From Algibacter sp. L1A34 (GTDB lineage Bacteria; Bacteroidota; Bacteroidia; Flavobacteriales; Flavobacteriaceae), in assembly GCF_009796805.1 (NCBI RefSeq), contig NZ_CP047029.1:1353501-1417500 (forward strand): a DNA stretch of 64,000 nucleotides, read 5' to 3'. Below the pieces are notes generated by a model that was not told the DNA's origin, ran no database searches, and was given only the letters and a program-made list of their open reading frames with translations. Of this stretch, positions 1 through 64,000 are shown one piece after another; positions within the stretch are counted from its first letter, which is position 1; every line of letters begins with the position of its first letter. Both the position numbers and the translations under genes were made by a program.

Positions 1-1137
1 TGTGCTAAAATGGATTAATACTTTACAAATCAATAGCTTGAAAATTATAAAGCATAATTACCGTTTAGGTTATTAACAATTAACAATTATGTGTATTAAA
101 ATATTCATTAGTTGTTAATAAGTGTTCATTAGTTTGTAAAAGAAAAACATTGAATATCCAATAATTTTCACAATCAATAACATTTAGGTAACATGCAAAT
201 AAGTTAATGTAAATTTTTGGTTAAGTTATTAGCATCAAAAAGGGTACTTCTTAGATTTGTTAATAGCTTTAGTTATTAAAAATTGTTGTTAATATAGGTT
301 ATTAACAATTGTTAATAGTGTTTTTAAAAACCTTTAAATTAAATGAGTTAGAGTGTTTAAAGCTGTTCATTTGTTATCAACAACATTCAATAAAATACAA
401 ATCAAAATAAAGCTTGAAAAAGTTATACCGCTATTCACAAGCTATAATAAGCACCATTTATTTTTTTAAATTTAAAAGAAAAACTGATTATATATATATA
501 TATGTGGATAACTCTAAAATTTAAGGAAAATTAAATTTTTTATAAAACGAATTGTGAATAGTAAAACTCACTTTGTTTTAAATAAATTTTAGTTTCTAAA
601 TTCGTTTAACCTTTTTCAATTTAAAATAATTTAGTCTATAAATAAAAGTTTGTTAATAAGATAGATTAACTATTAAAGGTGTTGAATTCTTTTTATTTAG
701 TTTTATTAAAATAAGGGTTGTATTAGAAAGTTTATTATTAAATATCTATATATCAAATAATTAATGTTTTTTTAAGATTAAAATTCACTAAAAATTAGAA
801 ATAAATTTAGCCCATTTATCTTCGGGCATGTATCTTATAAAAATGAAAGGTGATTATAAAACAGTGATAAAACGCATTGTAAAGCAATAAATTAAGTATT
901 CAAGTTTAAAATTTAAGCCTGTAGATATTGTTTTTAATTAAATAATATTATGAGGCTTAATTATTTATTAAATTTATGTTTTTAACATTTTGTTTTCAGA
1001 AATTTAACGCTATCAAAATGTCATTTAATATATAAATTGTAGCTTTGTATAAAATAAATAGCGCATCTTCTCTAAAATTACGCTATTAGATAACAGAATT
1101 TCCATTATCTTAGGAAATCAAAATGATTACAAATTAA
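1..1137. other. Gene-free AT-rich tract, origin-like
   Basis: No credible open reading frame is present in about 1.1 kb. The octamer TGTTAATA or its complement occurs seven times: 71-78, 113-120, 258-265, 287-294, 300-307, 310-317 and 651-658. A perfect 16-bp palindrome ATTAACAATTGTTAAT lies at 301-316. A perfect DnaA box (TGTGGATAA, complement TTATCCACA) is at 503-511, directly after an alternating TA run, and a one-mismatch box TTATCAACA is at 374-382. CTATTCACAA at 431-440 and its complement at 552-561 form an inverted pair. AT-richness, a DnaA box beside a TA run and an iterated motif are features of bacterial oriC. No dnaA gene is visible, so this remains an inference. The part after about 700 shows no clear structure. 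Confidence 0.4.
1040..1047 (+). promoter_or_regulatory. Putative -7 promoter element of rnr
   Basis: TAGCTTTG matches the Bacteroidota -7 consensus TAnnTTTG. It lies about 90 nt before the rnr start. No convincing -33 TTG is seen, so support is from one element only. Confidence 0.35.
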
Positions 1138-3333
1138 ATGACAAGAAAGAAAAAAGGAAAATCCAAAAGTAAAGGGATTTCCAACCTATCAAATACAATC
1201 TTAAGTATATTAAAAAAAGAAAGAAACCAAACTTTTAACTATAAGCAAATTGCAGCAAAAATTGGTGTTAACGATGCTAGTAGTCGAAATCAAATTATAA
1301 AAAAACTTCGCGATTTACAAGGTAAAAATGAAATTGAAGAAGTAGAACGCGGTAAGTTTAAAGCTGTTATTAATGCAGAATACCATACCGGAATTTTAGA
1401 TTTAGCAGCTAGAGGTAACGGCTATATTATTTGCGACGATTTTGAAGACGATGTTTATATTGCCGCAAACAATATCAATAAAGCGTTAAATGGTGATGAA
1501 GTAGAATTTTACGCTTATAAACGTAGAGTACGTGGTAAAATGGAAGGTGAAATTACCAACATTATCAAACGTGCTAAAAGTGAGTACGTTGGGGTAATCC
1601 AAATTCACGAAAAAAAGAATTTTGCTTTTGTAGTTTGCGATAGCAACAAAATGAGCAAAGATATTTTTGTACCTATCAACAAAATTAATAAAGCCGAAGA
1701 TGGCGATAAAGTACTTGTTTCATTAGAAGATTGGCCAGAAAAATCCGATTCTCCTAACGGAAGAGTAATAAAAGTACTTGGTAAACCAGGCGAACATAAT
1801 ACAGAAATTCACGCTATTTTAGCAGAGTACGGCTTACCAATGGAATTTCCGCACGAAGTCGAGGAGTTTGCTAACAATATCGATACTACAATTACCGAAG
1901 AAGAAATTGGAAAGCGTAGAGATATGCGTAAAGATTTAACCTTTACAATAGATCCAAAAGATGCCAAAGATTTTGATGATGCCTTATCTTTTGAGGTATT
2001 AGACAACGGTTTATACGAAATTGGTATTCACATTGCCGATGTATCTCATTATTTACAAGAAGGTACTATTTTGGACGATGAAGCTTACGAGCGTGCGACA
2101 TCGGTTTATTTAGTCGATCGTGTAGTTCCTATGCTTCCAGAAGTATTATCGAACAACGCCTGTTCTCTGCGTCCACACGAAGAGAAATTAACCTTCTCTG
2201 CCGTTTTCCAGATGAATGATAAGTGTGAGATTAAAAACGAATGGTTTGGCCGTACAGTAACGTATAGCGATTCGCGTTTTGCTTACGAGGAAGCGCAAGC
2301 CATTATAGAAAGTAAAACCAATAACATTCCAAAAGAAGTTTCGTTAACAGGCGAAGCCTATAAAACCGATCAAAAAGTAGCCGATGCCATCTTAAAAATG
2401 GATGATCTAGCTAAAATAATGCGTGGAAAACGTATGGGTTCTGGTGCTATTTCTTTCGATAAAGTAGAAGTAAAATTCGATTTAGACGAAAACGCAAATC
2501 CAGTAGGCGTATTCTTTAAAACCAGTATGGATGCTAATAAATTAATTGAAGAATTTATGTTATTAGCAAACCGAAAAGTATCGGAATTTGTTGGTAAAAA
2601 AGATCCAAAAAAGACGTTTGTTTATCGTGTGCACGATGAGCCAGACGATAGTAAATTAGAAACACTACAAAATGTAGTGAGTAAATTTGGTTATAAATTA
2701 GATTTTAAAGATCGTAAATCCGTATCATCATCTCTTAATAATTTGCTAAAAGAAGTAAACGGTAAAAAAGAGCAAAACCTAGTAGATACTTTAACAATTA
2801 GAACCATGAGTAAGGCCGAATATACTACCAAAAACATTGGGCATTACGGTTTAGCTTTCGATTATTACAGTCACTTTACATCGCCAATTCGTCGTTATCC
2901 AGATGTTATGGCACATCGATTATTACAGTTGTATTTAGACGGTGGAAAATCGGCAAACCAAGATGTTTACGAAGAAAAATGTCAACATTCCAGTAACATG
3001 GAAGGTTTGGCAACTAGAGCCGAGCGCGATTCTATAAAATACATGCAAATTAAATTCATGCAAGATCATCAAGATGAAGAATTTGTGGGTGTTATTTCTG
3101 GAGTAACCGATTGGGGAATTTATGTAGAAATCATTTCAAATAAATGCGAAGGTATGGTAAGTGTTCGTGACATGAAAGACGATCACTACGCCTTTGATCA
3201 AGATACTTACAGCATGGTTGGAAGTAAAAATAAAATTTCTTATCAACTTGGAGACGAGATTATTGTAAGCGTTAAAAATGCCGATTTAGTTAAAAAGCAT
3301 TTAGATTTTCATTTAATAGGAAAACCAGAATAA
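1138..3333 (+). CDS. rnr: Ribonuclease R
   Basis: This is a 731-residue RNase II/RNR-family 3'-5' exoribonuclease that degrades structured RNA in the cytoplasm. An N-terminal winged-helix-like segment (about residues 15-70) precedes two cold-shock-like OB domains. The RNB catalytic domain begins near residue 275 with the metal-binding DAKDFDDA motif. A C-terminal S1 domain (about residues 645-725) has the DWGIYVEI signature. Length and domain order fit RNase R, and the extra N-terminal domain argues against RNase II. The ATG at 1138 is preceded by a lysine-rich start typical of the family. It appears to be a single-gene unit, followed by a repeat element. An overlapping antisense frame at 1809-2006 is a shadow. 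Confidence 0.96.
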   Translation: MTRKKKGKSKSKGISNLSNTILSILKKERNQTFNYKQIAAKIGVNDASSRNQIIKKLRDLQGKNEIEEVERGKFKAVINAEYHTGILDLAARGNGYIICDDFEDDVYIAANNINKALNGDEVEFYAYKRRVRGKMEGEITNIIKRAKSEYVGVIQIHEKKNFAFVVCDSNKMSKDIFVPINKINKAEDGDKVLVSLEDWPEKSDSPNGRVIKVLGKPGEHNTEIHAILAEYGLPMEFPHEVEEFANNIDTTITEEEIGKRRDMRKDLTFTIDPKDAKDFDDALSFEVLDNGLYEIGIHIADVSHYLQEGTILDDEAYERATSVYLVDRVVPMLPEVLSNNACSLRPHEEKLTFSAVFQMNDKCEIKNEWFGRTVTYSDSRFAYEEAQAIIESKTNNIPKEVSLTGEAYKTDQKVADAILKMDDLAKIMRGKRMGSGAISFDKVEVKFDLDENANPVGVFFKTSMDANKLIEEFMLLANRKVSEFVGKKDPKKTFVYRVHDEPDDSKLETLQNVVSKFGYKLDFKDRKSVSSSLNNLLKEVNGKKEQNLVDTLTIRTMSKAEYTTKNIGHYGLAFDYYSHFTSPIRRYPDVMAHRLLQLYLDGGKSANQDVYEEKCQHSSNMEGLATRAERDSIKYMQIKFMQDHQDEEFVGVISGVTDWGIYVEIISNKCEGMVSVRDMKDDHYAFDQDTYSMVGSKNKISYQLGDEIIVSVKNADLVKKHLDFHLIGKPE

Positions 3334-3352
3334 GAAATATAAAATAATAATT

Positions 3353-3473
3353 TGGGCGTTACTCTAACCACGCTTTTAAGGCGTGGTTAGAGTCGGGCTT
3401 TCACTACTCAATCTTTTTGTTTTTAAAGAAAAAACAAAAAGGATTTCAAACAAACCGTTCAATCCCTAACGCA
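3353..3473. repeat. REP-like dispersed hairpin element
   Basis: An element of about 120 bp just after rnr begins with GGGCGTTA (3354-3361) and ends with TAACGC (3467-3472), so its ends are inverted repeats. Inside are two perfect hairpins: a 13-bp stem at 3361-3373 with 3381-3393 (loop of 7) and a 12-bp stem CTTTTTGTTTTT at 3413-3424 with 3430-3441. The GGGCGTTAC...CGGGCTTTC...CAATCCCTAACGC layout resembles, from memory, short interspersed repeats found many times in flavobacterial genomes. It is more GC-rich than its flanks. The first hairpin could also act as an rnr terminator, although no T-run follows it directly. Confidence 0.6.
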
Positions 3474-3831
3474 CATATTTACTGTGTTTCATGGGGTATT
3501 GAAGGGTTTTTTTATTACAATCAGAATCCAAAACTATAAAACCTATTTTTTTAAAATATCTAAGAAATTTATAAGCTACAAACTTTACTTTTTTAGTTGT
3601 TTCTTAGTTTTTTTGATAATACTAATAAAACATTTTAATAAGTTTACTTAATTAAATTACTAGCTATACCTAAACCGTATTTATAAATTTCTACCCTTTT
3701 TTTTAATCATTTATAAAATTTAAGAGTAGTTAATCCGCTTAAAGTAATTTTAGCATTATTTTAAGTTTAAATATTCCAAATAGGTAGACTTACCTAAAAA
3801 TCCTTCTTAAATTTGAAACTTAATCCTAATT
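3474..3831. other. AT-rich intergenic region
   Basis: About 360 bp without a gene between the hairpin element and the FUSC gene. Apart from a possible -7 box near its right end I see no RNA gene, repeat or coding remnant. Confidence 0.5.
3808..3815 (+). promoter_or_regulatory. Putative -7 element of the FUSC gene
   Basis: TAAATTTG matches TAnnTTTG, 17 nt before the start codon at 3832. No good -33 element is present. Confidence 0.35.
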
Positions 3832-6051
3832 ATGGTTAATAATTTAATTAGATACTTTAAAAGTATACATTTTATTAAAGCACTTTTGGTTGCTTTAGCA
3901 ATGGCAATACCTGTATTAATATCCATTTATTTTTTCGATAGATTTGATATAGGATTTAGCATTGCTTTAGGAGCTATTTTATGTGCACCATCAGATGTTC
4001 CAGGTAGTTTAAAACATAAGTTTTACGGTATATTGGTGTCGATAATTTTGGCTTTTTCAATAACTTTTTTAATAGGTTATTTTAGTAATTATGTTATAGT
4101 ATTAGTGCCTCTAATAATCGTTTTAGTTTTCTCAGTTTCTTATATTTCTGTATTTGGTTTTAGAGCATCGCTAATCTCATTAGTTGGACTATTATCCTTG
4201 GTTTTAGCTTTTGCGCATCAAGGTGGAGAAATTTCTATTTTAGAACATTCATTATTTATAGCTTTAGGTGGAGTTTGGTTTTTATTTTTAACCATGTTAA
4301 CGCAATTGGTATTACCAAGAGTTCAAGTAGATTATTTATTTATTGAACTGATTGAAAAAACTTCGGAATTTGTAAAAATTAGAGGGAAGCTATTAGTTGA
4401 AATCGATGATAGAAGTAATCTTTTAGAACAGAATTTTAAACTTCAAACAGAAATAAATGAGCTTCACGAAACCATAAGAGAAGTTATTTTAGAAAAGAGA
4501 TTAAGCTCTGGTTTTAGTAATAGAACAAGACGACAACAGTTAATTTTTTCCAAAATAATGGAAATATATGAGTTGGCTATTTCTAATACTATTGATTATG
4601 ATAAGCTTGATGCTTCGTTTAAAGAACATCCTGAAATAATAGATGAGTTTAAACTATTAATTTTTGAAATTTCAAATAGATTAAAACATGTTTCTAAAGT
4701 TATTCTAAATGAGGAAAAGCTTTCGTTTAAAAACAATTTTAAAGTTTTACTTAAAAAAATAGAAAATCATATTCAAATTTATAAAGTAAGCATTGGCATA
4801 TCAGAATCTAGAGAAGGCACTATATTTTTATTAAACTACAAAACATACCAAGAAAAGCAAATAAGTAACCTAATAGATATTTTTAGAATATTAAATGGTT
4901 ACTCTAAAAACGATACAATTAGAGGTATAAAAGACGCCGAACAATTTATTACACCTCAAGATTATGATCTTAAAAAATTAATAGCCAATTTTAGTTTTGA
5001 GTCACCAATATTTAGGCATTCATTGCGGTTAACACTCACTATGTTAATTGGTTTTATTATTGGTTATGTAATTGAAATGCAACAACCTTATTGGATTTTA
5101 TTAACCGTGGTGGTTATTATGAGGCCTAGCTATGGTTTAACTAAAGAGAGAACTAAGCACAGAGTAGTAGGAACGTTAATTGGAGCTGCAATTGGTGTTG
5201 GAATTGTTTTTTTAACTCAAAACCCAATAATTTATGCTTTAATAGCGGCTTCGTCGTTAATAATAGGGTTTTCTTTAGTCAAAAACAACTACAGAAATGC
5301 GGCTGCATTTATTACAGTGTATGTAATTTTTATGTTTGCTTTAATTAACCCGAATATTTTAACAGTTATAAAGTTTAGAGTTTTCGATACTTTAATTGGT
5401 TCTTTATTGGCTTTTGTGGGTAATTACTTTTTTTGGCCCGCTTGGGAATCTAAAAACATTAAAGAATTCTTTTCAAATTCGATTGAAAGTTTTTTAGAGC
5501 TTTTAAAGGAAATAGATAAATTATATCATGTAAAAGGTGAAGCATCTACAGCATATAAGTTAGCTAGAAAAGAAGCTTTTTTACAAGTAGGAAATTTAAA
5601 TGCAGCATATCAAAGATTAATTCAAGAACCAAAATCTAAACAAGAAAATAGTGCTATAGTTTATGAGTTAATGACTGTTTTTAATACTTATTTATCATCC
5701 CTTTCAGCATTAGGAATGTACATTAGAACCAATGAAACTGGTAAAGTTCCGGAACAATTTGAAATTTATGTAAAACATATTTTATCTAATTTAGAAATAG
5801 CAAATGGAATATTAAATAATGAAGAGGAATCTAATATAAGTTTAGATAATAAAGAATTAGCCATGGCAACTGGAAATTATGAAAACTATTTTCATAATTT
5901 ATCTACACAAAGAGATAAAGAAATTGAAAAAGGATTACCTATTTCAAAAGAAATGAGAATGCAATTACATGAAACGCAATTAGTATTCGAACAAGTAAGA
6001 TGGTTATATAGCTTATCGGAAAGTTTAGTGAAAAAAATAAGAAAAATTTAG
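3832..6051 (+). CDS. FUSC-family inner membrane protein (YccS-like)
   Basis: A 739-residue integral membrane protein with the duplicated layout of the FUSC/YccS family. An N-terminal block of about six membrane helices (residues 12-165) is followed by a long cytoplasmic helical stretch (about 170-390). A second membrane block (about 395-540) contains the FUSC hallmark region ending in RPSYGLTKERTKHRVVGT. A C-terminal cytoplasmic helical domain completes it. Relatives include YccS, YhfK and the aromatic-acid efflux protein AaeB, so a transport or efflux role is likely, but the substrate cannot be read from sequence. The gene stands alone and is convergent with sigZ, only 8 nt away. Confidence 0.85.
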   Translation: MVNNLIRYFKSIHFIKALLVALAMAIPVLISIYFFDRFDIGFSIALGAILCAPSDVPGSLKHKFYGILVSIILAFSITFLIGYFSNYVIVLVPLIIVLVFSVSYISVFGFRASLISLVGLLSLVLAFAHQGGEISILEHSLFIALGGVWFLFLTMLTQLVLPRVQVDYLFIELIEKTSEFVKIRGKLLVEIDDRSNLLEQNFKLQTEINELHETIREVILEKRLSSGFSNRTRRQQLIFSKIMEIYELAISNTIDYDKLDASFKEHPEIIDEFKLLIFEISNRLKHVSKVILNEEKLSFKNNFKVLLKKIENHIQIYKVSIGISESREGTIFLLNYKTYQEKQISNLIDIFRILNGYSKNDTIRGIKDAEQFITPQDYDLKKLIANFSFESPIFRHSLRLTLTMLIGFIIGYVIEMQQPYWILLTVVVIMRPSYGLTKERTKHRVVGTLIGAAIGVGIVFLTQNPIIYALIAASSLIIGFSLVKNNYRNAAAFITVYVIFMFALINPNILTVIKFRVFDTLIGSLLAFVGNYFFWPAWESKNIKEFFSNSIESFLELLKEIDKLYHVKGEASTAYKLARKEAFLQVGNLNAAYQRLIQEPKSKQENSAIVYELMTVFNTYLSSLSALGMYIRTNETGKVPEQFEIYVKHILSNLEIANGILNNEEESNISLDNKELAMATGNYENYFHNLSTQRDKEIEKGLPISKEMRMQLHETQLVFEQVRWLYSLSESLVKKIRKI

Positions 6052-6059
6052 GAAAAACC

Positions 6060-6593
6060 TTAAACACGGTTGCAAACCGAACAATTTGGCTCTCCAGTTA
6101 AATTACCGTTTTTATCTAGGTCGTATTTACAACATGCTTTAAAGTTGTTTTTCAAAATTTCTTTAGATCTTTTTATTCTGACTTTTACATTTTCTAAGCT
6201 TATATCTAGAGTATTTGCAACTTCTTTTTGTTTTAAACCTTTTATATAAACGAGCTCGATAACGTCTCTGTTAATTTTTGGTAAATCGGTTATAAAGCGA
6301 TCAAAACAGCATACATCTTGATATATGTTTTGTGGAGTTTCTTTATTTGTATTTACTTCTTTTACGTAAACAGATTCTTTATTAAAATGGTTTATTATTT
6401 CATTTCTCGCTATCTGAAAAACCCAAGCTTTTACTTTTTCGTTGTTTTTAAGTTTCGTTAGATTTTTATGAATTTTTAAGAATGTATTCTGGAAAATATC
6501 CTTGGTATCGTTTTCGTTTTTTACTTTTTTAAGAATAAAAAAATAAAGCTCGTCATTGAAATTGTTCCATATGTTTTTAGTTTCCATATTCAA
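6060..6593 (-). CDS. sigZ: ECF sigma factor SigZ
   Basis: A 177-residue extracytoplasmic-function sigma factor. Sigma region 2 (about residues 9-75) contains DIFQNTFLKIHKN and the WVFQIARNEIINHF recognition stretch. Region 4 (about 105-155) has the helix-turn-helix KGLKQKEVANTLDIS. The tail is cysteine-rich (ACCKYD ... GEPNCSVCNRV), which is typical of SigZ proteins and could bind metal. No anti-sigma gene is adjacent. Directly upstream on the same strand, 44 nt away, is a tiny cysteine-rich gene, with a 26-bp palindrome between them. A second in-frame ATG two codons downstream could also be the start. SigZ assignment is confident; the inducing signal is unknown. Confidence 0.9.
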   Translation of the reverse strand: MNMETKNIWNNFNDELYFFILKKVKNENDTKDIFQNTFLKIHKNLTKLKNNEKVKAWVFQIARNEIINHFNKESVYVKEVNTNKETPQNIYQDVCCFDRFITDLPKINRDVIELVYIKGLKQKEVANTLDISLENVKVRIKRSKEILKNNFKACCKYDLDKNGNLTGEPNCSVCNRV

Positions 6594-6602
6594 AAATAAA
6601 GA

Positions 6603-6628
6603 AAAGGTTAGTATTAATACTAACCTTT
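6603..6628 (-). terminator. Perfect palindrome, terminator or operator
   Basis: AAAGGTTAGTATT followed by its exact complement gives a 26-bp perfect inverted repeat between the cysteine-rich gene and sigZ. As minus-strand RNA it would fold into a stem with a short TTAA loop, followed by TCTTTATTTTTG, so it could terminate or attenuate the small gene's transcript before sigZ. As DNA it could be an operator. Confidence 0.55.
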
Positions 6629-6637
6629 ATAAAGGGT

Positions 6638-6751
6638 TTAACAACAATTACATTTATTGCATTCGCATGTATTACAAGAGCAATTTTTTTCTAAACAATT
6701 TGTGCAATTGCATTTTGTACAATCGCAATTAGTACATTTACAAGTAGTCAT
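6638..6751 (-). CDS. Small cysteine-rich metallothionein-like protein
   Basis: An unbroken frame of 37 codons, ATG at 6751-6749 to TAA at 6640-6638. It contains 14 cysteines (residues 4, 6, 9, 11, 14, 16, 19, 24, 26, 29, 31, 34, 36, 37), mostly as CxC and CxxC, for example CKCTNCDCTKCNC and CNTCECNKCNCC. The remaining residues are mainly Asn, Lys and Thr. No signal peptide is visible, so it should be cytoplasmic. The pattern is that of a metallothionein or metal-buffering peptide, although I cannot assign it to a named family. Context supports metal handling: sigZ lies downstream on the same strand and a YbjQ-type protein is divergent upstream. The regular spacing of Cys codons with no stop argues strongly that it is real. 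Confidence 0.75.
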   Translation of the reverse strand: MTTCKCTNCDCTKCNCTNCLEKNCSCNTCECNKCNCC

Positions 6752-6878
6752 ATCTTTTAAATTTTATTATTCATTAAGGAGACCTAGAAAAGGTAAAAAA
6801 GATACATTTTTTTTAAATAAATTTAAGAACTTGTAACATTATCGGCTAATTAAACACCAATATAAAAAATACAAGAAT

Positions 6879-7178
6879 ATGATTTTAACAACAACAGACA
6901 CTATAGAAGATCACAATATAAAAAATTATTTAGGCATCGTAACAGGCGTAGATGTAAGTATGCCAAAAACAACGCTTACGTTTAATATGGAAAAATATTA
7001 TGAATCTTACGAGAATAAAATAAATCTAGTTAAAGAAGAGGCATTTCAGAAATTAAAAGATAATGCTAGTAAACTTGGGGCAAATGCAGTTGTTGGTATT
7101 GGCATAGATGTAGAAACTTTACCAAGTTCGGGTATTATTGTGGTTTCTGTTACAGGTACCGCTGTTACTGTGGTTTAG
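6879..7178 (+). CDS. YbjQ family (heavy-metal-binding domain) protein
   Basis: A 99-residue protein matching the YbjQ/UPF0145 family (putative heavy-metal-binding domain): an N-terminal strand MILTTTDTIEDHNIKNYLGIVTG, the ALKDNA-type helix (EAFQKLKDNASKLGANAVVGIGID) and a terminal VSVTGTAVTV strand. The length equals the family norm (about 100-110). It is predicted cytoplasmic. The family forms pentameric rings, and its biochemical role is not established. It is divergent from the cysteine-rich gene across about 127 bp, so the three genes here could form a metal or redox response group. That grouping is inference from position. Confidence 0.85.
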   Translation: MILTTTDTIEDHNIKNYLGIVTGVDVSMPKTTLTFNMEKYYESYENKINLVKEEAFQKLKDNASKLGANAVVGIGIDVETLPSSGIIVVSVTGTAVTVV

Positions 7179-7289
7179 TTTTTTATATTGCAAATGAATG
7201 ATAATGTTTTGCTAAAGTTTAAAACTTCGGAACAATTATTGATAATTTTACGTCTAATAGAAACAGGAATCAAATAATATAAAATACAG

Positions 7290-7964
7290 ATGAAAACAAT
7301 AGTTAAAATTTTAGTGCTTTGTATCACTACAAGTTTATTTGCGAATAACGGTATAGACAAAGAAATCGGAGAATTTACAACCTTAAAAGTTTACGATTTA
7401 ATAGAGGTAGAGCTTGTAAAAGATAATGTTAATAAGGTTGAGATTTCGGGTAAAAACTCTCAAGATGTTGTAATCGTTAATAAAAACGGATTATTAAAAA
7501 TAAAAATGAGTTTAGATAAGATTTTCGATGGTAACAATATAAAAATAAAACTACATTATACAGCTGTGGATGTTATTGATGTTAACGAAGGAGCCAAAGT
7601 GATTTCTAATGATGTTTTAAAGCAATTTGAAATCGATTTAAGAGCTCAGGAAGGTGCATCTATAAATTTAGCTCTAGATGTTACTTTTGCTAACATTAAA
7701 GCTATTACAGGTGGTATTATTGAAACTACGGGAACGTCAACAAGTCAGAAAATTTCTTTATTTAGTGGTGGAATATACCAAGGTCAAGAACTTAAAACTA
7801 CTAAAACTGAAGTAGCTATTAAAGCAGCTGGTGATGCTCATGTTACCGCTACCGATGAAATTGATGTTAATATTAGAGCTGGAGGCGATGTATTTATTTA
7901 TGGTAAACCAAAAAATGTTACCGAAAATAAAGCTTTTGGTGGACGTGTTATATACGTAGATTAG
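7290..7964 (+). CDS. GIN-domain (DUF2807) putative adhesin-head protein
   Basis: A 224-residue exported protein with signal peptide MKTIVKILVLCITTSLFA. The mature part fits the DUF2807 GIN-domain family of Bacteroidota: a FTTLKVYDLIEVELVKD opening, repeated short beta-strands forming a beta-helix (residues 60-200), and a VFIYGKPKNV-type end near the C terminus. The family is called a putative autotransporter adhesin head, but its function is unproven and it is usually periplasmic or surface-associated. The gene follows ybjQ by 111 nt and may be its own unit. Confidence 0.8.
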   Translation: MKTIVKILVLCITTSLFANNGIDKEIGEFTTLKVYDLIEVELVKDNVNKVEISGKNSQDVVIVNKNGLLKIKMSLDKIFDGNNIKIKLHYTAVDVIDVNEGAKVISNDVLKQFEIDLRAQEGASINLALDVTFANIKAITGGIIETTGTSTSQKISLFSGGIYQGQELKTTKTEVAIKAAGDAHVTATDEIDVNIRAGGDVFIYGKPKNVTENKAFGGRVIYVD

Positions 7965-8028
7965 GTTATTATAATAGTCTCATTTATTTCAATAAAAATT
8001 CTTTTAAAATTCATGTAGTTAAAAACTT

Positions 8029-8036
8029 TAGATTTG
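8029..8036 (+). promoter_or_regulatory. Putative -7 element before DUF3575 gene
   Basis: TAGATTTG matches TAnnTTTG, about 55 nt upstream of the ATG at 8091. Confidence 0.4.
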
Positions 8037-8090
8037 TAATATCTCTGATAAAAAGTGTCCTAGGTGTTTTAAAACTAAAAAACTAACTAT

Positions 8091-8684
8091 ATGAATTTTA
8101 ATTTTTATCTATTCAGTATTGTTTTATTTCTAGGAACATTTCAAATACATGCTCAAGATGTAGAAGAAAGAAATTCACCTAAAAGAGAAACTTACATTAA
8201 AGGTAATGCTGCAACTATTTTATTAGCGGTTCCACACTTCGGAATTGAAACTACTGTTGGTGAAAAATTTAGTTACCAATTTGATATTATGGCTTCTTTT
8301 TGGAATTCTATCGACGGATTACCATATAAATTCGGCATAGCAACTTCAGAATTAAGATATCATTTTAAAGAGCGTTTTCATGGTTTTTATGCGGGAATAC
8401 ACTTAGCTGGTACAACGTTTAAAATAGCTAAAAATTTTAGAGATCGGGATTATGTATATCAACAAGGTTTGGGTTATATGCTTGGTTCTACTATTGGTTT
8501 TCAGAAAAAAATAAATGATAAGTGGATGCTCGATATTTTTCTTGGTGGTGGATGGCATCAAGGGTTCTATAAAGGCTATCACATAGACACTGGTGAGCGT
8601 CTTGAAGGTGCTACAAAGTATAATAAAAGTGGGGAGTGGTTACCTTATCGTGGTGGTCTTATGCTAGCTTATAAGTTAAACTAG
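8091..8684 (+). CDS. DUF3575 outer-membrane beta-barrel protein
   Basis: A 197-residue secreted protein with signal peptide ending IHAQ. It has the DUF3575 pattern: KGNAATILLAVPHFGIET, then alternating beta-strands (FSYQFDIMASFW, ELRYHFKERFHGFYAGIHLAG) and GLGYMLGSTIGFQKKI, which suggest a small outer-membrane barrel. No enzymatic motif is seen. It is a single gene with its own likely promoter. Family assignment is good; function is unknown. Confidence 0.78.
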   Translation: MNFNFYLFSIVLFLGTFQIHAQDVEERNSPKRETYIKGNAATILLAVPHFGIETTVGEKFSYQFDIMASFWNSIDGLPYKFGIATSELRYHFKERFHGFYAGIHLAGTTFKIAKNFRDRDYVYQQGLGYMLGSTIGFQKKINDKWMLDIFLGGGWHQGFYKGYHIDTGERLEGATKYNKSGEWLPYRGGLMLAYKLN

Positions 8685-8854
8685 TATTTTTTATTGCAAA
8701 AAGTATGTAAAAAAAACAATAAGTTAAACAGTTTATAGTTGAAAGAATAGTAATTAATATTATTACTTTTTTTATTTAAAAAATTAGATTTAAGTATAAA
8801 GCAAAAACAGTATTATTAACCAATTTTTATAAGGTTAAACATTATTTATTTTTT

Positions 8855-11269
8855 ATGAAATATGCTAAACGTGCTATTACTTTTAAAGTTATAATTGGTT
8901 ATATTATACTAGTTATTTTGGCTGTTACTTCTGGGTTTTTAATTTTTTACGAAATAAAAACATTTACAAGCTTACAAAAACAAGATATTTCAGATCGTAG
9001 TAAAATTATTAAAACAGGAAGTTTAATCGCCGATATTTATGAAAATGAAAGTTTAGCAAGAGCTGCAATTCAATTAAATTCTTCGGAAAAGTTTAAGGAA
9101 TATGTTTTTGAAAATGATCAACTACTTTTAAAAATAGATTCGCTTAACTTGCTTATTAATAGTAGTTCTCAAAAAAATATTTTAGATAGTATTAGAGTAT
9201 TTGTAGATAGAAAGTTTGAAAACATTACGTATTTGAAAAACTTAAAAAACGGTGATAACTCTAATGAATCTATAAATAAAGCAATTAGTAAACTTACCTC
9301 AATCGATTCTCATTTAGGAAAGGTTTCTATTAACGATCTTGTTAAGAACCCTGAAGCTTTAGATAAAAAAACACGTTTAAATTTTGAAGAATACGTAAAA
9401 ATACTAAATAAATATAACCCTAGAGATTCAATAAATAAAGTGGATCAAGAAGAAATAGATTCATTATTATCTATTTCAAAAAACATGCTAAAAGATGCTC
9501 AGGTTAAATCTAATAATCAGCGTGCATTTTTACAGAAAAAAGAAGGAGAGCTTATAGAGAATGATTTAATTATTTTTAAAAAATTACAAGAATTATTAAG
9601 CGCTTTAGAACGTGATATTATTCGTTACACTAGTAATATCAATAAACAAAGAGAAGTAACGATTAACCGTAGTAAAAATATTATTTTATTTGCTGCAGGC
9701 ATTAGTTTTGTAGTTATCATTATTTTTTCAATTATCATTTTAAATGAGTTTAGAAAAACCCAACGTTATCGAAAACAATTGGAAACCGCTAATGAAACTG
9801 CATCTTCTTTATTAAAAAGTAGAGAACAATTAATATCTATGGTTAGTCATGATTTACGAACACCTTTAAGCACAATTACAGGTTTTAGTGAATTACTTCA
9901 AAATTCAATACAAGATAAAAAGGATAAGAATTATATAGAACACATTTTTAGTGCTTCTAATTATATGGGGAAATTAGTGGATGATCTCTTAGAGTTTTCG
10001 AAACTTGAAAATGGAAATATAGCTATAGAGCCTGTACCGTTTAACTTAGAAAAACATATAGATGAAATTGTCCAAAACGTAAAAAATATTGTTAAATATA
10101 AACCTGTTGATTTTATTATAGAACACGATAAATCTATAAGTAAACTTATAATTACCGATCCATTTAGATTAAAGCAGATTTTGTTTAATTTAATTATTAA
10201 TGCCTATAAATTCACTAATGCAGGTAGTATCACAATTTCTAGTTCTCTAAAAAATAACACTTTAGAAATTAAAGTTACTGATACAGGAGTTGGTATTAGT
10301 GAAGACCAAAAGGAACATATCTTTAAGGAATTTGCACAGGCAGATAATAACCAGGATATTAACCATACTGGTTTTGGATTAGGTTTAACAATCTCTAAAA
10401 AACTAGTTGAACTTTTAGAAGGAAAATTAACGTTAGAGAGCGAAATAAATAAAGGAAGTGTATTTGCTTTAAAGATACCTGTAAAGCTTTCGGATAAGGT
10501 TTTAAATACGTCTAGTAAGCCGTTAGAAGCCTTAAATTTTAATTTGAAAGCCATAGTAGTAGAAGATGATGTTTCTATGCGACAACTTATTCATGATGTG
10601 CTAAAACAATACGGTGTTGAGGTTTATATGTTTAATAATGCAAAAACGGCTTTAGATGAAATAAAACATATAGATTACCATTTTGTTTTAACCGATATTC
10701 AGTTGCCAAAAATGAATGGTATTCATTTTATGGAAGTTCTTAAAAATGATTCGTCTTATAAAAATCAACCTATAATTGCAATGACTGGAAGGGCAAATAT
10801 GGCTACCAAAGATTATATAAATAGTGGTTTTTCCGAAGTATTAATAAAACCATTTAGTTCTAGTAAAATTGAAGGTATTTTACAATCTTTTTTTAGTAGT
10901 AAAGCATCTCATAAAACAATTAACTCTATTACGGATAGTGGCATACAAACAGAAGGATTTAGTCTCGATTCATTGAACGTTTTTTTTAATAATGATACTG
11001 CTGCAATAGAAGGTATATTAGATACTTTTTTAGAAGATACTAAAAGGAATTACCTACTATTAGAAGTTGCTAAAAACAGTAACGATATGGATACCATAAA
11101 TGGTACAAGCCATAAAATGCTTACTATGTTTAAACAGTTAAATGTAGATACAGTTATTCCTTTTTTAGAAAAATTTGAATCAGGTAAAACTATTGAAAAT
11201 AATGATTTTATAGATTTTAAAAATTATTTAGATAAGTTTATAAAGAATTTAGAAGCTTACCTTAGTTAA
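8855..11269 (+). CDS. Hybrid sensor histidine kinase with REC and HPt domains
   Basis: An 804-residue membrane phosphorelay sensor. TM1 (about residues 9-31), an extracytoplasmic helical sensor (32-270) and TM2 (about 274-296) lead to HisKA with SMVSHDLRTPLS (phospho-acceptor His332). The HATPase domain has the N box NLIINAYKF, DTGVGI and GFGLGL. A receiver domain follows (EDD near its start, Asp614 in TDIQLPKMNG, Lys in IKPFSS), then a C-terminal HPt domain with His753 in GTSHKM. All four phosphorelay sites are present, so phosphate can pass from His332 to Asp614 to His753. The HPt probably hands it to the NtrC-type regulator encoded convergently next door, whose 3' end overlaps by 8 nt. The stimulus is unknown. 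Confidence 0.92.
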   Translation: MKYAKRAITFKVIIGYIILVILAVTSGFLIFYEIKTFTSLQKQDISDRSKIIKTGSLIADIYENESLARAAIQLNSSEKFKEYVFENDQLLLKIDSLNLLINSSSQKNILDSIRVFVDRKFENITYLKNLKNGDNSNESINKAISKLTSIDSHLGKVSINDLVKNPEALDKKTRLNFEEYVKILNKYNPRDSINKVDQEEIDSLLSISKNMLKDAQVKSNNQRAFLQKKEGELIENDLIIFKKLQELLSALERDIIRYTSNINKQREVTINRSKNIILFAAGISFVVIIIFSIIILNEFRKTQRYRKQLETANETASSLLKSREQLISMVSHDLRTPLSTITGFSELLQNSIQDKKDKNYIEHIFSASNYMGKLVDDLLEFSKLENGNIAIEPVPFNLEKHIDEIVQNVKNIVKYKPVDFIIEHDKSISKLIITDPFRLKQILFNLIINAYKFTNAGSITISSSLKNNTLEIKVTDTGVGISEDQKEHIFKEFAQADNNQDINHTGFGLGLTISKKLVELLEGKLTLESEINKGSVFALKIPVKLSDKVLNTSSKPLEALNFNLKAIVVEDDVSMRQLIHDVLKQYGVEVYMFNNAKTALDEIKHIDYHFVLTDIQLPKMNGIHFMEVLKNDSSYKNQPIIAMTGRANMATKDYINSGFSEVLIKPFSSSKIEGILQSFFSSKASHKTINSITDSGIQTEGFSLDSLNVFFNNDTAAIEGILDTFLEDTKRNYLLLEVAKNSNDMDTINGTSHKMLTMFKQLNVDTVIPFLEKFESGKTIENNDFIDFKNYLDKFIKNLEAYLS

Positions 11270-12596
11270 GGTTGTATTCCTTAATTTTATTATAGAGTGT
11301 TTTTCTTGTGATATTTAATAATTTTGCAGCGTTAGTTTTATTATTTCCAACTTCTTTTAAAGCTTTTATAATAAGCATTTTTTCATTTTCTTTAGTTGAA
11401 AATGTGTTGCTAATTGTATTCGATTCTTTGGGTTGTTTTAACTCAACGGGTAAAACATTTGTATCAATAATTTCAGTTTGCGTTAATAAAGTGGCTCTTT
11501 TAATCACATTAGATAATTCTCTTAAATTACCTGGCCATTGGTAATCTTGAAAAATATTTAAAACACTTTTTGAAAAACCTATTACCGATTTATTTAATTG
11601 CTTATTCGCTTTTTCTAAAAAGAAATCTGCATAAAGAATTAAGTCGTTGTTTCTATCTTTTAGATTGGGAATTTTAATAGAAAATTCATTTAAACGGTGG
11701 TATAAATCTTCACGAAAAGTACCTTTTTCAACAGCTTCAAGTAAATCTTCGTTTGTTGCTGTTATTAACCGGATATCAACATTAATTTCATTATTGCTTC
11801 CCACGGGCTTAACCTTTCTTTCTTGTAAAGCTCGCAGTAATTGTATTTGATTTTCATAGGTTAAATTGCCAACTTCATCTAAAAATAAAGTACCGCCATT
11901 GGCAGCTTCAAAATGGCCTATTTTATCGTCTGTTGCACCTGTAAAAGCTCCTTTTTTATGTCCAAAAAACTCACTAGATGCTATTTCTTTAGGTATAGCA
12001 CCGCAATCTACAGGTATAAATGGTTTACCGTTTCGTAAACTTTCTAAGTGTATAGTTTTTGCTACAACTTCTTTACCTGTACCACTTTCGCCGGTAATTA
12101 ACACAGATAAATCTGTTGGTGCTACTAATTGAATATATTCGTTTAGAGTGGTAGAAGCTGCACTAATACCTTTAACAAAATCTATATTAGTTTTGTCTTT
12201 TGGAGGTTTAGTTGTTTCAAAATTAGAATCAATGGTTTTCTTTTCTAAAGCGTTACTAATAACCTCTAAGACTTCCTCTGGATTAAAGGGTTTAGAAATA
12301 TAATCGAAAGCACCTTGTTTCATCGCTTTTACTGCGGTCGAAACTTCAGCGTAGCCAGTCATTAAAACTACAGGAACCGTGTTTTTACTATCCTTTATTT
12401 GTTTTAGTAAATCTATACCATTTCCATCGGGAAGGCGTAAATCTGTAAAAATTAAATCGTAGTTCTGTTGTTTTAAAAGCGTAGACGCACTATTAATATT
12501 ATAACTTACAGTAACTGCATAATTATGCCGTTCTAAAAAATGTTTTAGCATTTTAGAAAAGGAGACATCATCTTCAATTAATAAGATTTGCTTCAT
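11262..12596 (-). CDS. Sigma-54-dependent response regulator (NtrC family)
   Basis: A 444-residue activator. Receiver domain residues 1-120 have acidic ED at 8-10, phospho-acceptor Asp52 in FTDLRLPDG, and Lys in SKPF. The AAA+ domain (about 140-370) has Walker A GESGTGKE at 169-176, the sigma-54 contact loop GAFTGA at 216-221 and Walker B GTLFLDEVGN. The C-terminal Fis-type helix-turn-helix ends in NAAKLLNITRKTLYNKI. All elements for sigma-54 activation are intact. It should receive phosphate from the HPt domain of the convergent hybrid kinase. Two PepSY-like genes lie upstream on the same strand, separated by a terminator, so they are not simply one operon. Confidence 0.93.
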   Translation of the reverse strand: MKQILLIEDDVSFSKMLKHFLERHNYAVTVSYNINSASTLLKQQNYDLIFTDLRLPDGNGIDLLKQIKDSKNTVPVVLMTGYAEVSTAVKAMKQGAFDYISKPFNPEEVLEVISNALEKKTIDSNFETTKPPKDKTNIDFVKGISAASTTLNEYIQLVAPTDLSVLITGESGTGKEVVAKTIHLESLRNGKPFIPVDCGAIPKEIASSEFFGHKKGAFTGATDDKIGHFEAANGGTLFLDEVGNLTYENQIQLLRALQERKVKPVGSNNEINVDIRLITATNEDLLEAVEKGTFREDLYHRLNEFSIKIPNLKDRNNDLILYADFFLEKANKQLNKSVIGFSKSVLNIFQDYQWPGNLRELSNVIKRATLLTQTEIIDTNVLPVELKQPKESNTISNTFSTKENEKMLIIKALKEVGNNKTNAAKLLNITRKTLYNKIKEYNLN

Positions 12597-12613
12597 AAAA
12601 AGTGATTGATCAA

Positions 12614-12621
12614 CAAATGTA
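12614..12621 (-). promoter_or_regulatory. Putative -7 element of the NtrC-type regulator
   Basis: On the minus strand this reads TACATTTG, matching TAnnTTTG, 18-25 nt upstream of the start codon at 12596. Confidence 0.4.
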
Positions 12622-12657
12622 TTAAGTTTAGTTGATTGGTATATTTTTAAAACAGAA

Positions 12658-12688
12658 AAAAAGACGTTTTATTTCAAAACGTCTTTTT
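12658..12688 (-). terminator. Intrinsic terminator
   Basis: AAAAAGACGTTTT (12658-12670) pairs perfectly with 12676-12688 across a 5-nt loop. On the minus strand it ends in a T-run, so it terminates the PepSY-like gene at 12711 ahead of the response regulator gene. Confidence 0.8.
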
Positions 12689-12710
12689 ATAATAAATGTG
12701 ATAGAATATA

Positions 12711-13031
12711 TTATTCTTCAGTAACTTCAACATCGCTTGCTTTCAACCAATTACCATCTTTATCAATATATACTACATTGTCTGTACCATCGATAGTTAT
12801 CTCAAGTTTATATTGTTGCTTAATGTTTACATAAGCTTTGTTAAGCGTAGCTGAAGTAAAGTCTTTTGCAATAGTTGCTGTAACTTCTGCTGGTAAGCTT
12901 TCTAAAGTAATTTCCTTAAATTCTTGTGTAATAGAAACACTTATCATTTCATTTTGAATAGGATTAATTGTTGATGCGAAAGTTGAAAATCCACCTGCTA
13001 CGATTGCTACTGCTAAAATTAATTTTTTCAT
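12711..13031 (-). CDS. Small secreted PepSY-like protein, tandem copy 2
   Basis: A 106-residue protein with signal peptide MKKLILAVAIVAGGFSTFAS. The mature part has the PepSY-like shape: LPAEVTATIAKDF helix, then strands KLEITIDGTDNVVYIDKDGNW, the YxDxDGxW end being typical of the PF11396-like fold. It is nearly identical along its length to the gene at 13076-13405, so it is a recent tandem duplicate. The copies differ in the middle (IKQQYKLEI versus GKEQFKLEM) and in the C-terminal tail, which lacks the second copy's extra NSEE. Probably periplasmic; function unknown. Confidence 0.8.
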   Translation of the reverse strand: MKKLILAVAIVAGGFSTFASTINPIQNEMISVSITQEFKEITLESLPAEVTATIAKDFTSATLNKAYVNIKQQYKLEITIDGTDNVVYIDKDGNWLKASDVEVTEE

Positions 13032-13075
13032 GATTTTGTTTTTTGATTATTATATACTTAATTATTTATAAAATA

Positions 13076-13405
13076 TTATTCCTCGCTATTTTCAGTAGCT
13101 TCAACATCACTTGCTTTCAACCAGTTACCATCTTTATCAATATATGCTACGTTGTCTGTACCATCGATAGTCATTTCAAGTTTAAATTGCTCTTTCCCGT
13201 TTACATATGCTTTGTTAAGCGTAGCTGAAGCAAAATCTTTTGCTATAGCTGTTGTAACTTCTGCAGGTAAACTTTCTAAAGTAATTTCCTTAAATTCTTC
13301 TGTAATAGAAACGCTTATCATTTCATTTTGAATAGGATTGATTGATAATGCGAAAGTTGAAAATCCACTTGCTACGATTGCTACTGTTAAAATTAATTTT
13401 TTCAT
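13076..13405 (-). CDS. Small secreted PepSY-like protein, tandem copy 1
   Basis: A 109-residue paralogue of the next gene, with signal peptide MKKLILTVAIVASGFSTFAL and the same PepSY-like domain ending YIDKDGNWLKASD. The duplication extends into the sequence just upstream of both ATGs, where TTTTGTTTTTTGATTA-like sequence is shared. The two genes are 44 nt apart and likely co-transcribed, this one first. Expression may depend on the three GTGTAAA repeats about 150-190 bp upstream, but that is speculative. Confidence 0.8.
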   Translation of the reverse strand: MKKLILTVAIVASGFSTFALSINPIQNEMISVSITEEFKEITLESLPAEVTTAIAKDFASATLNKAYVNGKEQFKLEMTIDGTDNVAYIDKDGNWLKASDVEATENSEE

Positions 13406-13554
13406 GATTTTTGTTTTTTGATTACTGTAAATTGTTTTACGATTACTTAAGAGAAATAAATATGCCGTAAATAGAATTAAATGTTTTTTTATTTTTAATT
13501 AACTGATTAATAGTATTTTATGGTTTCATGAAAAAATGAGTGATAATATTTTAT

Positions 13555-13600
13555 GTGTAAAAAGTGTGTAAAATGGTAGGAGAGTGTGTAAATATTACAC
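13555..13600. promoter_or_regulatory. Phased GTGTAAA repeats with palindrome
   Basis: GTGTAAA occurs at 13555-13561, 13566-13572 and 13586-13592, spaced 11 and 20 bp, so all lie on one face of the helix. The last is half of the palindrome GTGTAAATATTACAC (13586-13600). The site lies between the divergent PepSY-like and LysE-type genes and looks like an operator or activator-binding array. Confidence 0.4.
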
Positions 13601-13708
13601 TGTTATTTGTTATTGAACGCTAAGTAAACTTTGATTATGGGTTTCTTTTGTTATTAACAAGAAAGTTTTAAAATATTTCATTACTTTGTATAAACTTCTA
13701 TTAAGTTT

Positions 13709-14398
13709 ATGTTTGACGATATTTTAAGAGCTATTCCCTTCGGAATTATTCTAGCTTTCACCATTGGTCCAGTATTTTTTGTGCTGTTGGAAACGAGTGC
13801 CACAAAAGGTTTTCGGAGCGCGTTAATTTTTGATAGTGGCGTAATGCTAGCCGATATTATTTTTATTTTGGTTGCATTTTTTAGTACCAATAAGCTTCTT
13901 GAGAAGATAAAGGACGATCCAAATTTTTTAGTATTTGGTGGTGTATTATTATTAGTCTACGGATTAATTTCATTCATAAAAACTTCAAAATCCTTTCGTG
14001 AAATTGTTAGAGAATATCATAAAGTTGAAGTTAAAAAAGGCTACGGAAAATTATTTTTAAAAGGCTTTTTGCTTAATTTTATAAATATTGGTGTGTTGCT
14101 TGGTTGGGTGGCTTTTATTGTTTTAGCAAACTCGTTAACCACATCTAAAAATGGAGTAGTTGTATTTTTGAGTACTATTTTAATTGTTTACTTTTTGACT
14201 GATTTAGCAAAAATTGTAGTCGCTAAAAAACTTAAAAACAAATTAACACCACGCCTTATATATAAAACAAAAAAGGTAATTGCTTTGGTTATTTTAGGTT
14301 TTGGTGTATTGCTTTTAGTGCAAGGATTTTTTCCGAAGGAAAAGGAGCTTTTAAAAGAAAAGTTAGAACAAATTAGTCCATTAGGAGAAAATAATTAA
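13709..14398 (+). CDS. LysE-family amino-acid exporter
   Basis: A 229-residue inner-membrane protein. About six membrane helices are visible. The LysE-family N terminus IPFGIILAFTIGPVFFVLLETSATKGFRSAL contains the conserved GP..F motif. Central helices are around residues 40-90 and 115-165, and a final helix is at 190-210. Length matches the family (about 200-230). The family exports amino acids and related small molecules; the substrate cannot be predicted. Stand-alone gene, divergent from the PepSY-like pair. Confidence 0.85.
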   Translation: MFDDILRAIPFGIILAFTIGPVFFVLLETSATKGFRSALIFDSGVMLADIIFILVAFFSTNKLLEKIKDDPNFLVFGGVLLLVYGLISFIKTSKSFREIVREYHKVEVKKGYGKLFLKGFLLNFINIGVLLGWVAFIVLANSLTTSKNGVVVFLSTILIVYFLTDLAKIVVAKKLKNKLTPRLIYKTKKVIALVILGFGVLLLVQGFFPKEKELLKEKLEQISPLGENN

Positions 14399-14526
14399 TT
14401 AAAAGCATTTCCTTCATAATTCATCTATTTTTTACAGTTTAAACGGCTTGGTTGGAAATCAATATAGCGTAATTGTGCGTTTAAGTTAAATAAAATGAGA
14501 TTTTGTCTTAGAAAATATAAGGCATA

Positions 14527-14560
14527 AAAAAAGCTTCCTAAATAAATAGAAAGCTTTTTT
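14527..14560 (-). terminator. Terminator after tRNA-Cys
   Basis: AAAAAAGCTT (14527-14536) pairs with AAGCTTTTTT (14551-14560). On the minus strand the hairpin ends in a T-run just past the 3' end of the tRNA. Confidence 0.7.
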
Positions 14561-14564
14561 GTTG

Positions 14565-14635
14565 AGGTGTCGAGCGGATTCGAACCGCTGTAGCAGCTTT
14601 TGCAGAGCTGAGCCTAGCCACTCGGCCACGACACC
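14565..14635 (-). tRNA. tRNA-Cys (GCA)
   Basis: A full cloverleaf on the minus strand. Acceptor GGTGTCG pairs with CGACACC, then discriminator T. The D arm is GCC...GGC. The anticodon stem CAGCT/AGCTG carries loop CTGCAAA with anticodon GCA at 14603-14601. The T arm is AGCGG-TTCGAAT-CCGCT. CCA is not encoded. Confidence 0.96.
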
Positions 14636-14685
14636 TTAATGGAGGTGCAAATTTAAAAAAAAATTACAATTTCCAACACTTTAAA

Positions 14686-15048
14686 TTACTTTTTATGCTT
14701 TTCGGTCATTTTTACGGTAACACGAGCAACATCTCCGCCAATTGGAGGGTTTAATTTACTTACCCAAACCGTTGCTTTTGTAACCATAGTATCTTCTTTA
14801 AAAATACGATCTAAAATACGCTTAGCTACCGTTTCTAAAAGATACGATGGAATTTCCATTTCCTCTTTTATAATACGGTTTAAAAACACATAATCTACAG
14901 TATCACTAAGTTTATCCGATTTTGCCGATTCTTGTAAATTCGCCTTTACTTTTAAATCTACACGGTAATCGCTACCAATTTTTGTTTCTTCTTTTAAACA
15001 GCCGTGGTATGCAAATACGCGAATGTTTTCTACTTTAATTATTCCCAT
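14686..15048 (-). CDS. folB: Dihydroneopterin aldolase
   Basis: A 120-residue FolB, which cleaves 7,8-dihydroneopterin to 6-hydroxymethyl-dihydropterin in folate synthesis. Hallmarks are the start IIKVENIRVFAYHGCLKEE (conserved YHGC/E segment), SDTVDYVFLN in the middle, the YLLETVAKRI helix with the catalytic-pocket Glu, and the PPIGGDVARVTVKM end. Length equals the family norm. Its ATG overlaps the stop codon of the upstream zinc-ribbon gene (TAATG), so the two are translationally coupled. Confidence 0.93.
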   Translation of the reverse strand: MGIIKVENIRVFAYHGCLKEETKIGSDYRVDLKVKANLQESAKSDKLSDTVDYVFLNRIIKEEMEIPSYLLETVAKRILDRIFKEDTMVTKATVWVSKLNPPIGGDVARVTVKMTEKHKK

Positions 15049-15257
15049 TAGTTTGTAAATAAATCAAAAATGTTACTCAAGGCGCTGGTTTTGGCTTTGT
15101 AAAATTCGGGATATGTACAACGTTTACAAGTTACCGAAGTAAATTTTTTGTTTTGTACATCAAATATTTTAGACCATCGACCACCAGTGGCGCGCATTTC
15201 ACTGGTTTCAAATTCTCTGTTTGCGCATTTTGGACAACTGTAATTATTATTTTTCAT
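15048..15257 (-). CDS. Zinc-ribbon protein
   Basis: A 69-residue protein with two CxxC knuckles, SCPKCANREFE (Cys 8 and 11) and VTCKRCTYPEFY, separated by about 30 residues. It fits the bacterial nucleic-acid-binding zinc-ribbon family (zinc_ribbon_13 type). Cytoplasmic, function unknown. It is the first gene of a two-gene unit with folB, overlapping by one nucleotide. Confidence 0.75.
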   Translation of the reverse strand: MKNNNYSCPKCANREFETSEMRATGGRWSKIFDVQNKKFTSVTCKRCTYPEFYKAKTSALSNIFDLFTN

Positions 15258-15345
15258 AGCATAGCTTTTAAAATATTAGTTACAATAAATCCAAATTTGT
15301 TACGCTTCTTAGCTAGAATTAGGTCAAAAATAACTTGAATTTACG

Positions 15346-15353
15346 TAATTTTG
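15346..15353 (+). promoter_or_regulatory. Putative -7 element of glnS
   Basis: TAATTTTG matches TAnnTTTG. It overlaps the upstream TTG at 15351, which makes the ATG at 15372 the likely glnS start. Confidence 0.45.
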
Positions 15354-15371
15354 AAGCTTATTTATTTAAAT

Positions 15372-17381
15372 ATGTCGGAAGAAAGAAAATCACTCAACTT
15401 TTTAGAGCAAATTATAGAAGAAGATTTGGCAAACGGAATGCCAACAAACAGTCTTCGTTTTAGGTTTCCACCAGAACCAAACGGCTATTTACACATTGGC
15501 CATACCAAAGCTATCGGAATTAGTTTTGGTTTGGGTGAAAAGTATAATGCACCAGTAAACTTGCGTTTTGATGATACCAATCCAGCTAAAGAAGAGCAGG
15601 AATATGTAGATTCAATTAAGGAAGATGTTTCTTGGTTGGGGTACAAATGGGATAAGGAATTGTTTTCATCCGATTATTTTCAAGAATTATACGATTGGGC
15701 AGTACAATTTATAAAAGATGGCAAAGCATATATAGATTCGCAGTCTAGTGAAGCTATGGCCGAACAAAAAGGAACACCAACGCAACCAGGTGTAGATGGA
15801 CCTTTTAGAAATAGAACTGTTGAAGAAAATCTCGATTTATTCGAACGTATGAAAGCGGGAGAATTTAACGAAGGTGAACATATTTTACGTGCTAAAATAG
15901 ACATGCAACATGTAAATATGTTAATGCGTGACCCTATTATGTATCGTATTTTAAAGAAACATCATCACCGTACGGCAAACGATTGGTGTATTTATCCAAT
16001 GTACGATTGGACGCATGGTGAAAGTGATTATCTAGAGCAGGTATCACACTCGTTATGTTCACTTGAATTTAAACCTCACAGAGAGCTTTACGATTGGTTT
16101 TTGGACCAAGTAGTTACAACTGATAAATTACGCCCAAAACAGCGCGAATTTGCCCGTTTAAACCTAAGTTACACCATTATGAGTAAACGTAAGTTGCTTA
16201 AATTGGTTGAGGATGGTGTGGTGAATGGTTGGGACGACCCACGTATGCCAACCATTTCTGGTTTGCGTCGTAGAGGTTATACACCAAATTCTATTAGAAA
16301 ATTTGTGGAAGCGGTTGGTGTTGCCAAGCGAGAAAACATGATTGATGTATCACTTTTAGAATTTTGTATTCGCGAAGATTTAAACAAAACGGCACCACGT
16401 GTTATGGCGGTTTTAGACCCGATTAAAGTGGTTATTACAAACTATCCTGAAGATAAAGAGGAATGGTTTGAAGCTGAAAATAACCAAGAAGATGATGCCG
16501 CTGGTTTTAGAAAAGTGCCATTTTCTCGTGAAATTTATATTGAAAAAGAGGATTTTAAAGAAGAAGCAAGTAATAAGTTTTTCCGTTTGAAATTAGGCGG
16601 AGAAGTACGTTTAAAAAACGCTTATATTATAAAAGCAGAATCGGTTGTAAAAGATGCTAAAGGAAACATTACAGAAGTACATTGCACCTATTCTGATGAT
16701 ACCGAACGCCGTATAAAAGGAACATTACATTGGGTATCTATAAAGCATGCTGTAAAAGCTGAAGTTAGAGAATACGATCGTTTATTTTTAGATGAAGCTC
16801 CAGATAGCCATCAAGATAAAGACTTTATGGAATTTATAAATCCAGATTCTTTAAAATTAGTGGAAGCTTTTGTTGAGCCAAGTTTACAAGATGCTGAAAT
16901 AGGGCAAAGGTTCCAATTTCAACGTTTAGGATATTTTAATGTAGATAACGATTCGTCTTCAGATAAATTAGTATTTAATAAAACGGTTGGTTTACGCGAT
17001 TCTTGGGCAAAGGTGAAGCCGCAGGCAGAAGCGAATAAAAATGCAAATAATAATCAACAAAAACCACAACAACAGTCGCAAAGAAAAGCGATTGATGTGA
17101 TTCAAAAATTAGGAAAAAAATACACGAATCTACCTGAAGAGAAACGACTAAAAGTTAGAACTGAAATTTTAGAACTAGCCAAAGATGTTACTTACCATGA
17201 GGTAGAACCGCTTTTTAACACCGCTGTTAAAAAAGTAGGAACACGTATTGCTGTGACCCTTATTTTAAAAGTTTTGTTGGAAAACGGACAAGCTAAAAAT
17301 GATGATATTAATGCGTTTATTGAAAAGGCATTAGATGATAAAAATGAGTTATTAGTGAAAGAAGCTAAAACATTTAATTAA
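15372..17381 (+). CDS. glnS: Glutamine--tRNA ligase with C-terminal extension
   Basis: A class I synthetase charging tRNA-Gln. The ATG at 15372 (MSEERKSLNF) is preferred over the in-frame TTG at 15351, which sits inside the probable promoter. Catalytic motifs are HIGH-like GYLHIGHTKAIG (about residue 38) and KMSKS-like IMSKRK (about residue 268). The anticodon-binding beta-barrels end near residue 555 with KVKPQAEANKNANN. A glutamine- and asparagine-rich linker then leads to about 100 extra residues (RKAIDVIQKLGKKYTNLPEE onward) absent from the roughly 554-residue E. coli enzyme. The extension resembles in position the YqeY-like tail of some bacterial GlnRS. The next gene starts 21 nt downstream and is probably co-transcribed. 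Confidence 0.95.
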   Translation: MSEERKSLNFLEQIIEEDLANGMPTNSLRFRFPPEPNGYLHIGHTKAIGISFGLGEKYNAPVNLRFDDTNPAKEEQEYVDSIKEDVSWLGYKWDKELFSSDYFQELYDWAVQFIKDGKAYIDSQSSEAMAEQKGTPTQPGVDGPFRNRTVEENLDLFERMKAGEFNEGEHILRAKIDMQHVNMLMRDPIMYRILKKHHHRTANDWCIYPMYDWTHGESDYLEQVSHSLCSLEFKPHRELYDWFLDQVVTTDKLRPKQREFARLNLSYTIMSKRKLLKLVEDGVVNGWDDPRMPTISGLRRRGYTPNSIRKFVEAVGVAKRENMIDVSLLEFCIREDLNKTAPRVMAVLDPIKVVITNYPEDKEEWFEAENNQEDDAAGFRKVPFSREIYIEKEDFKEEASNKFFRLKLGGEVRLKNAYIIKAESVVKDAKGNITEVHCTYSDDTERRIKGTLHWVSIKHAVKAEVREYDRLFLDEAPDSHQDKDFMEFINPDSLKLVEAFVEPSLQDAEIGQRFQFQRLGYFNVDNDSSSDKLVFNKTVGLRDSWAKVKPQAEANKNANNNQQKPQQQSQRKAIDVIQKLGKKYTNLPEEKRLKVRTEILELAKDVTYHEVEPLFNTAVKKVGTRIAVTLILKVLLENGQAKNDDINAFIEKALDDKNELLVKEAKTFN

Positions 17382-17402
17382 ATCGTAGGTTACTAACAGC
17401 AT

Positions 17403-18506
17403 TTGAGTAAAATAAAAATAATAATCCTCTTGTTTTTTGTTTGGTTTCAATATACCAACGGGCAAGAGGATTTTCCTGTTTTAACCGAAATTGTAACCGA
17501 TAATGCGGCACTTTTCCGCGAAAGCGAAACTTTAGAACTTCGAGAAAAACTTAAGGCTTACGAAACTGAAACCACACATCAAATAGTAGTTTTAACAATT
17601 AATTCCTTAGAAAATAATACTGTTGAAAATTATGCTTTAAAGGTTTTTGAAAACAATGAACTAGGACAAAAAGAAGCTGATAATGGACTCTTAATTTTAA
17701 TAGCTAAAAATGATAGAAAGTTTAGAATTGAAGTAGGTTATGGTCTAGAACCTATAATTACCGATGCTTTTGCGTCTCGAATTATTAGAGAAACCATGAC
17801 GCCCGAATTTAAAAAGGGTGATTTTTTCAAGGGTGTAGATTTAGCAACATCGGAAATTATAAAACTTATAGACGACCCTAAATACCGTGAAGAATTTGCT
17901 AACTTAAATGAAGAAGGAAGTGAAATGCCGTTATGGGGAAAAATAATAATAGGGTTTATTTTACTTATATTTTTGGGTCTTTTTATAGGAGCGGGAGGGA
18001 CTTTGTTTTATAAAGGATATAAGCAATTAATAAATTTATTTAGAGGTTTAATTACTGGGAAGGTTAGTATTGTTTCATTTCCATTTTTCCTTTTTTTCTC
18101 CATAATTACAGTTGCTTTTAGTTTGCCATTTATTATTATGCCTTTGATTTTTGGCGCCATTTTTATTAATATTGGAATGAATAATAATCAAATTGGTGAT
18201 CCTTTTATGTTTATAGAAAATGCCTCATTTTTAAACATAGCTAACTTAATTATTTTCGTAGTTGTTTTGTTTATTGCTATTCCTTTAATTATAGTTTTTT
18301 TAACCCGTTCTAATAAAAATCATGAGCCTTTTAAATTATCAATACTAAAAAGTGATAAAAGTTTTATGAGCAAGAATTTTTCTTCTAGTGGTTCTAGCTC
18401 AAGTTATAGTAGTTCAGGTTCAGGTTATAGCAGTTCATCTTCAAGCAGTAGTTTTTCTGGTGGTGGAGGAAGTTCTGGTGGCGGTGGTTCTAGCGGAAGT
18501 TGGTAA
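17403..18506 (+). CDS. TPM-domain (YgcG-like) membrane protein
   Basis: A 367-residue protein of the TPM phosphatase-domain family. Signal peptide-like residues 1-21 (KIIILLFFVWFQYTNGQ) are followed by the TPM domain (about 25-160; VLTEIVTDNAALF, NGLLILIAKNDRKFRIEVGYGLEP, DAFASRII). Membrane helices follow at about 178-200, 225-258 and 283-300. A low-complexity Ser/Gly tail (SSSSSSSFSGGGGSSGGGGSSGSW) ends in the tryptophan typical of the family. The start is a TTG at 17403, because no ATG precedes the signal peptide. Role is unproven; related proteins act in envelope or photosystem repair. Confidence 0.85.
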   Translation: MSKIKIIILLFFVWFQYTNGQEDFPVLTEIVTDNAALFRESETLELREKLKAYETETTHQIVVLTINSLENNTVENYALKVFENNELGQKEADNGLLILIAKNDRKFRIEVGYGLEPIITDAFASRIIRETMTPEFKKGDFFKGVDLATSEIIKLIDDPKYREEFANLNEEGSEMPLWGKIIIGFILLIFLGLFIGAGGTLFYKGYKQLINLFRGLITGKVSIVSFPFFLFFSIITVAFSLPFIIMPLIFGAIFINIGMNNNQIGDPFMFIENASFLNIANLIIFVVVLFIAIPLIIVFLTRSNKNHEPFKLSILKSDKSFMSKNFSSSGSSSSYSSSGSGYSSSSSSSSFSGGGGSSGGGGSSGSW

Positions 18507-18581
18507 GAGTAATTTATTGATAATAAATAAGTTATTATCTAAATTTAACTATCTTTAAAAACTAACTAAACTTAAAATATT

Positions 18582-19067
18582 ATGGATTTTTTTAACCCAA
18601 TAGCACTTTTAGTAGCTGCTATTTCTGCCTTGGTTGTTGGTTTTATTTGGTACAACCCAAAAGTTTTTGGAACCATTTGGATGAAAGAAGCTGGAATGAG
18701 TGTAGAAAATATGAAAGGGGGAAACATGGCTAAAATTTTTATTATGGCTTTTATTTTTGCCTTTTTATTAGCGATGACCATGATGCAAATGAGTATTCAT
18801 CAAACCGGAGCGTTGAGTTTGGTTGGTGGAGATCCTTCAAAAGCTTTGCCTTCTTATGCTGCGTTTATGGCCGATTATGGTAATCATTTTAGAACTTTTA
18901 AACACGGTGCGTTACACGGTGTTTTAGCAGGCGTATTTGTGGCTTTACCAATATTAGGCACCAATGCATTATTCGAAAGAAAAAGTACTAAATACATTTT
19001 GGTGAACTCTGGATATTGGATTGTGACTTTAGGTATTATGGGAGGCATTATATGTGGTTGGAAATAA
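18582..19067 (+). CDS. DUF1761 membrane protein
   Basis: A 161-residue integral membrane protein. The N-terminal helix with FNPIALLVAAISALVVGFIWYNPKVFG is the DUF1761 signature. Further helices lie around residues 48-68, 110-128 and 138-158 (YWIVTLGIMGGIICGW). Function unknown. It is 75 nt after the TPM gene and may have its own promoter (TATCTTTA at about 18538, one base off consensus). Confidence 0.82.
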   Translation: MDFFNPIALLVAAISALVVGFIWYNPKVFGTIWMKEAGMSVENMKGGNMAKIFIMAFIFAFLLAMTMMQMSIHQTGALSLVGGDPSKALPSYAAFMADYGNHFRTFKHGALHGVLAGVFVALPILGTNALFERKSTKYILVNSGYWIVTLGIMGGIICGWK

Positions 19068-19134
19068 AATTTTTGTAAACTTTTAACATATTTATAGACT
19101 GAGAAGTGTAATTTTCGGTCTTTTTTATTTTCTA

Positions 19135-20292
19135 TTGATACATTATAAAATTTATAATTCATTTAACAAACTTCCAGAAGGCTGGAACGCACTTGTAAAA
19201 CACGATGTTTTCTTGCAAACGCCCTATTTACAAGCTTTGGAAGAAGCCTCGCCAAATAACCTAGAGTTATTTTACATTGGTGTTTTTAAAGAAGGTGTTT
19301 TGGTTGGTGCAGCCGTTACACAACGTGTACAGTTGTATTTGCAAGATATGTTTAGAAAAACGGAGCTGTCTTGTTTTAAAGCTTATGTTCGGGATTTAGT
19401 TTCTAAAATTTTAAAAGGTAATATTTTAGTTATAGGAAACTTAACACATACTGGGCAACATGGTTTGTTTTTTGGAAAGAAAGATCTATCTAATCGAGAA
19501 TTTTTTGAAGTTATTGATAAGGCTTTAAATGAAATTAAAACGATTATAAAAACCAAACAAAATAAAACAATTAGAATGTTTGTGTTGAAAGATTATTTTG
19601 AAAACGATCCTATTCACAAAGAAAAAGAAAGCTTAAATGCTGCCAAATTACATCAGGTGCACATGCAGCCTAATATGATACTTTCTCTTAGAAAGGATTG
19701 GTTTACTATCGAAGATTATACGGCTTCATTACATAAAAAATACAGAGATAGATATAAACGTGCCAAGAAGAAATTTAACTCAATTAAAGCTATAGAATTA
19801 TCTTTAGATGATGTTAAAAACAATTCTGAAGTATTACATAAATTGTATCTAAATGTTTCAGATAATGCTAAGTTTAATACATTCATTTTACCCGAAAATC
19901 ATTTTTATAGTTTGAAATTTCAACTAAAAGATAATTTTAGAATTTTTGGATATTATTTGGATGATAAACTTGTTGGTTTTTACACGTTAATCTTGAATAA
20001 TAAAGCTTTGGAAACCTATTTTTTAGGGTATGATAGTGAACACCAATATTCGCATCAGCTCTATTTAAACATGCTTTATGATATGCTAAAATTTGGTATA
20101 GAAAATAGTTTTAAAAGTATAGTTTATGCACGTACAGCCATGGAAATTAAAAGCTCGGTAGGTGCAGAGGCTAAACCTATGCTGGTGTATTTAAAACACA
20201 CCAATGGTATCATGAATGCATTACTGAAACAGATTTTTAAATTGATGAATCCATCACAAGAGTGGGAAGAGCGCCATCCTTTTAAAAGTTAA
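19135..20292 (+). CDS. GNAT-fold, FemAB-like protein
   Basis: A 385-residue cytoplasmic protein with a TTG start at 19135 (no upstream ATG; next ATG far inside). The second half has GNAT/FemAB-like features: a basic YTASLHKKYRDRYKRAKKKF segment, FRIFGYYLDDKLVGFYTLIL strands, and a QLYLNMLYDMLKFGIENSFKSIVY helix-strand unit. The layout resembles the peptidoglycan-biosynthesis/recognition-type acyltransferases annotated in Bacteroidota. Substrate unknown. A convergent terminator follows. Confidence 0.65.
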   Translation: MIHYKIYNSFNKLPEGWNALVKHDVFLQTPYLQALEEASPNNLELFYIGVFKEGVLVGAAVTQRVQLYLQDMFRKTELSCFKAYVRDLVSKILKGNILVIGNLTHTGQHGLFFGKKDLSNREFFEVIDKALNEIKTIIKTKQNKTIRMFVLKDYFENDPIHKEKESLNAAKLHQVHMQPNMILSLRKDWFTIEDYTASLHKKYRDRYKRAKKKFNSIKAIELSLDDVKNNSEVLHKLYLNVSDNAKFNTFILPENHFYSLKFQLKDNFRIFGYYLDDKLVGFYTLILNNKALETYFLGYDSEHQYSHQLYLNMLYDMLKFGIENSFKSIVYARTAMEIKSSVGAEAKPMLVYLKHTNGIMNALLKQIFKLMNPSQEWEERHPFKS

Positions 20293-20312
20293 TAAACTTT
20301 CCTAAACATAAA

Positions 20313-20341
20313 AAATCCCCAAAGCTGAACTTTGAGGATTT
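20313..20341. terminator. Bidirectional terminator
   Basis: AAATCCCCAAAG (20313-20324) pairs with CTTTGAGGATTT (20330-20341), with one mismatch, between the convergent GNAT-fold and SPFH genes. It is flanked by A and T runs. Confidence 0.7.
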
Positions 20342-20368
20342 AATTTCAATTTAAGGAAATTTGATATT

Positions 20369-21301
20369 CTATTCTTCCTTTTCCTTTTTATTATTATTAG
20401 AGTTTTTCATGGCCTCTCCAATTTGGTTACTTGCTGTAAAACTAGCAACCATATCGTTTAGCATATTGCTACCAGCTTGTGGAGAATTTGGTAATAGAAT
20501 TAAGTTACTATTAGTTTCACTACCAATGGCTTGTAATGTATCATAATGTTGGGTTACAACAATAAGCGCAGATGCTTCTTGGCTGTTAATACCAACACGG
20601 TTTAATACATCTACAGATTCTTCTAAACCACGTGCAATTTCACGACGTTGATCGGCAATACCTTGCCCTTGTAAACGTTTACTTTCAGCTTCAGCTTTTG
20701 CTTTTTCAACAATTAAAATACGAGCCGCATCACCTTCATATTGTGCCGCAGTTTTTTCTCTGTCGGCCGCGTTAATACGGTTCATAGCTGCTTTTACTTG
20801 TGCATCTGGATCAATATCGGTTACTAATGTTTTTATAATATCGTAACCATAATTTTGCATGGCTTCATTCAATTCTGTTTTTACAGCAATGGCAACATCG
20901 TCTTTGCGTAAAAATACATCGTCTAAAATCATTTTTGGAACTTCGGCACGTACCACATCAAATACATAACTTGTAATTTGATCGTGGGGATAATCTAGTT
21001 TATAGTAAGCATCTTCCACTTTTTCTCTAATAACTTTATATTGCACAGAAACTTTAAGACGAACAAATACATCGTCTTTCGTCTTCGTTTCGACTATAAC
21101 ATCCAATTGTTGGATTTTTAGGCTTAAACGGCCTGAAACGCGATCTACTAACGGAATTTTCATTTGTAAACCAGACTGACGAATACTATGGAAGCGCCCG
21201 AAGCGTTCTATAATTGCAGCGGTTTGTTGTTTTACCGTAAAGAATGATGAAATTAAAATAAATAGCCCAAATACAATTAGGGGAATTAAAAGGAAATCCA
21301 T
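20369..21301 (-). CDS. SPFH/band 7 stomatin-like membrane protein
   Basis: A 310-residue slipin/QmcA-type protein. One N-terminal membrane helix (residues 2-22) is followed by the SPFH domain (about 20-190; AAIIERFGRFHSIRQSGLQMKIPLVD). An Ala/Glu-rich coiled coil (AEAESKRLQGQGIADQRREIARGLEE) completes the oligomerisation region. The C-terminal LIVVTQHYDTLQAIG segment is typical of bacterial slipins. It forms membrane microdomain scaffolds. No partner NfeD gene is adjacent, unlike many bacterial slipin operons. Confidence 0.9.
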   Translation of the reverse strand: MDFLLIPLIVFGLFILISSFFTVKQQTAAIIERFGRFHSIRQSGLQMKIPLVDRVSGRLSLKIQQLDVIVETKTKDDVFVRLKVSVQYKVIREKVEDAYYKLDYPHDQITSYVFDVVRAEVPKMILDDVFLRKDDVAIAVKTELNEAMQNYGYDIIKTLVTDIDPDAQVKAAMNRINAADREKTAAQYEGDAARILIVEKAKAEAESKRLQGQGIADQRREIARGLEESVDVLNRVGINSQEASALIVVTQHYDTLQAIGSETNSNLILLPNSPQAGSNMLNDMVASFTASNQIGEAMKNSNNNKKEKEE

Positions 21302-21348
21302 AGGTTTTATATTAAATGATTAGAAAATTTAAGATACAAAAATTATAT

Positions 21349-21356
21349 TATATTTG
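21349..21356 (+). promoter_or_regulatory. Putative -7 element deciding the next start
   Basis: TATATTTG matches TAnnTTTG. Transcription from it would begin downstream of the ATG at 21316, supporting the start at 21379. Confidence 0.45.
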
Positions 21357-21378
21357 GTCGTTTATAAGCTCAACTCGT

Positions 21379-22062
21379 ATGAAATTTAATCGACTTTTAC
21401 TATTAGTAGCCATTACACTATGTTTTGTTACAAAAAACTTTGCACAACATGGTAATGTGCGAATTACTAACAATATAAATATAGGTGGTGGTATTACCCA
21501 ATTTGATATGACTACAGATAATTTTAACACAAAAAGTGCACAAGGTTTTTTAGGAGGAATGAGTGCAATAGTTGATATACCACACAGATGGTATAATATG
21601 AGTTTTGGTATGCAGCTCTCTGAAAATCATATTGAAATACTAGGACGACCAAGTTTAATTAGTTTCGATGAAACTTATATTGATTATAAAATGTTTGCGG
21701 CTCAATTGTCTTTATTGATGCATATAAAAGTGATTCCAAAATATTTTACAATAGATGTTGGACCCATGTTACAATACAATGGTAAATTGGAGTTAAATGA
21801 TAGAAACCAAGATGGATATTACATTGCTAACTACACTAATTTATCGGCAGCAGATATTCTTAATATTTCTCAATTCAATTTTAATGGTGCAGTAGGTGCT
21901 TCTGTTGGTATTAAAAACTTTAAGTTAAAAGCGCAATATATTTATGGTTTTACCAATATTTTAAAGAAATTAGACAATGCTAGTTTAGATACGCTAGGTG
22001 GTAATACTCGTTTTGAAGGAAACCAAAATATGTTGGTTTTTGGAGCCGTAGTAGAATTTTAA
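21379..22062 (+). CDS. Outer-membrane beta-barrel-like protein
   Basis: A 227-residue exported protein. The ATG at 21379 is chosen because it opens a clean signal peptide (KFNRLLLLVAITLCFVTKNFAQ) and lies after the likely promoter; the longer frame from 21316 would bury the signal. The mature part has repeated amphipathic strands (GNVRITNNINIGGGITQFDM, YFTIDVGPMLQYNGK, FKLKAQYIYGFTNIL) and ends in VFGAVVEF, a terminal Phe typical of barrels. No specific family is recognised. It lies 16 nt before the glycoside-hydrolase-like gene, so the two probably form an operon. Confidence 0.7.
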   Translation: MKFNRLLLLVAITLCFVTKNFAQHGNVRITNNINIGGGITQFDMTTDNFNTKSAQGFLGGMSAIVDIPHRWYNMSFGMQLSENHIEILGRPSLISFDETYIDYKMFAAQLSLLMHIKVIPKYFTIDVGPMLQYNGKLELNDRNQDGYYIANYTNLSAADILNISQFNFNGAVGASVGIKNFKLKAQYIYGFTNILKKLDNASLDTLGGNTRFEGNQNMLVFGAVVEF

Positions 22063-22078
22063 GATTTTAAAAGAAGAC

Positions 22079-23194
22079 ATGAAAAGAAGAACATTTATTG
22101 AAACAACTATAAAAGGATCAATCGCTTTATCATCGGTAAGTTTATTATCCTGTATGTCGGGAAACCAAACACCCGAAGCATTTATAGATCGTGTTTTACC
22201 TGCACCGATAGGGGGTGGTTTTCGTGATGATAATTACTGGATTTGGGGATCTTCGGTTATAAAAGGCGAGGATGGTAAATACCATATGTTTGCTTCTAGA
22301 TGGTCTAAAGATGTTGGTTTTGGTAATTGGGTTACAAATTCTGAAGTTGTTCGTGCAGTTGCCGATACTCCAGTTGGACCTTACGAATTTCAAGAAGTTG
22401 TGCTTCCTGTTCGAGGAAAGGAGTTTTTCGATGGTATGTGTACGCATAATCCAAGAATTGTAAAATATAAAGACAAGTATTTATTATATCATTTTGGAAC
22501 AACTTACGATTTTGATCAACCAACAAAAGATAATCCGAAACCAGATGGTTATGATTGGAATAAAGCATGGTTAAACAAGCGTGTAGGTTTGGCTATTAGT
22601 GATTCTATTTTTGGTCCTTGGGAACGTGTTGATAAACCAGTTATAGAGCCTAGACCAGGATATTGGGATGCTACTATTACATCCAACCCTTCGCCAGCAG
22701 TAGATCCAAAAACAGGTAAAATTTTATTGATGTATAAATCTTCTGTAACTCCAAAACCACCGTTATTATTGGGGGTTGCTATGGCAGATAGCCCAAGAGG
22801 TGAGTATAAACGTTTAAGTGAAGAGCCCGTATTTAGGTTTGAAACGCCAGGAAATAGCCATGTAGATGTTGAAGATCCATACATTTGGTGGGCAGGTGAT
22901 AGATATGAAGGAGTGATGAAAGATCGTTCTGGTGAAATTTGCGGAGAAGAAGGTGGAGGCATCCACATTTGGTCTAAAGATGGTGTAGAATGGAACTTAT
23001 TCGAAAACGTTAAGGCATACAGCCGTGATGTTTTATGGAATGATGGAACAACATCTCACCAAAATCATTTTGAACGTCCTTTTGTTTTAGTTGAAGATGG
23101 AAAACCTACACACTTATTTGCTGCAGTTGGTAATGGGCCAGAAGCTTGGAAATTTGAGAATACTTGGAATATGGTGATTCCGTTGAAGCATTAG
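22079..23194 (+). CDS. Glycoside-hydrolase-like lipoprotein (five-bladed propeller type)
   Basis: A 371-residue exported protein. Its N terminus combines a twin-arginine-like KRRTFIE start with a lipobox (SLLSC, Cys25), so it may be a Tat-exported lipoprotein. The mature part has propeller-like blades (DNYWIWGSSVIKGEDGKYHMF, THNPRIVKYKDKYLLYHFG, DVEDPYIWWAGDRYEGVMK) resembling GH43/GH117-type proteins of marine Bacteroidota. Catalytic acids cannot be assigned with certainty. No SusC/SusD pair is nearby. Degenerate copies of its last coding part lie downstream at 23992-24109 and 25214-25252. Confidence 0.72.
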   Translation: MKRRTFIETTIKGSIALSSVSLLSCMSGNQTPEAFIDRVLPAPIGGGFRDDNYWIWGSSVIKGEDGKYHMFASRWSKDVGFGNWVTNSEVVRAVADTPVGPYEFQEVVLPVRGKEFFDGMCTHNPRIVKYKDKYLLYHFGTTYDFDQPTKDNPKPDGYDWNKAWLNKRVGLAISDSIFGPWERVDKPVIEPRPGYWDATITSNPSPAVDPKTGKILLMYKSSVTPKPPLLLGVAMADSPRGEYKRLSEEPVFRFETPGNSHVDVEDPYIWWAGDRYEGVMKDRSGEICGEEGGGIHIWSKDGVEWNLFENVKAYSRDVLWNDGTTSHQNHFERPFVLVEDGKPTHLFAAVGNGPEAWKFENTWNMVIPLKH

Positions 23195-23248
23195 GGAAGT
23201 TTGTTTTTGAGGTTTTTGGAGCTGATTTGGTGTTTACTAGATTGTGTT

Positions 23249-23887
23249 TTAATGCAGTTTAGGTTGTGTGGTATGCTGTTTTTTACCTACAAAACGTATT
23301 ACCTTGGCAGTTCCAATATGAAATTTACCTTCATTTAATTCGGTTTCAACATCCTCTAGTTCGATTATGTCAAAATCTGGAAAATCCCTTTTAATAGTAT
23401 CTTTTGAAAACAACATTTCTAGTTTATCTGGACCACCAACTTGAGGGTTTTGTTTTCTTAGTTCTAAATGTCCAGTACTAAAACCTTCAAGAATTATGTA
23501 GCCATTAGGTTTTACTAGCTCTGCAATTTTCTTATGATAATTTGATAGGATGGAAGGCGGTAAGTGAGCGTAAATAAAAATAGCACTGTCAAATTGTTCA
23601 TTAATGAGATCTAAATCAAACAAATTACCAATCTCATAGTTGATTTTTACATTTTCTTTTTCCGCTAATTTTAGGGCTTTCTTTTTGCCTTCGTTACTTA
23701 TATCAAATGCTGTTACATTTAAGCCTTTTTTAGCCGCATATACAGCATTTCGTCCTTCTCCTTCTGCGGGTAAAAGGATTTTACCTGTTAGTTTGTATTT
23801 ATCAATTGCATACTTAAAAAAATCATTTGGCAATATTCCATAAGCGTAATCTTCATTTGAATATCTATTATCCCACATTTCTTTCAT
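23249..23887 (-). CDS. Class I SAM-dependent methyltransferase (TehB-like)
   Basis: A 212-residue cytoplasmic methyltransferase. Motif I is KILLPAEGEGRNAVYAAKKG with the acidic loop at TAFDIS. Later motifs are YEIGNLFDLD and AIFIYAHLPPS, then LKPNGYIILEGFSTGHL. This matches the thiopurine/tellurite (TehB-like) methyltransferase group. Substrate unknown. It is convergent with the glycoside-hydrolase gene (54 nt apart) and appears monocistronic. Confidence 0.82.
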   Translation of the reverse strand: MKEMWDNRYSNEDYAYGILPNDFFKYAIDKYKLTGKILLPAEGEGRNAVYAAKKGLNVTAFDISNEGKKKALKLAEKENVKINYEIGNLFDLDLINEQFDSAIFIYAHLPPSILSNYHKKIAELVKPNGYIILEGFSTGHLELRKQNPQVGGPDKLEMLFSKDTIKRDFPDFDIIELEDVETELNEGKFHIGTAKVIRFVGKKQHTTQPKLH

Positions 23888-24429
23888 TTTATGTAATTAT
23901 TTAAACGTATACATAATACATATTTTCAATACTAAACGAAGATAATAGATTTTTTTATGTTGGCACAACAGCACAATAAAATCATTTTAGACGTTTTTTC
24001 ATTTTAGTTGAGGATGGAAAACCGACGCATTTATTTGCAGCAGTTCGAAGTAGAGCAGAAGCACGGAAATTTGAAAACATGGAATATGGTGATTCCTTTG
24101 AAGCATTAAGTTTTTATTTTGTAATTCCGTGCTATGCGGTTCAAAAAAAACGCTCTTTTTCGCTTCAATCAAAAAAATTAAACAGTCTTTAAATGTACTC
24201 CAATTTTATAAAATTTTTCATAAAATGCTGATTAATCGAGATTACATAATAATTTTATCGATGTTTTTATGTTAAAACAAGCTGACTTATCAATTAACAG
24301 GATTTTGGCTTCTTTTTTTGCGCGAAAAAAGTGATAATTTATATATTTTAGACTATAATTTATAGTTGTTAATACATATTGTTTTGTAATATTATAAAAC
24401 AAATTTAATAATTTAAAACTTATAGTATT
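23888..24429. other. Gene-free stretch with gene remnant
   Basis: About 540 bp. It holds the degenerate copy of the glycoside-hydrolase 3' end at 23992-24109. The rest is AT-rich, with no intact frame, RNA gene or clear promoter. Confidence 0.6.
23992..24109 (+). pseudogene. Remnant of the glycoside-hydrolase-like gene 3' end
   Basis: About 118 bp that align with 23076-23194. Translated, they give LVEDGKPTHLFAAV then KFEN, matching LVEDGKPTHLFAAV and KFENTWN in the intact gene. A two-base deletion after KFEN shifts the frame, but the ancestral GGAATATGGTGATTCC...AAGCATTAA ending is intact in the shifted frame. No start codon or upstream domain remains, so it is a decayed duplicate. Confidence 0.85.
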
Positions 24430-24939
24430 ATGAAGAATTTTATTTCAATTTTGACATTATCTCTTTTTGTAAGTATTAATGCTTTTGCTCAGTTTAGTAT
24501 CCTAATACCTGAGACATTTACAGACTCTGGAACTAATACAATTGGCACATTTACTTATAACGTTACAGATGATAACTTTTTTGAGGACTCCGCAATAATG
24601 AAATCGATTGAAATAGATGTACCAGGAGCAACAAGCATTGAAATAACAGTAAGTATAGAAGTAGAGTTAACAAACAATACTTCAATATCTGATTGTGGAG
24701 ACACAGCAGAGGTATTGACTTACTTATTAAATGAAAATGGTGAGGATGTATCTGCAGGGAATTATTCAAGTGGTTCTTGTGGTGACCCTTTTGATAATTA
24801 TTATTATACTGATACGGTTATTAATCAAACAATTACTGTAAACAATGGTTCTATTTCAGTAATAGGTTTAGAACTGTCAGAATGGCTAGGTGCATCTACA
24901 GAGGCAACATTTACTATTTCCTACACGAGTAATTATTAA
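24430..24939 (+). CDS. Secreted protein of unknown function
   Basis: A 169-residue protein with a clear signal peptide (KNFISILTLSLFVSINAFAQ). The mature 148 residues are acidic, rich in Thr/Ser/Asn, and alternate hydrophobic and polar residues, suggesting a beta-sandwich (SIEITVSIEVELTN, QTITVNNGSISVIGLEL, ATFTISYTSNY). Three cysteines (DCGD, SCGD) could form a disulfide. No T9SS sorting domain and no known family is recognised. It is isolated, with gene-free DNA on both sides, and ends at a terminator. Confidence 0.7.
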   Translation: MKNFISILTLSLFVSINAFAQFSILIPETFTDSGTNTIGTFTYNVTDDNFFEDSAIMKSIEIDVPGATSIEITVSIEVELTNNTSISDCGDTAEVLTYLLNENGEDVSAGNYSSGSCGDPFDNYYYTDTVINQTITVNNGSISVIGLELSEWLGASTEATFTISYTSNY

Positions 24940-24990
24940 TTTAACTTCAAAAATATTAACAAGAAATTAATTGTAATTACATAGTTTACA

Positions 24991-25030
24991 ACGAAAAACC
25001 AAGTGAAAACAATGAGGCTTTTCGTTTTTT
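24991..25030 (+). terminator. Intrinsic terminator
   Basis: ACGAAAAACC (24991-25000) pairs with GGCTTTTCGT (25016-25025), one mismatch, followed by TTTTT. It ends the secreted-protein gene. Confidence 0.65.
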
Positions 25031-25213
25031 ATAAATCATACATAAGGAAAAAAATCATTCCGTTCTTCAACGGATCAGGCTATTTTCTTTATAGTAATTA
25101 CAAACATTAACTGGTATTAAACAATAAATAAAACCAGCGGAAACCTGTGCGAAGTGCAGCCAAAGTATATTGGTGAGGCTTACCCTGCGGTAGTTGGTTT
25201 TAAGAAATTTTTT

Positions 25214-25252
25214 GTATGAAAACACATGGAATAAGTTACTTGCTTTGAAGCA
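25214..25252 (+). pseudogene. Second tiny remnant of the glycoside-hydrolase 3' end
   Basis: Frame +1 reads YENTWNKLLALKH, against FENTWNMVIPLKH at the end of the gene at 22079-23194. Only about 39 bp remain, so this is a weak but specific match. Confidence 0.5.
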
Positions 25253-25420
25253 TTTGTTTTTTTAACATTTAACACAAAAAACAAGTGTGTCAATTTTTTA
25301 GTTTATGTAGTATTATAGCGTGTCTAGATTATGTATAAGTTCAACTACAAAACACACTTCAACGAAAAGAAAGTAAATACAATACAAAAAAATGTATCTT
25401 TAATGTTCACATAAATTTAT

Positions 25421-28400
25421 ATGTCTAAATTGTTTGCAAACAAGTATTGCGGTGCACTTTTTATCATAGCCTTTTTTTTCATTTTAAAAAGCTATGGTCA
25501 AGCCACCATACCTTTTGTTACCACTTGGAAAACAGATAATTTAGGAGCCTCAGGCTACAATCAAATAGACATACGCACGTATCCAGGCTATACCTATAAT
25601 TACACGGTAGATTGGGGCGATGGTACAACGCCTACGGTAGAAACTGGAAACGCCATTCACACCTATGTCAGCACAGGCACTTATACCATTAGCATTACTG
25701 GTGCCTTTCCAGGCATTTATTTTGGAGGTACTATTGAGCATGACGAACAAAAGTTGTTGACGATTGAGCAATGGGGGAATAACCAGTGGCTTAGTATGGC
25801 ATATGCCTTTGAAGGCTGTTCCAATTTACAAGGTAATTTTACAGATAAACCAGATTTATCGCAGGTAACCGATATGAGCTACATGTTTGCAGGCGCCTCG
25901 GCCTTTAATTATGATATAGGAGATTGGGGCGTTAGTAATGTAACCGATATGAGTTATATGTTTGCAGTAGAAGAAGAATCTGTTTCTTATTTTAATCAAG
26001 ATATAGGGGATTGGGATGTAAGTAGTGTTACCAATATGAGTTATATGTTTGCAGGAGGAGAAGATACTGTTTCCTATTTTAATCAAGACATAGGGGATTG
26101 GGATGTAAGTAGTGTTACCAATATGAGCAATATGTTTGGAGGACTGGATGGCATAGGTTCTTATGGGCAGGAAGCGTCCGTTTCCCATTTTAATCAAGAT
26201 ATAGGGGGTTGGGATTTTAGTAGTGTAACCAACATGAGTGGTATGTTTATAGAGGCAGAATATTTTAACCAGAATATAGATGCTTGGGATGTCAGTAATG
26301 TAACCGATATGTCTTATCTATTTTTTGGAGCTTCCGTATTTAACCAAGATATAAGTGCTTGGGATGTTAGCAACGTAACAAATATGAATGGGCTGTTTTT
26401 TGAAGCAAAATTGTTTAACCAAGATATAAGCGCTTGGGATGTTAGCAATGTAACCGATATGTCTTATCTACTTTCTGGAACTCTCGTCTTTAACCAAGAT
26501 ATAAGTGTTTGGAATGTTAGTAATGTAGAAGATATGAGAGGGATGTTTCAACATACAGAATTGTTTAATCAAGATATAGGTATTTGGGATGTTGGGAACG
26601 TAACAGATATGTCGTCTATTTTTTTTGGAGCTCTTGTATTTAATCAAGATATAGGCAATTGGGATGTTAGTCATGTAACTGATATGGTTACTATGTTTAC
26701 TTATGCAGAAACCTTTAACCAAGATATTGGCGGTTGGGATGTAAGTCATGTAAATAATATGACTAGTATGTTTAGTTTTGCAGAATCCTTCAACCAAGAT
26801 ATTGGCGGTTGGGATGTAAGTCGTGTTACTGATATGAGCGGGATGTTTTCTAATACTAAATCATTTCAACAAGATATTGGCGGTTGGGATGTTAGTAGTG
26901 TTACTTATATGAGCGAGATGTTTGCTGCTACAGAATCCTTCAATCAAGATATTGGAGATTGGGATGTTAGTAGTGTAACTCATATGAGAAATATGTTTAA
27001 TGGAGCAAAATTGTTTAATCAAGATATTGGCGGTTGGGATGTAAGTCGTGTTACTGATATGTGGAGGATGTTTGACGGTAATGTTTATTTTATTAATGGT
27101 ATGTATGTTAATGGTGTTAATCCTTTTAATCAAGATATAAGCAATTGGGATGTTAGTAGTGTAACAGATATGGGGTTTATGTTTAGAAATGCCACTTCGT
27201 TTAACCAAGATATTGGAGGTTGGAACGTAAGCAATGTTACCAATATGGAGAGCATGTTCGATAATGTAAAGTTATCCATAGACAACTATGATGCTTTACT
27301 CATAGGTTGGGGTGCGCAAACCTTACAGCCCAATGTGGTGTTTAGTGGTGGCAATAGCCAATATTGCGCTGGAGAAGCTGCAAGAAACGACATGATAACT
27401 AAAGACCATTGGACCATTACCGATGGTAATAGCATAGCAACCCCTTTTATTTATCCTAAAGTAGATCGTAAAAAGTCTTTCACGTTTACATTACCAACAA
27501 TTACAGGAGGCAACCTTTCGGGTAACCAAAGGTTTTATACAGGTCCCAATGGTACCGGAACAGCTTATGAAGCAGGCGATATTATAAGTTTTAGTGATTT
27601 TCCGTCGTATCCAGTTACTATATACATGTACGATAGCTATGAATTTGGTTGTGTCTCTGAAGAAAGTTTTGAGCTTACTATCACCTCCATTCCAATTTGT
27701 ACAGCATTGGTATTCCCGCTGGCAGGCTCCACCGATGTGTCTGTTGACACAGATTTATCATGGCAACCCGTTGACACAGCAATAGGATATAAAGTATCGG
27801 TTGGAACTAGTTCTGGAGGCGTTGATATTTTAAATATATTTGATGTTGGAAATGCTACTACCTACAATTTACCCGAAAACTTACTTGGAGAGACCATGGT
27901 TTACGTTAGTATAACACCTTATAATGACGATGGCGATGCTGCTGCTTGCACTGAGGAAAGTTTTACCACTGGCGTGCCTATTTTGATTCCAGAGTGTACG
28001 GGTTTAATTGAGCCATTACCTGGTGCAAAGCAGGTTCCTATTTATACTAATTTATCGTGGACTCCGGTTGAAAACGCGACAGGTTATATGTTAACTTTGG
28101 AAACATTTACTGAGGATGTCGATGTTTTGAACAAGTTGGATGTTGGAAACATTACGAATTACGACATACCAGTAGATTTACCCAAAGGGACAACTATGTA
28201 TGTAATTATAGAACCTTATAATTCATCTGGAGAAGCAGTTGGATGTTTGGAGGAGACTTTTACTACAAGTAAAGAGATCTCAGGTTTACCGCCACGTTTT
28301 TTTACACCAAATAATGATGGTATTAATGATTATTGGGTGGTTCCTAACGCTTTAAATGACGTATTGAGTGTTTATATTTATGACCGATACGGAAAGCTTT

Positions 28401-28537
28401 TAAAACAAATAACGAATATAAACGAAGGTTGGGACGGTACATTTGAAGGTGAACTTTTGTCAAACAATGACTATTGGTATGTAATAACCTATCATAATGG
28501 AAATACCCAAAAAGGTAATTTTAGTTTAGTTAGGTAA
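25421..28537 (+). CDS. Large DUF285-repeat surface protein with T9SS type-B sorting domain
   Basis: A 1038-residue exported protein with signal peptide ending KSYGQA. A PKD-like domain (about residues 28-115; [12 protein letters not shown]) precedes 17 tandem BspA/DUF285 repeats (about 160-611). The repeat unit is FNQDIGxWDVSxVTxMxxMF, mostly 25 residues, with five longer units carrying inserts. Two Ig/Fn3-like domains follow (from about 759 and 858; LSWQPV and LSWTPV). The tail (955-1038; [14 protein letters not shown] ... IYDRYGKLL) is the gliding-motility CHU_C domain that directs secretion by the type IX system and surface attachment. The repeats may form an adhesive leucine-rich-like solenoid. 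No promoter consensus is clear (TATCTTTA at 25396). Confidence 0.88.
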
Positions 28538-28621
28538 AACGAAACTTTTTTCTAAAGTTTTGCTTTTATTATCTGGTGAATTAACAGAATATATGGGGAT
28601 ATTTAAAAATGACTTAAATAA

Positions 28622-28661
28622 AAAGACTTCTAAAAAATATTTAAACTTTTTAGAAGTCTTT
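28622..28661. terminator. Bidirectional terminator
   Basis: AAAGACTTCTAAAAA (28622-28636) pairs perfectly over 15 bp with 28647-28661, between the convergent surface-protein and gltX genes. Confidence 0.82.
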
Positions 28662-28681
28662 ACGTTTTAATAAATGTGTTG

Positions 28682-30193
28682 TTATAGTATCGCTATAATT
28701 TTTTCAATACGCTTAACCGTTTCATCTTTTCCAATCATGTAAATAATATCGAAAACATCAGGACCTTGTAAAGCACCAACAAGAGCTAAACGAAGTGGCA
28801 TCATAACTTTTCCAAAGCTAATTTCATTGCTTGTAATCCAACCTTTTATTTCGGTTTGAAGTGTTTCTACCGTGAAGTCCATATTCGCGTTTAAAAGGCT
28901 TATTACTTCATTCATTAAGTCCGCTGTACCTTCTTTTAAAGCTTTTTTAGAGGCTTTAGCGTCATATTCTGTTGGTGTAACAAAAAAGAAGCTTGTTAAG
29001 TCCCAAAAATCACTAACAAAAGTAGCGCGTTCTTTAATTAAATTAACAGCCATGGCGATATAGCTTGTATCAATATCGGCTAATTCTGGTCTTGAATTTT
29101 TAAAGATATCTGCTAACTCGTCGTTATTTTGTTCTTGCATATAATGGTGGTTAAACCATTTTATTTTGTCTGGATCAAACCTTGCACCAGATTTGTTTAC
29201 CTTTTTTAAGTCGAAGGCAGCAATTAATTCCTCCATGTTAAAAATTTCTTGCTCCGTTCCCGGATTCCAACCTAAAAAGGCTAAGAAATTTACCATAGCG
29301 TCGGCAAAATAACCGTCTTCTTTATAACCTCTAGATACTTCGTTTGTTTTTGGATCTTCCCATAATAAAGGAAAAACAGGGAATCCTAATTTATCACCAT
29401 CACGCTTGCTTAATTTTCCTTTACCTGTTGGTTTTAGTATAAGTGGCAAGTGTGCAAATTCTGGTGCATTCCATCCAAAAGCTTGGTATAATTGGTAGTG
29501 TAATGCCAAACTTGGTAACCATTCTTCACCACGAATAACATGTGATATTTCCATTAAATGGTCGTCCACAATATTTGCTAAATGGTAGGTAGGCATACCG
29601 TCACTTTTAAACAAAACTTTATCGTCTAAAACGTTAGTATCAATTTTAATATCACCACGAATAAGATCTTTGAGATGAAGTGTTTCATCCTGCGGGCTTT
29701 TAAAACGGATTACGTAATCTTCGCCAGCATCTAATTTAGCCTGAGTTTCTTCTGCGGTAAGCGATAAAGAATTACTTAATTTTAAGCGGTTGTGCCAATT
29801 GTAAATAAATGTTTTTTTATTGGCTTCATGATCTTTTCTATGAAAATCTAATTCATCTGAAGTATCAAAAGCATAATAAGCATTTCCTGAAGCAATTAAT
29901 TCTTCAGCGTAAGCTTTATAAAGCGGTTTACGTTCACTTTGGCGGTATGGACCAAATTTTTCGTTGGTGTTCGGGCCTTCATCAAAAGGCATATTACACC
30001 AATTTAAGGCGTCAATAATGTATTTTTGGGCACCTTCAACATAACGGTTTTGGTCGGTATCTTCTATTCTTAAAATAAAAGTTCCGTTGTGTTTTTTTGC
30101 GAATAAATAATTGAATAGAGCAGTACGAACACCACCAATATGTAGTGGTCCTGTTGGGCTTGGTGCAAAACGCACGCGAACATTTTTGGTCAT
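28682..30193 (-). CDS. gltX: Glutamate--tRNA ligase
   Basis: A 503-residue class I synthetase. The HIGH motif is PSPTGPLHIGGVRTALFNYLFA (residues 9-30) and the KMSKS motif is KLSKRDGD (about residue 262). A C-terminal helical anticodon-binding domain is present. Length matches the discriminating bacterial enzyme. It attaches glutamate to tRNA-Glu. The organism also encodes GlnRS at 15372. Stand-alone gene with its own likely promoter. Confidence 0.96.
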   Translation of the reverse strand: MTKNVRVRFAPSPTGPLHIGGVRTALFNYLFAKKHNGTFILRIEDTDQNRYVEGAQKYIIDALNWCNMPFDEGPNTNEKFGPYRQSERKPLYKAYAEELIASGNAYYAFDTSDELDFHRKDHEANKKTFIYNWHNRLKLSNSLSLTAEETQAKLDAGEDYVIRFKSPQDETLHLKDLIRGDIKIDTNVLDDKVLFKSDGMPTYHLANIVDDHLMEISHVIRGEEWLPSLALHYQLYQAFGWNAPEFAHLPLILKPTGKGKLSKRDGDKLGFPVFPLLWEDPKTNEVSRGYKEDGYFADAMVNFLAFLGWNPGTEQEIFNMEELIAAFDLKKVNKSGARFDPDKIKWFNHHYMQEQNNDELADIFKNSRPELADIDTSYIAMAVNLIKERATFVSDFWDLTSFFFVTPTEYDAKASKKALKEGTADLMNEVISLLNANMDFTVETLQTEIKGWITSNEISFGKVMMPLRLALVGALQGPDVFDIIYMIGKDETVKRIEKIIAIL

Positions 30194-30288
30194 TTTGAAA
30201 TTTATAATAAGGCTTAAATTTTTACATTTAAGTGTTAATTGAAATGGTTTTGTAGTCTAAAAACTAAGTTTTGTTACTAGAATTGCGA

Positions 30289-30296
30289 CAAAGATA
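30289..30296 (-). promoter_or_regulatory. Putative -7 element of gltX
   Basis: On the minus strand this reads TATCTTTG, matching TAnnTTTG, about 96 nt upstream of the gltX start. Confidence 0.4.
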
Positions 30297-30353
30297 CAAT
30301 TAACAACTAATTATAAACCTTGTAAAAAATAAAATTGTAGTTTAGTGGGTTAA

Positions 30354-30361
30354 TACTTTTG
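30354..30361 (+). promoter_or_regulatory. Putative -7 element of the DUF4175 operon
   Basis: TACTTTTG matches TAnnTTTG, 23 nt before the ATG at 30385. A TTG at 30335-30337 is 16 bp upstream, slightly shorter than the usual spacing. Confidence 0.45.
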
Positions 30362-30384
30362 TCCCGAATAGTTTTTAGAAAAGC

Positions 30385-33300
30385 ATGAATAATTTTGAAA
30401 ATATACAGAGTAAATTAGAAGCATTTATTAAGCGGTTTTATACCAATGAATTGCTTAAAGGCATTATTTTGTTTTTTGCCATTGGTTTGCTGTATTTTTT
30501 ATTTACACTTTTTATTGAGTATGTGCTATGGTTAAATACCACGGCGCGAAGTATTTTGTTTTGGTTATTTATTGCTGTGGAATTAGCATTACTAGTTAAG
30601 TTTGTAATTTTTCCGTTGGCTAAATTATTCAAACTTCAAAAAGGAATAAATTATAAGGAAGCTTCAAAATTAATTGGAGAGCATTTTCCTGAAGTGAACG
30701 ATAAATTACTTAATGTACTTCAGCTTAATGAAAGCGATTCTAAATCAGAATTATTGTTGGCAAGCATTGATCAAAAATCTTTAGAGTTAAATCCTATTCC
30801 GTTTAAGCTTGCTATAAATTTTAAAAAGAATTTAGGTTATTTAAAATATGCAGCCATTCCGGTTTTAATTTTATTACTTACTTTTTTTACAGGAAATTTT
30901 AATTGGTTTAGCGATAGTTATACGCGTGTTGTGAATTATAAAACGGCTTATGAGCCACCTGCTCCATTTCAGTTTTTTGTGGTTAACGAAAGTTTGAATG
31001 CGATAGAGAATAAAGATTTTAAACTTATTGTGAAAACTACGGGAGATGTTATTCCAGAGAGCGCACAAATAACTTATAATGATGAAACTTACTTTTTACA
31101 ACAGAAAGCAATAGGTGAGTTCGAGTACGTTTTTTCTCAACCTAAAACGTCAATTAATTTTCAGTTATCGGCAAATAAAGTGAATTCAAAACCATATACT
31201 ATTAATGTGGTTGAGGTGCCTTCACTTTTAGATTTTGAAATGGTTTTAAATTACCCTAATTATATCAGAAAGAAAAAACAAACTTTAAAAAGTACGGGTA
31301 ATGCAACTGTGCCAGAAGGAACAGAAATTAGTTGGAAGCTAAAAACAAAATCGACTACTTCTGTGAGTTTATTTTCTAGAGACACTATAAATTTCAAAAA
31401 AGTTGATACTGGTATATTTGGCGTAAACCGAAAAATATTTAAAAATTTTGAATATACGCTAAGTACGAGCAACGCAGATTTAAAAAATTATGAAAACCTC
31501 GCCTTTAATATAAATGTGGTTAAAGATGAATTTCCAGAATTAAAACTAAAAGTAGAAACAGATTCTGTGGATTTGCAAAGTTTATATTTTTATGGACAGG
31601 TTAGCGACGATTATGGTTTTAGTAAATTACAGTTAGTTTATTACCCTTCGGAAGATGAAAAAAATAAGCAAGTTGAAAATATTCCGATCGGTAATTCAAA
31701 TATTGGAGAATTTATAAGTGCTTTTCCTAATAATTTAAAGGTTAAAGAAGGGGTTTCTTATAGTTTTTATTTTCAAGTATTTGATAATGACATTGTTAAT
31801 AGCTATAAAAACACTAAAAGCAAGATTTTTTCATATAGAAAACGGACTAAAGACGAGGAAAAGCAAAAACAACTGCAAGAACAGAAGGAAAATATTCAGG
31901 ATTTAAATAAATCTCTAGAAAATTTTGAAAAACAGGATAAGCAATTAAAGGATGTAACCAAAACTCAAAAAGAAAAAGAGAACTTAAATTTTAATGATAA
32001 GAAGAAGTTAGAATCATTTTTTAAACGCCAGAAGGAGCAGGACGAAATGATGAAAAATTTCAATAAAAAGCTAAAAGATAATCTTGATGAATTTGAAAAG
32101 GAGAATACCAAGGAAGATGAGTTTAAGGAAGATTTAAAAAAGCGACTAGAGGATAATGAAGAGAAATTAAAAGAAGATGAAAAGTTACTAGAGCAAATAA
32201 AACATCTTCAACAAAAAATTAGAAAAGATGAGTTGGTACAAAAGTTAGATGAACTTGCTAAGCAAAATAAAAACAAAAAGAAAAGTTTAGAACAGCTGTT
32301 GGAATTAACGAAACGTTTTTATGTTGAAAAGAAACTGGAAAAACTTAAAGAGGATTTAATGAAGCTTGCTATAGATCAAGAAGAATTATCTAACAAACCT
32401 GAACAAGAAAATACAAAAGAAAAGCAAGAAGAATTAAATAAAGAGTTTGACGATTTTAAGAAACAGATTGGCGATCTAGAAGAGGAAAGCAAATCCCTTA
32501 AAAAGCCAATGGAAATTCCGCGTGACAAGCTGGATGAAAAAGAAGTACAGGACGAACAAAAAAAAGCGTCTGATGCTTTAGATAAAAAGGAACAGGATCA
32601 AGCAGGAGAAAAACCAGAAGGAGAGCCAAAAGATTCTAAAAACGAAAATTCTAAAAAAGCAAAGGATAGCCAAAAGAAAGCTGCCAAGAAAATGATGGAA
32701 ATGAGTGAGCAAATGGGAGCGGCTATGAGTTCTATGCAAGGTGATAAGATGCAAGAAGATGTAGAGATGCTTCGTCAGGTTTTAGATAACTTAGTGTTGT
32801 TTTCTTTCGATCAAGAAGCACTTATGAATAGTTTTAAATCTATAGAAGTAAACCATAACAAGTTTGCTTCATTTTTAAAGAAACAAAAAGATTTAAAGGA
32901 AAACTTTGAGCATGTAGATGATAGCTTATTTGCTTTATCGTTGCGTCAACCAAAAATATCCGAAACTGTAAATAAAGAAATTACGGAGGCGTATTACCAC
33001 ATGGATAAAGCAATGGAATTGTTAGCCGAAAATAGATTATATCAAGGTGTGTCTAGTCAGCAATTTGTTGTTACAGCCGCTAATAATTTAGCTAACATTT
33101 TAAGTGGTATTCTCGATAATATGCAAGAAAGTATGAGTATGTCTATGGGGCAAGGGAAAGATGGTGATATGCAATTACCAGATATGATTATGAGCCAGGA
33201 GCAACTTAATAAAATGATGCAGGAAGGAATGAAAAAGGGTGAAAATGGAAAACCTAAAGATGGCGATGGTAAGAAAGAGGGTGAAGGTGAAAAAGATGGT

Positions 33301-33813
33301 AAAGAAGGAGAGAGTGGTTCTGATGGAGATGGTAATGGAAAAGGTGAAAACGGAAAACAGTCTGGAGAGGATGGCGAAGGTTTAAATGAAGACTTAAATG
33401 GTGAGCTTTTTAAAATTTACCAACAACAACAAGAATTACGTCAAGCCTTAGAAGAGCAATTAAGCAAAGAAGGTAAATTTGGAAAAGGTGGAAATGGAGA
33501 TAAGCTTGTAAGGCAAATGGAAGATATAGAACTAGACCTTCTGAATAAGGGTTTTGATAATAGCACGCTTCGGAAAATGATGCAATTAAAACATCAGTTA
33601 TTAAAATTAGATAAAGCGAGTTTTCAGCAAGGTGAAGACAGTAAGCGTCAATCTGAAAGTAGTAGTAATGATTTTAATAATAGTTCTAACAACCAAATAC
33701 CTACAGCTAAACAATATTTTAATACAACTGAAATATTGAACAGACAAAGCTTACCTTTGCAGCAAATTTACAAACAGAAAGTTCAAGAATATTTTAAGCA
33801 AAGCAATGATTAA
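30385..33813 (+). CDS. DUF4175-family giant membrane protein
   Basis: A 1142-residue protein of a family common in Flavobacteriia. Two N-terminal membrane helices (about residues 22-44 and 54-76) and a third near 153-172 anchor it. A beta-rich extracytoplasmic region (about 190-485) follows. A very long Lys/Glu/Gln-rich coiled coil (about 490-770), a Gly/Asp/Lys-rich low-complexity linker (about 945-1000) and a helical C-terminal part complete it. No enzymatic motif is visible. Function unknown, probably cell-envelope. ybeY overlaps its 3' end by 8 nt, so the two are coupled. Confidence 0.85.
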   Translation: MNNFENIQSKLEAFIKRFYTNELLKGIILFFAIGLLYFLFTLFIEYVLWLNTTARSILFWLFIAVELALLVKFVIFPLAKLFKLQKGINYKEASKLIGEHFPEVNDKLLNVLQLNESDSKSELLLASIDQKSLELNPIPFKLAINFKKNLGYLKYAAIPVLILLLTFFTGNFNWFSDSYTRVVNYKTAYEPPAPFQFFVVNESLNAIENKDFKLIVKTTGDVIPESAQITYNDETYFLQQKAIGEFEYVFSQPKTSINFQLSANKVNSKPYTINVVEVPSLLDFEMVLNYPNYIRKKKQTLKSTGNATVPEGTEISWKLKTKSTTSVSLFSRDTINFKKVDTGIFGVNRKIFKNFEYTLSTSNADLKNYENLAFNINVVKDEFPELKLKVETDSVDLQSLYFYGQVSDDYGFSKLQLVYYPSEDEKNKQVENIPIGNSNIGEFISAFPNNLKVKEGVSYSFYFQVFDNDIVNSYKNTKSKIFSYRKRTKDEEKQKQLQEQKENIQDLNKSLENFEKQDKQLKDVTKTQKEKENLNFNDKKKLESFFKRQKEQDEMMKNFNKKLKDNLDEFEKENTKEDEFKEDLKKRLEDNEEKLKEDEKLLEQIKHLQQKIRKDELVQKLDELAKQNKNKKKSLEQLLELTKRFYVEKKLEKLKEDLMKLAIDQEELSNKPEQENTKEKQEELNKEFDDFKKQIGDLEEESKSLKKPMEIPRDKLDEKEVQDEQKKASDALDKKEQDQAGEKPEGEPKDSKNENSKKAKDSQKKAAKKMMEMSEQMGAAMSSMQGDKMQEDVEMLRQVLDNLVLFSFDQEALMNSFKSIEVNHNKFASFLKKQKDLKENFEHVDDSLFALSLRQPKISETVNKEITEAYYHMDKAMELLAENRLYQGVSSQQFVVTAANNLANILSGILDNMQESMSMSMGQGKDGDMQLPDMIMSQEQLNKMMQEGMKKGENGKPKDGDGKKEGEGEKDGKEGESGSDGDGNGKGENGKQSGEDGEGLNEDLNGELFKIYQQQQELRQALEEQLSKEGKFGKGGNGDKLVRQMEDIELDLLNKGFDNSTLRKMMQLKHQLLKLDKASFQQGEDSKRQSESSSNDFNNSSNNQIPTAKQYFNTTEILNRQSLPLQQIYKQKVQEYFKQSND

Positions 33814-34216
33814 TTTTAATTACGAAACAGTTTTTATATTAGAGGAAGAGGAAGTGATTTCTAAATGGATTATGGAAGCAATCTCTAACGAAGGTTTTAA
33901 GTTGGAAGAAATAAACTATGTGTTTTGTGATGATGAGTATCTTCATAAATTGAATGTGGAATTTCTTAATCATGATACTTTAACAGATGTAATAAGTTTT
34001 GATTATTGTGTTGGCAAAATTATACAAGGGGATATTTTTATTTCCATTGAGAGAGTTATTGATAACGCAAAGGATTTTGAAGTCAATTTTCTTTCAGAAT
34101 TAAAACGAGTTATTGTTCATGGTGTTTTACATTACTGTGGGTATAAAGACAAGACGGAATCGGACGCTAGTTTGATGCGTGAAAAAGAAGAGTACTATTT
34201 AAATTTGATTAAGTAG
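33806..34216 (+). CDS. ybeY: Endoribonuclease YbeY (rRNA maturation)
   Basis: A 136-residue metal-dependent RNase that acts in 16S rRNA 3' maturation and ribosome quality control. The core is LTDVISFDY and the metal site HGVLHYCGYKDK. In this family the site in many bacteria reads HGxLHLxGYDH; here the third ligand position is Lys-Asp, a form I believe is common in Bacteroidota. The start codon overlaps the DUF4175 gene by 8 nt. The parS-like site and mnmG follow. Confidence 0.9.
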   Translation: MINFNYETVFILEEEEVISKWIMEAISNEGFKLEEINYVFCDDEYLHKLNVEFLNHDTLTDVISFDYCVGKIIQGDIFISIERVIDNAKDFEVNFLSELKRVIVHGVLHYCGYKDKTESDASLMREKEEYYLNLIK

Positions 34217-34259
34217 TAATTACGATTTCTAAATAAAATTTCAACAAAAAAAATATTTA

Positions 34260-34275
34260 TGTTCCACGTGGAACA
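34260..34275. promoter_or_regulatory. parS: parS-like centromere site 1
   Basis: TGTTCCACGTGGAACA is a perfect 16-bp palindrome. It matches the Pseudomonas parS core GTTCCACGTGGAAC and differs by one base per arm or less from the general TGTTNCACGTGAAACA ParB-binding consensus. It lies 28 nt before mnmG. Chromosomal parS sites cluster around the origin. Confidence 0.85.
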
Positions 34276-34302
34276 CTATAGGTTTTAAAAAAAAGAAAAA
34301 GC

Positions 34303-36174
34303 ATGTTTAATGATGTTTATGATGTTATAGTTGTTGGGGCTGGGCACGCAGGAAGCGAAGCCGCGGCCGCGGCTGCTAATATGGGTAGTAAAACACTGTT
34401 GGTTACCATGAATCTACAAAACATCGCTCAGATGTCTTGTAACCCTGCTATGGGAGGGATAGCTAAAGGACAAATTGTTCGGGAGATAGATGCGCTTGGA
34501 GGATACAGTGGAATTGTTTCTGATACGTCGGCTATTCAATTTAAAATGTTGAACAAATCTAAAGGGCCTGCTATGTGGAGTCCAAGAGTTCAGAGTGATA
34601 GAATGCGTTTTGCTGAAGATTGGAGAATGATGTTAGAAGGAACTCCAAATTTAGATTTTTATCAGGATATGGTTTCTGGATTAATAGTGGAAAACCATAA
34701 AGTAGTTGGTGTTAAAACATCGCTTGGAATTGAAATAAAAGCGAAGTCTGTCGTGCTTACAAATGGCACCTTTTTAAATGGGCTTATCCATATAGGTGAT
34801 AAAAATTTTGGTGGTGGTAGAGCAGGAGAAAGAGCAGCAACTGGAATTACAGAACAACTTGTAGAATTAGGTTTTGAATCTGGTAGAATGAAAACAGGTA
34901 CACCTCCAAGAGTTGATGGTCGTAGTTTAGATTATTCTAAAATGGCAGAACAACCTGGTGATAAAAACCCTGAAAAATTCTCTTATTTAGATATTACAAA
35001 ACCATTGGAAAAACAACGTTCTTGTTACATGACTTATACAAGTCTTGAAGTGCATGATTTGCTTCGGGAAGGGTTTGATAGGTCACCAATGTTTAATGGT
35101 AGAATTAAAAGTTTAGGACCGCGTTATTGCCCATCTATTGAAGATAAAATTAATCGTTTTGCAGATAAGGATCGTCATCAATTATTCATCGAGCCGGAGG
35201 GTTGGAATACTTGTGAGGTTTATGTAAATGGTTTTTCTACATCCTTGCCAGAGGATGTTCAATTTAAAGCTTTGCGGTCTGTAGTTGGTTTTGAAAACGT
35301 GAAATTTTTTAGACCGGGTTACGCTATAGAATACGATTATTTCCCGCCAACACAATTGAAGCATACCTTAGAAACTAAGTTAGTTGAAGGTTTGTATTTC
35401 GCTGGCCAGATTAATGGAACTACGGGTTATGAAGAAGCTGCTTCTCAAGGATTAATGGCCGGTATAAATGCAGCTTTAAAAACCCAAGAACGTGATGCTT
35501 TTACATTAAAAAGAGATGAAGCATATATAGGTGTTTTAGTTGATGATTTAATTACAAAAGGTACAGAAGAGCCATATAGAATGTTTACTTCTCGTGCTGA
35601 ATATAGAACGTTATTACGCCAAGATAATGCAGATATTAGGTTAACGCCAAAAGGTTTTGATTTAGGTTTAGCTTCTGAAAAACGGTTAAAACGCATGGAG
35701 GAAAAGCATGAAGCTGCGGAGAAATTTGTAAGCTTTTTTGAGACACAAAGTGTAAAGCCAGAAGAGATAAACCCAATATTAGAATCTAAAAAATCGGCTG
35801 TTGTAAATCAATCTGGTAAGCTTTTTAAAGTGTTTGCTCGACCTAATGTTGACATGGAAGATATACGTAAAGTTGAAAGTGTTGAGGCTTATATCCAAGA
35901 GCATAATCTGGATAGAGAGGTGATAGAACAGACCGAAATTCAGGTTAAATATTCTGGGTATATTGCTAAGGAAAAAGTTAATGCTGATAAATTATCGCGT
36001 TTAGAGTATGTGAAAATTCCTGAAAATTTTGATTACTCTCAGATAAAATCTATGAGTTTAGAGGCGCGTGAAAAGCTTAAAAAGATCCAACCGGCAACAG
36101 TTTCTCAAGCGTCAAGAATTAGTGGGGTATCTCCAAATGATGTATCTGTTTTGCTTGTTTATATGGGTAGATAA
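34303..36174 (+). CDS. mnmG: tRNA uridine-5-carboxymethylaminomethyl modification enzyme MnmG
   Basis: A 623-residue FAD enzyme that with MnmE modifies U34 of certain tRNAs. The FAD-binding start VIVVGAGHAGSEAAAAAANMG (residues 8-28) is followed by the CNPAMGGIAKGQIVREIDALGG signature, GTFLNGLIHIGD, and the C-terminal ATVSQASRISGVSPNDVSVLL. Length is normal. It lies between two parS-like palindromes, and in many bacteria this gene sits next to the replication origin. Likely starts a unit after the first parS; a methyltransferase lies about 950 bp downstream. Confidence 0.97.
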   Translation: MFNDVYDVIVVGAGHAGSEAAAAAANMGSKTLLVTMNLQNIAQMSCNPAMGGIAKGQIVREIDALGGYSGIVSDTSAIQFKMLNKSKGPAMWSPRVQSDRMRFAEDWRMMLEGTPNLDFYQDMVSGLIVENHKVVGVKTSLGIEIKAKSVVLTNGTFLNGLIHIGDKNFGGGRAGERAATGITEQLVELGFESGRMKTGTPPRVDGRSLDYSKMAEQPGDKNPEKFSYLDITKPLEKQRSCYMTYTSLEVHDLLREGFDRSPMFNGRIKSLGPRYCPSIEDKINRFADKDRHQLFIEPEGWNTCEVYVNGFSTSLPEDVQFKALRSVVGFENVKFFRPGYAIEYDYFPPTQLKHTLETKLVEGLYFAGQINGTTGYEEAASQGLMAGINAALKTQERDAFTLKRDEAYIGVLVDDLITKGTEEPYRMFTSRAEYRTLLRQDNADIRLTPKGFDLGLASEKRLKRMEEKHEAAEKFVSFFETQSVKPEEINPILESKKSAVVNQSGKLFKVFARPNVDMEDIRKVESVEAYIQEHNLDREVIEQTEIQVKYSGYIAKEKVNADKLSRLEYVKIPENFDYSQIKSMSLEAREKLKKIQPATVSQASRISGVSPNDVSVLLVYMGR

Positions 36175-36233
36175 ATTAACTTTTGGACAGTATAAGTTGT
36201 TTTGCTATTAGATTATTTGGCTAGTTTTATAAC

Positions 36234-36247
36234 GTTCCACGTGGAAC
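36234..36247. promoter_or_regulatory. parS: parS-like centromere site 2
   Basis: GTTCCACGTGGAAC, a perfect 14-bp palindrome with the same core as the site at 34260, lies 60 nt after the mnmG stop. Two such sites bracketing one gene are far beyond chance. Confidence 0.85.
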
Positions 36248-36981
36248 ATGTGTAGTGTAAGTTTTGTTTTTTAGTATGAATTATTAAAGATAAATAGATG
36301 TTTCAACGCTGAAATAGCTTTGTTATAATGTGATTTTTGAAAGACTTTTTGATGTGTTTTCGATCTGTTTTTTAAAAATTTATATACCACATTCAACATG
36401 TAATTCAATATTAAAATGAAACATTTAGACTAATACTTTTATATAAACAGCTGTTTGTTTTTGTTTTTTTAATTCAATTTAAATCAGTTTTTTGTTATTA
36501 TTAACGTGTTTTTAAATACTGTTTTTTGAAACAAAAAGAATTAAATCATGAAAGAATAGTGATTTGTTTGTTTTTGATTTTATAGAAAACCAAAATCTAA
36601 AACATGTTTTTGAAAACCTTTTTTAGTAAAGGTGTTTAAACTTTTAATGCGTTATTTTTTAGTTTTTAGAAAATGAAAACACTTAATTTTTTTAGGAATA
36701 GAGAGAGGTTTATATAGTTTTTAGAAATATTTTTATGGAAACATTGTTTTTAAAATGAACGCCAATTGTTTAAAAACACGTTAATTTATCTTTATGATTT
36801 TAAAATGTGATCTTACAGAATGAAAATATTGAATTAAATTGGGTTTTATAAATCACGTTTGCTTCTTCTTTTTTTGATAGATTAAGTCTGTTTTTTTGAG
36901 TTTTCAAGAAAAAAAACGAAGAGTAAAAAGAACAAGAAGCTAAGATTAATTTAATTATAATTCAAAAATTTGCTATTATAT

Positions 36982-36989
36982 TATGTTTG
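36982..36989 (+). promoter_or_regulatory. Putative -7 element with hairpin
   Basis: TATGTTTG matches TAnnTTTG and forms the left arm of TATGTTT-GAAG-AAACATA (36982-36999). It would give a leader of about 120 nt for the methyltransferase at 37121. Confidence 0.35.
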
Positions 36990-37120
36990 AAGAAACATAA
37001 ACTATAACTAATAAGTTGATTAAAAACAGTTGTAATTAGTATTTAAAAGTTCAAAGTAAATCGGGTTAAATCAAAAAACTAATCGTTTTTAGTTCAATAA
37101 TAAAGTAAACTATTTATTCA

Positions 37121-37981
37121 GTGTCCAATTATCAATCATCAAAAAGTCCGTTAAAAGTTAAAGATTTTTCCGTTTCCGGTGAAGAGTTTCAGTTAATAGA
37201 AAACAAAGTATATGGTTTTTTAGAAACAATTCCTCAGCCAACTTCAGATAAATTACCAGGATATTATCAAAGCGAAGACTATATTTCTCATACAGATTCT
37301 AAGCGAAATTTATTTGAAAAGGTGTATCATTTAGTAAGAAGTATTTCGCTTAAAAAGAAGTTAAAGCTTATTAATTCGTTTTCATCTCAAACAAAAATAC
37401 TACTAGATGTAGGTTGCGGAACAGGTGATTTTTTACAAACAGCACAACAAAATAAGTGGAGTGTTTCTGGTATTGAACCAAACAATGAAGCGCGAACTAT
37501 TGCTAATAATAAAACAAATGATTCTGTTTTTGGGACAGAAAAGCTTCAAGAGTTTGAATCAAACAGTTTCGATGTTATTACGCTTTGGCATGTATTGGAA
37601 CATTTGCCAAACTTAGAAGAGCAGGTTCAAATTTTTAAGAGCCTATTAAAAGAGGACGGAACTTTAGTTATCGCAGTACCTAATTATAACAGTTTCGATG
37701 CACAATATTATAAAGAGTTTTGGGCCGCTTATGATGTGCCAAGACATCTTTGGCATTTTAACAAAAACTCAATTTCTAATTTAGTTGCTAAACAAAACAT
37801 GAAAGTTGTTGAAACAAAACCGATGTTATTTGACGCGTTTTATGTGAGCATGCTTTCGGAAAAGTATAAAACCGGGAAGATGAATCCAGTAAGAGGATTT
37901 TGGTTTGGTTTGCGCTCAAATATTAAATCTTTGAGAACAAAAGAGGCTTCTTCGTTAATTTATGTCATAAAAAATAGATAA
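37121..37981 (+). CDS. Class I SAM-dependent methyltransferase
   Basis: A 286-residue methyltransferase starting at GTG (an in-frame stop lies just upstream and no ATG fits). Motif I is ILLDVGCGTGDFL (about residues 90-102); later motifs are SGIEPN, FDVITLWHVLEHLP and LKEDGTLVIAVPN. This is the Methyltransf_23-like family. Gene order mnmG, methyltransferase, OmpH-like protein is one I associate with Flavobacteriaceae. Substrate unknown. It does not resemble GidB, which often neighbours mnmG elsewhere. Confidence 0.87.
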   Translation: MSNYQSSKSPLKVKDFSVSGEEFQLIENKVYGFLETIPQPTSDKLPGYYQSEDYISHTDSKRNLFEKVYHLVRSISLKKKLKLINSFSSQTKILLDVGCGTGDFLQTAQQNKWSVSGIEPNNEARTIANNKTNDSVFGTEKLQEFESNSFDVITLWHVLEHLPNLEEQVQIFKSLLKEDGTLVIAVPNYNSFDAQYYKEFWAAYDVPRHLWHFNKNSISNLVAKQNMKVVETKPMLFDAFYVSMLSEKYKTGKMNPVRGFWFGLRSNIKSLRTKEASSLIYVIKNR

Positions 37982-38337
37982 AAGTTAATTTAACACGTCT
38001 ATTTTGATTGTATTATTTGATAACATCTAAATATATAACGATTTTTTAAAAACGCCTTAAACACCTTTAAAACATCTTGTTTTTAATAATAATTTACTAT
38101 TTTATATAAATTATGAATAGATTTTATCTATATGTATTGTTTTTGGATAAGATTTTCTATAGATTTTAATTTTGGCTTCTATTCTAAAAAAATTAGCGAT
38201 AAAGTCGTTTAATCGAATAGTTTTTAATTTAGAAGTGATTTATGTTAAAATCAGAATAATTCGTCTTTAGTTTTAATCTTACTTTATTACATTTGTTTGG
38301 ATTAAAAAAAATAACCAAAAACTAATCAACGAATAAA
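37982..38337. other. AT-rich intergenic region
   Basis: About 356 bp with only a likely promoter at its right end. No RNA gene, repeat or coding remnant was seen. Confidence 0.5.
38288..38295 (+). promoter_or_regulatory. Putative -7 element of the OmpH-like gene
   Basis: TACATTTG matches TAnnTTTG, 42 nt before the ATG at 38338. Confidence 0.45.
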
Positions 38338-38868
38338 ATGAAGAACATACTTTATGTTGCCATCGCGATGCTTGTTTTAGCATCTTGTGAAAAACCAAAC
38401 AAAATTGGTTTTGTAGATAACGGAACCGTTATTAACGATTTTCAAGAAAAAATCGATTTAGAAGCAAAATACAAAACGAAAGAAGAAGCTTTTAGAAAAA
38501 GAGCAGACAGTATTGGATTAGCTTTTCAAACGGAAGCTCAAAAAACTCAAGCTGAAGCTCAAAGAATAGCTAGAAGTAATAGAAAAAAGGCTGAAGAATT
38601 AATGGCTGGCTTACAACAAAAACAACAACAATTACAACAGCAAATGCAAGTAGAGCAACAACAATTAACGTTGGCTTTTCAATCGGATATCGATTCTGTT
38701 ATTGTAAGAGTTAAAGACTTTGTTGGAGCTTACGGAAAAACTAATGGTTACAACTATATTTTAGGAACTAGCGAAGCTGCTGCTACAGTAATGTACGGAG
38801 CAGAAGAAAGCGATTTAACTAAAACTATTGTTGATGCTTTAAATGCTGATTATAAGAAGGCAGAATAA
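38338..38868 (+). CDS. OmpH/Skp-like periplasmic chaperone lipoprotein
   Basis: A 176-residue lipoprotein: signal peptide with lipobox LVLASC (Cys17). The OmpH/Skp pattern has the opening strand KIGFVDNGTVINDFQ and a long Gln/Ala/Lys-rich helical hairpin (residues 40-120; QQKQQQLQQQMQVEQQQL). The C-terminal strand YNYILGTS follows, then a final helix. Skp-type trimers hold unfolded outer-membrane proteins. Being a lipoprotein rather than soluble is a Bacteroidota variation. Ends at a strong terminator. Confidence 0.88.
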   Translation: MKNILYVAIAMLVLASCEKPNKIGFVDNGTVINDFQEKIDLEAKYKTKEEAFRKRADSIGLAFQTEAQKTQAEAQRIARSNRKKAEELMAGLQQKQQQLQQQMQVEQQQLTLAFQSDIDSVIVRVKDFVGAYGKTNGYNYILGTSEAAATVMYGAEESDLTKTIVDALNADYKKAE

Positions 38869-38886
38869 GCTTAGATTATAAAAACT

Positions 38887-38926
38887 AAAAAAGGTCTATT
38901 AAATTCTCATTTAATAGACCTTTTTT
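38887..38926. terminator. Strong bidirectional terminator
   Basis: An 18-bp perfect stem (38887-38904 with 38909-38926) with a 4-nt loop and A/T runs on both sides, between the convergent OmpH-like and holB genes. Confidence 0.88.
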
Positions 38927-38955
38927 TATGTACTGTTATTTAAATAGACACAGAT

Positions 38956-40110
38956 TTAATCTGCTTTTTTATGAAGTAATCTGGTTAGTTTAATAGATAA
39001 ATCTGTTAGGATAATTTTGGAATTTCCGTTACGTTCAATATGATAAATGGCGTCTTGAAGTTCGTTACTAATGTCCATAATGTTATTGCCATGCACGTAA
39101 GGAGCAAAGTTTTCTAGCTTAAATTTCTCTGTTTTTGGTTCAAAAAAAACGAGATCGTCGGCGTTATAATTAAGTAATAAAGCTTGGCGAAAAAAGTCTA
39201 AACAAAAATTTAAAAATTGCTTTTGAGTTTCTCGTCCTGTTTTGGCAATGTCTTCACTCCAAGAAATTAAATCTATAATTGCTGCCTTGTTTCCTTTGGC
39301 TTTAAATGCACTACGTATCCATAGAATAAACCAAGTTTCAAACTGGTTATCTTCGGTATCTTGATATACTAAATCGCTTGCTTTATTATAATTTCCGTTG
39401 CTTTGGTGTGCTATTTTTGTAGCAACATTTCTATCAATATTAAATTGTTTTACCAAAGCTTCAACTATAACATCTTCGGCTAGCGGCGGGAAATGTAAAA
39501 TTTGGCAGCGCGAACGAATGGTGTTTATAATTTGTTCTTCTTCTTCAGTAATTAAAATAAAAACCGTTTTGTTTGGTGGCTCTTCTATAAGCTTTAAAAG
39601 CTTGTTTGCACATGCGGTGTTCATTTTTTCGGCCATCCAAATTAGCATCACTTTGTAGCCGCCTTCGTAAGATTTCAGCGTAAGCGATTTTACAATATTT
39701 AGAGCTTCTTCTACACCAATTTGCCCTTGTTTATTATCTACGCCAAGGAGTTTATACCAATCGAATAAATTGCCATAAGGCTGTTCTTTTACAAGTTTTC
39801 TCCATTCTTCTAAATAGAAACTAGAAACAGGTTTGCTTTTTACCTTATCGCTTGTGGTTACCGGAAAGGCAAAATGTAAATCGGGATGCGAAAGGTTGTT
39901 AAATTTTAGGTTACAAGACTCATTTCCTGTACTGTTTTCACCACCAGAATTTGAGCATAATATATATTGAGCATAAGCAATGGCCATGGGTAGTGTACCC
40001 GAACCTTCGTTGCCTACAAATAATTGCGCGTGGGCAATTCGTCCATTATCAACACTAGTGGTTAAATGGTTTTTTATATGGTCTTGACCTAAAACATCTT
40101 TAAAAAGCAT
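38956..40110 (-). CDS. holB: DNA polymerase III subunit delta-prime
   Basis: A 384-residue clamp-loader subunit. The N-terminal AAA+ domain begins VLGQDHIKNHLTTSVDNGRIAHAQLFVGNEGSGT, where the P-loop is degenerate as in delta-prime. The conserved KLLKLIEEPPNKTVFILITE and TIRSRCQILHFPPL (SRC motif) follow, then a helical collar domain. Four-cysteine zinc binding is not evident. Convergent with the OmpH-like gene. Confidence is high, since the SRC and IEEPP motifs are diagnostic. Confidence 0.93.
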   Translation of the reverse strand: MLFKDVLGQDHIKNHLTTSVDNGRIAHAQLFVGNEGSGTLPMAIAYAQYILCSNSGGENSTGNESCNLKFNNLSHPDLHFAFPVTTSDKVKSKPVSSFYLEEWRKLVKEQPYGNLFDWYKLLGVDNKQGQIGVEEALNIVKSLTLKSYEGGYKVMLIWMAEKMNTACANKLLKLIEEPPNKTVFILITEEEEQIINTIRSRCQILHFPPLAEDVIVEALVKQFNIDRNVATKIAHQSNGNYNKASDLVYQDTEDNQFETWFILWIRSAFKAKGNKAAIIDLISWSEDIAKTGRETQKQFLNFCLDFFRQALLLNYNADDLVFFEPKTEKFKLENFAPYVHGNNIMDISNELQDAIYHIERNGNSKIILTDLSIKLTRLLHKKAD

Positions 40111-40270
40111 GAAACAAACCTACATAAAATTTCGATATTTTTTATTATTTATCGGTGAATCTCTCCGAAAAATCCATGTATCTGAGTGCAACAATTCTAA
40201 TTTTTAAAAATTATTGCTTGTCTATATCGTTTTCGTGAAAAAACACGTTTTAAATGGCTGTTTATTTAGT

Positions 40271-40278
40271 TACATTTG
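40271..40278 (+). promoter_or_regulatory. Putative -7 element of pgk
   Basis: TACATTTG matches TAnnTTTG, 38 nt before the pgk start. Confidence 0.45.
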
Positions 40279-40315
40279 TGAATCAAATAGTTAAAAATTA
40301 AAACATATAAATAAA

Positions 40316-41503
40316 ATGAAAACGGTTAACGATTTTAATTTCGAGAATAAAAAAGCATTAATTCGTGTAGATTTTAATGTGCCTTTAAATGATAAATTTG
40401 AAGTTACGGATGATACGCGAATTGTATCTGCAAAACCAACAATTATCAAAATTTTAGAAGATGGTGGAAGCTGTATTTTAATGTCTCATTTAGGTCGTCC
40501 TAAGGGTTTTCAAGATGAGTTTTCATTAAAACATATTGTAAATAAAGTTGAAGATATTTTGGGTGTTGAAGTTATAATGGCACCGGATTGTATTGGTGCA
40601 GATGTTGAAGCATTAGCGGCAAATTTACAACCAGGACAAATTTTATTATTAGAAAACTTACGTTTTTATAAAGAAGAAACTGCAGGAGATAAAGATTTCG
40701 CTGAAAAACTTTCTAAATTAGGAGATATTTATGTGAATGATGCATTTGGAACAGCACACCGTGCGCATGCATCTACAACTATAGTAGCTCAATTTTTTGA
40801 AGGTAAAAAATGCTTCGGAAAATTATTAGCTCAAGAAATTGAAAGTATTGATAAGGTTATGAAAACTGGTGAAAAACCTGTTTTAGCTATTCTTGGTGGT
40901 GCAAAAGTATCGTCTAAAATTACAATTATCGAAAACATTTTAGATAAAGTAGATCACTTAATTATAGGTGGTGGAATGGCGTTTACCTTTGTTAAAGCTC
41001 AAGGTGGAAAAATAGGAAATTCTATTTGTGAAGATGATAAAATGCCGTTAGCTTTAGATATATTAAAGCAAGCCAAAGAAAAAAATGTACAAATCCATAT
41101 TCCTGTAGATACTATTGCTGCAGATGATTTTAGCAATGATGCTAACACTCAAATTGTTGATATTAATGAAATTCCTGATGGTTGGGAAGGTGTAGATGCT
41201 GGACCAAAATCGAGAAAACAATTTCACGATGTTGTTATGCAATGTAAAACCATACTTTGGAATGGACCATTAGGTGTTTTTGAAATGGAAAAATTTGCTG
41301 GAGGAACTATAGAATTAGGAAATTCTATTGCAGAAGCTACTAAAAAAGGTGCTTTTTCTCTTGTTGGTGGAGGAGACTCTGTTGCAGCTGTAAAACAATT
41401 TGGTTTTGAAGATAAAGTAAGTTACGTAAGTACTGGAGGCGGAGCAATGTTAGAAAGTTTAGAAGGTAAAACATTACCTGGAATTGCTGCTATTTTAGAA
41501 TAA
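40316..41503 (+). CDS. pgk: Phosphoglycerate kinase
   Basis: A 395-residue glycolytic enzyme that interconverts 1,3-bisphosphoglycerate plus ADP with 3-phosphoglycerate plus ATP. Motifs: [64 protein letters not shown] and [13 protein letters not shown]. Length is typical. It has its own promoter and is followed about 80 nt later by a transglycosylase gene. Confidence 0.98.
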
Positions 41504-41582
41504 TTTGAATTAAGTTTTCAGATTCTCATAAAAAAGACGAATTTAGCCATAATATCATTCAACAATTAACTGAATAGATTTT

Positions 41583-43169
41583 ATGGCTTTTCGATTTTTT
41601 ACAATCTTATTATTTATTAATGTTAGCTTTTGTTTTTCGCAAGAAGCCGATTCCACAGTGGTGCAGCCCCTTCAAATTAAGGATTCGCTTGTTCAGAAAA
41701 CAATAGTTATTAAAGATTCTTTAATAGATAATACATCCCAAAAAGTAACAGGGATTGATCTTGAGAAAGATAGTATGGCTTTTAAAAATCTGTTAGACGA
41801 CGTTTATGCAGCCAAAATTGATGAGAAATGGCATGAAGAACTATATAGTAATACGCTTTTCGATTCTATCTACGAATCGGTTACCGAGTTAACTTACGAG
41901 CCGGTTGATTATCCAGAGCTATCTACAGAAACCTTAAAAGCGCGTTTAAAAGAATTAGACGCTAGAACGCCTTTTAACGTAGAGTATAACGAGTCGCTAG
42001 AGAGTGTTATAAAATCTTATTTAAAACACAGGCGCAATCATTTACAGAAGCTAATAACGCTTAGTTCGTTCTATTTTCCAATGTTTGAGCGTGAATTAGA
42101 TAATCAAAACATTCCTTTAGAAATAAAATATTTAGCTATTGTAGAGTCGGCTTTAAAACCACGCGCAAAATCTCGAGTTGGAGCAACCGGTTTATGGCAA
42201 TTTATGTTTGCTACAGGTAAAGAGTACGGTTTAGATGTGAGTAGCTATGTTGATGAGCGTAGTGACCCTATAAAATCTACTGTTGCAGCATCTAAATACT
42301 TATCAAAATTATATGGTATTTTTGGCGATTGGGATTTGGCGTTGGCTGCTTATAATTCTGGTCCAGGAAATGTCTCTAAGGCTATTAGGCGCTCTGGTGG
42401 GTATAGAAACTACTGGAATATTAGGCATAATTTACCTCGGGAAACTGCTGGGTATTTACCTGCTTTTTTAGCTAATATGTATATTTTTGAATATGCTGAA
42501 GAACACGGTTTTAAACGTTACAAACCGGAAGTTGCATATTTTGAAACTGATACTATTCGTGTAAAACGTATGATTACTTTAGATCAAATATCTGAAGTGA
42601 CTGATGTGCCTATCGAGAAATTACAGTTCTTAAACCCTTCATATAAATTAGATGTTGTTCCTTTTGTAGAGGGTAAAAATTATAGTTTAAGATTACCGAA
42701 TGAAGTGATTGGTAAATTTGTTAATAACGAAGATAAAATTTATGAGTTCGCTAAAGCGGAATTTGCAAAACGCGAAAAACCATTACCTCAATTTTTTAAG
42801 GCCGATAATAAAACGACATATCGTGTAAAATCTGGTGATTATTTAGGTAAAATTTCTAGAATGCACGGTGTTCGTGTAAGTGAATTAAAACGTTGGAATG
42901 GTTTACGAAGTAACAGTTTGAAAATTGGCCAACGATTAACTATTTATAATAAAAACCCTAATGTTTCTGGGACTTCGAAACCGGTAAAAACAATTAAACC
43001 TAAACCTATTTCGGGGCCATTTTTCTACTATACGGTAGCCGATGGTGATTCACTTTGGACTATTTCTCAAAAATTTACTGGAGTTTCTGTTCAAAATATT
43101 AAAGATTGGAACGGTATTAGTGGTACTAAACTGAAAATAGGAATGAAACTTAAAATAGCTAAAAGCTAA
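41583..43169 (+). CDS. MltD-like lytic transglycosylase with two LysM domains
   Basis: A 528-residue cell-wall enzyme with signal peptide ending CFSQ. The SLT domain (about residues 150-300) has the catalytic Glu in IVESALKPRAKSRVGATGLWQFM and the AAYNSGPGNVSKAI motif. Two C-terminal LysM domains (about 415-460 TYRVKSGDYLGKIS; 480-525 YTVADGDSLWTIS) bind peptidoglycan. It cleaves murein glycan strands in the periplasm with anhydro-product formation. A DUF4837 lipoprotein gene follows 25 nt later, probably in the same operon. Confidence 0.92.
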   Translation: MAFRFFTILLFINVSFCFSQEADSTVVQPLQIKDSLVQKTIVIKDSLIDNTSQKVTGIDLEKDSMAFKNLLDDVYAAKIDEKWHEELYSNTLFDSIYESVTELTYEPVDYPELSTETLKARLKELDARTPFNVEYNESLESVIKSYLKHRRNHLQKLITLSSFYFPMFERELDNQNIPLEIKYLAIVESALKPRAKSRVGATGLWQFMFATGKEYGLDVSSYVDERSDPIKSTVAASKYLSKLYGIFGDWDLALAAYNSGPGNVSKAIRRSGGYRNYWNIRHNLPRETAGYLPAFLANMYIFEYAEEHGFKRYKPEVAYFETDTIRVKRMITLDQISEVTDVPIEKLQFLNPSYKLDVVPFVEGKNYSLRLPNEVIGKFVNNEDKIYEFAKAEFAKREKPLPQFFKADNKTTYRVKSGDYLGKISRMHGVRVSELKRWNGLRSNSLKIGQRLTIYNKNPNVSGTSKPVKTIKPKPISGPFFYYTVADGDSLWTISQKFTGVSVQNIKDWNGISGTKLKIGMKLKIAKS

Positions 43170-43194
43170 ATTTTAAAAACTAAATAACAATATT

Positions 43195-44202
43195 ATGCGA
43201 CAAATTATTTTTTCTGCAATGGCTTTAATTCTATTAGTGTCTTGCGGTAATGAGAAAAAAAATGATCAATCTTTGTTACCAGATTCTTCTGGGAATATGA
43301 GTCATGTCTCTGTAGTTCTCGGTAACGATTTATGGGATGGTAGTGTAGGCGAGACCATTAGAAACATATTGGGTACACCTATTTACGGGCTTCCGCAAGA
43401 CGAACCTATGTTTTCTGTTAGTCAGATTCCTGCTTCTGTTTTTTCAGGTTTTGTTACAAAAAACAGAACTATTTTAAAAATAGCACCAAATAAAGAAGCT
43501 GGAATTGAAATTACTGATAATGTGTATGCTAAGCCTCAAAAGGTGATTACTGTTTCGGGAAAAACAAGGGAAGAAATTATTAGTACACTAAACGAAAATG
43601 CAGATAAAATCATTGAAACTTTTCGTAATACTGAGTTAAGTGAACGCATGCGCCAAATGAGTAAATCGCATCACACGTATACTGCTATTGAAGAAAAGTT
43701 AGGTTTAACTATCGATTTTCCTTCTGTTTATATAATAGCAAAAGAAAGCGATAATTTTTTCTGGGTTAGAAAGGAGATTACAACAGGAACCAATAATTTA
43801 ATGATTTATAGTTTGCCCTATGATGCTATTAAAAGAAACGATAGTGTGGTTAATCAAATTATTAAAGTAAGAGATTCTGTTGGTAAGTTATACATTCGAG
43901 GACGTCAAGATGGTGATCTAACCGCAAGTGGAGATAAAATAGAGTCTTATATGGTTACGGAGAACGCGTATACGCCATTTTACGGTGAAACTATTGTAGA
44001 TAATAAACCAGCCTTAGAAACTAAAGGTTTATGGGACTTAAAAGGTGATTTTATGGGAGGTCCATTTATAAGTTACGTTATTGAAGATGAAATTAATAAA
44101 CGCTGGGTAGTTGTTGAAGGTTTTGCTTTTGCACCATCGGTAGAAAAGCGTAATTATATGTTAGAACTTGAAGCTATAATTAGATCTGTTAAAATAAAAT
44201 AG
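43195..44202 (+). CDS. DUF4837-family lipoprotein
   Basis: A 335-residue lipoprotein with lipobox LLVSC (Cys17). The DUF4837 pattern includes GNMSHVSVVLGNDLWDGSVGETIR, FSVSQIPASVFSGF, NFFWVRKE and the C-terminal WDLKGDFMGGPFISYVIED followed by KRWVVVEGFAFAPS. A family of Bacteroidota with unknown function, probably periplasmic. Likely in one operon with the transglycosylase upstream. A convergent terminator separates it from tatA. Confidence 0.88.
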   Translation: MRQIIFSAMALILLVSCGNEKKNDQSLLPDSSGNMSHVSVVLGNDLWDGSVGETIRNILGTPIYGLPQDEPMFSVSQIPASVFSGFVTKNRTILKIAPNKEAGIEITDNVYAKPQKVITVSGKTREEIISTLNENADKIIETFRNTELSERMRQMSKSHHTYTAIEEKLGLTIDFPSVYIIAKESDNFFWVRKEITTGTNNLMIYSLPYDAIKRNDSVVNQIIKVRDSVGKLYIRGRQDGDLTASGDKIESYMVTENAYTPFYGETIVDNKPALETKGLWDLKGDFMGGPFISYVIEDEINKRWVVVEGFAFAPSVEKRNYMLELEAIIRSVKIK

Positions 44203-44220
44203 TTGATAAAAAATTGACAT

Positions 44221-44259
44221 AAAAAAAGACCAACATTTATAAAATGTTGGTCTTTTTTT
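44221..44259. terminator. Strong bidirectional terminator
   Basis: AAAAAAAGACCAACATTT (44221-44238) pairs with 44242-44259 over 18 bp with a 3-nt loop, between the convergent DUF4837 and tatA genes. Confidence 0.88.
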
Positions 44260-44274
44260 TAACTAAAATTAGTT

Positions 44275-44463
44275 TTATTTCTTTTTGTCGCTTGCTGGAT
44301 CTTCTTCTTCTTTGCTGGCATCCTTGAACTCTTTAATTCCGCTACCAAGTCCTCGCATCAATTCAGGTATTTTTTTACCTCCAAATAAAAGTAAAACAAT
44401 GACTACAATTAATGCTATTTGCATTGGTCCAATCATTCCTAAAAATATGTTTGATAATATCAT
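44275..44463 (-). CDS. tatA: Twin-arginine translocase subunit TatA/E
   Basis: A 62-residue protein with the Tat pattern: one membrane helix ([23 protein letters not shown], residues 11-33), the [14 protein letters not shown] hinge and an amphipathic helix, then an acidic/lysine tail. It forms the pore component that moves folded proteins. A twin-arginine-like leader is seen on the lipoprotein at 22079. Own promoter likely at 44483-44490. Confidence 0.93.
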
Positions 44464-44482
44464 AACTGTTAATTTTGTTTTG

Positions 44483-44490
44483 CAAAGTTA
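44483..44490 (-). promoter_or_regulatory. Putative -7 element of tatA
   Basis: On the minus strand this reads TAACTTTG, matching TAnnTTTG, 20 nt before the tatA start. Confidence 0.4.
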
Positions 44491-44604
44491 ATAATTAAAC
44501 TTAAATAACATCGTTTTAAACATAACTTTAGCATATTGTTAAAGGTGTATTTAAATAGTTGAATTTGTAATTACTTAATAAATTCTATTTATTTTTGTTT
44601 TAAC

Positions 44605-45474
44605 ATGATAGAGAAAAAGAAAGAACCCAAAAAAATAAAAAGTAAATTACTCGATAAGTATAAATTGGTTATACTTAACGAAAACACGTTCGAAGAGCGC
44701 TTATCCCTTAAGTTAACACGTTTAAATGTGTTTGTTTTAATATCGCTATCTGCTATATTTTTAGTGGCTGTAACGTATACTTTAATAGCATTTACACCTC
44801 TTAGAGAGTATATTCCTGGCTATTCTTCAACAGCATTAAAAAAGAAAGCTACCGAATTAAACTACAAAACCGATTCATTGCAAAGGGCTATTTCTGTTAA
44901 CGAATTGTATTATGCATCTATAAAAAAGGTTCTAAAAGGTGATTTGAGCCCGACGGACTTTAATAAAGATTCAATAATATCGGCGGTTAAGTTGGAGGTA
45001 GGTGAGGTAGATTTAAATCCGTCGTCGGCCGATTCATTACTTCGTGAAAAGGTAGACAAAGAGGATAAGTATAATTTATTCGAGTCGGCAACATCGGCTA
45101 CCAGTTTTATATTATTTCCACCGGTAAACGGTACCATTAGTGATCCTTACAATGTAAAAGAAAAGCATTATGCTGTTGATATTGTTGTTGCGAAAGATAC
45201 ACCTATTAAAGCCACGGCCGATGGTATTGTTATTTTTGCCGAATGGACAGCCAGTACAGGTTACGTTATTATCATTGAGCATAGTTATGGTTTAATTTCT
45301 GTTTATAAACACAACGCGAGTTTAACAAAAGCGCAAGGCGATCTGGTTAAGGCTGGGGAGGTAATTGCTACTGCAGGAAATACAGGAGAATTATCTACGG
45401 GCCCACATTTGCATTTTGAGCTTTGGAATGATGGTTATCCAATAGACCCAACAAACTTTATAGATTTTAAATAG
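44605..45474 (+). CDS. M23-family metallopeptidase (LytM-type)
   Basis: A 289-residue protein with one membrane helix (about residues 42-64) and a periplasmic part. A coiled segment precedes the M23 domain (about 165-285). The zinc-site motifs are HYAVDIVVAKDTP and the C-terminal HLHFELWNDG. The first ligand His and Asp of the HxxxD pair and the HxH are present, so it is likely an active murein endopeptidase or divisome regulator. The hydrolase at 45476 starts right after its stop, so the two form an operon. Confidence 0.92.
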   Translation: MIEKKKEPKKIKSKLLDKYKLVILNENTFEERLSLKLTRLNVFVLISLSAIFLVAVTYTLIAFTPLREYIPGYSSTALKKKATELNYKTDSLQRAISVNELYYASIKKVLKGDLSPTDFNKDSIISAVKLEVGEVDLNPSSADSLLREKVDKEDKYNLFESATSATSFILFPPVNGTISDPYNVKEKHYAVDIVVAKDTPIKATADGIVIFAEWTASTGYVIIIEHSYGLISVYKHNASLTKAQGDLVKAGEVIATAGNTGELSTGPHLHFELWNDGYPIDPTNFIDFK

Positions 45475-45475
45475 A

Positions 45476-46372
45476 ATGTTTGGTTTTAGGCAAGTGTTTT
45501 ACTCTTTAGTTTTAGCGTTGATTGTCATGTCTTGTGTAAAACGGTCAAAAAACGAATCATTTCACGAAGCCATCAGTTATCAAAATTTATTAAATAATAC
45601 TGACTTTTTTAATAATGATTTTGTCGATTTTTATAAAATAAAATATTTGGTAGACACCTTAAATATAGAAGGATTTATAGTTAAGCCAAACCAAAATAAA
45701 ACAGAAAAATTACCAGCGATAATATTTTGTCGTGGAGGTAACCAAAGTTTTGGGATGTTAAATGGCTATCAGTTAAGAATGATGGGGAATTTGAGTGCAG
45801 AAGGTTATGTAGTTTTGGGATCGCAATTACGTGGAAACATGGCTAGTGAAGGTGTTGATGAATTTGGCGGAAAAGATTTGAATGATATTTTAAAATTAAT
45901 AGAAATTGCAAAGGAATTAGATTTTGTTGATGAAAAAAATATTCATATTTTAGGTTATTCAAGAGGAGGTATGAATACCTATCAAATTTCTAAATTAACC
46001 GATAATATAAACAGTATTGCTGTGGTTGGAGCTCCTACTAATAAATTTGAATCTATTAAATTCCGCGAAAGCATGTATCATCAAGTTTATAAGCCGCTTT
46101 TTGGAGATACAATTACAAACAAAGAAGCTTATTTTAAGCGTTCTGCCGTATATTGGCATAAAGAAATAAATGAACCAATACTTATTTTGCATGGAACAGA
46201 TGATAATAGAGTGGCGGTTGAAGAAGCAAAACAACTTATAGATTCGCTTAAAATTTCTGGTAAAACAGATTTTAGCTATAAATTGTTTGAAGGCGGTAAT
46301 CATACGTTATCAAATTTCGCTGACGAACGTGATAGTTTAATTATTAATTGGTTTAAAACGCATTCAAAATAA
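45476..46372 (+). CDS. Alpha/beta hydrolase lipoprotein (prolyl oligopeptidase type)
   Basis: A 298-residue exported lipoprotein (lipobox VMSC, Cys20). The alpha/beta fold has nucleophile GYSRGGM (Ser in the GxSxG-like elbow), an Asp in HGTDDNRV and His in FEGGNHTL, giving a complete Ser-Asp-His triad. The layout is dipeptidyl peptidase S9-like. Substrate unknown. Start is one base after the M23 stop, and the GH3 gene begins 2 nt after its stop, indicating a tight operon. Confidence 0.8.
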   Translation: MFGFRQVFYSLVLALIVMSCVKRSKNESFHEAISYQNLLNNTDFFNNDFVDFYKIKYLVDTLNIEGFIVKPNQNKTEKLPAIIFCRGGNQSFGMLNGYQLRMMGNLSAEGYVVLGSQLRGNMASEGVDEFGGKDLNDILKLIEIAKELDFVDEKNIHILGYSRGGMNTYQISKLTDNINSIAVVGAPTNKFESIKFRESMYHQVYKPLFGDTITNKEAYFKRSAVYWHKEINEPILILHGTDDNRVAVEEAKQLIDSLKISGKTDFSYKLFEGGNHTLSNFADERDSLIINWFKTHSK

Positions 46373-46374
46373 AT

Positions 46375-47859
46375 ATGTTTTCATTAAAATCTGCATTAGC
46401 AAAACCATTTGCAAAGCGTGTTTTTAAATCCATTCAAAAATGGAGTAATAATCCTGTGGAAACTCAGGAAAAAGTATTTCAAGATTTAATTGCAAAAGCA
46501 GCAGGAACCGAATTTGGAAAAGATCATGATTTTATTAGTATAAACTCTTATGCTGATTTTATTAAGCGTGTGCCTGTTCGTGATTATGAAGCTTTAAAAC
46601 CGTATGTTGAAAAAGTTGTTGCTGGAGAAAAAGATATTCTTTGGGTAGGCAAGCCTCTTTATTTTGCCAAAACATCTGGAACTACTTCAGGATCAAAATA
46701 CATTCCTATTACAAAAGAAAGTATGCCTAGCCATGTGGAAGCTGCTAGAAATGCTATTTTAATGTACATTCACGAAACAGGTAATGCTAAGTTTGTAGAT
46801 GGTAAAATGATTTTTTTACAAGGAAGTCCTATTTTAACGGAGCAAAATGGAGTGCAATTAGGCCGGCTTTCAGGAATTGTTGCGCATTATGTACCTAAAT
46901 ATCTTCAGAAAAACCGTTTACCATCATTGAAGACCAATTGTATTGACGATTGGGAAACTAAGGTGGATGCTATAGTTGAAGAAACACTGCCTGAGGACAT
47001 GACTATCATTTCTGGAATTCCATCTTGGGTACAAATGTATTTCGAGAAACTTCAGGAGAAAACAGGAAAGAAAGTCGGTGATATTTTTAAAAATTTTAAT
47101 TTATTTATATTCGGAGGCGTTAATTACGAACCTTACCGCGCAAAATTTGAGAACCTTATCGGAAGAAAAGTAGATAGTATTGAACTGTATCCGGCAAGTG
47201 AGGGCTTTTTCGCCTTTCAAGATAAGCAGAATGAAAAAGGGATGTTACTTCAATTAAATTCGGGTATTTTTTACGAATTTATAAAAGCTGACGAATTTTT
47301 TGATGAAAGTCCATTACGAATTAGCATAAAAGATGTTGAAATTGGCGTTAATTATGTGATGATAATTTCATCTAACGCAGGACTTTGGGCTTATAATATT
47401 GGCGATACTATTGAGTTTACATCAACGAAACCATATCGTGTTATTGTTTCTGGGCGTATAAAACATTTTATTTCTGCCTTTGGCGAGCATGTTATTGGGA
47501 AAGAGGTAGAGCAAGCTATGCAGGAAGCTACTGCTAATTCTGATATTAGAGTTTCAGAATTTACTGTAGCGCCTCAAATTAGTCCTTCGGAAGGATTGCC
47601 GTATCATGAATGGTTTGTAGAATTTGAAAATAACCCTGAAGACCTTTCCGCTTTAGCGAAAAAATTAGATGAGTCATTACAGAAACAAAACAGCTATTAT
47701 TTCGATTTAATTGAAGGCAAAGTGTTGCAGCCATTAAAGATTACAAAGGTTGAAAAAGATGGTTTCCAAAATTATATGAAATCTATTGGGAAATTAGGTG
47801 GGCAAAATAAAATTCCGAGGCTTTCAAATGACAGAAAAATTGTAGACCTATTACAGTAA
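46375..47859 (+). CDS. GH3-family acyl-acid--amine ligase
   Basis: A 494-residue member of the GH3 auxin-responsive promoter family of adenylate-forming enzymes. Motifs: TSGTTSGSKYIPIT (P-loop-like nucleotide site, about residue 101), EGFFAFQ, and IISSNAGLWAYNIGDTIEFTS, then a C-terminal RVSEFTVAP region. In plants GH3 proteins join amino acids to acids. The bacterial substrates are unknown. Genomic order M23, hydrolase, GH3, DUF6909. Confidence 0.88.
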   Translation: MFSLKSALAKPFAKRVFKSIQKWSNNPVETQEKVFQDLIAKAAGTEFGKDHDFISINSYADFIKRVPVRDYEALKPYVEKVVAGEKDILWVGKPLYFAKTSGTTSGSKYIPITKESMPSHVEAARNAILMYIHETGNAKFVDGKMIFLQGSPILTEQNGVQLGRLSGIVAHYVPKYLQKNRLPSLKTNCIDDWETKVDAIVEETLPEDMTIISGIPSWVQMYFEKLQEKTGKKVGDIFKNFNLFIFGGVNYEPYRAKFENLIGRKVDSIELYPASEGFFAFQDKQNEKGMLLQLNSGIFYEFIKADEFFDESPLRISIKDVEIGVNYVMIISSNAGLWAYNIGDTIEFTSTKPYRVIVSGRIKHFISAFGEHVIGKEVEQAMQEATANSDIRVSEFTVAPQISPSEGLPYHEWFVEFENNPEDLSALAKKLDESLQKQNSYYFDLIEGKVLQPLKITKVEKDGFQNYMKSIGKLGGQNKIPRLSNDRKIVDLLQ

Positions 47860-47880
47860 GAAAATTAATTAAAATAGTAG

Positions 47881-47888
47881 TACCTTTG
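47881..47888 (+). promoter_or_regulatory. Putative -7 element of the DUF6909 operon
   Basis: TACCTTTG matches TAnnTTTG, 18 nt before the ATG at 47906. It may drive transcription into the polysaccharide locus. Confidence 0.45.
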
Positions 47889-47905
47889 ACGCACTAAATT
47901 AAAAT

Positions 47906-49597
47906 ATGAGTAATAAAAAACATCACGAAAGAACGAGAGCACAAGAGAGCTCGAACGCCATTGAAAGGCTATACATTACTATGCGACACTTATTTAACCG
48001 AGGTTTCTATAAACCAATGGGTATTTCTGGTGAAACGCTAAGGAGTTCTTTGTTGTTGTTGCGACCTGAAATTTATGGTTCTATTGGCGACGAAAAAGCT
48101 GAATTAGAGGGTTTACTTTATGTAATTGATAGATTACCAATTGGTATTGAAGAGTGCATGTTTATCAATTTAACAAGTGATGAGGGTTATGGAGATTCGC
48201 ATTTTGAATCTATAATTCCACCAAAAAGACGTCGTAACTGTTATCGAATCGATGACGAGCAAATGAATATTGAAATTACACGTGGACGCTCGGAAATTTA
48301 TGATATTTTAACGCACCTTACTTTTCTTTTTGTTGAGTCTCATAAAATTAGTAGGCGAGTACTAACCAATGAAGAGGGTGAAACCACTCGCGATTGGGTA
48401 AAACTTGAAAACACTGTTTTATCTAAAAAGAAACTTAGTAAAGAAGAGCGTGAGGTTGCTATATCGCATACGGCAAATATTTTAGGGCGAACCTTTAAAG
48501 AGATTACATCTGTTTATAATGCTTTTGCAACAACTTTACAGCCTGAACGATTGTTACATATTGTATATTGGTTAGGGAAATTAGCTATAGAAGAGTTAAT
48601 TGGTAACGATAAGCGTACTATTACTTTTAGTCCCGTTTTAAGAGAGCGTATAGGTCACCATATCCATGGTGAAATATGGTCGAATACAATTAAAGAAACC
48701 TTACATAGAAATAATTTATTAGAAAGACCGATCCATGTTATTAGTGCAAATATGCACAGTGTTATGAATACGCTTTTTACACCAAATGCTTTAAAATCTA
48801 TTGTAGCTAAAAAAGATATATTCGATGTTTACGAATCTTTAAGTCATAAAGAAAACGAAAGCTTGCGCAATAAAATTTCTAAAGAAGCGTTGCAAAAAGG
48901 GATGTTTTACATCAAAGATACATCGGGTGCTAATATTGATGTCCAAATATTTGATACGAGTAAAATTGATACTTCAAAACTGGATATTCAGGTATCTGAA
49001 GCTGTTTTACAAGATAAAAAACCAGTTATTATAGTTATGGACTATGCTTTTGGAGAGCAAGCTTATGAAACTATAGACGAATTATTAAAGCCTTATAAAC
49101 CAAAAGGAAAAGAAAAGGTACATTTAAATATAGAGTCTTTATCGATTATGGGAAAGGCAGGTATTCTAGAAGGTGGTAAAGGTGATATTATGATACCATC
49201 TGCACATATTTTTGAAGGAACTGCAGATAATTATCCTTTTGATAACGAATTGAAAAGAGAAGATTTAGAAGGTAAAGGTGTAAATGTTTACGACGGAGCT
49301 ATGATTACGGTTTTAGGAACATCGCTTCAAAATAAAGATATTTTAAAGTTTTTTTACAATTCTACATGGAATGTAATAGGTTTAGAAATGGAAGGTGCAC
49401 ATTACCAAAAAGCAATACAAGCCGCATCGAAAGTAAGAGGAAGTATAAGCCGAGATGTAAAAGTGCGTTATGCATATTACGCGAGTGATAACCCTTTAGA
49501 AACAGGAGGTACATTAGCATCGGGAGGTTTAGGAGCCTCTGGAGTAAGACCTACATATTTAATTACAAGAACTATATTAGAACAAATATTAAATTAA
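47906..49597 (+). CDS. DUF6909-family protein
   Basis: A 563-residue soluble protein without signal peptide or membrane helix. I recognise it as the conserved Bacteroidota family DUF6909, from the opening SSNAIERLYITMRHLFNRGFYKPMGISG and the end ASGGLGASGVRPTYLITRTILEQ. The second half (GLEMEGAHYQKAIQ, YYASDNPLETGG, NMHSVMNTLF) hints at a nucleoside-phosphorylase-like or related fold, but I cannot assign a reaction. Ends 5 nt before the Wzz-like gene, so co-transcription with the polysaccharide locus is likely. Confidence 0.7.
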   Translation: MSNKKHHERTRAQESSNAIERLYITMRHLFNRGFYKPMGISGETLRSSLLLLRPEIYGSIGDEKAELEGLLYVIDRLPIGIEECMFINLTSDEGYGDSHFESIIPPKRRRNCYRIDDEQMNIEITRGRSEIYDILTHLTFLFVESHKISRRVLTNEEGETTRDWVKLENTVLSKKKLSKEEREVAISHTANILGRTFKEITSVYNAFATTLQPERLLHIVYWLGKLAIEELIGNDKRTITFSPVLRERIGHHIHGEIWSNTIKETLHRNNLLERPIHVISANMHSVMNTLFTPNALKSIVAKKDIFDVYESLSHKENESLRNKISKEALQKGMFYIKDTSGANIDVQIFDTSKIDTSKLDIQVSEAVLQDKKPVIIVMDYAFGEQAYETIDELLKPYKPKGKEKVHLNIESLSIMGKAGILEGGKGDIMIPSAHIFEGTADNYPFDNELKREDLEGKGVNVYDGAMITVLGTSLQNKDILKFFYNSTWNVIGLEMEGAHYQKAIQAASKVRGSISRDVKVRYAYYASDNPLETGGTLASGGLGASGVRPTYLITRTILEQILN

Positions 49598-49601
49598 AAT
49601 T

Positions 49602-50669
49602 ATGAGTAAAGAGTTACCACAACCACAAGAGTCTGAAGAGGTAGATTTAGGTCAGTTATTTAAACTTATAGGCAAAGCTTTCGATAGATTATTTAAGTTT
49701 ATTGGAGGGTTTTTTATTGGGATATTTAAATTGTTTATAAATATGCTTTCTCATTTTTATAAAAGAAAAATTTGGTATGCGTCAGCAGTGATTTTAGGTC
49801 TTGTTATTGGTTTTGGTATAGATTCAACATCTGATAAATCTTATGGAGCTAGTCTGTTTATTGAAACTAATTTTAATTCGGCGAGACAAGTTTATGAGAA
49901 TATTAAGCAGTTTAATCAATTAGCGGGTAAAGATAAAGATGTAGTAGAGCTTTCTAAAAGGTTAAATATTACCGAAGAAGAGGCTTCTGCCTTAAAAGGT
50001 TTTTATATTGAACCTGATATTGATGAAAATATTATTGCAGAGGAATACTCGAATTATTATAAAAAATTAGATTCTATTTCTAGATTAGAAATGACTTATG
50101 ATCGGTATAAAGAATCTTTAACGCCATATAACTTTAAAACACATCAAATAGGTGTAGCGGCAACGGATAAAAGAATTTATAAAAAAATTGAAAAAGCTTT
50201 TATAAAAGAAATTTCTAGCAACAGTTATTTAGAAGAAGTTCTTAAGGTTAATGTTGATAACTTAGATAAACAAGATGATGCTCTTTTAATACAGATAGAA
50301 AAAACAGACTCATTAGTAAAAGAATATTTGAATATAAGAATAAACGAATCTAATAAGGAAGGTGTTTCGAGTTCTGGAACTAACTTATACATGGGCGATG
50401 CTGAATCTGCTAGTTTAATTGTGGATGAGTCTAAAGTTATTGAAAAACGCCTTGATTTGGAAGCACAACGAAGAGCGATTAATACTAATAGGGTCGAACA
50501 AAAGAATATTATTAACGTCCTAGCTAATTTCCCAGCTACAGGTTACGATATAAGAAACTGGTACAATAAAATGAAAATTTTAATACCATTAGTGATGTTT
50601 TTATTAACATTTTCTGTTTTTATGATTATTGGGTTAGGTAAGTATTTAGATAAGGAAAGTAACAAGTAA
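49602..50669 (+). CDS. Wzz-like chain-length regulator candidate
   Basis: A 355-residue protein with the topology of polysaccharide co-polymerases: cytoplasmic N terminus, TM1 (about residues 60-78, YASAVILGLVIGFGI), a long helical periplasmic domain (80-320) and TM2 (about 325-346). It lacks the clear PxxPxxP motif of classical Wzz, so the assignment rests on topology and on its place at the head of the locus. It is preceded by a DUF6909 gene and followed by rmlB. Confidence 0.6.
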   Translation: MSKELPQPQESEEVDLGQLFKLIGKAFDRLFKFIGGFFIGIFKLFINMLSHFYKRKIWYASAVILGLVIGFGIDSTSDKSYGASLFIETNFNSARQVYENIKQFNQLAGKDKDVVELSKRLNITEEEASALKGFYIEPDIDENIIAEEYSNYYKKLDSISRLEMTYDRYKESLTPYNFKTHQIGVAATDKRIYKKIEKAFIKEISSNSYLEEVLKVNVDNLDKQDDALLIQIEKTDSLVKEYLNIRINESNKEGVSSSGTNLYMGDAESASLIVDESKVIEKRLDLEAQRRAINTNRVEQKNIINVLANFPATGYDIRNWYNKMKILIPLVMFLLTFSVFMIIGLGKYLDKESNK

Positions 50670-50679
50670 AACTAATTAA

Positions 50680-51723
50680 ATGACTATTTTAATTACTGGC
50701 GGAGCGGGTTTTATTGGGTCTCATGTAGTCAGGTTATTTGTAAAAAAGTATCCAGATTATCATATTTTTAATTTAGATGCATTAACATATGCTGGTAATT
50801 TAGAAAACCTTAAAGATATTGAGTCTAGTAATAATTATACATTTATAAAAGCGGATATTACTAACGAGCGATTTATTAATGATCTTTTTACTAAGTATAA
50901 ATTTGATAAAGTTATTCATTTGGCTGCCGAATCACATGTAGACCGTTCTATTAAAGATCCTTTGGCTTTTGTTAGAACAAATGTTATTGGAACCATGAAT
51001 CTTTTGAATGCTTTTAAATTATGTTGGAAAGCCGATTTTAGTAATAAACTTTTTTATCACGTAAGTACAGATGAGGTTTATGGAACATTAGGAGAAACAG
51101 GTTTGTTTACAGAATCAACTTCTTATAATCCAAATTCGCCTTATTCGGCATCAAAAGCAAGTTCAGATCATTTTGTTAGAGCGTATGGGGAAACTTATGA
51201 TATGCCTTATGTTATCACAAATTGTTCAAATAACTATGGTCAAAATCAGTTTCCAGAAAAGTTAATTCCTTTATTCATTAATAATATAATTAAAAACAAA
51301 CCATTACCCGTTTATGGAGATGGTAATTACACTAGAGATTGGTTGTATGTTGTAGATCATGCCATAGCTATAGATTTAGTGTTTCACAAAGGGGTAAATA
51401 GGGAAACATATAATATAGGAGGTTTTAATGAGTGGAAGAATATTGATTTAGTGAAGCTGTTATGCAAACAAATGGATGTTCAATTGAATAGAGAAGAGGG
51501 TATGTCGGAGAAGTTAATTACATATGTAAAAGATCGCCCAGGACATGATTTAAGATACGCCATTGATGCCTCAAAAATAAGAGAAGAGTTAGGCTGGGAG
51601 CCTTCAGTTACTTTTGAACAAGGTTTAGAAAGAACAATTACATGGTATTTAAGTAATGAAGATTGGTTAAATAATGTAACAAGTGGACAATACCAATCTT
51701 ATTACGAAAAGCAGTATAATTAA
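50680..51723 (+). CDS. rmlB: dTDP-glucose 4,6-dehydratase
   Basis: A 347-residue short-chain dehydrogenase-type enzyme that converts dTDP-glucose to dTDP-4-keto-6-deoxyglucose. The NAD-binding motif is GGAGFIGSHVVR (residues 7-18), then HLAAESHVDRSI, STDEVYG, the catalytic YSASKASSDHFVRAY motif, and NNYGQNQFPEKLIP. Length is typical. The start is 10 nt after the Wzz-like gene, and rmlA begins 12 nt after its stop. Confidence 0.95.
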   Translation: MTILITGGAGFIGSHVVRLFVKKYPDYHIFNLDALTYAGNLENLKDIESSNNYTFIKADITNERFINDLFTKYKFDKVIHLAAESHVDRSIKDPLAFVRTNVIGTMNLLNAFKLCWKADFSNKLFYHVSTDEVYGTLGETGLFTESTSYNPNSPYSASKASSDHFVRAYGETYDMPYVITNCSNNYGQNQFPEKLIPLFINNIIKNKPLPVYGDGNYTRDWLYVVDHAIAIDLVFHKGVNRETYNIGGFNEWKNIDLVKLLCKQMDVQLNREEGMSEKLITYVKDRPGHDLRYAIDASKIREELGWEPSVTFEQGLERTITWYLSNEDWLNNVTSGQYQSYYEKQYN

Positions 51724-51735
51724 TAATACATAGTT

Positions 51736-52602
51736 ATGAAAGGAATTATATTAGCAGGTGGTTCAGGAACTAGGTTACACCCCTTAACGTTATCGGTAAG
51801 TAAACAACTTATGCCTATTTACGATAAGCCTATGATTTATTATCCTCTTTCAACTTTAATGCTTGCCGGCATAAATGAAGTTTTAATTATTTCAACACCT
51901 AAAGATTTATCTTTATTCAAGGATTTATTGGGTGATGGCAAAAAGTATGGGTGTAAGTTTGAATATGCTGTTCAGGATGCCCCCAATGGTTTAGCTGAGG
52001 CTTTTATTATAGGAGAAGAATTTATAGGTAGCGATAAAGTTGCATTAATTCTTGGTGATAATATTTTTTACGGAACAGGATTAACAGAACTATTGCAGGC
52101 AAATAATGATCCTGAAGGAGGAATTATTTATGCGTATAGAGTTCATGATCCTGAACGCTATGGTGTTGTTGAGTTTGATAAAAATGGACATGCAATTTCA
52201 ATAGAAGAAAAGCCAGAACACCCTAAATCAAATTATGCTGTGCCTGGTATTTATTTTTACGACAATTCCGTTGTAGAAATTGCAAAAAACATAAAACCTA
52301 GCCATAGAGGAGAATTAGAAATCACAGATATTAATAGAGCGTATTTAGAGCAAGGAAAATTAAATGTTAGTATACTAGATAGGGGAACAGCTTGGTTAGA
52401 TACAGGGACCTTTCAATCACTTATGCAGGCTTCACAGTTTGTTGAAGTGATTGAGGAACGACAAGGACTAAAAATAGGTGCCATTGAAGGTGCTGCATTT
52501 GAAATGGGATATATTAATAAAGAAGAGTTTAAAGCGTTAGCATTACCATTATTAAAAAGTGGATATGGTAAAAACTTGTTAGGGTTATTGAATAATAAAT
52601 AA
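51736..52602 (+). CDS. rmlA: Glucose-1-phosphate thymidylyltransferase
   Basis: A 288-residue nucleotidyltransferase making dTDP-glucose. The signature [39 protein letters not shown] is at residues 7-45. LGDNIFYG and [20 protein letters not shown] lie in the middle, and [15 protein letters not shown] closes the active site. Its stop overlaps the rmlC start (TAATG). Confidence 0.96.
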
Positions 52603-53147
52603 TGAAGGTTACAGAAACAAAATTACAAGGGTGTTATATTTTAGAACCCAAAATATTTAAAGATAAACGAGGTTGTTTTTTTGAGAGTTTTAACGAAGCA
52701 ATGTTTAATCAATTGATAGGAGAAAATGTTAATTTTGTACAAGACAACGAATCGTTTTCATCTAAAGGGGTATTAAGAGGTTTGCATTATCAAACAGGAG
52801 AGTATGCGCAAGCTAAACTGGTTCGTGTTGTTAAAGGAAGTGTTTTAGACGTAGCTGTAGATTTAAGAAAAGAGTCTGTAACATTCGGTCAATATTTTTC
52901 AATTGAGTTAACAGAAGAAAATAAAAAACAATTATTTATTCCTCGTGGTTTTGCACATGGCTTTGTTGTTTTGAGTGATACTGCAATTTTTTCATATAAA
53001 TGCGATAATTTTTATAATAAAGAGTCAGAAGGAGGAATTCTTTTTAACGATCCAACATTGAATATTGATTGGGTAATGTCAAAGGAAGAGTTTATTGTTT
53101 CTGAAAAAGATTTGATTTTACGAACCTTTAACGATTTATTTAAATAA
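52602..53147 (+). CDS. rmlC: dTDP-4-dehydrorhamnose 3,5-epimerase
   Basis: A 181-residue cupin-fold epimerase. Motifs: FKDKRGCFFESFNEAMF, NFVQDNESFSSKGVLRGLHYQ (catalytic His in RGLHYQ), KLVRVVKGSVLDVAVDLR and FIPRGFAHGFVVLSD. All conserved residues are present. It overlaps rmlA by 1 nt. The next gene, rmlD, is broken. Confidence 0.95.
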   Translation: MKVTETKLQGCYILEPKIFKDKRGCFFESFNEAMFNQLIGENVNFVQDNESFSSKGVLRGLHYQTGEYAQAKLVRVVKGSVLDVAVDLRKESVTFGQYFSIELTEENKKQLFIPRGFAHGFVVLSDTAIFSYKCDNFYNKESEGGILFNDPTLNIDWVMSKEEFIVSEKDLILRTFNDLFK

Positions 53148-53149
53148 TT

Positions 53150-53878
53150 ATGCAAGTATTTGTCACGGGATCTACAGGACAATTAGGTGAAACGATAGAA
53201 GAATTGTATCTAAACAACAATTAAGGTATTGAATTTATATTCTCCTCTAAATCGAAATTGGATATTGCAGATATTAACTCAATACAAAATATATTTGAAA
53301 CAGAACAATTTGATTGCTGCATTAGTTGTGCGGCATATACTTAATGTTGAGCAAGCTGAAATAACACCAAAAACAGCTTTTGAGGTAAATGGAGAAGGTG
53401 TTAAGAGGCTTTATAAAGTCTGTAAATAATTTTGTGTGGTTTTAATTCGTATTTCAACAGATTATGTATTTGATGGAGACAAAGAAATGGGCTATACACC
53501 CAAAGACTTACCTAATTCAATCAATGAATATTGAAAGTCAAAACTGCAAGGAGAAAAATATATTCAAGATATTTTAGAACGCTATTTTATTATAAGAACC
53601 TCTTGACTGTATAGTAAAAAACAAAACAGAACAAAAGCTATGCCTAACAGATTCTCAAATAGATTTTCCTACAGATACAATTAGTTTAAGTTTATTGAAA
53701 GATAAAAGAAGGTGGTTTTGTCATATATCAGTTTAAAGATAAACAGGTAATGACTTGATATAGCTTTACGAAGAAAATATTATTAGAGAATAATATCTAT
53801 GAAAGCATAACTCTTGTAAAAACCAACAAATATCGTACTTTTGCTTTACGACCAAAAAAATTAGTTTTGGTGATTTAA
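53150..53878 (+). pseudogene. rmlD: Broken dTDP-4-dehydrorhamnose reductase
   Basis: The start ATG at 53150 and the opening VFVTGSTGQLGE fit RmlD, but TAA at 53222-53224 stops it after 24 residues. Downstream fragments are recognisable: EQFDCCISCAAYT, then a one-base insertion shifts frame into NVEQAEITPKTAFEVNGEGV, LIRISTDYVFDGDK, EY-stop-KSKLQGEKYI, and a C-terminal YRTFALRPK. Further in-frame stops appear where Trp or Gly codons would be expected. The first 24 residues could still be made. It therefore cannot give a working reductase; a second copy may exist elsewhere, since the final step of dTDP-L-rhamnose synthesis needs it. Confidence 0.88.
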
Positions 53879-53972
53879 GCGTATAAGTGAAATTAGTTTT
53901 TTTTGAGAAGTATTCTATTCTCAATAATTAAGTAGTTTTAAAATATTAACAAAATTTTAATTAACAAAAGAA

Positions 53973-54992
53973 ATGTTTGATTTAACGGGGAAATCTATTT
54001 TAATAACAGGAGGAACGGGTTCTCTTGGGAAGGCACTTACGTCTCATATACTAAATAAATATCCAGAAACGAGAAGATTAATTATTTACTCAAGAGATGA
54101 ACAAAAACAATTTCAAATGGCTCAGGAATATTCTTCAAAGGATTATCCACAAATACGTTATTTTATTGGGGATGTTAGAGATAAGGAACGATTAGTTAGA
54201 GCTTTTCAAGGTGTTGATTATGTTATTCATGCAGCTGCAATGAAACATGTTCATATAGCAGAATATAACCCAGACGAGTGCATTAAAACTAATATTGGAG
54301 GGGCAGAAAATGTAGTTGATGCTTGTCTAAAAACAAAAGTAGAACGCGTTGTTGCTCTTTCTACAGATAAAGCATGTGCACCAATAAATTTATATGGAGC
54401 AACTAAATTAACCTCAGACAAATTATTTATTGCCGCTAATAATATTAAAGGTGATAACGAAATTCATTTTTCAGTAGTAAGATATGGTAATGTTATGGGA
54501 TCTAATGGATCCGTAATTCCTTTTTTTATTAATAAAAAGAAAGAAAATAACACTTTACCTATTACAGACCCTAATATGACCCGTTTTAATATTTCTCTTC
54601 AGGGTGGCGTAGATATGGTTATGCATGCTTTAGAACATGCTTGGGGAGGAGAGTTATTTGTTCCTAAAATACCTTCTTATAAAATTATGGATGTAGCTGA
54701 AGCTATCGGTCCAAATTGTGAAAAACCAGTAGTTGGAATTCGTCCAGGTGAAAAAGTACATGAAGAAATGATTACACCTTCAGATTCTTTTTACACCTAT
54801 GACCTTGGTAAATATTATACCATACTACCAGCAACTCATCAATGGAAAATAGAGGATTTTGTTAAAACTTTTAATGCTAAAAAAGCACCATTAGGGTTTA
54901 GCTACAACTCAGGTGAAAATGATGATTGGGAAACTGTAGAGAGCTTAAGAACATTAATAAAGGAACACGTAGATTCTAATTTCACTGTATAG
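53973..54992 (+). CDS. pseB: UDP-N-acetylglucosamine 4,6-dehydratase (inverting), PseB
   Basis: A 339-residue short-chain dehydrogenase-type enzyme, first step of pseudaminic acid synthesis. NAD site ITGGTGSLGKALTSHIL (about residues 10-26), then YVIHAAAMKHVHIAEYNPDECIKTNIGGAENVVD and STDKACAPINLYGATKLTSDKLF. The MTRFNISL region follows and the C-terminal RPGEKVHEEMI is typical of PseB. The GATK segment carries the catalytic Tyr-Lys. pseC follows without a gap. Confidence 0.95.
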   Translation: MFDLTGKSILITGGTGSLGKALTSHILNKYPETRRLIIYSRDEQKQFQMAQEYSSKDYPQIRYFIGDVRDKERLVRAFQGVDYVIHAAAMKHVHIAEYNPDECIKTNIGGAENVVDACLKTKVERVVALSTDKACAPINLYGATKLTSDKLFIAANNIKGDNEIHFSVVRYGNVMGSNGSVIPFFINKKKENNTLPITDPNMTRFNISLQGGVDMVMHALEHAWGGELFVPKIPSYKIMDVAEAIGPNCEKPVVGIRPGEKVHEEMITPSDSFYTYDLGKYYTILPATHQWKIEDFVKTFNAKKAPLGFSYNSGENDDWETVESLRTLIKEHVDSNFTV

Positions 54993-56138
54993 ATGAAAGC
55001 AATACCTTACGGAAGACAAAACATCGAGCAAGATGATATTGATGCAGTAGTATCAACATTGAAGGCTGATTTTTTAACTCAAGGACCAAAAGTTAAAGAG
55101 TTTGAGGATAAGTTTGCGGCATATGTGGGTGCTAAATATGCAGTGGCAGTTAATAATGCTACTTCAGGATTACATTTAGCCGTTTTGGCCTTAGATTTAA
55201 AAGAGGGAGAACGTGTAATTACTACCCCAATTACCTTTGCAGCATCAGCAAATTGTGTGCGATATGCTGGTGGAGAAGTTTGGTTTGCGGACATCGATCC
55301 AGAATCTTATGTATTATCTTTAGAAAGCACTAGAAAACTTATTGAAAGTAAACCAAAAGGTTTTTTCAAAGGTATTATTCCAGTAGATTTTGCTGGACTT
55401 CCAGTGGATTTAGAAGCGTTTAGAAATTTAGCCAACGAGCACGGTTTATGGATAATTGAAGATGCTTGCCATGCACCTGGTGGTTCTTTCAAAGATTCTA
55501 ACGGCGTAAAACAAATGTGTGGAAATGGTAATTATGCCGATATAGGCATATTTTCATTTCACCCAGTAAAACATATAGCATGTGGCGAAGGTGGAATGAT
55601 AACGACCAATTCCGAAAAATTATACAAAAAACTTGCTTCCTTAAGAACGCATGGTATTACCAAAGAAAACATGGCAGAAGATCATGGAGGTTGGTTTTAT
55701 GAAATGCAAGAATTAGGCTATAATTATAGATTAACAGATATTCAATCTGCTTTAGGGATTACACAACTTGCTAAGAACGAAGCAGGAGTAGTCAGAAGAA
55801 ACGAAATAGCCAATGCATATAAAGAAGCCTTTAAAGTAATAATCAAATTTCAAAACTTGCCTGATGGTGTTTTAAATGCGCACCATTTGTTTGTAATTGA
55901 AGTGGAAGATAGAAAAGGGTTGTACGATTTTTTAAGAACTCATAATATCTTTACGCAAATACATTATATTCCTGTGCATACATTGCCCTACTATAAAGAA
56001 ATAGGTTACGGAAGCGCAAGTTTAAAGAACGCAGAAAATTATTATTCTAAATGTATTAGTTTGCCGATGTACCCTAGCCTAACAAATGAAGAGCAAGGTT
56101 TCGTTATAGAAAAAGTATTAACTTATTTAAATGGGTAA
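54993..56138 (+). CDS. pseC: UDP-4-amino-4,6-dideoxy-AltNAc aminotransferase, PseC
   Basis: A 381-residue PLP aminotransferase of the DegT/DnrJ/EryC1 family. PYGRQNIEQDDIDAVVSTLKADFLTQGPKV is the family opening. EDACHAPGG provides the PLP-phosphate region, and the internal aldimine Lys193 lies in FHPVKHIACGEGG. The GYNYRLTDIQSALGITQL signature is typical of PseC. It starts right after pseB and its 3' end overlaps pseF by 8 nt, an operon arrangement. Confidence 0.95.
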   Translation: MKAIPYGRQNIEQDDIDAVVSTLKADFLTQGPKVKEFEDKFAAYVGAKYAVAVNNATSGLHLAVLALDLKEGERVITTPITFAASANCVRYAGGEVWFADIDPESYVLSLESTRKLIESKPKGFFKGIIPVDFAGLPVDLEAFRNLANEHGLWIIEDACHAPGGSFKDSNGVKQMCGNGNYADIGIFSFHPVKHIACGEGGMITTNSEKLYKKLASLRTHGITKENMAEDHGGWFYEMQELGYNYRLTDIQSALGITQLAKNEAGVVRRNEIANAYKEAFKVIIKFQNLPDGVLNAHHLFVIEVEDRKGLYDFLRTHNIFTQIHYIPVHTLPYYKEIGYGSASLKNAENYYSKCISLPMYPSLTNEEQGFVIEKVLTYLNG

Positions 56139-56784
56139 TATAGCGATTATTCCTGCCAGAGGAGGTAGTAAACGTATTCCAAGAAAGAATATTAAACCCT
56201 TTTTAGGTAAGCCAATTATTGCTTATTCAATTGAGGCTGCTTTAAAAAGTAATTTGTTCGATGAGGTTATGGTTTCTACGGATGACGAGGAAATTGCAAA
56301 AATAGCAAGAGAATATGGCGCTAAAGTTCCTTTTTTAAGAAGTAAAGATAATGCGAACGATTTTGCCGTTTTAGCAGATGTGGTTCAAGAGGTTGTCGGA
56401 AATTATAAAAAGAAAAACAACAATTTTGATAACATTTGTTGTATACTACCAACAGCTCCTTTTGTTACATCAAGTAAAATTACGGAAGCATTCAAGAAAT
56501 TAGTAGAAGGTAATTTTAATTGCGTTTTTCCTGTATTAGAGTTTTCATTTCCAATACAGCGGTCTTTAAAAATTGAAAATAATAAAGTATCTATGGTTTG
56601 GAACGAGCATTTAAATACACGCTCACAAGATTTAGAACCAAGATATCATGATTCTGGGCAGTTTTATTGGACAAATACAAAGGCATTTTTAAACGAACAA
56701 AAGATACTTACAACTAATTCTGGAGCAATAATTATTTCAGAACTTCAAGCCCAAGATATAGATACAGAACCGACTGGAAATTAG
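56131..56784 (+). CDS. pseF: Pseudaminic acid cytidylyltransferase, PseF (shortened tail)
   Basis: A 217-residue CMP-sugar synthetase (NeuA-like). Opening AIIPARGGSKRIPRKNIKPFLGKPII, then MVSTDDEEIAKIA and LPTAPFVTS, are diagnostic. The annotated frame ends DIDTEPTGN. In the neighbouring frame the next codons read DWKLAEGKYKIMLND to a stop at 56832-56834, which is what PseF enzymes usually have. One inserted base near 56768-56771 would restore it, and pseG would then overlap by 23 nt. So the gene carries a probable one-base deletion that alters the last residues. Catalytic core motifs are intact; whether the shortened enzyme works is unknown. Confidence 0.88.
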   Translation: MGNIAIIPARGGSKRIPRKNIKPFLGKPIIAYSIEAALKSNLFDEVMVSTDDEEIAKIAREYGAKVPFLRSKDNANDFAVLADVVQEVVGNYKKKNNNFDNICCILPTAPFVTSSKITEAFKKLVEGNFNCVFPVLEFSFPIQRSLKIENNKVSMVWNEHLNTRSQDLEPRYHDSGQFYWTNTKAFLNEQKILTTNSGAIIISELQAQDIDTEPTGN

Positions 56785-56811
56785 CAGAAGGGAAGTATAA
56801 AATCATGTTAA

Positions 56812-58287
56812 ATGACAAAGAAAATAATATTTAGAGCAGATGGTAATTCTACAATGGGATTAGGGCATTTGTATCGTTTGTTTGCTTTAGTTGAAATGTA
56901 TAAAAGTCATTATGATTTTTTGTTTTTAACTAAAGAAAATTCTGTTTTAGGTGTAATTCCAAAGCAATATATAGTTAATATAATCCCTAACAGTATAGAT
57001 ATTAGTAACGAACCAGAATGGATTGGTTCTCATTTTGCTCCAAAGGATCATATTATTATTGCAGATGGTTATCAGTTTGTTAGTAGTTATCAAAAAAAAA
57101 TAAAAAAGGGTGGGTTTTCTTTAATATATGTTGATGATTTAATAAAAGAGCATATGTTCGCTGATATTGTAATAAATCACTCACCACATGCTTTAGAAAG
57201 GGATTTTATTAAAGAAGATTATACTAAATTAGCTTTAGGGACTAAATTTGCATTGCTTAGACCTCTTTTTTTAAAAGAAGCAAAACAAGATAAAACAATT
57301 AACAAAATAGATACTGCCTTTGTTTGTTTTGGTGGAGCAGATTTGTTTAATTTATCATTAAAAGCTGTTCAAGCCTTATTAAAAGTACCTACAATAATTA
57401 GTATTCATGTAGTTTTAGGAGCCGCTTACAAGCACAGAGAAATTTTTGATTTAGAAAACCAGACCAAAAAACTGCATTTACACAAAAACCTAAACGAGGA
57501 AGATTTATGTAATTTAATGCAATCCTGTAATATATCTATTGCTCCTTCTAGTACTATTTTGTATGAAATTTGCTCTGTAAAAATGCCAATTCTTAGTGGT
57601 CATTTTGTAGATAATCAAAAAGGTATTTATAAAGAATTAGCAAAACAAGAAGTGATTTTTAAAGGAGGCAACCTTAAAGACTATTCTGTACTAGATTTTG
57701 AAGAAAAAATTAATAAAATCATAAAAAATCATAAAATAGATACCTATTTGAAAAATCAAAAAAAACTTTTTGATGGCAAAAGTAAAGTGCGATTTTTAGG
57801 AATAATGAATAAGCTAAATATTTCTTTTAGAAAGGCAAAACAAGAAGATTTAATGCAGGTTTACAGTTGGTCTAATGATGCATTTGTTCGAAAAAATTCA
57901 TATGATTCGAAGCCTATAGAATTAAAGAATCATAAAAAATGGTATTTAAATAAAATAAAAGACAGTAATACATTATTCTTATTACCATTAATAAATAATA
58001 AACCAGCTGGTGTAGTAAGATATGATATTACAGAAACACACGCTATTGTTGGTGTTTTAGTATCAAAGGATTATAGAGGGCAAAAATTAGCAAGTCAAAT
58101 TTTAATAAATTCAGCAAAACTATATTTTAAAAACAACAGCATTCCAATCTTAGCATATATTAAAAAAGAAAATACAGCTTCGGTAAAATCGTTTGAAAAT
58201 GCAAGATATACGTATTTTAAAGACGAAATAATAAAAGGAAGTCTTAGTTTTGTATATAAATTAGAGAAATCAGATGTTATCAAATAA
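56812..58287 (+). CDS. pseG: Fused PseG hydrolase and PseH acetyltransferase
   Basis: A 491-residue fusion. Residues 1-325 are PseG, the UDP-sugar hydrolase: ADGNSTMGLGHLYRLF (catalytic-type His19), VFVCFGGADLFNLS and APSSTILYEICSVKMPI. Residues 340-490 are a GNAT domain: FRKAKQEDLMQVYSW, AGVVRYDITE, VGVLVSKDYRGQKLASQI and NTASVKSFENARY, matching PseH. The two activities are usually separate genes, so fusion links sequential steps of the pathway. It overlaps pseI by 14 nt. Confidence 0.93.
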   Translation: MTKKIIFRADGNSTMGLGHLYRLFALVEMYKSHYDFLFLTKENSVLGVIPKQYIVNIIPNSIDISNEPEWIGSHFAPKDHIIIADGYQFVSSYQKKIKKGGFSLIYVDDLIKEHMFADIVINHSPHALERDFIKEDYTKLALGTKFALLRPLFLKEAKQDKTINKIDTAFVCFGGADLFNLSLKAVQALLKVPTIISIHVVLGAAYKHREIFDLENQTKKLHLHKNLNEEDLCNLMQSCNISIAPSSTILYEICSVKMPILSGHFVDNQKGIYKELAKQEVIFKGGNLKDYSVLDFEEKINKIIKNHKIDTYLKNQKKLFDGKSKVRFLGIMNKLNISFRKAKQEDLMQVYSWSNDAFVRKNSYDSKPIELKNHKKWYLNKIKDSNTLFLLPLINNKPAGVVRYDITETHAIVGVLVSKDYRGQKLASQILINSAKLYFKNNSIPILAYIKKENTASVKSFENARYTYFKDEIIKGSLSFVYKLEKSDVIK

Positions 58288-59290
58288 ATGTTTTATAATA
58301 GCAGAACTTTCTGCAAATCATGGCGGATCTTTAGAGATTGCTAAAGAAACAGTTAGAGCAGCAAAACGAGCTGGTGCTGATGCCATAAAATTGCAAACCT
58401 ATACAGCAGATACCATTACTTTGGATGTTAAAACGGACCTTTTTAAAATCACACAAGGCACTGCTTGGGATGGACAATATTTACATGATTTATACAAAAA
58501 TGCATCCTTACCATGGGAATGGCACAAACCATTATATGATGTAGCAAAAGAAGAAGGTTTGGTTTGTTTTTCATCCCCTTTTGATAAATCAGCAGTAGAT
58601 TTTTTAGAAGTATTAAATACGCCAATTTATAAAGTTGCTTCTTTTGAGATTACAGATATTCCATTAATTAAGTACATCGCGTCAAAACAAAAGCCTATAA
58701 TTATATCTACAGGAATTGCAACCATTGAAGATATTGAGTTAGCAATAGCGACATGTAAGGAAGCAGGTAATACAGATATTACTATATTAAAATGTACATC
58801 AGCATACCCAGCAGCACCTGAAGATGCCAACTTATTAACCATTCCCGATATAGTAAAACGGTTTGGTGTTAAATCTGGATTGTCTGATCATACTATGGGA
58901 GCAGAAGCACCAATGGTTGCGGTTGCTTTAGGGGCCACAGTAATAGAGAAACATTTTATTTTAGATAAATCTATTGGAGGGGCAGATGCGCATTTTTCAA
59001 TGGATGAAAACGAATTCAAACAAATGGTGGATGCTGTACGTTTAACTGAAAGGTTAATCGGATACGTTGATTATGAAATGACCGATAAAAAGAAAAAAAG
59101 TAGAGAATTTTCGCGCTCTTTGTTTATTACTGAAGATGTGAAGGTTGGTGATGTTATTTCAGAGGATAATATAAGATCTGTAAGGCCAAGTTATGGTTTA
59201 CACCCTAAGTATTATAATGAAATACTCGGAAAAAATTTTAAAGAGCCATATAAAAAAGGAACACCTTTATCATGGGATGTTATTTTATAA
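58274..59290 (+). CDS. pseI: Pseudaminic acid synthase, PseI
   Basis: A 338-residue NeuB-family synthase condensing phosphoenolpyruvate with the 6-deoxy-AltdiNAc sugar. Motifs: CFIIAELSANHGGSLEIAKETV, DAIKLQTYTADT, SSPFDKSAVDFL, SGLSDHTMG, and the C-terminal SAF antifreeze-like domain SREFSRSLFITEDVKVGDVI. All signature residues look intact. It starts within the PseG-PseH 3' end; a 150-nt gap follows before the flippase. Confidence 0.95.
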   Translation: MLSNKCFIIAELSANHGGSLEIAKETVRAAKRAGADAIKLQTYTADTITLDVKTDLFKITQGTAWDGQYLHDLYKNASLPWEWHKPLYDVAKEEGLVCFSSPFDKSAVDFLEVLNTPIYKVASFEITDIPLIKYIASKQKPIIISTGIATIEDIELAIATCKEAGNTDITILKCTSAYPAAPEDANLLTIPDIVKRFGVKSGLSDHTMGAEAPMVAVALGATVIEKHFILDKSIGGADAHFSMDENEFKQMVDAVRLTERLIGYVDYEMTDKKKKSREFSRSLFITEDVKVGDVISEDNIRSVRPSYGLHPKYYNEILGKNFKEPYKKGTPLSWDVIL

Positions 59291-59443
59291 CTGTCATTCC
59301 TCATACTTGTATGTAATTTCCATAGTTAGTAATAAACTTTGTCTTAATACTTCTAAAGTTTTTTGATTGTTTAAACCTGAAATGTTAAAGAATGTAATTG
59401 GAAGTTATTTTGCATATTTTTATTAATATAAAAAACAAAAATT

Positions 59444-60706
59444 TTGTTTATTAAAATAATTAGTTCATTCTTTAAGTTTGATAAAATATCTTCTTTACTC
59501 CTTCGGTTTTCTGGAATTGGAGCTAAGTTTATATTACTTTTTTTAATTACGAAATATAAAAGTTTAGAGTTTCAAGGTTCATTTACATTAATAAACCAAT
59601 CTATTACTTTAATGATTTATTTTGTAGGACTTGATTTTTACACTTTCTATACGAAAAAAATGGTTAAAAACATAGATAAATGTGTGTTTTATTTTAAAAA
59701 TGCTATTTATTTATACCTTTATACGGGTTTGATTGTTTCAATTGTCTTTGTGTTAATATCTATGTTTGTTTTAGGAATTGACTTAAATTTGATGTTAATT
59801 ATATTAGTTTTATTTGCTTTTGAACACTTAGGACAGGAGTTAATAAGGATATATATTGCATTAGAGAAAATTACCTTTGCAAATGTATTACTTTTTCTTA
59901 GAACGGGATTATGGGCGTTAATGGCAGTTGTAGTATTGATTTTAAAAAAAACGATAGAAATAGAGCAGATTTTTATTTTCTGGATTTTTTGTAGTTTTTT
60001 ATCAATTATTTTGGGTTTTGTTTTTTTTCCAGGAATAAGAAATATATTTAATGAGAAAATTGATAAAAAATTCATTAAGGAAGGAATTATTTTTTCTACT
60101 TTTATTTTTTTGTCAACCATTTGTATTCGGTTGATTGAATATTCTGATAAATATATTTTAGCAATATTTGAATCGGAAAGAGAGGTAGGTATATATTCCG
60201 TTTATTTTCAAATCTCTAATGTGTCCACAATTATAATATCCACAATTATATTAGCGTTTGTTTATCCTAAGATTTTGCTACATTCTCAAGAACGTAATAT
60301 GGAAAAATTAACGGCTATAAAGCGAGAAGTTTACATTGGAGCAACATTAATTTCTTGTTGTATTATTATAGGGTATTTATTTTTTAATAACTATTTATAT
60401 GAATTTTTAGGTAAAGAAGAACTCAAGGAAAGTCGTTGGGCGGTATTGATATTGGTTGTGGGCAGTTATTTTCTTAATATTAGTCATTATTATAACATTA
60501 TTTTAATGGGTTTTGGAAAAGTTAAAATGATATTCTATGTAGCAATAGGCGTTTTATTAATTAATATTATTTTAAACGTTATTTTAATTCCATTATTTAG
60601 TGTTTATGGAGCCGCAGTAGCACAATTTTTTTCAGGAATTATATTTTTTATCTTGAGAAAATATTATACAAATCAATCATTATTAAACTTAAATAAAGCA
60701 TCATGA
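59444..60706 (+). CDS. Polysaccharide flippase, Wzx-like
   Basis: A 420-residue membrane protein with about 12 helices across its length, typical of the oligosaccharide flippase/MATE-like superfamily. It has a conserved LIEYSDKYILAIFESEREVGIYSVYFQI stretch. The start is a TTG at 59444, since the first in-frame ATG lies about 55 residues further in and would remove the first helix. It probably moves lipid-linked repeat units across the inner membrane. It overlaps the next gene by 4 nt. Confidence 0.83.
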   Translation: MFIKIISSFFKFDKISSLLLRFSGIGAKFILLFLITKYKSLEFQGSFTLINQSITLMIYFVGLDFYTFYTKKMVKNIDKCVFYFKNAIYLYLYTGLIVSIVFVLISMFVLGIDLNLMLIILVLFAFEHLGQELIRIYIALEKITFANVLLFLRTGLWALMAVVVLILKKTIEIEQIFIFWIFCSFLSIILGFVFFPGIRNIFNEKIDKKFIKEGIIFSTFIFLSTICIRLIEYSDKYILAIFESEREVGIYSVYFQISNVSTIIISTIILAFVYPKILLHSQERNMEKLTAIKREVYIGATLISCCIIIGYLFFNNYLYEFLGKEELKESRWAVLILVVGSYFLNISHYYNIILMGFGKVKMIFYVAIGVLLINIILNVILIPLFSVYGAAVAQFFSGIIFFILRKYYTNQSLLNLNKAS

Positions 60707-61746
60707 TAAATGTTTTTTTACCTATCACCAGTTATTCGATGCTTTTGTCTGAATTAATAATAGAGCAGCAAGGATTGGCAAAAGCAGATAATATTTTGTT
60801 AAATCCACATGGTTTAGAATATAATGATAACTTATGGGGCAAGGTTTATATAGCTAATATGAAAAGAATAAATTCTACGAATCTTTTAAAAAAAACAGTT
60901 ATTAATGCTAATTATTTAAAAGACTCTTCAGTATTTTATCAAAGAATTAAAAAAATAATTAACAATCAAAATTATAATTTTTTCTATGTAGATCTTTATC
61001 ATGTGTTATCAAACCATATTTTTTCAAAAGGTTTTTTCAGAAGGGCTTATGTTATAGAAGATGGTATTTTAAATTATTATAATGATGATCGTACAGTTTT
61101 AAAACACGTTTGGTTAAAACATATGTATTACTCAATCTACGGGCTTTCCTATAAAGCGTTAAAAGATAATACGCATTTAACGGGTGTTTTTCTCAATTCT
61201 GTAACATCCCAATATGTAACAAAACCAGAATACTCTGTGTTTCCAGAAAAATCAAAGCTAGTCTCATTAAAAAGTATATCTTCTAATAAGCAATGTAAAG
61301 AAAATGTACTTCTAGTTTTAGGACAAGAACCAATAGCAATGGGAATGTTATCGATGAAAAAGTATCGTGAATTGGTATGTGAAATGGTGGAAATATTAAT
61401 GCAATCAGTTAAGAGTCAAACAGCTATTAAAGTATATTACAAACCGCACCCACGAGCTGAAAAATCATCTAATTTATTACTTATTAAAATGTTGAATTTG
61501 AAATTTTCCGATTCTAGTCAAATTATCCTTGTAGAAGATAAAAAACCTATTGAATTACTTATCAACAACCTATTACCAAAACATGTAATTTCATTTAATT
61601 CAACAGCTCTTATAACAATAAGAGATATGTTTCAAGATCGAATAAGACTACACTCCTACCAGCCCATCGATATAAAAATTCATACCAATGATGTTGTCAA
61701 TAATTTATTTAAACTCTACAATATAAAAATTCATGAAACTATTTAA
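60703..61746 (+). CDS. Sialyltransferase-like glycosyltransferase, candidate pseudaminyltransferase
   Basis: A 347-residue protein. It carries three motifs of bacterial sialyltransferases (GT52/GT80/GT97-type and the polysialyltransferase family): the D/E-D/E-G motif as Glu119-Asp120-Gly121 in YVIEDGILNYY, the HP motif as His249-Pro250 in YYKPHPRAEK, and the SS/ST motif as Ser300-Thr301 in ISFNSTALI. The overall layout is a GT-B-like fold with no signal peptide. Placed among genes that make CMP-pseudaminic acid, it is likely to transfer Pse into the repeat unit. No family name can be fixed from sequence alone. Coupled to flippase and polymerase genes by short overlaps. Confidence 0.68.
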   Translation: MINVFLPITSYSMLLSELIIEQQGLAKADNILLNPHGLEYNDNLWGKVYIANMKRINSTNLLKKTVINANYLKDSSVFYQRIKKIINNQNYNFFYVDLYHVLSNHIFSKGFFRRAYVIEDGILNYYNDDRTVLKHVWLKHMYYSIYGLSYKALKDNTHLTGVFLNSVTSQYVTKPEYSVFPEKSKLVSLKSISSNKQCKENVLLVLGQEPIAMGMLSMKKYRELVCEMVEILMQSVKSQTAIKVYYKPHPRAEKSSNLLLIKMLNLKFSDSSQIILVEDKKPIELLINNLLPKHVISFNSTALITIRDMFQDRIRLHSYQPIDIKIHTNDVVNNLFKLYNIKIHETI

Positions 61747-62905
61747 CTTACAAAGTTTAAAATCTCCAGCTGTAATTGTTTTTTTATCTTCTTTATTGAG
61801 TTTTATAGGATGGCTAGTTTTGACTGAAAACATGTATTATACTTTAAAAAAACCATTTTCAGTATTTTCGTTAGGAGTAGTTTTAGCATTCGTTTGGTAT
61901 TTTTTCGCAATATGTAATGCTTTTTTGGGTTTTCGAATGGGGAAGTCAATTAAGATAAAAAGTAATTTATTAAATAAATATGTCAGCCTTGATTCAGATT
62001 TAGTTTTTAAAATATTTATTGTACTAGCTGTTATCGGCTCTTTTTACTCTATGTATGCTATTTATCTTGATATTGGAGGTTTAGACGGGATGATATCTTT
62101 AATTCAAAACAACCAAGCCAATGAATTAAAAAGAAGCTTGTATAGAGAATATTCAATAGGTTTAAAAAGTTTGCGTTATGTATCTATACACGCTGTTACG
62201 TTAGCTTTGATTAGGAGAATCGTTTTTAAAAAGAAATCACTAAAATTAGATTTAACAGCTCTTGCTACATTATTAATGTGCGCTATAATTTCGAGTAGAT
62301 TATCAATCATTGTTACCATTGTTCAAACTGTGTTAATTCTTGTTTTATACAATAAAATTAAACTTAAACCGCGGCGAGTTTTAATTGGTGGCGTTCTATT
62401 TTATCTTCTTATAAGCACTTTTAATTACACAAGAAATTATGGCTTTTATAAAAAATTTGGAAACATGAATTTTTTTGAAGCTGGCGCAGCAGATATGATA
62501 GTGTATCTAGGTACTCCTTTTCAAGGGGCTGTTTCGGTTGGAGAAAATACTCAAATGATAAGAGCAGAACCACTGAACTGGTATAAATATTCTGGAATAC
62601 CACTCAGTCTTACAACAAATTCTTCTTTTTTATACTATTTTAGAGCTCATGGTTGGATGTGTTTTCTGGTCGCTTCGTTTTTTCTTTTTACTTATGCCTT
62701 TATGGCTGGAATATTTATTAAGTTTAAAAGTAATGTTTTGATTTTAGTTTATACTACTATAATGTATATATTTGCAGAGTTTTGGCGCGTATATTTGTTT
62801 TATCAAGGCATCATGATTGCTCTAATTGTTACTCCTATATTAGTGCTGTTAACCGTTTTAATAATTAAAGCGATTTCTTATAAAAAAGCAAAATCAATTG
62901 AATGA
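61733..62905 (+). CDS. Wzy-like O-antigen polymerase
   Basis: A 390-residue hydrophobic protein with about 10-12 membrane helices (first near residues 11-31, then 37-63, 86-106, a cluster from 185 on). It has the low similarity but Wzy-like topology of oligosaccharide repeat-unit polymerases, including a larger loop in the second half near AAADMIVYLGTPFQGAVS. It overlaps its neighbours by 14 nt upstream and 8 nt downstream. Assignment rests on topology and context. Confidence 0.68.
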   Translation: MKLFNLQSLKSPAVIVFLSSLLSFIGWLVLTENMYYTLKKPFSVFSLGVVLAFVWYFFAICNAFLGFRMGKSIKIKSNLLNKYVSLDSDLVFKIFIVLAVIGSFYSMYAIYLDIGGLDGMISLIQNNQANELKRSLYREYSIGLKSLRYVSIHAVTLALIRRIVFKKKSLKLDLTALATLLMCAIISSRLSIIVTIVQTVLILVLYNKIKLKPRRVLIGGVLFYLLISTFNYTRNYGFYKKFGNMNFFEAGAADMIVYLGTPFQGAVSVGENTQMIRAEPLNWYKYSGIPLSLTTNSSFLYYFRAHGWMCFLVASFFLFTYAFMAGIFIKFKSNVLILVYTTIMYIFAEFWRVYLFYQGIMIALIVTPILVLLTVLIIKAISYKKAKSIE

Positions 62906-63998
62906 TAAAATCATAAAATATGACCTGGTAATTGACGCTAGAATGTTAGGGGCTTCAGGGATAGGTGAATATATTGAACATACTGTGAAAGGAATAACTA
63001 TTTCTAGTGATTTTAAAATATTGTTGATGGTTTTTGATGACTATTTAAATTTTTTTGGTCCAAAGCATAGTAACTTACATTATATAGTGCTAAAACACAA
63101 AGTTTACAACCCTCTAGAGAACCTTGAATTGGCTTTAAAAATACCTAAGTCAATAATTTATTGGACACCTCATTTTAACACAACAATATTGCCGACACGA
63201 GCAGAAAAGAGGTTAACAACAATACATGACGTCTTTCATCTAGCAAACCCATCATATTTTAGTTTTTTTAAATATAGGTATCTTAAATTTCTATATACAA
63301 TGGCAGGATTTTTATCAGAAAAGATAATTACTGTCTCAAAATTTTCTAAGGATGAAATTGAAGTTTATTTAGGTGAAAACGTATCGAAAAAAGTTGAAAT
63401 TGTTTATAATGGCTTTAAAAAATCTTCAATATCAAAATATAAAAAAGAAACACAAGACGCTCCGAAAATACTTTTTGTTGGTAATCTAAAACCACATAAA
63501 AACTTAGGTGTATTGTTAGATGCTTTTGAAGCTTTAAGTTTGAAAAGAAAGTTAAAATTAGTTATTATTGGAAAAATTACTGGATTTATTAATCCAGTAT
63601 CCAATAATATCATAGATAAAATTAAAGCAAATAAAAACATTGAACTTACGGGTTATGTCTCAAATGAAGAACTAGAGAGCCACTATCAAACATCATCAAT
63701 ATTTGTGTTTCCATCTCTTTATGAAGGGTTTGGCTTGCCTATTTTGGAAGCTTATTCGAATAACGTACCTACTATTGTTTCAAATATTCCTCCTTTTAAA
63801 GAAGTCGCATCAGATGCTTCTATTTATTTCGACCCTAGTGATTCAGGTGATTTAGTAAATAAAATTATTTATCTGCTAGATTCAGAGATAGAATCAGAGA
63901 AACTCATAGAAAAAGGATATAAAAGGTTAGATGATTTTTCTTGGGAAAAAGCGGTTGATGAGCACATATTACTTATTAAATCTATGATTTTAAATTAA
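62898..63998 (+). CDS. Glycosyltransferase family 4
   Basis: A 366-residue GT-B glycosyltransferase. Opening VIDARMLGASGIGEYIEH, acceptor-side strands, and the GT4 C-terminal half KILFVGNLKPHKNLGVLLDAF ... SSIFVFPSLYEGFGLPILEAYSNNVPTIVS with the EGFGLPILEA nucleotide-sugar motif. The start is a TTG at 62898; the only earlier ATG is out of frame and the next in-frame Met (about residue 15) would remove the DAR motif. Ends two bases before the window edge, and the locus likely continues. Confidence 0.88.
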   Translation: MNDKIIKYDLVIDARMLGASGIGEYIEHTVKGITISSDFKILLMVFDDYLNFFGPKHSNLHYIVLKHKVYNPLENLELALKIPKSIIYWTPHFNTTILPTRAEKRLTTIHDVFHLANPSYFSFFKYRYLKFLYTMAGFLSEKIITVSKFSKDEIEVYLGENVSKKVEIVYNGFKKSSISKYKKETQDAPKILFVGNLKPHKNLGVLLDAFEALSLKRKLKLVIIGKITGFINPVSNNIIDKIKANKNIELTGYVSNEELESHYQTSSIFVFPSLYEGFGLPILEAYSNNVPTIVSNIPPFKEVASDASIYFDPSDSGDLVNKIIYLLDSEIESEKLIEKGYKRLDDFSWEKAVDEHILLIKSMILN

Positions 63999-64000
63999 AT

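Follow-up and report, generated by a model that had tools for sequence, protein, structure and literature searches.

The cysteine-rich reading frame that lies upstream of an ECF sigma factor gene in Algibacter sp. L1A34 raises two questions: whether a gene of 37 codons is real, and what its product would do beside a sigma factor. The window is the whole stretch of DNA analysed here, 64,000 nucleotides of contig NZ_CP047029.1 (positions 1,353,501 to 1,417,500). On its minus strand a promoter-like element, the peptide gene, a terminator-like hairpin, and the sigma gene follow one another in that order (Table 1). A preliminary description had proposed a 37-residue peptide with 14 cysteines, and translation from the ATG at 6751 to a TAA stop yields exactly that (MTTCKCTNCDCTKCNCTNCLEKNCSCNTCECNKCNCC).

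Table 1. Features of the peptide-sigma locus and its divergent neighbour, in window coordinates.
Feature	Position	Strand	Details
YbjQ-type gene	6879..7178	+	PF01906, E 3.8e-21; divergent from peptide operon
ECF-type promoter-like element TGTATCTTTTTT-N11-GTCTCCTT	6776..6806	-	24 nt from peptide ATG
Cysteine-rich peptide gene, metallothionein-like	6638..6751	-	37 aa, 14 Cys, CxC/CxxC; conserved as protein
Terminator-like hairpin: perfect 26-nt inverted repeat, then T-rich tract	6603..6628	-	Between peptide and sigma genes
ECF sigma factor, 175 aa, SigZ-like best match	6060..6587	-	Profile matches; AlphaFold model and Foldseek
Linker Cys94-Cys95 between sigma2 and sigma4	6303..6308	-	Alignment of 32 sigma factors
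C-terminal tail Cys152-Cys153 ... Cys169-x-x-Cys172, presumed metal sensor	6060..6134	-	Alignment of 32 sigma factors

Chance is a poor account of the peptide reading frame, because none of 37,981 ATG-initiated frames of 20-80 residues in 100 first-order Markov surrogates of the window reaches both 8 cysteines and 20% cysteine. Among the 245 such frames in the window itself, the peptide frame alone has at least 8 cysteines and at least 20% cysteine. The highest cysteine fraction among surrogate frames with at least 5 cysteines is 0.21, compared to 0.38 in the peptide. A protein search of 99 genomes returns nine peptide matches in eight genomes, all of the same peptide kind except the weakest (L020). 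Among 20 relatives of the 14-cysteine kind, third codon positions vary in all 34 columns, first positions in 19, and second positions in 17, and TGT and TGC interchange freely at every cysteine. Since third positions vary most and the choice between TGT and TGC is free, selection appears to act on the peptide as a protein, within a grouping that required the cysteine pattern (peptides L048, L057, L075, and L125 fell outside it). In relatives of this kind the spacing of the cysteines is kept across genera, and the non-cysteine residues are constrained as well. A spurious reading frame is ruled out by the surrogates together with the codon-level conservation. The preliminary description had let its claim stand or fall with conservation of the cysteine pattern beside the sigma gene, and the pattern is kept in relatives. 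Judged by sequence, this is a real, conserved, metallothionein-like gene whose product presumably binds metal, and the peptide family recurs in many Bacteroidota.

The likeness to metallothioneins is one of class. The peptide is short, about one-third cysteine arranged in CxC and CxxC, and has hardly any aromatic residues; the composition of 42 peptides is 34.6% cysteine and 17.9% asparagine, with three aromatic residues in total. In size, very high cysteine content, scarcity of aromatics, and CxC and CxxC motifs it resembles the SmtA/BmtA and MymT metallothioneins. The peptide has no match in Pfam, NCBIfam, or the PDB, and a plasmid search returns no peptide match. Nine peptides compared with Pfam at E-values up to 10, a search in which HMMER filters drop weak matches, hit no family, including PF02069, which we take to be the SmtA/BmtA metallothionein family. 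In contrast to SmtA/BmtA and MymT, the peptide family is thus without a profile or PDB match, and its partner is an ECF sigma factor; in the available portions of the sources NmtA is placed under AzuR, a repressor of the SmtB/ArsR family (PMC8790569), and MymT under the repressor RicR (PMC10141476). Among the titles and abstract openings of the open PMC literature, no ECF-controlled metallothionein and no member of this peptide family was found for the Bacteroidota. Because no profile matches, no describing paper was found, and both NmtA and MymT are under repressors, the family and the coupling appear new, and their parts are familiar in type. The locus adds to the Bacteroidota a family of very short metallothionein-like genes unmatched by the Pfam and NCBIfam models tried, in which a metallothionein appears to be coupled not to a repressor but to an ECF sigma factor.

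The sigma factor had been called SigZ. The SigZ models TIGR02959 and NF007215 are its best NCBIfam matches (E 5e-45 and 3.1e-42), and both scores fall below the curated cut-offs (153.7 bits against 212, and 144.3 against 168.65), which leaves SigZ as a best match only. The gap of 44 nt first given between the two genes is obtained only with a TTG start at 6593; because relatives conserve the ATG at 6587 as the sigma start, the gap is 50 nt. The cysteine-rich sigma tail is as described, a CC..CxxC at the C-terminus. In an alignment of 32 sigma factors picked from CC-tailed relatives, for which CC was partly a selection criterion, Cys152, Cys153, and Cys169 are invariant, Cys172 is kept in at least 90%, and Cys94 is nearly invariant. 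The AlphaFold model (pLDDT 80.6, pTM 0.42) renders sigma2 and sigma4 well, together with a short hairpin in the tail; it does not place linker and tail relative to each other (pLDDT is below 50 in linker residues 74-92 and about 53 in the last residues). Foldseek matches the model to ordinary ECF sigma factors, with TM-scores of only 0.30-0.45 over the query. There is no anti-sigma gene among the window neighbours of the sigma gene or among any neighbours common to relatives, and viral contigs yield no relative of the sigma protein.

These features recall CorE and CorE2 of Myxococcus xanthus (ECF238, former ECF44), described in the accessible text of two sources as ECF sigma factors of metal homeostasis with a short cysteine-rich C-terminal extension, linker cysteines, and no linked anti-sigma factor (PMC8999054, PMC3107203). 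According to the same text, both are activated by metal on the C-terminal cysteine-rich domain, and CorE2 responds to cadmium and zinc. The window sigma factor carries the four or more C-terminal cysteines typical of a CorE-like tail (Cys152, 153, 169, and 172). Across this sigma factor and its relatives the linker has CC or one C, not the CXC of former ECF44, and the tail is a CC..CxxC with four cysteines, whereas the tail reported for CorE has six in another order. Nor is a metallothionein partner described for CorE or CorE2 in the accessible text of these sources (PMC8999054, PMC3107203). The 2011 list of 21 CRD sigma factors, as far as that source is available, spans four phyla and includes no Bacteroidota (PMC3107203); matches to the CorE model in Bacteroidota are mentioned in a later source (PMC10141476). 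Cysteine-rich C-terminal extensions and suspected CorE-like regulation are also reported for ECF287 and ECF288 (PMC8999054, in part), which the window sigma factor, with its own extension, resembles by description only. By analogy with CorE and CorE2, a cysteine-tailed ECF sigma factor with linker cysteines and no anti-sigma factor would be activated by metal. The best reading of the window sigma factor is that it is CorE-like in principle, is no member of CorE, and would owe its activity to metal on the cysteine tail.

The linkage of peptide and sigma gene extends well beyond the window. Sigma relatives were taken from the best 80 of at least 451 confirmed matches on genome contigs, from a sample of the phylum (45 of 395 genomes at E <= 1e-25), and from related genomes (11 of 60 at E <= 1e-20, counting the window's own genome). 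Of the 123 loci, 120 were kept, near copies from one genus included; the duplicates L120 and L040 and the truncated L073 were left out. With tail classes defined after the sequences had been seen, a reading frame of at least 9 cysteines lies within 700 bp upstream of the sigma gene in 41 of 42 loci with a GE..CxxC tail, in two of 38 with other CC tails, and in none of 40 without a CC tail. At the forty-second GE..CxxC locus (L051/L312) the peptide lies further upstream on the same contig, behind another reading frame; a cysteine-rich peptide is upstream of the sigma gene in all 42 loci of this tail class. The peptide has 22 matches in 299 genomes of the family, and 20 of them have the sigma gene adjacent (L272 and L278 are solo copies with no adjacent sigma gene). 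The sigma gene is also the only neighbour common to all 24 loci compared (23 named loci and the window), the next cluster being present in 9.

The sigma-linked metal or redox module of the preliminary description survives in part: a conserved metallothionein-like gene is linked to a cysteine-tailed sigma gene, and the YbjQ-type gene drops out. That gene is indeed divergent from the peptide gene, as its PF01906 match bears out, and is a neighbour within the genus only. Of the five main operon loci there, four (L002-L005) have it alongside; L006 and the second copy L013 do not, and it is absent beside the operon in all 42 other loci searched. FUSC was likewise rejected as a part of the module, being seen only in the window and L006.

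Several loci depart from the common arrangement. In one genome of the window's genus the whole operon is present a second time, in diverged form and without the hairpin (L013/L021, G004:C25). Close to the solo peptide copy L272 are genes that, judged by eye, resemble a PIN-type toxin-antitoxin pair. Four loci with other cysteine tails (L133, L134, L136, and L138) have a reading frame of 26-43 residues with 8-13 cysteines downstream of the sigma gene; they form together one side of a branch in the sigma tree (98/86) and may represent a version of the module that was arranged independently. In L075, from a Pirellulaceae MAG, a 64-residue reading frame with 15 cysteines, unlike the Bacteroidota peptides, lies upstream of a CC-tailed sigma gene and has a similar promoter element.

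Of 43 operon loci, 40 carry a loose form of the promoter, its spacing set, no more than 110 nt from the peptide ATG, and in 37 of these 40 its GTC ends 26-30 nt before the ATG; the remaining three loci have promoter variants recognised by eye. The loose expression itself fixes or narrows most motif positions and the spacing. Positions left free are also conserved (T at -1, before the first G; T at 9; T at 28; TGAA at 32-35), and the spacer sequence is not conserved in the 40 loci with the loose form. The strict form occurs once in the window and three times in 723,630 strand-bases of 39 other ECF loci. Because the peptide and sigma genes share this promoter, autoregulation is suggested, with the sigma factor using the promoter of its own operon. 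A hairpin of -9 kcal/mol or lower, differing in sequence, is present in 38 of the 43 operon loci and has a T-rich tail in 32; no RNA family matches at E-values up to 1. The hairpin would probably allow the peptide to be made in excess of the sigma factor, and strong peptide expression with attenuated sigma expression would be the simplest reading of the operon layout.

The same layout lends itself to a leader-peptide explanation, in which ribosome stalling at cysteine codons or a metal-bound nascent chain decides termination at the hairpin, and the peptide is a sensor in cis with no function in trans. Amino-acid attenuators consist of a short reading frame loaded with one amino acid, a terminator hairpin, and then the gene, and the locus has their order of parts: a short frame rich in one amino acid, a terminator-like hairpin (in the 38 loci counted above), and a regulator gene. 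An attenuator of this type is nonetheless distinctly improbable here. It calls for a hairpin after the frame in every locus, and five of the 43 lack one of -9 kcal/mol. The distance from the peptide stop to the sigma ATG ranges from 13 to 137 nt among operon loci, and a whole reading frame intervenes in L051/L312. Conserved cysteine spacing and constrained non-cysteine residues argue against a leader, as do the two solo peptide copies and the cysteine-rich frames of other make-up downstream of the sigma gene in the four loci with other cysteine tails.

The locus is probably an autoregulated two-gene metal-buffering operon, in which a metal-sensing sigma factor drives a metallothionein-like buffer. 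A rise of free Zn2+ or Cd2+ in the cytoplasm, or of a comparable soft metal, would lead to metal binding at Cys94/95 and Cys152/153/169/172 of the sigma factor. The metal-bound factor would change shape in the manner of the CorE type, without an anti-sigma factor, and would use its own promoter (TGTATCTTTTT-N12-GTCT). Transcription would yield many copies of the 37-residue peptide, and the hairpin would limit read-through into the sigma gene by attenuation. The peptide would then chelate the metal and strip the sigma factor of its ligand, and the loop would shut. In a related genus the same promoter also precedes genes for CDF, CzcA/CusA-type, and Zn/Cd-type P1B-ATPase exporters and for DUF3703. 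The reality of the gene, the gene order, the co-occurrence, the conservation of the promoter, and its position before efflux genes elsewhere are read directly from the DNA.

Peptides and sigma factors come in two matched kinds. Peptides with 11 cysteines are paired with a sigma tail that has six residues between GE and CxxC, and with a single linker cysteine, in 19 of 19 loci. Peptides with exactly 14 cysteines are paired with a two-residue tail in 19 of 20 (the twentieth tail is not scored), and 18 of these 19 sigma factors have a CC linker. In the promoter, one base of the -35 region is T in 20 of 20 scored promoters of the 14-cysteine kind and C in 19 of 19 of the 11-cysteine kind, the scoring leaving out three further loci of these kinds. 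Each peptide kind is one side of a branch in the sigma tree (98/80 and 99/91; the bootstrap is not settled). The tree took in 12 of the loci without a CC tail, and sets some of these sigma factors between the two peptide kinds, on long branches that make the placing unsafe. The matched kinds may reflect only shared descent.

The promoter motif leads back to the operon when it is searched for by itself. In 17 genomes with the operon and seven without a sigma match, 22 sites occur at up to one mismatch, compared to six in a reversed control; 12 are exact, and 11 of the 12 are the operon. The seven genomes without a sigma match have no exact site and three one-mismatch sites. A lipoprotein gene follows the twelfth exact site (G080:C2:54813; L159 1501-1530) at a distance of about 150 nt. 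The operon promoter is the only exact motif site in the window's genome and remains the sole site when a longer pattern is allowed one mismatch; at up to two mismatches there are 10 sites and 10 in the control. A candidate second target at 3,497,435, from a shorter pattern with one mismatch, was rejected since it lies inside a gene and the reversed control also gives one site. Over six genomes, up to two mismatches yield 47 sites against 33 in the control, and 13 against 3 in G002, which may carry an extra motif site. On these counts, no further site in the window's genus is clearly above control. Across 397 genomes of the family there are 41 exact sites in 39 genomes, and the reversed pattern has none. 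Twenty-nine of the 41 were classified: 26 precede the peptide, one DUF3703 (G728, just upstream of the operon), one a TonB-type receptor (L191), and one is unclear (L182). A search made without the protein thus finds the operon. The motif seldom precedes sigma genes with other CC tails (it does so in three of the 37 listed, L010, L137, and L138, and in L011 besides), and the promoter may therefore not extend to CC-tailed sigma factors in general. In G644 (L239 1200-3948), a TonB-type receptor gene with an exact motif is convergent to a SigZ-like sigma gene, and no cysteine-rich peptide is noted there.

That the window's genus has no clear promoter site besides the operon, that pairing is near one-to-one, and that peptide and sigma tail come in matched kinds would all fit a peptide that regulates the sigma factor directly, as a thiol-based anti-sigma factor or a metal donor or acceptor docking on the cysteine tail, with bulk buffering secondary. 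Such direct regulation is unlikely: the peptides present no hydrophobic face, given their composition with three aromatic residues among all 42, and the matched kinds are open to the explanation of shared descent. The metal-buffering operon may take a more specific form, which we put forward tentatively, as a possibility that falls somewhat short of probable. In the window's genus it would be a closed one-operon homeostat whose sigma factor serves its own promoter alone and yields, apart from itself, nothing but the metallothionein, which acts as an anti-sigma factor by chelating the activating metal away from the cysteine tail; the two matched kinds would then have arisen by joint diversification of sensor and buffer; in the genus that contains Polaribacter, the promoter would also serve Zn/Cd exporters and DUF3703.

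This last genus (g82) has motif sites at up to one mismatch in 72 of 97 genomes, 121 in all, compared to 22 in the reversed control. They precede the peptide (67), DUF3703 (17), a CDF exporter (16), a TonB-type receptor (6), a Zn/Cd-type P1B ATPase (1), a CzcA/CusA-type RND pump (1), and other genes, none a metal gene (13). The 78 exact sites divide into peptide 60, DUF3703 9, CDF 5, and one each for TonB-type receptor, P1B ATPase, RND pump, and other. A sigma gene is within 1.5 kb of all 67 peptide sites. Sites were assigned to classes by BLAST against a single reference per class (the TonB-type match of L281 is looser, and L301 is a DUF3703 fragment), and profiles confirmed one example each of DUF3703, CDF, HlyD/CusB adaptor, Cd-type ATPase, and CusA/CzcA RND. 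In L171 a CusB-like adaptor gene and a CDF gene flank the motif. These promoter-matched efflux genes of a related genus indirectly strengthen the link of the module to metal. They weigh heavily against sensing of thiol or oxidative stress, with the peptide as a redox buffer and no metal buffer. Cysteine pairs can form disulfides, and structure titles record zinc-bound and oxidised forms of the SigW/RsiW pair; the g82 genes include metal exporters and no recognised thiol or peroxide enzyme, and redox buffering is very unlikely.

Zinc or cadmium is the likeliest metal of the module, as suggested by the g82 exporters. The ATPase scores 502 bits against the cadmium family TIGR01512 (cut-off 313.5), compared to 378 bits against the copper family TIGR01511 (cut-off 397), and the best specific model for the CDF protein is the zinc exporter model ZitB, at 172 bits, below its cut-off of 408. 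In the window's own genome the sole CDF match has no motif (best 7 mismatches), and this assignment of the metal is therefore transferred from another genus. Copper(I), the metal of CorE and mycobacterial MymT, has some points in its favour as the natural metal here: CxC/CxxC peptides bind Cu(I) well, and the RND pump found belongs to the CusA/CzcA family, which does not tell copper from zinc. The CDF family and the Cd-type P1B ATPase in the g82 set make copper doubtful. The promoter motif and the candidate regulon make metal sensing by cysteine-tailed, SigZ-like sigma factors directly testable.

DUF3703, for which no naming paper was found in the open-access literature, gains a context. In several g82 loci (L201, L204, L213, L222, and others), and in L342 from another genus, the peptide promoter is preceded at about 380-390 nt by a DUF3703 gene under the same motif. 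Its placing suggests a metal role for DUF3703. Away from the operon, window positions 1-1137 and L346 have a long AT-rich intergenic stretch, with an rnpA-like gene (by eye) about 6 kb before the window start; the AT-rich stretch at the window start could be a replication origin.
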